Made by a program: the position numbers and the translations under genes. A stretch of DNA of 21,510 nucleotides, taken from positions 1 to 21,510 of IMG/VR virus record IMGVR_UViG_3300017737_000103. The stretch is one strand, 5' to 3'. Below are positions 1 to 21,510 of this stretch, piece by piece. Under the pieces are notes generated by a model. The model made no database searches. It saw only the letters and a list, made by a program, of their open reading frames with translations, and was not told the DNA's origin. The stretch is from a virus. How positions within the stretch are numbered: position 1 is the stretch's first letter; every line of letters begins with the position of its first letter.

Positions 1-347
1 AGTTCCTTAAACTCTTCCCTATCATCTTCTGGGAATTCTGAAAGCAGTTTCTCTTTCTCTGCTGTGCGTTCAGCTTTATACTGATCCACCACAGGAGTTA
101 ATTCACTAAGCTGTTTGGCTCTTTCTTCAGCGAGGGTTTTCCATTCTTCATTTTCCTCTAACTGTTTCTGCCTCTCAACTTCTTGAACCTTCTCAAGTTC
201 AGCAATCTTAGACTCTGCCTTCTGTAATCGTTCTTTCTTTTGCATTACTTCCTGCAATAGTTCAGACTCACGATTACTTATATTGTCTGCACTACTCTGG
301 CTTTCAGTTGCCAACTCTTGTACGCTCTCTTGTACTTTCTCTTCCAT
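1..347 (-). CDS. Coiled-coil scaffold-like protein, N-terminal part (cut by left edge)
   Basis: This open frame runs off the left edge, so only about 115 N-terminal residues are visible. It is very rich in Glu, Gln, Lys and Leu with heptad-like spacing and no membrane segment, as expected for a long coiled coil. Two in-frame ATGs exist, at 359 and 347. The sequence between them contains GGAGG placed five or six bases before the second ATG, so 347 is the likely start. It follows portal, MuF-like and morphogenesis genes, which is where phage scaffolding proteins usually sit, just before the major capsid gene. The scaffold role is inferred from composition and position only; an internal virion protein is possible. 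Capsid should lie beyond the left edge. Confidence 0.75.
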   Translation of the reverse strand, partial: MEEKVQESVQELATESQSSADNISNRESELLQEVMQKKERLQKAESKIAELEKVQEVERQKQLEENEEWKTLAEERAKQLSELTPVVDQYKAERTAEKEKLLSEFPEDDREEFKE

Positions 348-370
348 TTTTTCCTCCATGTTAATGAAAT

Positions 371-832
371 CTATTTGCCTATTTTAAAGTTAATAGGCTT
401 CGCAGTTTCTTTATCTGCGTTTACTTTAATTCTTTTGTTCATTAGTTTATAAGTAAGTTTTAATGATCTGTTGCTTAATGGCTTTGACTTAGCTGTTACT
501 GTTCTACCCATATCTGCGTTCCATTGTACTTTTTCAGCATTAGTACCACTCCAACCTATAACAACACTTTCATTAGTAAATCCCCTTGTTTGTAATCCAT
601 TCATCATATCACCTGTAAGTTTAAGATTTACCTTACTACCCCCACCTCCTCTAAACTTAGTTGCTTTTGATTTAGCGTAACCCCTACTATATTTTTTAAA
701 TCTTTTATCAAAAACATCTTTACTTCTTTCTGTAGTATTGGCAATAATCTCATCAGTAATTTCATCACCTATGTGTTTCCAGAATGCTTTGTCAAACTTG
801 GGTATGTTAGCAAGTTTACCCAACTTGAACAC
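371..832 (-). CDS. Virion morphogenesis / head-tail completion-like protein
   Basis: A basic protein of about 153 residues. The middle holds a flexible Gly-rich patch (GGGGSK, around residues 62-67) followed by a segment of the form LTGDMMNGL and a beta-rich C-terminal half. The Gly-rich loop followed by L-T-G-x-M resembles phage virion morphogenesis proteins of the Mu gpG / P2 gpS type, which act in tail or head completion; I recognise this by pattern only. It overlaps the upstream MuF-like gene by 17 bases. The long frame starts at GTG (832), but AGAAGG sits directly against that codon and is better spaced for a TTG at 823, so the protein may begin three residues later. Confidence 0.7.
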   Translation of the reverse strand: MFKLGKLANIPKFDKAFWKHIGDEITDEIIANTTERSKDVFDKRFKKYSRGYAKSKATKFRGGGGSKVNLKLTGDMMNGLQTRGFTNESVVIGWSGTNAEKVQWNADMGRTVTAKSKPLSNRSLKLTYKLMNKRIKVNADKETAKPINFKIGK

Positions 833-1586
833 CTTCTACTGTTACAGGTTTAAATGTCTTTTTCTTTGATATAAAAGACTTAGCCTGTTTTGGTTTCATT
901 AATTCTTTAGACCTTGATGTTTCTTTTCTCCAATGATGTCTACAATTATGTCCTCCCGAATTAGAAAAAGTGTTTGGAAACCTAGAATCTATCTCATCCC
1001 TTGTTAATTCCCCTGCACTTGCCATAAGTAAACATATATCTCTGGTCTTGCTGTCTATAATACCTATGTAAACATATTTAGCATTAGGTTCATCAAACTC
1101 AGCCATTTCAACCTTCACATTACGCTCAAATTGATTTAAGCCTGTGTTTACTAAGGTTTCTACTTGATCTATCCTTAAAGCACCTCCTGCACCCCTTAAA
1201 ATGCCATCTGCTATCTCTTTCTCAGTAGCACCTGCAATGACTCCCCTTGCTATTTCTTTTTTAAGAGTTTCACCTAAACCACCTGCCTGTCTTATGTAAA
1301 AACTTCTATCCATTTCTCTTAATGCTGTTAAAGACTCTGCTGTAACTGTGCCTGTCATCTCCATCGCACCTAGTACATTCTGGTACTCAAGCATCAATCT
1401 ATCTATATCAGCGTTTAGGTTTAGTTTGTTAAGGATAATATCTTCCATGTCCAACCCTTGTAGTACAAGTAGTATCTCATTCTTACTGAGTCCTTGCTTC
1501 TGCAAGTCAAAGACCTGCTTAACAAGTTCCTGCTGTACTCTTTCTATTGATCTAGCATATTGTAAGGATGCAGTATCTTTAGCCAC
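816..1586 (-). CDS. MuF-like phage head morphogenesis protein (minor head protein)
   Basis: A 256-residue protein. The first 150 residues are helical. The C-terminal part carries the MuF-type signature: a D-S-K-T-R-D-x-C segment near residues 178-185 and GHNCRHHW near 212-219. This combination of an Asp/Thr/Cys segment followed by a C-x-H-x-W-like motif is typical of phage Mu gpF / SPP1 gp7 minor head proteins, which bind the portal and are needed for correct head assembly or DNA delivery. It starts at GTG inside the end of the portal gene (8-base overlap) with AGAGG about nine bases upstream. The order terminase, portal, MuF is the standard head module, which supports the call. Confidence 0.88.
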   Translation of the reverse strand: MAKDTASLQYARSIERVQQELVKQVFDLQKQGLSKNEILLVLQGLDMEDIILNKLNLNADIDRLMLEYQNVLGAMEMTGTVTAESLTALREMDRSFYIRQAGGLGETLKKEIARGVIAGATEKEIADGILRGAGGALRIDQVETLVNTGLNQFERNVKVEMAEFDEPNAKYVYIGIIDSKTRDICLLMASAGELTRDEIDSRFPNTFSNSGGHNCRHHWRKETSRSKELMKPKQAKSFISKKKTFKPVTVEGVQVG

Positions 1587-2901
1587 GCTGTAGTGCCTCT
1601 AGTAGTGGGTTAGTAGGTTGTTCTGGTTGTTCTGGTTCTAGTTCTTCCATCTTTAAAGTTAACTCAGCCTCATCTATATCTGGGTTAAACTTTCGTATAA
1701 GTTCTTCACGAGTAATAAGATTATGTTCCATCATAAACTCTAATTTGTTGCGTTCCTCTGTCCATGTCATAGGAAAGCCAACCTCTGGGTAATCAACGCT
1801 GTACTTCTCAGATAGGTTTGTGCCTTCATGTACGCTTAACAGTTCTCTATCTATTTCATATCTATCATGTTCAAAGTCTCTAAATACAGGGATGTCTGAC
1901 TCTCTTGTTTCTATATTATCTACAGAAAGAATCTTTAATGCCTCACCACTTGGTGGTGCAGAGGACTCACCCCATCTAATTGTTAAGCTATGGTTCTGTC
2001 CTACTTGGTTGATTAAGTCCTTAACTGATTGAATCATCTGCCCTAGATTAGCACTTGGACTTACATACTGCATGGATGCACCCTCTGGGAGAGCAATCAA
2101 ACGATCTACACCGAACTTTAAGTAAGGTGGTATCTCTGTATCTAATCCTGTAATCACAGGCGAACCCATCATTAACCTTGTAGCAATCATTACCTCTGTC
2201 CACGCATTAGAGGCATGAACAGCACAACGAGTAACATCCGATGCGTTAGTGTTAAACTCTACCTTAGATAATGGGATAAGGTTGTAAGGATTTACCATCT
2301 CTAAATTATTCCCTACAGGCATCATCTTACCATTTACATTAAAACGGAAGTGCATACCTTGCTCACCATCTAAAGGCTTACTCCAGAAAGCGAACTGCCT
2401 ATCTCCATTGAAGTCTCTATGTATCTCATAGCTTACACCATATACCTCACCATCATATACATACTCTTTAACAATAGGATGTATCTTATATTCAATGCGT
2501 TGTGTCTTTGGGTTGTACATACTCTGTAAGTGACAGCTACCTAACAGCCAAGCAAGTTCTCCGAACTCTCTTACTTTACTATCTAGGTTGTGAGTCTTTT
2601 CAGTATAGTAATCATTGAACTCACCATTAATAAATCTTTCAGCAGGTTGTTTTAATAACATAAGTCTACTCTTAGCAAAACGCTTTACAAGTGACATCAA
2701 TACAGGTGGTATCTGTGATAAGGACTCTGTGCTGAAATACTGCTGTATATGTTCATCAAGGTTTCTATTATAGTAGAAATCCAATGATGTATTCTTCTCA
2801 GCTATAGTATTATCTAACGCACTATATTCTGCATCTTTAACTGAACGCAACACAGCCTCTTTTCCGAGGTCTGGGAGCATTATCTTATCGTGTAATTCCA
2901 T
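1579..2901 (-). CDS. Portal protein
   Basis: A 440-residue protein, a usual size for siphovirus portals. It has a helical N-terminus, a central mixed region including an Asn-Pro-Tyr-Asn-x-(I)PL segment near residues 210-220 typical of phage portals, and a C-terminal portion with long helices and an acidic, Pro-rich tail (PEQPEQP). The portal forms the dodecameric ring at one head vertex through which terminase threads DNA. The ATG at 2901 has AAAGG a few bases upstream. It lies downstream of large terminase, separated only by a 50-residue membrane protein, and overlaps the MuF-like gene by 8 bases. Length, motif and neighbours agree; no alternative seems better. Confidence 0.92.
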   Translation of the reverse strand: MELHDKIMLPDLGKEAVLRSVKDAEYSALDNTIAEKNTSLDFYYNRNLDEHIQQYFSTESLSQIPPVLMSLVKRFAKSRLMLLKQPAERFINGEFNDYYTEKTHNLDSKVREFGELAWLLGSCHLQSMYNPKTQRIEYKIHPIVKEYVYDGEVYGVSYEIHRDFNGDRQFAFWSKPLDGEQGMHFRFNVNGKMMPVGNNLEMVNPYNLIPLSKVEFNTNASDVTRCAVHASNAWTEVMIATRLMMGSPVITGLDTEIPPYLKFGVDRLIALPEGASMQYVSPSANLGQMIQSVKDLINQVGQNHSLTIRWGESSAPPSGEALKILSVDNIETRESDIPVFRDFEHDRYEIDRELLSVHEGTNLSEKYSVDYPEVGFPMTWTEERNKLEFMMEHNLITREELIRKFNPDIDEAELTLKMEELEPEQPEQPTNPLLEALQRG

Positions 2902-2910
2902 TATAAACCT

Positions 2911-3063
2911 TTATGATATGGCATAATCATTCGCCTTTGTATGTTCCTGTATGAACTCCCCCATCCTAGACTCACTTTTAAAATATAAATGTTTACCATA
3001 GTAGTGTAAGAACACTATAGTAATAATAACCCCCACTACGATACCTAATAAGAACTCTACCAT
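2911..3063 (-). CDS. Small single-pass membrane protein, 50 residues
   Basis: A short frame between large terminase and portal. Its ATG overlaps the last codons of terminase (TGG-TAG read as ATG-GTA one frame over), and its TAA ends nine bases before the portal start. The first 20 residues are a continuous hydrophobic stretch (Leu/Ile/Val/Gly), followed by a charged tail with several Lys and Glu. It therefore looks like an N-terminally anchored membrane peptide. Tight spacing on both sides argues that it is a real gene. No family is recognised. Small membrane proteins in a packaging module could be auxiliary lysis or membrane factors, but that is speculation. Confidence 0.6.
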   Translation of the reverse strand: MVEFLLGIVVGVIITIVFLHYYGKHLYFKSESRMGEFIQEHTKANDYAIS

Positions 3064-4268
3064 TCTGTACTAATAGCCTTCTTAGTGCGTAAAGGAAAAT
3101 AGTAATTACATAAATAACCAAGAGCATCACTTAAATGTGTTTGCTTAATATCTCTCTTGTCTATGTCTCCAAGTCTCCAAACATTCTGCTCTAAATCCAT
3201 AATTAGATTAGGACATCCTTCTACGCTAAAGTTTCCTTCTCTTATAAGTTTGTTTACACTAGCAACCCTATCTCTTACAGCAGGGTTCTTTCTTGGTGCT
3301 TTTAAATTAAATCCGTAGGACTTCATAATCTCATGATCTGAAGAAACAGCAGAACTCTTACGAGCATTACCAGAGGCATCAGATACTACCGATACATTAG
3401 GAAAGTCTTTCTTAATTAGTTCAGCCATGTCGTATGTATTAGCGTTGCTCATGCGATACTCTTTAAATACATGAATCCATCCGTTACCCATTCTAACAGC
3501 TAATGCACTCGCATAATCAACATTATAGTCTTGGCATATAACTACAGGTAAGTGGTTTAAATCAGTCCTTTTTGCAATATGTTTAGTTCTGTCAAAGTCT
3601 TTATATACTCTACCTTGTGTAAGATTAATGAATTGTCCATGCACATAGGCTTTTATCTCATCATCTGAGTAAGCTGATAGTAGGTTTTGTTTGTATTCTT
3701 CTGGAAGGTGTGAGTTGTCTAATGTAGAACCATATACGATGCCTATATCTATATCATCACGATTACTTAATTGATACCCCCAATTTAACTGCTCTGGAGT
3801 TCCTGTTAAGAATACCTCTAAATGCTTTGCTTCTGGATGTCTTACCCTTGCAATCATCTGGTCAAATACTTCCTTCTTTTGTATAAATGGTTCATCAATT
3901 CCTGCCCATGCTAAATTAGAGCCTTTTAAACTATCTGGCTTATCACCAGAACCTAACCAAATGCGACCTTCCCAATTATGTATAAGAAATTCACCTTTCA
4001 TCTGGTTATATGTATAGTCTATGGCACTACGATTTAATATGTCTTTTAATGTTACTACTATTGTTCTCTGTGAAAGTCCATGTGATGGACTCACATACAT
4101 CCCTGCATGGGGTTGATTCAAATAGCTTAGATATATTGATCTCAATGCTCCTATGTAGGTCTTTCCACTTCCGTAACCACCTATGAGAACCTTGTAAAAT
4201 TGTTTTAAATCCCACCATCGTGATTGATGTGGGAGAAAATTCTTTCTTTGTATTCTGAATTGACTCAC
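3057..4268 (-). CDS. terL: Terminase large subunit
   Basis: A 403-residue protein with both domains of a DNA-packaging motor. The ATPase domain has Walker A GGYGSGKT at residues 30-37 and a Walker B-like GIDEP at about 123-127, followed by a coupling-type TGTPE segment near 155-159. The C-terminal RNase H-like nuclease domain has candidate metal-binding Asp at 247 (CQDYN), 297 (SDASG) and 381 (LSDALGY). It powers ATP-driven DNA packaging into the prohead and cuts the concatemer. Translation starts at GTG overlapping the stop of the small-subunit candidate (GTGA). It is one of the most certain calls here. Comparing its nuclease sequence with known families could suggest cos or headful packaging. 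Confidence 0.97.
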   Translation of the reverse strand: MSQFRIQRKNFLPHQSRWWDLKQFYKVLIGGYGSGKTYIGALRSIYLSYLNQPHAGMYVSPSHGLSQRTIVVTLKDILNRSAIDYTYNQMKGEFLIHNWEGRIWLGSGDKPDSLKGSNLAWAGIDEPFIQKKEVFDQMIARVRHPEAKHLEVFLTGTPEQLNWGYQLSNRDDIDIGIVYGSTLDNSHLPEEYKQNLLSAYSDDEIKAYVHGQFINLTQGRVYKDFDRTKHIAKRTDLNHLPVVICQDYNVDYASALAVRMGNGWIHVFKEYRMSNANTYDMAELIKKDFPNVSVVSDASGNARKSSAVSSDHEIMKSYGFNLKAPRKNPAVRDRVASVNKLIREGNFSVEGCPNLIMDLEQNVWRLGDIDKRDIKQTHLSDALGYLCNYYFPLRTKKAISTEW

Positions 4269-4579
4269 TCAATGATAAGAGAATCCTTGTGTGTAACTTC
4301 CCTTATCTCTTTGGATTTCCCCTCTGTCCTGTCTGATAAATAATGAATGGCTGTCATGTTACCCCTAACTGCCATATCGTAAGCCTTACGGATCATCTTT
4401 TCTTTCTTAGACTTTCCATCCTGCTCTACTTCTTTAAAAACATCGTTTATAATGTCTGATAATGCCCCAAGCCTACCATTTGGGTTAGCATTGTTATTAG
4501 GTTCGAACTTCTGTCCTTCTTTGTTGCCTTTAACAAATTGTCCATTAGACCGCCGTTTTACCGCCGATTTTTTACTCAT
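4265..4579 (-). CDS. Terminase small subunit-like protein (DUF5681-like N-terminus)
   Basis: A 104-residue basic protein directly upstream of large terminase, overlapping it by four bases. The N-terminus has the R-x-N-G-Q-F-x-x-G-N pattern followed by an Asn-Pro-Asn-Gly-Arg segment, which resembles the DUF5681-type region found in proteins upstream of phage terminases. The C-terminal two thirds are helical and charged, with a segment containing Met-Ala-x-x-Gly-Asn-x-x-Ala-Ile that matches small-terminase-like helices. The likely role is recognition of phage DNA and recruitment of TerL. Function rests on this pattern and position, so it is less certain than TerL. Its start overlaps the end of the 57-residue gene by 8 bases. 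Confidence 0.78.
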   Translation of the reverse strand: MSKKSAVKRRSNGQFVKGNKEGQKFEPNNNANPNGRLGALSDIINDVFKEVEQDGKSKKEKMIRKAYDMAVRGNMTAIHYLSDRTEGKSKEIREVTHKDSLIIE

Positions 4580-4745
4580 GTTCTACTAATCCCATTGCTA
4601 ATGTTTTATTTAATAAGTCCATTAAATCCTTTACTTTTTCAGTCTCAACCTCAAATACATCAAACTCTATTCTCCACGCTCCTGTAATCTTGAGGTTCTT
4701 GATACCTACTAATTCAACATTTAATGATACTCCTCTATCTTCCAT
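4572..4745 (-). CDS. Hypothetical protein, 57 residues, first gene of the terminase block
   Basis: A short frame that ends inside the start of the small terminase candidate (8-base overlap), which is the coupling style of real genes here. The protein is acidic, with an N-terminal beta-like half (Val/Leu/Ile alternation, including a W-R-I-E-F-D-V segment) and a C-terminal amphipathic helix rich in Lys, Leu and Met. No family is recognised. No Shine-Dalgarno sequence is visible before the ATG; instead a 14-bp perfect palindrome (4755-4768) lies ten bases upstream, so expression may be controlled at that site or the start may be unusual. Confidence 0.55.
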   Translation of the reverse strand: MEDRGVSLNVELVGIKNLKITGAWRIEFDVFEVETEKVKDLMDLLNKTLAMGLVEHE

Positions 4746-4754
4746 ATTTTAATA

Positions 4755-4768
4755 GTTGTAGCTACAAC
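4755..4768. promoter_or_regulatory. 14-bp perfect palindrome, operator candidate
   Basis: GTTGTAGCTACAAC reads identically on both strands. On the minus strand it sits between a -35-like ATGACA (4779-4774) and a -10-like TATTAA (4754-4749) with a 19-base spacer. A dyad inside an over-long spacer is the layout known from MerR-type activated promoters, but I see no MerR protein in the window. The implied start of transcription would fall at or just inside the ATG of the 57-residue gene, which is a difficulty for the promoter reading. A plain operator or protein-binding dyad is safer. Confidence 0.4.
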
Positions 4769-4941
4769 AATATTGTCATTGTTTCCTGTCTATCGTCACC
4801 ATACGCACCTTAAAGTAATCTAAAAGCGACTTATTATTTTCTTTTAACGAGTGAGGCACAATAACAAGCCTCTATATATAGTAGCCAAAGTCAAGTAATT
4901 TTGCACTATTTTGATGGTAAAATATAAAGGTAAAAAATGTA

Positions 4942-4962
4942 AACTCTAATATTGCTAGAGTT
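4942..4962 (-). terminator. Weak stem-loop, possible attenuator after the HTH gene
   Basis: Arms AACTCTA (4942-4948) and TAGAGTT (4956-4962) form a 7-bp stem with a 7-base loop. In minus-strand RNA it is followed by UACAUUUUUU, an interrupted U tract, so it could act as a weak or partial terminator between the HTH gene and the terminase block. The stem is AT-rich and the tract is imperfect, so efficient termination is doubtful. Confidence 0.3.
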
Positions 4963-5021
4963 AAAAAAATAAAAAAAGTTTTTTTCCGTCAAGCAATAAA
5001 CCTTAAAAAAGGCTCAAATCG

Positions 5022-5315
5022 TCAAGTAGATAATCGCTTTATTATATTAGTTATTATCTCACATGATCTATCTATGGCATCAGCTACTCCCTGTTTACTA
5101 ATTTGAAAATCCCTAGCTATATCACTATATGATTCCCTACCTATGTAGTATTTAGCCATAAATATCTCTATCTGTCTGTGTGTTGCTTCTTGTGCAAATA
5201 AGATTCCTGCAATCAAAAGATTCATTTTATCGTTCTCTAGTTCTTTTATCTCCCATTTATCTTTATGATCTCCATCATATCTGCCACACATTTCGCATGG
5301 TTCTACTTTGTTCAT
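5022..5315 (-). CDS. Sigma-70 region 4-like helix-turn-helix protein, candidate late regulator
   Basis: A 97-residue protein. The N-terminus has C-x-x-C (CEMCG) followed by a D-G-D-H segment, a possible small zinc site. The C-terminal half is helical and ends in a sigma region 4-like HTH: Y-S-D-I-A-R-D-F then S-K-Q-G-V-A-D-A-I-D-R. It therefore probably binds DNA. A longer frame begins at TTG 5363, but the ATG at 5315 has AGAGG six bases before it and is the better start. It is the first gene after a TATAAT promoter candidate and is followed by the dyad-rich region upstream of terminase, so a role in switching on packaging/head genes is plausible. A diverged small terminase role cannot be excluded. 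Confidence 0.75.
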   Translation of the reverse strand: MNKVEPCEMCGRYDGDHKDKWEIKELENDKMNLLIAGILFAQEATHRQIEIFMAKYYIGRESYSDIARDFQISKQGVADAIDRSCEIITNIIKRLST

Positions 5316-5343
5316 GATTACCTCTGGTATGTGAAAAAAAGGT

Positions 5344-5435
5344 TTTGAGGCTCGACTCGCCAAAGCATTATATACCTTTTAATAATTAAAAACTAACCTG
5401 TTTAAAAATTGATAATCGGTAATATGAGCCTCAAA
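5344..5435. repeat. 10-bp inverted repeat flanking the TATAAT promoter candidate
   Basis: TTTGAGGCTC (5344-5353) and its exact complement GAGCCTCAAA (5426-5435) are separated by 72 bases. Between them lie the -10 box and a 15-base AT palindrome TTTTAATAATTAAAA (7-bp arms around a central A). This could be a pair of operator half-sites or a looped regulatory region. A 10-bp pair at this distance can also arise by chance once or twice in a window of this size. Confidence 0.35.
5367..5372 (-). promoter_or_regulatory. Promoter candidate, perfect -10 box TATAAT
   Basis: Minus strand GGTATATAATGC holds a consensus TATAAT at 5372-5367. The -35 region is poor (TTAGTT with an 18-base spacer), but the area upstream is AT-rich and could act as an UP-like element or need an activator. 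Transcription would start near 5360 and give a leader of about 45 bases ahead of the HTH gene's ATG at 5315. It is well placed to start the HTH/terminase/head unit. Confidence 0.5.
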
Positions 5436-5452
5436 TGTTTAGACAATTTTTT

Positions 5453-5596
5453 TTATTTTGATGATTCCTTTTTAAAATATTCAAATATTTTATCTTGTAG
5501 CTTATACCCTTCCTCTACCTTATAGATTCTGCCATGACCTTGCTTTGAAAGAAAGTCACTACACTCTACTAATAATTTATGATATTCTTTTTCCAT
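5453..5596 (-). CDS. Hypothetical protein, 47 residues
   Basis: A short frame with a clear ribosome binding site: AAGGGG six bases before the ATG at 5596. The product is charged and helical, with one Cys, a central G-H-G-R segment and a Lys-rich end. It is the last gene of the early block before the TATAAT promoter candidate. No family is recognised and no function is proposed. The good start signal is the main reason to accept it as a gene. Confidence 0.6.
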   Translation of the reverse strand: MEKEYHKLLVECSDFLSKQGHGRIYKVEEGYKLQDKIFEYFKKESSK

Positions 5597-5637
5597 ACTA
5601 TTCCCCTTACTGTTTATTTAAAAATGTTCTATAAATT

Positions 5638-5865
5638 TTAAAATGGACTTATATCACTTAAAAAATTAGCAATAAAATTAGAATCATAAAAAAATGGATG
5701 TTCATATATTGGAGGATGATTCATAACTATTTCATCATCTTCTAAATCCCAGACACTCTTAGCATAATAAATTGCATCTTCTTTATTATCAAACCATCTA
5801 TTTTTAATATTTACAGGTGCTTCTACCCAATATAAATAAATCATTTGTCTAGTTTTTTTGTCCAT
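5638..5865 (-). CDS. Hypothetical protein, 75 residues
   Basis: The frame starts at ATG 5865 with AAGGA upstream and overlaps the end of the preceding 49-residue membrane protein by 17 bases. The product is aromatic-rich (many Tyr, Trp, Phe). Its N-terminal half, with a V-E-A-P segment followed by a W-F-D-N-K-E-D-A-I-x-Y-A helix, resembles small phage domains in which a beta-hairpin is followed by an 'x-A-x-x-Y-A' helix. The C-terminus contains N-H-P-P-I-Y-E-H-P. No catalytic pattern is visible and I do not assign a function. Confidence 0.65.
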   Translation of the reverse strand: MDKKTRQMIYLYWVEAPVNIKNRWFDNKEDAIYYAKSVWDLEDDEIVMNHPPIYEHPFFYDSNFIANFLSDISPF

Positions 5866-5998
5866 AATGTTCCTTAATTAAGTTATATAAATTTGTTCCA
5901 ATAAAAAACCATATCATTAAGCCTATAGGTATAAGCACTAACGCAGTACCTAACGCTAAAAGGTTTATAATGATCTCATATAAGTTTATAATAATCAT
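5849..5998 (-). CDS. Small hydrophobic membrane protein, 49 residues
   Basis: The ATG overlaps the stop of the PP-loop gene (ATGA), and the TAG lies inside the start of the next gene. Residues 9-35 are almost entirely hydrophobic (Ile/Leu/Ala/Val/Gly with a Pro and a Trp), giving one membrane helix, followed by a short polar tail ending in Lys-Asn. Translational coupling on both sides supports a real gene. No family is recognised. It could be a host-membrane or exclusion-type peptide, but nothing in the sequence proves that. Confidence 0.55.
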   Translation of the reverse strand: MIIINLYEIIINLLALGTALVLIPIGLMIWFFIGTNLYNLIKEHYGQKN

Positions 5999-6771
5999 AA
6001 GCCACAAAACCCCTCTTCACACATAAATAATTCTTCTTGATCCTCTTGTAAATATACCTCATCCATTGGTTTAAGACTTCGATGTAAAAACAATTTATCA
6101 TCTTCACCTTTCCTGCTTTTATCTCTTATCGCCTTATCTACTGCTACTATCTTTTCCCATTGCTCTGGAAAGTTTTCTTTAATCTCCCTAAACTGTCTAT
6201 TGTGTTGATATGGGCAAAACACACAACTAGACTTAGGCACATTGTGAAAACTTCGCTCCTCTAAAAACGCTTTACAATCACTTCTACTTATTTGTTCATC
6301 AATAAGTGGGTATTTATATTCTACATTGTACATCTGTGAAATTTTTGCTCTTTCTATCTCATCTGTGCTTATTCCTAACCATAACTCTGTAGGTTTCATT
6401 CTCTGTCTGTACTTTAATCCATGTAAATCTCTAATCTTACGCTTTACTGTGTTTATTTTGTATTCACCTGTGCATTGCCTTTGAACCATTCCACCACTTT
6501 CTGAAAAAGCAGGTATAGTAACAAATGGCTTACCATCACTATTAACACCATCTATAACATCTTGATATATATCTGCCTCTTCTATTAGTATTTCAATGCC
6601 ATTATTATATTTTTTCCATTCTAATAAATACTTAATTAAATCTTCTGTTGTTGGTTTTTCACTCTTTAGATCAGCGTAAATTGCATAATCTGCTCTTTCT
6701 ATATACCCTAAAGAACTCATTAAATAAAGTGCAGTTGATTGCACACCCATACCTAAAGATATTATTTTCAT
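5995..6771 (-). CDS. PP-loop ATPase of the PAPS reductase / adenine nucleotide alpha hydrolase superfamily
   Basis: A protein of 258 residues from ATG 6771 (260 from an alternative ATG at 6777, used for numbering). The N-terminus has the PP-loop S-L-G-M-G-V-Q-S-T at residues 7-15, which binds ATP pyrophosphate. Conserved-looking Cys occur at 102 (QRQCTGEYKI), 168, 185 and 188 (SSCVFCPYQ), with C253 and C258 near the end. PP-loop enzymes adenylate a substrate, often for sulfur or amide transfer (CysH, DndC, TtcA/TtuA and QueC relatives). The pattern C102 + C185-x-x-C188 recalls three-Cys iron-sulfur sites of TtcA/TtuA-type thiolases, but that is inference. The 6771 start gives a 4-base overlap with the upstream zinc-ribbon gene. 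Substrate unknown: DNA, tRNA or a nucleotide are possible. Confidence 0.85.
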   Translation of the reverse strand: MKIISLGMGVQSTALYLMSSLGYIERADYAIYADLKSEKPTTEDLIKYLLEWKKYNNGIEILIEEADIYQDVIDGVNSDGKPFVTIPAFSESGGMVQRQCTGEYKINTVKRKIRDLHGLKYRQRMKPTELWLGISTDEIERAKISQMYNVEYKYPLIDEQISRSDCKAFLEERSFHNVPKSSCVFCPYQHNRQFREIKENFPEQWEKIVAVDKAIRDKSRKGEDDKLFLHRSLKPMDEVYLQEDQEELFMCEEGFCGL

Positions 6772-7019
6772 GAGCATTTAAAGCAGGTTTCTTTAGGTTT
6801 ACCATAAGAAGGAAAGTCATCATAATGATGTATTCTTTTTGACCAATATCCCCCCATTCTTTTACAATCTTCCCAAACCTTTTTACATTTAGTACAAAAC
6901 TTTAAATTTTTGCTATTTTCTTTTGTATAATTTTTATCATTTCTTAATTTTCTATTATTAGTTTCATAGTAATTTAATACCCATTGTACTGAATTATCTT
7001 TACTATTGTCTGAACTCAT
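6768..7019 (-). CDS. Zinc-ribbon-like small protein, 83 residues
   Basis: The protein has a charged, Asn/Lys-rich N-terminal half and a C-terminal half with C-T-K-C at residues 42-45, a further Cys at 52, and C-F-K-C at 79-82. Two C-x-x-C knuckles about 35 residues apart suggest a zinc ribbon, probably binding nucleic acid or serving as a scaffold. The ATG overlaps the end of the replisome organizer gene (ATGA) and has GGAAGGT upstream. It is followed immediately by the PP-loop enzyme, so the two may work together; this is inferred only from coupling. Confidence 0.7.
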   Translation of the reverse strand: MSSDNSKDNSVQWVLNYYETNNRKLRNDKNYTKENSKNLKFCTKCKKVWEDCKRMGGYWSKRIHHYDDFPSYGKPKETCFKCS

Positions 7020-7870
7020 AAACTACCTTCCATTATTTGATTAAGTGTTTCATTGGTGTAATCCTTGCCATTGTACTTTTTTGGCTTTTCTGGTACAAAT
7101 TCAACCCCACAGCATACACTACTAAAGTTTAGTTCCTTATGTTCTAAAAACATTGTATCACCACACTTAGAACAATACCCCCTGTACATACCAGATTGCA
7201 TTACTCTAAATTGTTTCTTTTGTTTAAAAGGTTTCTCAGATGCTTTAATTATATCATCGTTCCATCGTTCACCATTAAGCCAAACATTTAAAGCAGGTGT
7301 GTACTGAGCATCTGTTTCTTTCCAATTATTAAGAACTTGGTTTTTAAAAGCTGTATAGATTGTTTCATGGTCTTTCTTTTTAACTGCTAGTATATACTTC
7401 TGATAAGATTTCTTTTTATTAACCTTCTTAGGTACTAATGACCAAAGTTTTTCAAACTCTTGAACATATATATTATTATTAATCTTCTTAGTCTTATTGT
7501 TTAGTGTTCGTTTGTTGTTCAGTTGTTGTTCACTTTGCTGTTCATCTAGTTGGTAGTCTGACCACCTAAGTATTGATATTAAGCGACATCGAGGATTTGT
7601 CTGTTGTTCAATTTGTTGTTCGATTTCAAAGGTTTTTAAAATTCGTTGTATTTTACTCTCATTGATTTTTAATTCTTTAGATATGATTTTTCTACCTGTA
7701 ATAAACTGCCCTGCTTTTAGGGTTAGTCTCTCCCCTTCATATATTGTATCATGGTCTGAATGGGTAGCGTTTAATAGTAACCACATCCAGACAGCAAAAT
7801 GATCTGTGTCTTTCATTACAATGGGATTATCCAAAGTCTTACGATGCAGTTTTATCCAACCATTACTCAT
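7016..7870 (-). CDS. Replisome organizer / replication initiator with winged HTH
   Basis: A 284-residue protein with the layout of phage replication initiators. Residues 1-85 form a winged-helix domain starting with G-W-I-K-L-H-R-K and including an L-K-A-G-Q-F-I-T-G-R segment, as in DnaD-like/replisome organizer proteins. Residues 84-133 are a Gln/Asn-rich linker. Residues 138-207 hold a domain ending in T-P-A-L-N-V-W-L-N-G-E-R-W, common at the C-terminus of such proteins. A final zinc-ribbon-like part has C233-x-x-C236 and C253-C254. It likely binds the origin and recruits host helicase. The linker DNA contains iteron-like repeats next to an AT-rich tract (7462-7622), as in lambda O. SSB and nuclease genes lie just upstream. 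Confidence 0.85.
   Translation of the reverse strand: MSNGWIKLHRKTLDNPIVMKDTDHFAVWMWLLLNATHSDHDTIYEGERLTLKAGQFITGRKIISKELKINESKIQRILKTFEIEQQIEQQTNPRCRLISILRWSDYQLDEQQSEQQLNNKRTLNNKTKKINNNIYVQEFEKLWSLVPKKVNKKKSYQKYILAVKKKDHETIYTAFKNQVLNNWKETDAQYTPALNVWLNGERWNDDIIKASEKPFKQKKQFRVMQSGMYRGYCSKCGDTMFLEHKELNFSSVCCGVEFVPEKPKKYNGKDYTNETLNQIMEGSL
7462..7622. other. Candidate replication origin: iterons plus AT-rich stretch inside the initiator gene
   Basis: On the minus strand an 11-base unit of the form (T/C)GAACAACAAA occurs six times: 7612-7622, 7600-7610, 7533-7544 (12 bases), 7522-7532, 7511-7521 and the diverged 7500-7510. Within a cluster the copies lie 11 or 12 bases apart, about one helical turn, and the two clusters are separated by 55 bases, five turns. 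An AT-rich tract (7462-7488) follows the last unit. Iterons plus an unwinding element within the initiator gene is the lambda O arrangement. The same DNA encodes Gln/Asn-rich protein, so codon repetition is the rival explanation. Confidence 0.5.
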
Positions 7871-8304
7871 TATATACTCATATTTTGACCATAGATATTA
7901 AAATAATGCTTTTGAATAAGGTAGGCAATTTTACTAGCACAGTCACCCTTACCTGTAAATTGTACAGATTTAAAGTTTTCTTTATTAATCATATCTCTAA
8001 TCTGTTCTGGTGTTATAAATATAAATTCTTCTTCATCTAAGTGAAATACCCACCAATCTGCTTTAGTAGTGCTTAATGCTGATAGTTTACCATTCATCTG
8101 AACTTCTACAACAACATTTCCTGTGTATTTGCTCATAAAGTCTTTCTTAACTTCCACAGATGTATCTATTTCGGGTATAAATATATCAAATTCTTTAAAA
8201 TATCCATCTTTTATATAAGCACTAGGGTATTTGTTTTTAATGCGATTTAAAACGATTTTTTCAGATTCTTTACCTACCACTAAAGACTCTTGAAAGCTAC
8301 TCAT
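7870..8304 (-). CDS. PD-(D/E)XK-like nuclease
   Basis: A 144-residue protein. The N-terminus has a helix G-K-E-S-E-K-I (Glu14), followed by F-D-I-F-I-P (Asp40) and V-E-V-K-K-D (Glu51, Lys53). This E...D...E-x-K order is the signature of PD-(D/E)XK nucleases, including phage Holliday junction resolvase-like and recombination nucleases. The C-terminal part has Gln-Met-Asn-Gly-Lys and K-A-D-W-W-V-F-H segments, the latter typical of restriction/resolvase-like folds with a core strand after the active site. It sits between the NinG-like gene and the replisome organizer, so a role in recombination or replication intermediates is likely. Exact substrate is unknown. It overlaps the downstream gene by one base (TAATG). 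Confidence 0.75.
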   Translation of the reverse strand: MSSFQESLVVGKESEKIVLNRIKNKYPSAYIKDGYFKEFDIFIPEIDTSVEVKKDFMSKYTGNVVVEVQMNGKLSALSTTKADWWVFHLDEEEFIFITPEQIRDMINKENFKSVQFTGKGDCASKIAYLIQKHYFNIYGQNMSI

Positions 8305-8417
8305 TATTCTTCCTCTGCTATACTTGCGTGTTCATAACACATACCACAAATATCTGTATCTGGGTAATCTGGTTCGATAAAATTAGAATAACAACAATCA
8401 CTTAAATACTTACTCAC
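8304..8417 (-). CDS. Cys-rich mini-protein, 37 residues
   Basis: This short frame begins with GTG overlapping the stop of the NinG-like gene (GTGA) and has an excellent GGAGGG six bases upstream. Its TAA overlaps the ATG of the nuclease gene. It contains C-C near residues 8-9 and C-G-M-C at 24-27, enough ligands for one zinc ion, and an acidic tail (A-E-E-E). No family is recognised. The strong ribosome binding site and coupling on both sides make it likely to be expressed. Confidence 0.65.
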   Translation of the reverse strand: MSKYLSDCCYSNFIEPDYPDTDICGMCYEHASIAEEE

Positions 8418-8758
8418 TTTAAACCCTCCATTATATTATCAAAATCTGCATCTATAAATTTTTGTGGTGTGTTCTTTTTAATTTTAAGGTCATCGTACCA
8501 CTTTTGACCTCTTTGCTGTATTGCCCATTCAACAAACTCAGCAGGTGTCTCATGTGCTGAAAACTTTGGACTAAACTTATGGCAACCTACACATAGACAA
8601 AATCCATTATCAATATCCCATCTAACAGAAAAGCATCTCCTGCCATGAAAGTGGTGAGCATTTAGTATTCTTAGCTTACCACATACCTCACAACTGCCAG
8701 ACTGCTTGATTCTTTTCGACCAAGCAGTATCTAACTTCTTAATAAGGGTTCTTTTCAT
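8414..8758 (-). CDS. NinG/HNH-like zinc endonuclease
   Basis: A 114-residue protein. After a basic L-D-x-x-W-S-K-R-I-K start comes a zinc-binding C-E-V-C (23-26), a His cluster A-H-H-F-H-G-R (34-40), a W-D-I-D-N segment (47-51) and C-L-C-V-G-C-H (54-60). The order of C-x-x-C, H-H-F-H, D-N and C-x-x-C-H fits the HNH/zinc-finger fold of lambda NinG (Rap)-type recombination endonucleases, although NinG itself is longer. The C-terminal half is helical and without known motifs. It lies between SSB and the PD-(D/E)XK nuclease, so it probably works on recombination or branched DNA. Another HNH-type function remains possible. Confidence 0.75.
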   Translation of the reverse strand: MKRTLIKKLDTAWSKRIKQSGSCEVCGKLRILNAHHFHGRRCFSVRWDIDNGFCLCVGCHKFSPKFSAHETPAEFVEWAIQQRGQKWYDDLKIKKNTPQKFIDADFDNIMEGLK

Positions 8759-9402
8759 TAAAAAGGAACATCCTCATTATTAGGCTCTTCCTCACTAGGT
8801 TTATCATTCTGGTCTTTCTGGATTTGATCCTCTTCCCATCTTGTAAGTCCACTTGTAGCTATGTTCATTAATCCACCTGCAACATCTTCAATATCCTCAA
8901 GCATAAAATCAAGTGTCTTATAGTCCTCTTTCCAACTAATAACTATCTTAGTTGCATTATTGATACACATACCCCATGTAATACCCAAGCTATTACTAGA
9001 AACAACTTTCTTGGACTTACTTAGTACCTCTAAGGGATGATTTCCACCAGACATAGGTGTAACCGACCATCCTGCATAAGTACCTTTCTCACCATTTATT
9101 TCCTTGAGCATTACTTGGACTGTTGTGCCAGAACTGTTACCTACTAGCTTTTTATACAATGCACCACTAAACTCAAAATCAGTCTGTTTACCGATTTTAA
9201 GTTCTATCCATTCACCTTTGTCATTTTGAAACCACTTTACTCCAGAACCATCTGTAAGGTCGTGTCCAATCATCTCAACAGGTAGTGTATATCTTTCGTT
9301 GTCAAACATATCCTTTTCTACTTTTGCACTTGTTGGATCACTTAACAACTTCAGATAGATACCTGTGTTTAAATGAAGGTCTTTCTTAATTTGAAATGCC
9401 AT
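8758..9402 (-). CDS. Phage single-stranded DNA-binding protein
   Basis: A 214-residue protein with a beta-rich core of about 175 residues and a disordered, acidic C-terminus (S-E-E-E-P-N-N-E-D) ending in D-V-P-F. That acidic tail with a hydrophobic Pro-Phe tip is the classic SSB feature that docks partner proteins; T7 gp2.5 uses a similar acidic tail ending in Phe. The core is OB-fold-like by composition only. It probably coats single-stranded DNA during replication and recombination. AGGAG is well spaced before the ATG at 9402. It leads the SSB, NinG-like, nuclease, initiator series, which supports the call. Confidence 0.75.
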   Translation of the reverse strand: MAFQIKKDLHLNTGIYLKLLSDPTSAKVEKDMFDNERYTLPVEMIGHDLTDGSGVKWFQNDKGEWIELKIGKQTDFEFSGALYKKLVGNSSGTTVQVMLKEINGEKGTYAGWSVTPMSGGNHPLEVLSKSKKVVSSNSLGITWGMCINNATKIVISWKEDYKTLDFMLEDIEDVAGGLMNIATSGLTRWEEDQIQKDQNDKPSEEEPNNEDVPF

Positions 9403-9424
9403 TTTACTCTCCTACTTTTGTTAA

Positions 9425-9541
9425 TTAAAGTCTTATTAGTTCAGCTAATATATAGCCTAACCAAAAACATATAAAGTATGGTGCTACTCGCTCAACCCAA
9501 TACATCATATACTCATATAAATCTAATATAAAATCAATCAT
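9425..9541 (-). CDS. Tiny membrane protein, 38 residues
   Basis: The frame starts one base after the stop of the upstream gene, with AAGGGG six bases before its ATG. Residues 1-10 are amphipathic and aromatic, and residues 21-36 are hydrophobic (Tyr-Phe-Ile-Cys-Phe-Trp-Leu-Gly-Tyr), forming a single membrane segment ending in Arg-Leu. No family is recognised. It lies directly before the SSB gene in the early block. Confidence 0.55.
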   Translation of the reverse strand: MIDFILDLYEYMMYWVERVAPYFICFWLGYILAELIRL

Positions 9542-9542
9542 G

Positions 9543-9791
9543 TTATTCCCCTTTTTTTAACATTGTTCGTATTTTGTATGTAATATTAATTTTTTCACCA
9601 TTAGGCTCATATAAAGCCTCAGATAAGTGTGGCTGTCTATCCTTATACTTATCAAATCTTTTATTAATGTCATCAATAAAATCATCTAAGGTGTTGCCCA
9701 TTGCATCCGTAAAGCCAAAGCTGTCCTCTGTTTCATATATAATCTCAGCATGATATTTATAATCATGTGGTACATTTAATAACTTATCCAT
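9543..9791 (-). CDS. Hypothetical protein, 82 residues
   Basis: An acidic-to-neutral protein with many Asp, Lys and Tyr. The central part is a helical D-D-F-I-D-D-I-N-K-R-F-D-K-Y segment, and the end has a beta-like I-N-I-T-Y-K-I-R strand followed by Lys-Lys-Gly-Glu. The ATG at 9791 has AAGG seven bases upstream and overlaps the preceding small frame by 8 bases. No catalytic or binding motif is visible and no family is recognised. Confidence 0.65.
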   Translation of the reverse strand: MDKLLNVPHDYKYHAEIIYETEDSFGFTDAMGNTLDDFIDDINKRFDKYKDRQPHLSEALYEPNGEKINITYKIRTMLKKGE

Positions 9792-9984
9792 CTAAAGACC
9801 TTACTAATTTTTCTAAATCAGTTAATTCTATGTCTTGGTCAATCACAGACTTGGTTTCAATCATTTTAATATACTTCTTCAAAATCGTCAAAATCATTTG
9901 ATATTCTTGTTGTGTGCATCCGATAGCTTTCTTGTGCTTTTTTGCGAATGATTTTAGGCTTGTTAATGTAGTTATTGACATCAT
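9784..9984 (-). CDS. Small protein with uncertain start (66 or 26 residues)
   Basis: The frame ends 8 bases into the next gene. From the ATG at 9984 it encodes 66 residues, but then overlaps the upstream 151-residue gene by 119 bases in another frame. GGAG lies about ten bases before that ATG. From the ATG at 9864, just past the upstream stop, it encodes only 26 residues and has no clear ribosome binding site. The long form is Lys-rich and helical. I cannot decide; the long overlap is unusual for this genome, where overlaps are otherwise short. Confidence 0.38.
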   Translation of the reverse strand: MMSITTLTSLKSFAKKHKKAIGCTQQEYQMILTILKKYIKMIETKSVIDQDIELTDLEKLVRSLDG

Positions 9985-10321
9985 CTTCTAATTTCTCCAC
10001 TTGATTATCTATTTCATTAAATAATTCTATGAGTTGAGTTTTATCTAAATCACCCATCTCACCTGTTGCTAAAAATCTTATTACTCCTAATCTGGATTTA
10101 ACCAAATTAGAAAGAGAGTTGAGAGCAATAAAAACAGGCTCTGGTTCTGCGGAATCCGTAGAGCCTAAAAACAAACCCTCAACCCTCTCATTACATACCT
10201 TTTGATAGCTATTAGTTTTGTCGAATGTTAAGTCTCTGCTAAAACACTCGATGACTGTATTTCGGTCATCACTATCTGCTAACCTATTACTAGAAAATAG
10301 ATTCAGTATGTATTTAATCAT
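9866..10321 (-). CDS. Hypothetical helical protein, 151 residues
   Basis: The protein is predominantly helical and charged. It has a K-Y-I-L-N-L-F start, a central L-N-S-L-S-N-L-V-K-S-R-L helix, a long predicted coiled coil from about residue 92 to 118 (Leu/Ile/Glu/Asp heptads) and an acidic end (N-D-F-D-D-F-E-E-V-Y). The ATG at 10321 has AAGGAT ten bases upstream. It belongs to the block of small early genes before SSB. No family is recognised; it could be an oligomeric regulator or host-takeover protein. Confidence 0.65.
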   Translation of the reverse strand: MIKYILNLFSSNRLADSDDRNTVIECFSRDLTFDKTNSYQKVCNERVEGLFLGSTDSAEPEPVFIALNSLSNLVKSRLGVIRFLATGEMGDLDKTQLIELFNEIDNQVEKLEDDVNNYINKPKIIRKKAQESYRMHTTRISNDFDDFEEVY

Positions 10322-10359
10322 TTATTACTTATCCTTTTTTACCCAATGACCACATTTTA

Positions 10360-10530
10360 TTATAATTGTCCTAAAGTTTTATAAATTCTGAGAATAGCGT
10401 TATCTAACGAAACTTTATACAAATCCTCAGTATCCTCGTTATTTACTGTAAATTTTCCAGATTCAATTAAGGCTTTTATTTCTTTTAGGTTTTCAACAAC
10501 CATTTCACTAGCTGATTTGCCTATTTTCAT
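10360..10530 (-). CDS. Hypothetical protein, 56 residues
   Basis: A longer frame extends upstream to 10617 inside the preceding gene, but the ATG at 10530 is the likely start because GGGGG lies about eight bases before it and the upstream gene ends just two bases earlier. The product is a helical, charged polypeptide (K-S-A-S-E-M-V-V-E-N-L-K-E-I-K-A-L-I) with a second helix near the end. No family is recognised. It shares its upstream border sequence with the gene before it (see the repeat at 10526-10546 and 10947-10967). Confidence 0.6.
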   Translation of the reverse strand: MKIGKSASEMVVENLKEIKALIESGKFTVNNEDTEDLYKVSLDNAILRIYKTLGQL

Positions 10531-10967
10531 CTTACTTACCCCCTTTATATAGATTGTAAACATAAAATGATTGTGCTTTCCATTCTCTACAATCCCAAGT
10601 ATCAAGAACCACCCCATCCTTTAAACAAGTCCAATGCCTACTGCATCTAATAAGATAATTACCAATTAATGGAAAATTGCCAATCTTGTATTTTTTATTA
10701 CCACTACTCTTTAATGGACTCTGTCTTTTTATACCTATATCATCTAAGTATTTTTCAATGACTACATCATCATTAGGCATCCTCCACATCTTAGATGCAA
10801 GATTAAATAAATCGTTTCTAATGTGTTTATAATCCTCATCTAAAAAATGTGCTATGGCTCTTATAGCACAATCAATAGTCCTATCTTTTTTATATTTAAT
10901 AGTGATATAATTTTCTCTACCACCATGTGATTGTTTAAATTTGTTTTTCATCCTACTTACCCCCTTT
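10526..10967 (-). repeat. Duplicated gene-border sequence (stop, RBS, start)
   Basis: The 21-base stretches 10526-10546 and 10947-10967 are identical except for one base. Each encodes the end of one protein (both end in Gly-Gly-Lys), the stop codon, the Gly-rich ribosome binding site and the ATG plus AA of the next gene. The genes they join differ. Such repeated gene borders can arise by tandem duplication or serve as short homologies for gene shuffling. Confidence 0.6.
10532..10951 (-). CDS. Papain-like (C39/NlpC-like) cysteine protease-fold protein
   Basis: A 139-residue protein. It has T-I-D-C-A-I-R-A-I-A (Cys28 at a helix start, typical of papain-like nucleophiles), then C-S-R-H-W (His106) and D-G-V-V-L-D-T-W-D-C (Asp117 and Asp120). 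The order Cys ... His ... Asp with a D-G-x-x-x-D-T-W-D strand is the pattern of small phage papain-fold proteins. It could be a peptidase or transglutaminase-like enzyme, perhaps acting on host proteins early in infection. The target is unknown. ATG 10951 has AAGGGGG upstream. It sits second in the early unit behind the regulated leader. Confidence 0.65.
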   Translation of the reverse strand: MKNKFKQSHGGRENYITIKYKKDRTIDCAIRAIAHFLDEDYKHIRNDLFNLASKMWRMPNDDVVIEKYLDDIGIKRQSPLKSSGNKKYKIGNFPLIGNYLIRCSRHWTCLKDGVVLDTWDCREWKAQSFYVYNLYKGGK

Positions 10968-11177
10968 TATAGCTTTTCCACAAATATCAAAACTATAACC
11001 TAACTGTTCTAGTCTTAGTTTAAAATTTGGGTTTGGGTTTTTAGCAATATTGTTAGGCATCTCATAAGTATAATCATTGGCTCTGCAATCTGGATGATTA
11101 TTTACAAAACTAACTAACTCGTTAAAAGTACCCCTGTGAACATTATCAGTAGATAAACTTATTATTGTATGTATCAT
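10953..11177 (-). CDS. Hypothetical protein, 74 residues, first gene of the early unit
   Basis: A longer frame reaches back to 11351, but that would translate through the terminator, the promoter and the stem-loop leader. I therefore choose the ATG at 11177, giving 74 residues. The product has a beta-like N-terminus (I-H-T-I-I-S-L-S-T), a central N-H-P-D-C-R segment, an Asn/Pro-rich stretch and an end with L-G-Y-S-F-D-I. One copy of the GATGAGACT motif sits just upstream of the ATG, overlapping the ribosome binding region, which has no strong Shine-Dalgarno. Function unknown; as the first early gene it could be a regulator or host-takeover factor. Starts at 11289 or in between are possible. 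Confidence 0.55.
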   Translation of the reverse strand: MIHTIISLSTDNVHRGTFNELVSFVNNHPDCRANDYTYEMPNNIAKNPNPNFKLRLEQLGYSFDICGKAIKGGK

Positions 11178-11180
11178 TTT

Positions 11181-11289
11181 AGTCTCATCTTTCTTTGTAG
11201 GCACAAGGGGAGTATTAGTAAGCGATGAGACTGTACGAAAAGTACTCCCCATATCTGTGCCAAGTTTTATATTATTAATTAGTCTCATC
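11181..11289. repeat. Three copies of the 9-base motif GATGAGACT, operator candidates
   Basis: AGTCTCATC reads at 11181-11189 and 11281-11289 (same orientation, starts exactly 100 bases apart), and its complement GATGAGACT reads at 11224-11232. One copy lies in the spacer between the -35 and -10 boxes of the early promoter, one in the loop of the leader stem-loop, and one just before the ATG at 11177. This placement suggests a regulator acting on DNA, or on RNA as well. Confidence 0.5.
11200..11261 (-). promoter_or_regulatory. Stem-loop leader RNA of the early transcript
   Basis: In minus-strand RNA the outer stem GGCAC (11261-11257) pairs with GUGCC (11204-11200), and an inner 8-bp stem GGGGAGUA (11250-11243) pairs with UACUCCCC (11214-11207). 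A 28-base loop holds one copy of the GATGAGACT motif. The predicted transcription start from the promoter at 11297-11269 falls at or within two bases of the base of this stem, so the structure would sit at the 5' end of the mRNA. It is not followed by a U tract, so it is not a terminator. Roles in stability, ribosome access or protein binding are inference. Confidence 0.5.
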
Positions 11290-11297
11290 AATGACAA
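11269..11297 (-). promoter_or_regulatory. Early promoter candidate, TTGTCA-17-TAATAT
   Basis: The -35 TTGTCA (11297-11292) matches five of six consensus bases and the -10 TAATAT (11274-11269) matches four of six, with the ideal 17-base spacer. The surroundings are AT-rich. The 9-base motif GATGAGACT lies within the spacer, where a bound protein would block polymerase. The promoter begins about 38 bases beyond the U tract of the late terminator and would start the early/replication unit at about 11262-11260. Confidence 0.6.
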
Positions 11298-11334
11298 GAT
11301 ACCTAAACCATTAATTAAGTGCAAGTAAATAAAT

Positions 11335-11390
11335 AAAAAAAAATAACCCACAATGTAGCGATAGACAGGAATCGTTACATCATGGGTTAT
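11335..11390 (-). terminator. Strong intrinsic terminator at the end of the late unit
   Basis: In minus-strand RNA, AUAACCCA (11390-11383) pairs with UGGGUUAU (11350-11343). Two U-G wobbles and a further 9-base stem (11380-11372 with 11361-11353, one A-C mismatch) extend it to almost 19 pairs around a 10-base loop. Eight U residues follow directly. The wobble pairs favour folding of minus-strand RNA over plus-strand RNA. It lies 16 bases after the last tail gene's stop and just before the early promoter. Confidence 0.88.
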
Positions 11391-11405
11391 CGGTAGCGTT
11401 ATATT

Positions 11406-12170
11406 TTAACTGAGTTGTTCTCTTAATTTTAAAGAGGCACTAAATCGTTCAAATGCTACTTCTGTAAATTTTATAGGTGAGTCTAAGCGTACATAATGAT
11501 AAGTAGAATCATCATAGTACACGAATTTTTTAAAGTTTGTTACATCCTGCTCAAAGCTGACCAGATTGTTTTTAAATGTTTGTGATATATTACTAAAGTT
11601 TAATTGGAATGTGGTTTTTGGTTCGTGTCTCTTGTTAGCGTATTCTACCCCACCAAGTGATGTATTAAGGTCTGTGCCAAAGATTTCCTGTGTAGCTATA
11701 CCTATATCTGGCTCGTTTTCAAAAACTAGAGGCTTCCCAATTATCATCTCAGTAAGACCATCAAAAGTATCGTGCTGACTTTTTAAGAACCAATATCTAC
11801 CACTTTTAACTGTATCAACATTACCTGTTAAATCCCAACCTGGAGCAGGAGATGAAAAATTTACAAAAGCATTAGTAGACATATCTGTGCTAGAACTAGC
11901 ATGATATTGCCAATAAAGATTGTCTTCTTCTGTTGCAGACGACCTATTGTGTGTAAGAGCATTTGATATATCTACAGATACACCAAAATCAATCCTTATC
12001 ACATCATTTGCACCAAAAGATGTTATTGCATCAGAAATAGATTGATCATTAATTCTATGTACATTTGTAATCGCACTTGATGATGCTGAAAATGTTGTAC
12101 CAGATACAGTACCTGCTGTAATTGTCGCTTCTGTTAAACCTACTGAATCATAATATATTGTTTTAGCCAT
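11406..12170 (-). CDS. Tail protein, last gene of the late unit (distal tail or receptor-binding candidate)
   Basis: A 254-residue, Ser/Thr/Asn-rich, beta-type protein. Residues about 40-130 look like a jelly-roll or carbohydrate-binding module (D-V-I-R-I-D-F-G-V-S-V, then an Y-W-Q-Y-H-A strand and later G-R-Y-W-F-L). The C-terminal 75 residues form a second part with T-T-F-Q-L-N-F-S and alternating aromatic strands. It follows the tail hub gene with an 8-base overlap and is the last gene before the terminator, a place often held by receptor-binding or distal tail proteins. No specific family is recognised. A host-recognition role is inference. Confidence 0.7.
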   Translation of the reverse strand: MAKTIYYDSVGLTEATITAGTVSGTTFSASSSAITNVHRINDQSISDAITSFGANDVIRIDFGVSVDISNALTHNRSSATEEDNLYWQYHASSSTDMSTNAFVNFSSPAPGWDLTGNVDTVKSGRYWFLKSQHDTFDGLTEMIIGKPLVFENEPDIGIATQEIFGTDLNTSLGGVEYANKRHEPKTTFQLNFSNISQTFKNNLVSFEQDVTNFKKFVYYDDSTYHYVRLDSPIKFTEVAFERFSASLKLREQLS

Positions 12171-14274
12171 TTTCTATATCCCTTAAAGTAATTTTTAAAC
12201 TTCCTACTGACCTATTTACATCAGTAACCATAAATACATAATCTTCCCACCCTAATGAGCCACCAAAAGGCAGAAGGCTATCATTGTAGGCAACTAAATC
12301 ACCAACATCTAAACCTAAGTATTTAGGGTTTACAACAGTAAGATCAACAATTAAACGAGGCTCACCCACTATACTTTGATAATAGCTATAAAAATCATCG
12401 TTTTTGTTAGAAGATGCACCTGTTGGTATAGTTGGACTAACATAAGCATCTAGTGTAACTCTTTTAACATTTTCATCTGATGCTATATTATACTCTGATA
12501 GTAATGTGGCATCATTTGCAGATACAGATGTAGCACTACTTAAATACTTACCTTCAGCAGGATGTTTTTCATACTCTATATCCATCTTAGTTGTTAGGCT
12601 GTTTATAGGTGTTAATGATATATTAATATCAGACACATCATCTTTTCCTAGTGTAACACTTGCTGATGGACTATCTGGTATAAAGATGTACTGAAAATTA
12701 CCTTGTCCGTTAAATCTGCCTATAAAACCACCTTCATACTGTAGTTTTTCTAAAACATCAATTAATGGCACAGATTCTAAAATCCAATATCTAATCTGCC
12801 AATTCCTTACGCTGTTTATATTTAATCCACTACTCCAATTTGTAGGAGTACCAGAGTAAGATGTAAATCTTGTAAGTAAGTCTCTATGTGCCTCATGTAT
12901 TTCTGTAATAGCACCATTACTATTCCAACCATTATCCTTTAGTCCATTTTCACCTGTATAAGCTATATCTATATCCTTAAATGTTTCTACAGAGTCATCA
13001 AATAAAACTCTTAAATACACATCTGAAATTGATAGATCACAACTCCAAGTAAGACCACCTACTGATGACTCAGTACCTTCAGCATATACAAGTATATAAT
13101 TTGGGTAGCTTGATGTGTTTAGAAATATCCTTCCATTATTTTCTGTATCTACATTTGCTGTATGATTTCCAATTAGCACAGCATCTGTATTATCACCAGA
13201 TGGAGATTCACCCTCATACTTAACATAGACTTTTATTCTACCAGAGTTAGTAAAATTAGTAATCTTATAACTAACATAGATACGCATAGAGGTACTGTCA
13301 TCAATTATTGTTCCAAAATCTAACTGAGGCATATTTAAGTACAAATAGGATTTTAAAACTAACCCACTACTTCCAGAAATACTGAATGATTCAGTAGCAA
13401 AGGTTGAACTACTCCCATCAATAGCATTTTCATCATTAGAGAATTGTCTACCTTGTCCATTATAAGGTGAGCCAGAATCTGAATCTCTAGGCTCAAATGG
13501 ATATACATTAAAATATCTTTTCCCATTATCTCTAACCTCTGTAATGTGTCCACCTAGCTTATTAGAACTATTACTAAGTGTGCTTTCTACCTTTAAAAAA
13601 GAGTCTTTGTTTTTATTATACAAATGAGCCTCAGAGGTATTATCTGTACTTGCCTCAATAGATGTGGCAAATGCTTTTCCATCGTGCATAGTCTGAGCGA
13701 AGGGAATAGGTCTTAGTTTTTTACCTGCACCAATTCCTGCATCATTTTCTATAAAATTACCATAAGATATAGGAAAATAAATATTATCATTATCAGAGCC
13801 ACTTGTTTTTGTGGTTGGTATAGAAATTTTATCCCACGGTCTTTGAGCAACGATAGAAAGATTTATTTTTTCTTGGTTATGTGATATTTGTTCTAATCTA
13901 CCTGTATAGATTAATACACATATATCAATATCTGGGGTATCGTCTGGTTGAATAAATATTTTAACTTTTCTATTTATATATTTATTAGTGTTGTTAAATA
14001 ACTCTCTTGAAAATTCATTACCTTCAAAAGAAAAATTTGCAAGAGTTAAAGACACATTAGATGTCTTAGCTGTAGAACTCGCTAAATCAATAGACTCTCT
14101 GATTGTAGCTTTATTTAAGACACATCCTTTATAGTCTACGCTTTCAACAGTTGTGTCATAGTAACTAACACCAAAAAAATCACTAGCACTTTCATCATCA
14201 TAAAATAATTGAAATAACCAATTTTCTTTTAATATGGTTTTATTTTCAAAATAATAAGTTAAATCAAGGCTCAT
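12163..14274 (-). CDS. Large tail hub / tail-tip protein
   Basis: A 703-residue protein with the pattern expected of a siphovirus tail hub or baseplate component. Residues 1-120 are beta-rich, starting L-D-L-T-Y-Y-F-E-N-K and ending in an R-K-V-K-I-F-I strand. Residues about 120-300 include R-P-W-D and Y-F-P-I-S-Y-G, and the middle is Ser/Asn-rich with jelly-roll-like composition. The C-terminal third has V-L-E-K-L-Q-Y-E-G-G-F-I-G-R, then long strands ending in V-D-L-T-V-V-N-P-K-Y-L-G-L-D-V-G-D-L-V, a typical gp27/hub-like feature. It follows the tape measure gene (ATGA overlap), as hub proteins do. No hydrolase motif is visible, so a lysin function is not claimed. Confidence 0.75.
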   Translation of the reverse strand: MSLDLTYYFENKTILKENWLFQLFYDDESASDFFGVSYYDTTVESVDYKGCVLNKATIRESIDLASSTAKTSNVSLTLANFSFEGNEFSRELFNNTNKYINRKVKIFIQPDDTPDIDICVLIYTGRLEQISHNQEKINLSIVAQRPWDKISIPTTKTSGSDNDNIYFPISYGNFIENDAGIGAGKKLRPIPFAQTMHDGKAFATSIEASTDNTSEAHLYNKNKDSFLKVESTLSNSSNKLGGHITEVRDNGKRYFNVYPFEPRDSDSGSPYNGQGRQFSNDENAIDGSSSTFATESFSISGSSGLVLKSYLYLNMPQLDFGTIIDDSTSMRIYVSYKITNFTNSGRIKVYVKYEGESPSGDNTDAVLIGNHTANVDTENNGRIFLNTSSYPNYILVYAEGTESSVGGLTWSCDLSISDVYLRVLFDDSVETFKDIDIAYTGENGLKDNGWNSNGAITEIHEAHRDLLTRFTSYSGTPTNWSSGLNINSVRNWQIRYWILESVPLIDVLEKLQYEGGFIGRFNGQGNFQYIFIPDSPSASVTLGKDDVSDINISLTPINSLTTKMDIEYEKHPAEGKYLSSATSVSANDATLLSEYNIASDENVKRVTLDAYVSPTIPTGASSNKNDDFYSYYQSIVGEPRLIVDLTVVNPKYLGLDVGDLVAYNDSLLPFGGSLGWEDYVFMVTDVNRSVGSLKITLRDIENG

Positions 14275-15755
14275 GCAATACCCAATCTTCTGGCTCGTTC
14301 TATAGCAGGTATAATAGAATCAACTACTGTCTCATCAACTAATGGGGCAGATATATTTATTGTTATGCCACTATTTACTAAATTTTCTTGCTGTGCTTGA
14401 TTTAATATAAGTTCTCCTGCTGTAGCCATTACAGGAACAACATCGCCTTTACTTGGATTACCTTGTACTATACCACCATCTGCAAATTTTGGTACATACT
14501 GATCAAATAAAGATGTTACACCAACTGCAACTGCTGTTCCTGTTACTAACCCTGCAAGTCCTTTAGAACCGACTTCTTTAGCAACTGCTCCTGCAATAGC
14601 TTGAGCCAATGAACCTTTAATCATTGACCTAATACCAGATAAACTTGTTTGAAATCTTTCCTCTTCTGCCATCTTTGCTAATTTAGTCTGCTCGGTGTTC
14701 TCTTTATTTGCGTTTTTTATTGTATCTAATGATTTTACAACATCCTTGTTTACTTCTATTGATTCTTTACTTTTTAATAATGCATCATCTTCTGCTTTTG
14801 CTAATCTTAATTGTTCTTCTATTAGTTCTCTTAGCTTTGTTCTTTCATTATCCATAGTAGATAATGCTCTAGCTTTTTGTTCAAAAAAAGTAACTCCATT
14901 TGCGATTGCAAATTGTTGTATTTCATTATTATCTTTAGATGCCTCTGTAAATAACTCAAGTCTATCTCTTTGTAAATCAATTTGCTCATTTAAAAGAGCC
15001 ATGCTTTCTGATACTTCCTTATCAGATTCTGTTGCTTCCTTTGTTTGACTGATATAGCCTTTCCAGAAGTCTATTGTTCTTTTTATGTGAGGTGCTAAAT
15101 CTTCAAATATTGGAATAACAATCTCGCCTATCCCTTCAGCCATATCACCAAGATCGTTTTTTAACTGCTCTATAGAACCTGCATAAGTTTGTGCTTGTGC
15201 TTGTGCTTGTCCACCAAACAATTCACCCATTACTTTAACAGCCTCTCCTGCCTTCATTTGCTCAGAAGTTAAACCTCTAATTTGTGGAACTAACTCACCT
15301 AACTCCCCTGCCATACCACTAAATGTCTTTGCTGTATTTCTTACTGCTGATTCAAGACTCATACCTGTAGCCTCTGCCAAGTCCATAGCAACAGGAATAA
15401 CTTGCTGTATTTTTTCTTCAGTAAACCCTATAGATGCTAAAAACCCCATTTGTGCTATTGTAGCCTCATCTCCAAACCTAGTAGTTTTTTGTAATGCTGA
15501 TGCTTGGTCTAATAAAGCCTGTGATGTCCTACCTAATGCAAACTCTAGTTTTTTCTCTGCTTGTTCTTGAATACCTGCAAGTTCTGCTGATTTCATTATA
15601 CCATTAATAAGTCCAGAAGTACCAAAGTAAGCAACCGAGGCATTTAAAACACTTCTGCCTAGTTTCTTTATAGAACCATCTAAACCACCAATGTCTTTCC
15701 CTGCTTTTTTAGCACCTTGTGCTGATACTTTTATATTAACTTTTTGATCTGCCAT
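14271..15755 (-). CDS. Tail length tape measure protein
   Basis: A 494-residue protein: Lys/Ala-rich start, a Gly-rich stretch with A-Y-F-G-T-S-G-L-I, then long helices with TP901-type features (L-A-E-A-T-G-M-S-L-E-S-A-V-R around residues 125-138, followed by A-x-T-F-S-G-M-A-G-E-L-G). Residues 183-189 hold an A-Q repeat. A coiled-coil region spans about 240-370, a hydrophobic Ala/Gly/Val stretch about 385-415, and a Gly-rich D-G-G-I-V-x-G-x-P-S-K-G-D-V-V-P-V segment precedes the end, as in many tape measures. At about 1.5 angstroms per residue it would give a tail near 74 nm. Position after the chaperone pair and before the hub is standard. The ATG has AGGAAAAAG upstream. Confidence 0.9.
   Translation of the reverse strand: MADQKVNIKVSAQGAKKAGKDIGGLDGSIKKLGRSVLNASVAYFGTSGLINGIMKSAELAGIQEQAEKKLEFALGRTSQALLDQASALQKTTRFGDEATIAQMGFLASIGFTEEKIQQVIPVAMDLAEATGMSLESAVRNTAKTFSGMAGELGELVPQIRGLTSEQMKAGEAVKVMGELFGGQAQAQAQTYAGSIEQLKNDLGDMAEGIGEIVIPIFEDLAPHIKRTIDFWKGYISQTKEATESDKEVSESMALLNEQIDLQRDRLELFTEASKDNNEIQQFAIANGVTFFEQKARALSTMDNERTKLRELIEEQLRLAKAEDDALLKSKESIEVNKDVVKSLDTIKNANKENTEQTKLAKMAEEERFQTSLSGIRSMIKGSLAQAIAGAVAKEVGSKGLAGLVTGTAVAVGVTSLFDQYVPKFADGGIVQGNPSKGDVVPVMATAGELILNQAQQENLVNSGITINISAPLVDETVVDSIIPAIERARRLGIA
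15190..15210 (-). repeat. Hexanucleotide microsatellite in the tape measure gene
   Basis: The 6-base unit TGTGCT (plus-strand reading) is repeated three and a half times in a row and encodes alternating Gln-Ala residues (about 183-189 of the tape measure protein). Copy-number change by slippage would add or remove two residues without a frameshift, and so could alter tail length slightly. Confidence 0.7.
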
Positions 15756-16143
15756 CTTTTTCCTGTTTGTGTCTTATTACTGATGCGAGTTCATTCTTAA
15801 TGATTGTAAAATAATCCAACTTTGTTGCATCAGTTTTATTAAGTGTTTTTCCAAGTGGAATATTATAGTCTTTGACATAGTGATATTCATTGATAATAGC
15901 AAAAAGATGTTCATCCAATACATATTTAGGATTAGCAAATAATGGCACAAGATAATATAACTCCTGCCCAAGAGTTCGCTTTGGATCATGTGCATCAACG
16001 ACATCTTTAACTGTTTCCCAAATATCATCTATAGTATTATAATCCCTTGTTTCTCGAGTGATGGGGTTCAAGCATGAGTAGGGGAGGATTAAGTTCTCGT
16101 GTGAGTCTGGCTGTAAAAACCAGAACCACACAGCATAACTCAA
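15736..16143 (-). CDS. Tail assembly chaperone, second part (likely made by -1 frameshift)
   Basis: A 135-residue frame in the -1 frame relative to the preceding 94-residue gene. No ATG is available at its head; the only candidate is a TTG (16143) overlapping the TGA of the upstream gene, without a well-placed ribosome binding site. The frame is open upstream as far as the A8 run (16155-16162). A -1 shift there would give a fusion of about 229 residues, like gpG-gpGT of lambda. The product is rich in Tyr, Leu and Asp with a W-F-W-F-L start and a long helical C-terminus. It lies between tail tube and tape measure genes, the fixed place of tail assembly chaperones. It overlaps the tape measure start by 20 bases. 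Confidence 0.78.
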   Translation of the reverse strand: MSYAVWFWFLQPDSHENLILPYSCLNPITRETRDYNTIDDIWETVKDVVDAHDPKRTLGQELYYLVPLFANPKYVLDEHLFAIINEYHYVKDYNIPLGKTLNKTDATKLDYFTIIKNELASVIRHKQEKDGRSKS

Positions 16144-16163
16144 ACCCCATCGGATTTTTTTTG
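16099..16163 (-). other. Programmed -1 ribosomal frameshift site with downstream stem-loop
   Basis: Minus-strand mRNA reads CAA AAA AAA TCC in the zero frame, so the heptamer A-AAA-AAA (16161-16155) is a perfect slippery site. After slipping back one base the frame continues as AUC CGA UGG GGU UUG into the second chaperone ORF. Twenty-three bases further on, GUGUG/CACAC and UCUGG/CCAGA arms (16131-16099) can form a stem with a wobble and one mismatch around a 9-base loop. That distance is longer than usual for a stimulator. Confidence 0.8.
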
Positions 16164-16424
16164 GTTATCACTCAGACCTAAATACTCACTCATTATATTA
16201 GTAAGTATCTTTAACTGCACATCATAAGCATATTCTTTAAGTGCTGTATCTGGGTTGTTAAAGGCAATCTCTGCTGTATGTCCTAATAATAGATTAAATG
16301 CCTTCTGTGAGACATTATCCGTTCCATTAGCATATACATCTGCAAACTCACCCTGTAATCCTAACCTATCAACATAATTAACAGGTTTTATCTGAATGAT
16401 ATTACCATCTACTTCTATTTTCAT
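16140..16424 (-). CDS. Tail assembly chaperone, first part (gpG-like)
   Basis: A 94-residue acidic protein with a short beta start (M-K-I-E-V-D-G-N-I-I-Q-I-K-P) and a helical body containing Tyr-, Leu- and Asp-rich stretches. Size, position between tail tube and tape measure, and the slippery A-run near its 3' end identify it as the gpG-like chaperone that coats the tape measure protein during tail assembly. The ATG at 16424 is preceded by a strong GGGGGAGG. Ribosomes that do not slip stop at TGA four codons after the A-run. Its sequence shows no further family signature. Confidence 0.8.
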   Translation of the reverse strand: MKIEVDGNIIQIKPVNYVDRLGLQGEFADVYANGTDNVSQKAFNLLLGHTAEIAFNNPDTALKEYAYDVQLKILTNIMSEYLGLSDNQKKSDGV

Positions 16425-16439
16425 TTCCTCCCCCTTTTA

Positions 16440-17462
16440 CTAACAGCTTACTTCAAATAGTGCTGTGCTAGAACCAATTCCTGCACCTACAGCCTTAACA
16501 GATGCGTTTAGCATCATTAAACCTGCATCACTAAAACTAACATCAGTAAGGACTGAACTAGCAAACTTAAACTCAAATTGACCATTAGATGGTGTAGCAT
16601 CTGCACCCATTAAAGTAGCACCTTCAGATGATCCTGTTACTTGGTCATTAAAGTTTTCAAACATTGGTGCAGTATTACTATCATACACACAAGTAAACTC
16701 TGCTGTTGCACTTATTTCACCTGCCCTTGTTACACTTTCAAACCCTGTTGCTGTAAGACCTACAAACTCAACATCATTTGTAATGTTTAAACTAAAAGAT
16801 GAAAGTATTACATCAGCGTGACCTGCTATTATTCTGTCATCAGCATCCCAATTACTCATATAGTAGTTATTAGCAGTAATTGCTGTATCTATTGTAGTAG
16901 TAGAACCTGTTAAATCTGATGCCAGACTGCCTGTCTTAAAAGTAGCAGAGAACTTTATTCTGCCCCCTTCTGTATTTGCATCACCATTAAAACTGAGAGC
17001 AGTACATAAAACATCTTTAAAAGCTAAATCTGCATTAGTTCCATAAGCTGACTTGTAGATTACAGATAAAAGCTGTTGATCTGTTTGGTCTACAGTTGCT
17101 GATGTTAATGTGCTTGTTCCTGCATTACTTGCAACAGAATAAGGTACACTAGCATCACCTGTTATATTACTAAGTAATAAATCAAGTCCTTCAGTTGTTG
17201 CTGTTCCAGATACACTAAACTCTTTTACAGAGCCTTTAATATCTTGAAAAAAGTCTGTAGCCTGTAAGATACGACTTCCAGAGCGATGCTCTAATCCTTG
17301 ATTAACATTTAAAGATGGAGAACCGATAGAATCCACATCTAGAGCAATATATGGGTTATCTGGTGAACCACCACTATTAGGGTTTAATGTTCCCCAATCA
17401 TCTTGCTCTGCAATCAGAAACGAGAATTGTTTTGGAGAAAAAGCCTGTGTTGCTATAGCCAT
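16440..17462 (-). CDS. Major tail protein (tail tube subunit)
   Basis: A 340-residue protein, Ser/Thr/Ala/Gly-rich and beta-type, with few Cys. The start (F-S-P-K-Q-F-S-F-L-I-A-E-Q-D-D-W-G) and a later E-H-R-S-G-S-R-I-L segment match the style of phage tail tube proteins, whose subunits stack as hexameric rings around the tape measure. Immunoglobulin-like strands are suggested toward the C-terminus (A-E-F-T-C-V-Y-D, then F-E-F-K-F-A-S). It precedes the chaperone pair. The gene begins one base inside the end of the upstream gene (TAATG). High structural-gene codon regularity and length support the call; a decorated tube protein is possible given the size. Confidence 0.85.
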   Translation of the reverse strand: MAIATQAFSPKQFSFLIAEQDDWGTLNPNSGGSPDNPYIALDVDSIGSPSLNVNQGLEHRSGSRILQATDFFQDIKGSVKEFSVSGTATTEGLDLLLSNITGDASVPYSVASNAGTSTLTSATVDQTDQQLLSVIYKSAYGTNADLAFKDVLCTALSFNGDANTEGGRIKFSATFKTGSLASDLTGSTTTIDTAITANNYYMSNWDADDRIIAGHADVILSSFSLNITNDVEFVGLTATGFESVTRAGEISATAEFTCVYDSNTAPMFENFNDQVTGSSEGATLMGADATPSNGQFEFKFASSVLTDVSFSDAGLMMLNASVKAVGAGIGSSTALFEVSC

Positions 17463-17653
17463 TATTTCTTATCCTTTTTTTTAGGTTTTAATTTTACTTC
17501 TTTAACATATTTTTCAGCTTTTTTCGAAATCCGTTCAACTTCTACCTCTTCACCATCATTAAGCTGTTTTACAACTTCTGGATCATAAGCACCTTTATTA
17601 AAACAGATACCTAAAGCATCTCTAATAGGTTCTTTTATTAATTTAATCTTCAA
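17462..17653 (-). CDS. Small Lys-rich protein in the neck/tail block, 63 residues
   Basis: A small basic protein: a short beta start (K-I-K-L-I-K-E-P-I-R), a G-x-C-F-N-K-G-A-Y segment, and a tail dominated by Lys (about a third of the last 20 residues). The Y-D-P-E-V-V-K-Q-L-N-D-G-E-E-V-E-V part resembles short adaptor-like peptides of phage structural operons. It overlaps both neighbours (4 bases upstream, 1 base downstream). No family is recognised; it may be a head-tail joining accessory protein. Confidence 0.65.
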   Translation of the reverse strand: MKIKLIKEPIRDALGICFNKGAYDPEVVKQLNDGEEVEVERISKKAEKYVKEVKLKPKKKDKK

Positions 17654-18069
17654 TTTGTTACCTCATATCCTATACAACTAAAAGTAATTAACGCTCTAAC
17701 TTTGGTTTCATCTTCTTCATCTCTTTCATATTCAACAGATTCAACCTCACCACCAGACCAGACTGCATTATTGTTAGCATTATTATCTGGTGCAAATAAG
17801 CGTTTAATATGTTCTGCTACATTTGCGACCTGTTTAAAGGTGTTTTCTGTGTAATTGCCACCAGATGTAAGCTCATACGATATTAAGACTGTGTACTGCC
17901 TATTCTGCCCATTTGTGAGTATCTCTAGTAGATTGTCGCTGATAGGTTCTATATATACAGAATGGTTTCCTTGATGTGAGTCCATATAGATTGGCAAAGC
18001 CATCTCTTTCGCCACAATGTGATGAATTTGGTCTACTACTTCAAATATTCTATTAGAATAGTCTATCAT
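17650..18069 (-). CDS. Tail terminator / tail completion-like protein
   Basis: A 139-residue mixed alpha/beta protein. It has an N-terminal helix (I-F-E-V-V-D-Q-I-H-H-I-V), strands such as Q-Y-T-V-L-I-S-Y-E-L-T, a helix with V-A-N-V-A-E-H-I-K-R-L-F, and a final A-L-I-T-F-S-C-I-G-Y-E-V strand. The helix-strands-helix-strand layout and the place between connector and tail tube genes match tail terminator proteins (lambda gpU / HK97 gp10-like neck proteins). The identification is by layout and position only. It overlaps the upstream gene by four bases (ATGA). Confidence 0.6.
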   Translation of the reverse strand: MIDYSNRIFEVVDQIHHIVAKEMALPIYMDSHQGNHSVYIEPISDNLLEILTNGQNRQYTVLISYELTSGGNYTENTFKQVANVAEHIKRLFAPDNNANNNAVWSGGEVESVEYERDEEDETKVRALITFSCIGYEVTN

Positions 18070-19052
18070 ATTCGTTCTATATAAGCTGTTTTAATTGGTG
18101 TATCACTTTGCCCTATCTCTCCAGATATTTCCATTTCCCAAGTATCATTTAAGGTAAGTACACCTGCTGAAAAGCGTACATACATACCCCTACCGACATG
18201 ATCCCATCCACCTGTTACTATTTCATCTTCTACCATTTCATCTACTTGTAAACCTTCTGAACTACTTCCAAAAGTAGAGTATTTAATTGTGGATTCTGTT
18301 CCTCTGGTTAGTGTACCTGCTGTTGTGATTTTTATCTTAATTAAATCCCACCTAGCTGTAGGTCTACCACGCACATCAACAATATCTGAGGTTGTAGAAC
18401 CATTTACTGATACCCTTCTTACAATCCCTTTATTCTTTTGTAAGGATTCTTGTTGGCTTATGCTTATCTCACCTCTGCGAATTAAGTCTAACCAACCTGT
18501 TCCTTCTGGGTTAGATACCTTACTAGCTAATCTTTCAGATAGTTCATCATCATAAGGTGCAGTAATAAAGGATGCAACCATGTGTGCTGTACTCATTACA
18601 ATTATTTCTGGGTAATCATTCCCTGTTGCTGATGCACTTCCTACTCCCTTGCGTGGGTAGATAGGCATCCCTGCCATACTTCTAACAAAATCACTCGCCC
18701 TTGAGATGTTTTTATTAAGGTTAGCATCTTGATCCTCACCGAACTCCCAGACACTTCCATTAAGTGTATTTGCACTCCCACCACCTATATAATACTCTAG
18801 TCTTGAATCAGCCTCTACATATCTCCATTGATTATCTGATGAAGGCTGTGAGCCATGTTCAGCACCTAAGTCCTGCCCATCTTTAAACAGTACAGAATAC
18901 CCAGAACCTGCTGAGTAGTGATAAAATAAGTGTGATGTGCCACTAGCCACCCAATTAGGTGATAGTATAGATCGTTGCGAATATTTTGCCATCTCTGGTA
19001 AAACTTGAGCAACATCAGACTGTGAACAATATGATGCTTCGTAAGTACTCAT
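18066..19052 (-). CDS. Neck/head-tail connector-like protein with extra C-terminal domain
   Basis: A 328-residue protein. The N-terminus has the look of head-tail adaptor proteins of the gp6/gp36 (DUF1320-like) type: Y-C-S-Q-S-D-V-A-Q-V-L-P, and at 130-175 a helical part with A-S-D-F-V-R-S-M-A, then a T-A-H-M-V-A-S helix and W-L-D-L-I-R-R-G-E. Between the two, about residues 30-115, is a Gly/Ser-rich beta insertion, and the C-terminal 120 residues form another beta domain. This is longer than the usual 130-170 residues for the family, so it seems to carry decoration domains. GAGG lies just before the ATG. Position ahead of the tail terminator-like gene agrees. Confidence 0.65.
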   Translation of the reverse strand: MSTYEASYCSQSDVAQVLPEMAKYSQRSILSPNWVASGTSHLFYHYSAGSGYSVLFKDGQDLGAEHGSQPSSDNQWRYVEADSRLEYYIGGGSANTLNGSVWEFGEDQDANLNKNISRASDFVRSMAGMPIYPRKGVGSASATGNDYPEIIVMSTAHMVASFITAPYDDELSERLASKVSNPEGTGWLDLIRRGEISISQQESLQKNKGIVRRVSVNGSTTSDIVDVRGRPTARWDLIKIKITTAGTLTRGTESTIKYSTFGSSSEGLQVDEMVEDEIVTGGWDHVGRGMYVRFSAGVLTLNDTWEMEISGEIGQSDTPIKTAYIERI

Positions 19053-19274
19053 TTAAGCCTCGTTATGGTTAAAGTCTAAAACTTCAAACTCTGCTAAGTT
19101 CTGCAACCTATAAATAAGTTCAGCAACCTCGCCTGTAGTCCTAGAGCTTGGTGATATTAAATCTGTTAATGATAATTTTCTAGCGAGTCCGATACACTTG
19201 TTTAAACTTTCAAATGTACCTAATAACTCTAATTCTTCGTTTACTACCTGCATATATTTAGAATTTTTATCCAT
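19053..19274 (-). CDS. Hypothetical protein, 73 residues
   Basis: A mostly helical, acidic small protein. The start (Y-M-Q-V-V-N-E-E-L-E-L-L-G) is followed by L-N-K-C-I-G-L-A-R-K-L and L-I-Y-R-L-Q-N-L-A-E-F-E-V-L-D. Its ATG overlaps the end of the metallophosphoesterase gene by 8 bases and GGGGAG lies upstream. It sits between that enzyme and the connector gene. No family is recognised. Confidence 0.65.
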   Translation of the reverse strand: MDKNSKYMQVVNEELELLGTFESLNKCIGLARKLSLTDLISPSSRTTGEVAELIYRLQNLAEFEVLDFNHNEA

Positions 19275-20028
19275 TTATTGTCTCTCCCCATACTGTTGCT
19301 TGTCCTTTTACTATTTCAATCGTTTCTACTTGAAAGTTGCCTCTAGGTTTGTCAAACCATGTAACAATACCAAAAGCATGATTCCAATTATGTAAACGAC
19401 CTCTGAGCCATTTGTTTTTTTCTGCACTCATATCTTTTAAACAACCCATTGACCATGCTCCAATCGTTCCAGAATCCAATTTAGTAAGTGAATGTCTTTG
19501 TATGTCGTGAGTATGTCCATATATAATGTTACTTCCATAAGCCTCAAGATGCTTTTTTGCATGGTATGTTGTAGCGTATGCCCCATGTATAAAGTTTACT
19601 TTCCCAATCTTTAAAGGTTTGTTGTAAGGCAGGTATTTATATCCTCTTTCATCCCATTTACAGGCTTTTCTAAAGGTGTAGTCCTTCATATAAGGGTATC
19701 TTTCAACAAAACTATCAAGCCATTCATCATGATTTCCTGCACATAAGTACCTTTCATTGCAATCAATCTTATCTAATACTCTATCAAACTGATCTAAACC
19801 TTCATTGATTTGTTTTATTTCTTCATTTATCAAAGGTAATTGATATTCTAAATCTGGCAACTTTTTACCTTTGTATTTCCACATAGATACAGATTCCCAC
19901 TCACCACAATCACCTAAGTTTATAAAGATGTCTGGTTTTATAAGTTCTAAGGCTTGTAAAACAACATTTACAGCACTCTGGTCGTGTATTGGAAAGTGTT
20001 GGTCTGGAATTACTACTGCTCTTTTCAA
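19267..20028 (-). CDS. Metallophosphoesterase (calcineurin-like)
   Basis: A 253-residue enzyme with all core motifs of the calcineurin-like fold: D-Q-H (Asp9, His11), G-D (39-40), G-N-H-D (98-101), His148 in F-I-H-G, and G-H-T-H (171-174). These bind two metal ions and hydrolyse phosphate esters. Substrates in this family range from nucleotides to DNA ends and proteins, so I do not name one. The start is TTG at 20028 with AGGAG seven bases upstream; no ATG in the frame is as well placed. It sits among lysis and neck genes, an odd place for a metabolic enzyme, which suggests a role in particle maturation or nucleic-acid processing late in infection. Confidence 0.9.
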   Translation of the reverse strand: MKRAVVIPDQHFPIHDQSAVNVVLQALELIKPDIFINLGDCGEWESVSMWKYKGKKLPDLEYQLPLINEEIKQINEGLDQFDRVLDKIDCNERYLCAGNHDEWLDSFVERYPYMKDYTFRKACKWDERGYKYLPYNKPLKIGKVNFIHGAYATTYHAKKHLEAYGSNIIYGHTHDIQRHSLTKLDSGTIGAWSMGCLKDMSAEKNKWLRGRLHNWNHAFGIVTWFDKPRGNFQVETIEIVKGQATVWGETING

Positions 20029-20032
20029 AAAA

Positions 20033-20185
20033 CTATCTCCTACCCCATCGTTTTTTAGGTTTTTTAGGACATTTACTTAAAAGTTCTATCCTATTTTCAT
20101 TTTTAGCTATTCCACAATAACTAAAATCTTGTTCTTTTGTTGCAAAGGCACACATTCGGTCTATCTTTATGCAGTTATCAAACAA
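20033..20185 (-). CDS. Cys-rich basic protein, 50 residues
   Basis: The frame begins with TTG directly after the stop of the endolysin gene (an ATG at 20155 is an alternative that would lose the first Cys). It has four Cys (5, 12, 24, 39) in the setting N-C-I-K-I-D-R-M-C-A-F-A and Y-C-G-I-A, then S-K-C-P-K-K-P-K-K-R-W-G-R-R. The four Cys could hold one zinc ion and the basic tail could bind nucleic acid. I have an impression of similar small proteins in other phages but no family name. It stops four bases before the metallophosphoesterase TTG, whose ribosome binding site lies in its last codons. Confidence 0.6.
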   Translation of the reverse strand: MFDNCIKIDRMCAFATKEQDFSYCGIAKNENRIELLSKCPKKPKKRWGRR

Positions 20186-20563
20186 TTATAGAATCTCTAT
20201 ATGTACCAAATCATCAAAGTTGTTATCTTTAATCTCACCATCAGAATCCCAATCTCCACCCCATCTAACAACATAACCAAATTGCTTTGCTATTCCTCTC
20301 ACCATGCCACCCATATAGTGAAAACGCTCTCTATCTTCCCAATCAATAGGATAAGGTGCTAAATCAACAGCTTTACCTTCAAGATGTTTACTATACTTAG
20401 TCTTTGTAGCACCTTTTTTAAGCAGTTCTTCCTGCCTATCTGGTGATCTTATGCCTTCAATGATAGTTACATCCATTATATCAATAAGTTTATCTAAAAC
20501 CTCTCTTAATCTAGGATCAATACCTACCATCCTCTGCTTTGACCTCTTTCCAAATCTTGGCAT
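20186..20563 (-). CDS. Endolysin, M15-family peptidase (L-alanyl-D-glutamate / VanY-like)
   Basis: A 125-residue peptidase of the M15 family. The zinc-binding motif S-K-H-L-E-G-K-A-V-D (His60, Asp67) is followed by a W-G-G-D-W segment and a final D-L-V-H-I-E-I (His121) that supplies the third ligand region. It cuts peptide bridges of peptidoglycan, the usual phage lysin chemistry for Gram-negative hosts. No signal peptide is visible, so release depends on a holin; two small membrane proteins lie upstream (21176-21510). The ATG overlaps the stop of the AT-hook-like peptide, with AAGGAAG upstream. An alternative role in tail-tip penetration is less likely given the small size. Confidence 0.9.
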   Translation of the reverse strand: MPRFGKRSKQRMVGIDPRLREVLDKLIDIMDVTIIEGIRSPDRQEELLKKGATKTKYSKHLEGKAVDLAPYPIDWEDRERFHYMGGMVRGIAKQFGYVVRWGGDWDSDGEIKDNNFDDLVHIEIL

Positions 20564-20658
20564 TACTTTTTCTTCCTTTTAATAGGCTTAAACATTGTTT
20601 TTTTCTTTTTAGAAGGTCTACCCCTCTTCTTTCCGTATGTTCCTTTTCCGTAAGGCAT
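20563..20658 (-). CDS. AT-hook-like basic mini-protein, 31 residues
   Basis: A tiny frame with one-base overlaps on both sides (TAATG each time) and AGGAG six bases before its ATG. More than a third of its residues are Lys or Arg. It begins M-P-Y-G-K-G-T-Y-G and carries K-K-R-G-R-P-S-K-K, which matches the R-G-R-P core of an AT-hook flanked by basic residues; AT-hooks bind the minor groove of AT-rich DNA, and this genome is AT-rich. It could be a DNA-condensing or packaged protein. Similar M-P-Y-G-K-G-T-Y-G peptides are, to my recollection, common in marine phages. Confidence 0.7.
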   Translation of the reverse strand: MPYGKGTYGKKRGRPSKKKKTMFKPIKRKKK

Positions 20659-20939
20659 TATTTTCTCCTAGTTTTAGATGGACTCCATTTAACTCTATTC
20701 GCCCAATATGCTCCAGACATCCTACCTCTAGCTATGTTTTTTGCGTGTCTAGCCTTAAATGCTCTGCGTTGTGCAGGTGTTTGGTTAGTCCTTACACCTT
20801 GCTGACCAAATCTTATTAACTTAGTTCTTGCTCCAACTTTAGCTAGAACCATGTGAGACTTAGTCTTATGTCGTGGTGTTCTCTTGGGTTTATTAAAACC
20901 TTTAAGTCCAAACCTTGCTAGTCTAGGATCACGAGCCAT
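20658..20939 (-). CDS. Highly basic phage protein, 93 residues (DUF6321-like)
   Basis: A very basic protein (rich in Arg, Lys, Ala). It starts with A-R-D-P-R-L-x-R-F-G-L-K-G and contains H-K-T-K-S-H, then R-F-G-Q-Q-G-V and R-R-A-F-K-A-R-H-A-K-N-I, ending in W-S-P-S-K. I recognise this as a widespread phage family, probably DUF6321, of unknown function; the family name is from memory. The pattern of conserved Arg/His/Lys suggests nucleic-acid or virion contact. It overlaps the neighbours by one base and precedes the AT-hook-like peptide, so the two may be co-produced DNA-binding virion proteins. Confidence 0.7.
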   Translation of the reverse strand: MARDPRLARFGLKGFNKPKRTPRHKTKSHMVLAKVGARTKLIRFGQQGVRTNQTPAQRRAFKARHAKNIARGRMSGAYWANRVKWSPSKTRRK

Positions 20940-21175
20940 TATTTTTTAGCTAAATCTTCAAGTATATCAGTAACCCAATCTATTAGCTTTTCTAATAGTT
21001 CTTGTTCCTGCTTTTCATTTAAGAAAGGTAAATTAAGTTTCTTATTTATTTTTGTAGCTAATTCTTCTTTTAATTCATCTGATTGCACATAACCAATAAA
21101 CTCATCTTGGTATTCTTCTACAATATGGTCTTTAGCTTTGTCTATAATCTTTGCTAATACTACTTTTTTTAACAT
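20939..21175 (-). CDS. Hypothetical helical protein, 78 residues
   Basis: The protein is charged, with Glu- and Lys-rich helices and a heptad-like Leu/Ile pattern through residues 2-50, a central P-F-L-N-E-K-Q-E-Q-E-L-L helix and a final I-D-W-V-T-D-I-L-E-D helix. It begins directly after the stop of the holin candidate, and AAGGGAG lies upstream. No membrane segment and no family are seen. A regulator or partner of lysis proteins is possible from position alone. Confidence 0.65.
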   Translation of the reverse strand: MLKKVVLAKIIDKAKDHIVEEYQDEFIGYVQSDELKEELATKINKKLNLPFLNEKQEQELLEKLIDWVTDILEDLAKK

Positions 21176-21313
21176 CTATAACTCCCTTTTGATTTTATAT
21201 CCTAAATAAATAATTGTCATTACAGCCACAATACATTGTAAAGCTGTGCTTATATTTGTAAGTGATAAGCTATAATTAGCTAAACTCGCAAATGATACTT
21301 TTAAGCTATCCAT
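21176..21313 (-). CDS. Single-pass membrane protein, 45 residues, holin candidate
   Basis: Start ATG overlaps the stop of the upstream coiled-coil gene (TAATG); AAAGGAAAG is upstream. Residues 22-38 are hydrophobic (I-S-T-A-L-Q-C-I-V-A-V-M-T-I-I-Y-L), followed by a basic tail (K-I-K-R-E-L) as in inner-membrane proteins with the C-terminus in the cytoplasm. Position just upstream of the M15 endolysin block makes it a holin or pinholin-like candidate. Only the membrane segment is seen; function is inference. Confidence 0.6.
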   Translation of the reverse strand: MDSLKVSFASLANYSLSLTNISTALQCIVAVMTIIYLGYKIKREL

Positions 21314-21510
21314 TAAAGTCTTTCCTTTAATTCTTCTATATCTTCTAAAATAAATTCTAAGATAATGTCCTGCCTTACATCAGAAGGGATAGGATCATCT
21401 TGTGCATCTTTCATTTCTTTTATATAGTTTGCTGTACGCTGACTTTCAACCTCTAAGAATTGCAATCTAGTGTTTAGTTGTCCATAACCATATACTAATG
21501 CACCAATAAA
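21313..21510 (-). CDS. Membrane-anchored coiled-coil protein, C-terminal part (cut by right edge)
   Basis: Only the last 65 residues are visible, as the frame enters from the right edge. They begin in a hydrophobic segment (F-I-G-A-L-V-Y-G-Y-G) followed by a charged coiled coil (Q-L-N-T-R-L-Q-F-L-E-V-E) and an acidic end. A membrane anchor followed by a coiled coil near a lysin gene fits an inner-membrane spanin (Rz-like) or holin accessory protein. The C-terminus is complete, but the N-terminus is missing, so no size comparison is possible. Confidence 0.55.
   Translation of the reverse strand, partial: FIGALVYGYGQLNTRLQFLEVESQRTANYIKEMKDAQDDPIPSDVRQDIILEFILEDIEELKERL

Follow-up and report, generated by a model that had tools for sequence, protein, structure and literature searches.

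A covarying antisense leader before the first early gene in a marine-type phage clade: a candidate RNA switch

The early leader and its locus

The DNA under study (the window) is a stretch of 21,510 nucleotides from the virus record IMGVR_UViG_3300017737_000103, and the leader described here lies on its minus strand between a tail gene and the first early gene (Table 1). On this strand a terminator-like hairpin is followed by the promoter, copy 1 of a 9-base motif, a hairpin carrying the inverted copy 2, copy 3, and the ATG of the gene. A hairpin matching the terminator-like one is found at the equivalent site in L008, L012, L016, L018 and other related loci. The sequence TTCCTGTCTA (or AATCCTGTCTA), at 11362-11371 (-) in the window, is kept just 3' of the tail-gene stop in several leader types, where it lies within the loop of the terminator-like hairpin or ahead of the hairpin. 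Elsewhere in the early region, a phosphoadenosine-phosphosulfate reductase-like protein (5995-6777, -) and a DnaD-like helicase loader (7016-7870, -) are encoded.

Table 1. Features of the early leader and its surroundings in the window
Feature	Position	Strand	Basis or remark
Terminator-like hairpin with T-run	11335-11388	-	3' of tail gene 11406-12170; putative terminator
Early promoter: -35 TTGCAC (11324-11319), 17-nt spacer, -10 TATCTT (11301-11296)	11296-11324	-	Consensus and conserved position
Copy 1 (seqA-like), GATGAGACT, predicted transcript 5' end	11281-11289	-	Near-leaderless AUG (11288-11286) inside
AU-rich linker from copy 1 to the stem	11262-11280	-	Sequence; AU-rich across all types
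P1 stem, 5' arm (GGCACA...GGGGAGTA)	11243-11261	-	Fold
Copy 2 (seqB-like), P1 loop, AGTCTCATC, antisense to copies 1 and 3	11224-11232	-	Compensatory changes preserve pairing
P1 stem, 3' arm (TACTCCCC...TGTGCC)	11200-11214	-	Fold
Copy 3 (seqC-like), ribosome-binding site of the first early gene	11181-11189	-	Sequence, covariation
Leader frame of 37 codons, starting at the copy-1 AUG and in phase with the gene start	11178-11288	-	Putatively translated
First early gene, 74 aa, MIHTIISLST...	10953-11177	-	ORF; relatives in L004 and L005 (76% identity)

The sequence-only reading had described three copies of one motif around a leader stem-loop, and the window indeed holds GATGAGACT exactly three times, twice on the minus strand (copies 1 and 3) and once on the plus strand (11224-11232, copy 2). 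The start-to-start distance of 100 bases between the two copies of the same orientation was confirmed, as was the stem-loop at 11200-11261, which folds better than shuffled sequences in its context (z = -3.0). When the window was dinucleotide-shuffled 150 times, no 9-mer triple of this kind appeared before an ATG; with 8-mers, a triple was seen in 5 of the 150 shuffles and a triple together with a stem in one. Matches to GATGAGACT with at most one mismatch numbered 8 in the window against 5.3 expected, which is not unusual per se, and what is unusual about the motif is the exactness and the clustering of its copies, not the number of near-matches. The 8-mer triple is unspecific by itself (37 chance matches in the reversed sequence), and the stem, the spacing and the ATG were also required. 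A pattern scan with ACCGAGGG..CCCTCGGT returned mainly unrelated hairpins and was abandoned. The two direct copies also raised the possibility of a target-site duplication or a small mobile element, which was dropped because the copies change along with the loop in relatives.

The promoter TTGTCA-17-TAATAT that had been proposed for this leader is literally present; however, it occurs only in the window and its close relative L016 and is thus not conserved. The conserved promoter sits further upstream, and therefore copy 1 is the predicted 5' end of the transcript rather than, as had been suggested, part of a promoter spacer. Comparison of the leaders establishes a fixed distance between this promoter and the copy-1 start codon, since in 20 of 23 leaders exactly 7 nt separate the end of the best -10 box from the copy-1 ATG. 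This distance predicts that the mRNA starts at the AUG or no more than 1-2 nt from it, and transcription should start near the copy-1 AUG, given that the promoter is assigned by consensus and conservation.

Phages do not share one gene after the leader: it differs even between L008 and L009, whose leaders are nearly identical. The space from the leader ATG to a conserved junction, AAGGGGGTAAGTAGGATG (window 10953-10970, -), is occupied by unrelated genes; at this junction a C-terminal GGK, the stop, and the Shine-Dalgarno sequence and ATG of the next gene overlap. This junction is located at the 3' end of the first gene in the window and in L008, L009, L012-L019, L197, L199, L316, L323 and L339. 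As judged from these comparisons, the first early gene is an exchangeable cassette. The first-gene products tested, including that of the 74-aa gene of the window, gave no meaningful Pfam or PHROG match. The product of the second gene of the window (10532-10951) has a C-terminal KGGK as well.

Layout and covariation in related leaders

Loci were collected through the tail protein encoded upstream of the promoter, which gave 23 and later 54 loci, through a second tail protein, which gave 28, and through two motif patterns, which gave further loci; leaders were then detected with a script seeking a copy, an antisense copy, a copy and an ATG. A scan of bacterial genomes contained no relatives of the tail protein, and the annotated phage collection contained no relative of either the 74-aa gene or the tail protein. 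The layout of two copies flanking a hairpin was found in 30 leaders from a marine-type phage clade, with L014 and L202 left out as duplicates of leaders already counted. Motif and stem sequences vary among these leaders, which were assigned to type A (the window, L016, L017), type B (L008, L009, L011, L018, L019), type C (L012, L013, L015), type D (L004, L005, L154, L185), type E (L020), type F (L197-L201, L275, L296, L306, L323, L339) and a sister of type F (L261, L274, L281, L316). The two loci with relatives of the first early gene, L004 and L005, have the same arrangement built on a different motif: copy 1 is AGATGATAACC, the loop carries GGTTATCATCTCC, and copy 3 is GGAGATGATA just 5' of the ATG. 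Among more distant relatives, L028, L029 and L030 carry a tRNA-like sequence directly 3' of the tail gene (about 6790-6875), a possible attachment site.

When 16 leaders were compared position by position, 143 of the 144 cells showed a standard pair between copies 1 and 2, maintained through compensatory changes, with three pair types found at each of positions 6 and 9. Between copies 3 and 2, pairing is complete from position 2 to position 7 but less so at positions 8-9, which are often unpaired. In L017, copies 2 and 3 have changed jointly (A to G, T to C) and the ATG of copy 1 is retained. The mean duplex energy at the 5' end was -13.1 kcal/mol for cognate and -7.2 kcal/mol for non-cognate combinations, and the corresponding values at the ribosome-binding site were -13.0 and -9.2 kcal/mol. 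None of 20,000 permutations was as good as the cognate pairing, nor was any of 100,000 with one or few representatives per type, and these figures, like the product for the open frames given below, overstate independence because the leader types share ancestry. The closing stem forms in every type with a different sequence each time. A metabolite riboswitch was considered and dropped, since neither the stem nor the loop sequence is conserved across types.

Comparison thus establishes both the layout and a covarying complementarity, and the structured regulatory 5' end proposed for the early transcript is supported by the fact that both are kept across relatives. The three copies appear to be functionally linked because they change together, so the idea that they are connected elements stands, whereas the motif sequence itself is not conserved. 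On this comparison, the conserved feature is the antisense relation of the loop to the other two copies, not the motif sequence. The sequence-only reading had suggested one regulator that could act at promoter and leader alike, and the three exact copies, two of them in one orientation 100 bases apart, speak for such a DNA-binding protein. However, relatives carry differing motifs, copy 2 occurs without exception inverted and within a hairpin loop, and the promoter proposed to contain the first copy is not conserved, copy 1 lying at the 5' end instead; with the antisense relation conserved in place of the motif, we find this explanation scarcely credible.

From the copy-1 ATG, the reading frame contains no stop in any of the 30 leaders, whereas each of the other frames contains 1 to 6 stops. 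The main ATG follows the copy-1 ATG at 102, 105, 108, 111 or 114 nt in 26 of the 30, where the leader frame is in frame with the gene. In the four leaders of type D, the frame closes with TAATG, which lies at the start of the gene, and since the leader frame stops there, the gene ATG is a real start in L004 and L005. Based on shuffled sequences, the probability of such open frames across six types is about 2e-6 if the types are independent, which they are not entirely. Because the frame is open in all 30 leaders, the leader appears to be translated, and we consider this probable from the sequences compared. Constraint on the amino acids is weak, with 24 synonymous and 49 non-synonymous changes and a dN/dS-like ratio of about 0.6.

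The regulatory reading had been set against a conserved coding frame running through 11178-11289. Such a frame is open throughout the leaders, yet amino-acid conservation is weak and the complementarity of the motif copies is kept, and therefore the leader is predicted to be both translated and an RNA element. The same open frame, in frame with the gene in most leaders, and the dN/dS-like ratio would also fit a view in which the region simply encodes the N-terminal part of a longer early-gene product (111 aa in the window) and the RNA features are incidental. But copies 1 and 3 place the repeated motif in different reading frames, the type D frame stops in TAATG, the amino acids are weakly constrained, and the copies covary while the downstream gene varies between phages. 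This longer-gene view is already disfavoured by the covariation, and we consider it very unlikely.

A second layout was found in 12 representatives (L158, L186, L188, L189, L191, L194, L195, L206, L207, L010, L151 and L193), in which the hairpin follows the tail gene and precedes the early promoter, so that it is predicted not to be part of the early mRNA. A stretch of 7 to 15 nt in its loop matches the mRNA 5' end, and in most representatives the loop of an inner hairpin carries CUCC facing the Shine-Dalgarno sequence; this latter complementarity is weak (-10.9 for cognate against -9.4 for non-cognate combinations among the representatives). An alignment of nine representatives contains 17 pairs, 10 of which show two-sided change. 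In L151, a T-run directly follows the hairpin, which may be the terminator of the tail operon. Since the hairpin of the second layout lies outside the predicted early mRNA, action in trans or on a read-through RNA seems likelier than a purely internal switch.

A predicted antisense switch on early translation

We suggest, as a reasonably probable reading of these sequences, that the leader acts as an antisense-RNA switch which controls the first early operon by blocking both of its start sites. Transcription would start at copy 1, so that the mRNA would begin at its AUG or within 1-2 nt of it, and ribosomes would either initiate at this AUG and translate the leader on into the gene or initiate at the ribosome-binding site that copy 3 provides. 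The loop of the hairpin between copies 1 and 3 would display a sequence antisense to both translation starts, and we infer that it pairs with them in the cell, either as RNA released from one transcript that acts in trans on others, as with the P4 CI RNA, or within a single transcript. Pairing that covers copies 1 and 3 would prevent ribosome loading and turn translation off, and possibly then also transcription of the early operon. Such repression may serve to limit early expression in time, or to exclude a superinfecting phage with the same motif.

The pairing may also be purely intramolecular, copy 2 pairing either with copy 1, which leaves the gene on, or with copy 3, which closes the ribosome-binding site, so that decay of the 5' end or ribosome loading at copy 1 would set expression without the involvement of a trans-acting RNA. 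A single transcript carries all three elements in a span of about 115 nt, the duplex of copies 1 and 2 is at least as long as that of copies 2 and 3, and a ribosome at the copy-1 AUG would be expected to free copy 2. However, pairing with P1 intact requires a pseudoknot, and complementarity to the mRNA 5' end is still kept in the second layout, where the hairpin is outside the predicted early mRNA; we therefore regard an exclusively internal switch as unlikely. It is highly improbable, in our view, that copy 1 pairs with the loop in order to mask the transcript 5' end and make the early mRNA more stable. Copy 1, at the predicted 5' end, does have the best-conserved pairing, but protection of this kind leaves unexplained both copy 3 at the ribosome-binding site and the arrangement in which the hairpin precedes the promoter.

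Extending the antisense switch, the leader might constitute a self-contained RNA module for immunity or timing, in which a near-leaderless translated leader carries a loop silencing both starts and an exchangeable seed tag of 9 to 12 nt sets exclusion groups, placed ahead of unrelated early genes that are swapped, in phages mostly without a recognisable integrase. We put this forward tentatively, as a possibility that is itself rather doubtful. The varying seeds predict mutual silencing of the early gene among phages that share a seed, and none among phages whose seeds differ.

RNA-only control of phage early genes is represented by a few enterobacterial elements (P4, P1/P7 and Gifsy-1). To our knowledge, the combination of a near-leaderless AUG with an antisense hairpin covering it has not been described. 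From its sequence, the leader looks like a compact RNA off-switch resembling the immunity RNAs of P4 and P1, in phages for which we found no such switch described. The compact form, the strong covariation and the two layouts, in an uncultured clade unseen by Rfam models, would imply that current models underestimate how common such switches are.

Comparison with known phage antisense RNAs

It had been stated that no matching system was known; however, the phage P4 CI RNA and the P1/P7 c4 RNA are close in layout. The P4 CI RNA pairs with seqA and seqC (PMC4825925), and the c4 RNA blocks a ribosome-binding site and causes P1/P7 heteroimmunity through seed differences (PMC12197685). As a control, the same search applied to P4 recovered its complementary segments in the order seqA, CI RNA/seqB, seqC and kil ATG, and the Rfam C4 model scored the P4 CI RNA at 74.9 bits. 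The window likewise has an antisense segment flanked by an upstream and a downstream complementary site on the same predicted transcript, before the first early gene. The C4 model (RF01695) gave no match at 10900-11500 of the window at E<=5, nor in the second-layout loci L151, L158, L010, L186, L189 and L191 at permissive thresholds. Among the other families, isrK gave no match in the window, and known Rfam leader and riboswitch families gave no match there at the gathering threshold, the permissive matches lying below the family cut-offs. Because the C4 model does not match, we liken the leader to the P4 and c4 RNAs in its predicted working and do not file it as a member of that family.

A tyrosine integrase was detected in one of 31 contigs (L017), an HTH_3 match, weak and below the cut-off, in one of 21 contigs (again L017), and a serine recombinase in none of the 21, all of these contigs being possibly incomplete. 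With L017 the only searched contig to show an integrase or HTH repressor, immunity of the lysogenic P4 type is not indicated for most of the clade. In L017, the integrase and the weak HTH_3 match both lie between the tail gene and the leader (about 6766-8120).

IsrK of Gifsy-1 is comparable in being a prophage RNA that acts on a longer transcript of its own, in which an upstream frame is coupled to the gene that follows (PMC4825925), but it activates translation and has its own terminator, whereas the relation in the window predicts repression. The sar RNA of P22 and the OOP RNA of lambda are phage antisense RNAs that block translation or destabilise phage mRNA (PMC12197685); unlike these opposite-strand transcripts, the antisense element of the window consists of a short copy that is inverted but carried by the same strand.

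The c4 RNA of P1/P7 is closer, as its loops are antisense to the region around a ribosome-binding site, and the second layout likewise has two antisense sites in one hairpin RNA. It differs in that its Rfam family does not match here at E up to 5, the target here is the first early operon rather than an antirepressor gene, and most leader-bearing contigs show no integrase. As in P4, the early operon of the window opens with a leader that includes an antisense hairpin, which is complementary to one upstream and one downstream site, the latter just 5' of the ATG of the first gene. In contrast to P4, the module of the window measures only about 115 nt in all, forms an open frame, lacks a match to the C4 covariance model, and has copy 1 with its AUG at the predicted 5' end of the transcript. 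P4 acts by transcription termination in the lysogen; the window leader, known from its sequence, is predicted to close translation starts and may then shut off transcription as well.
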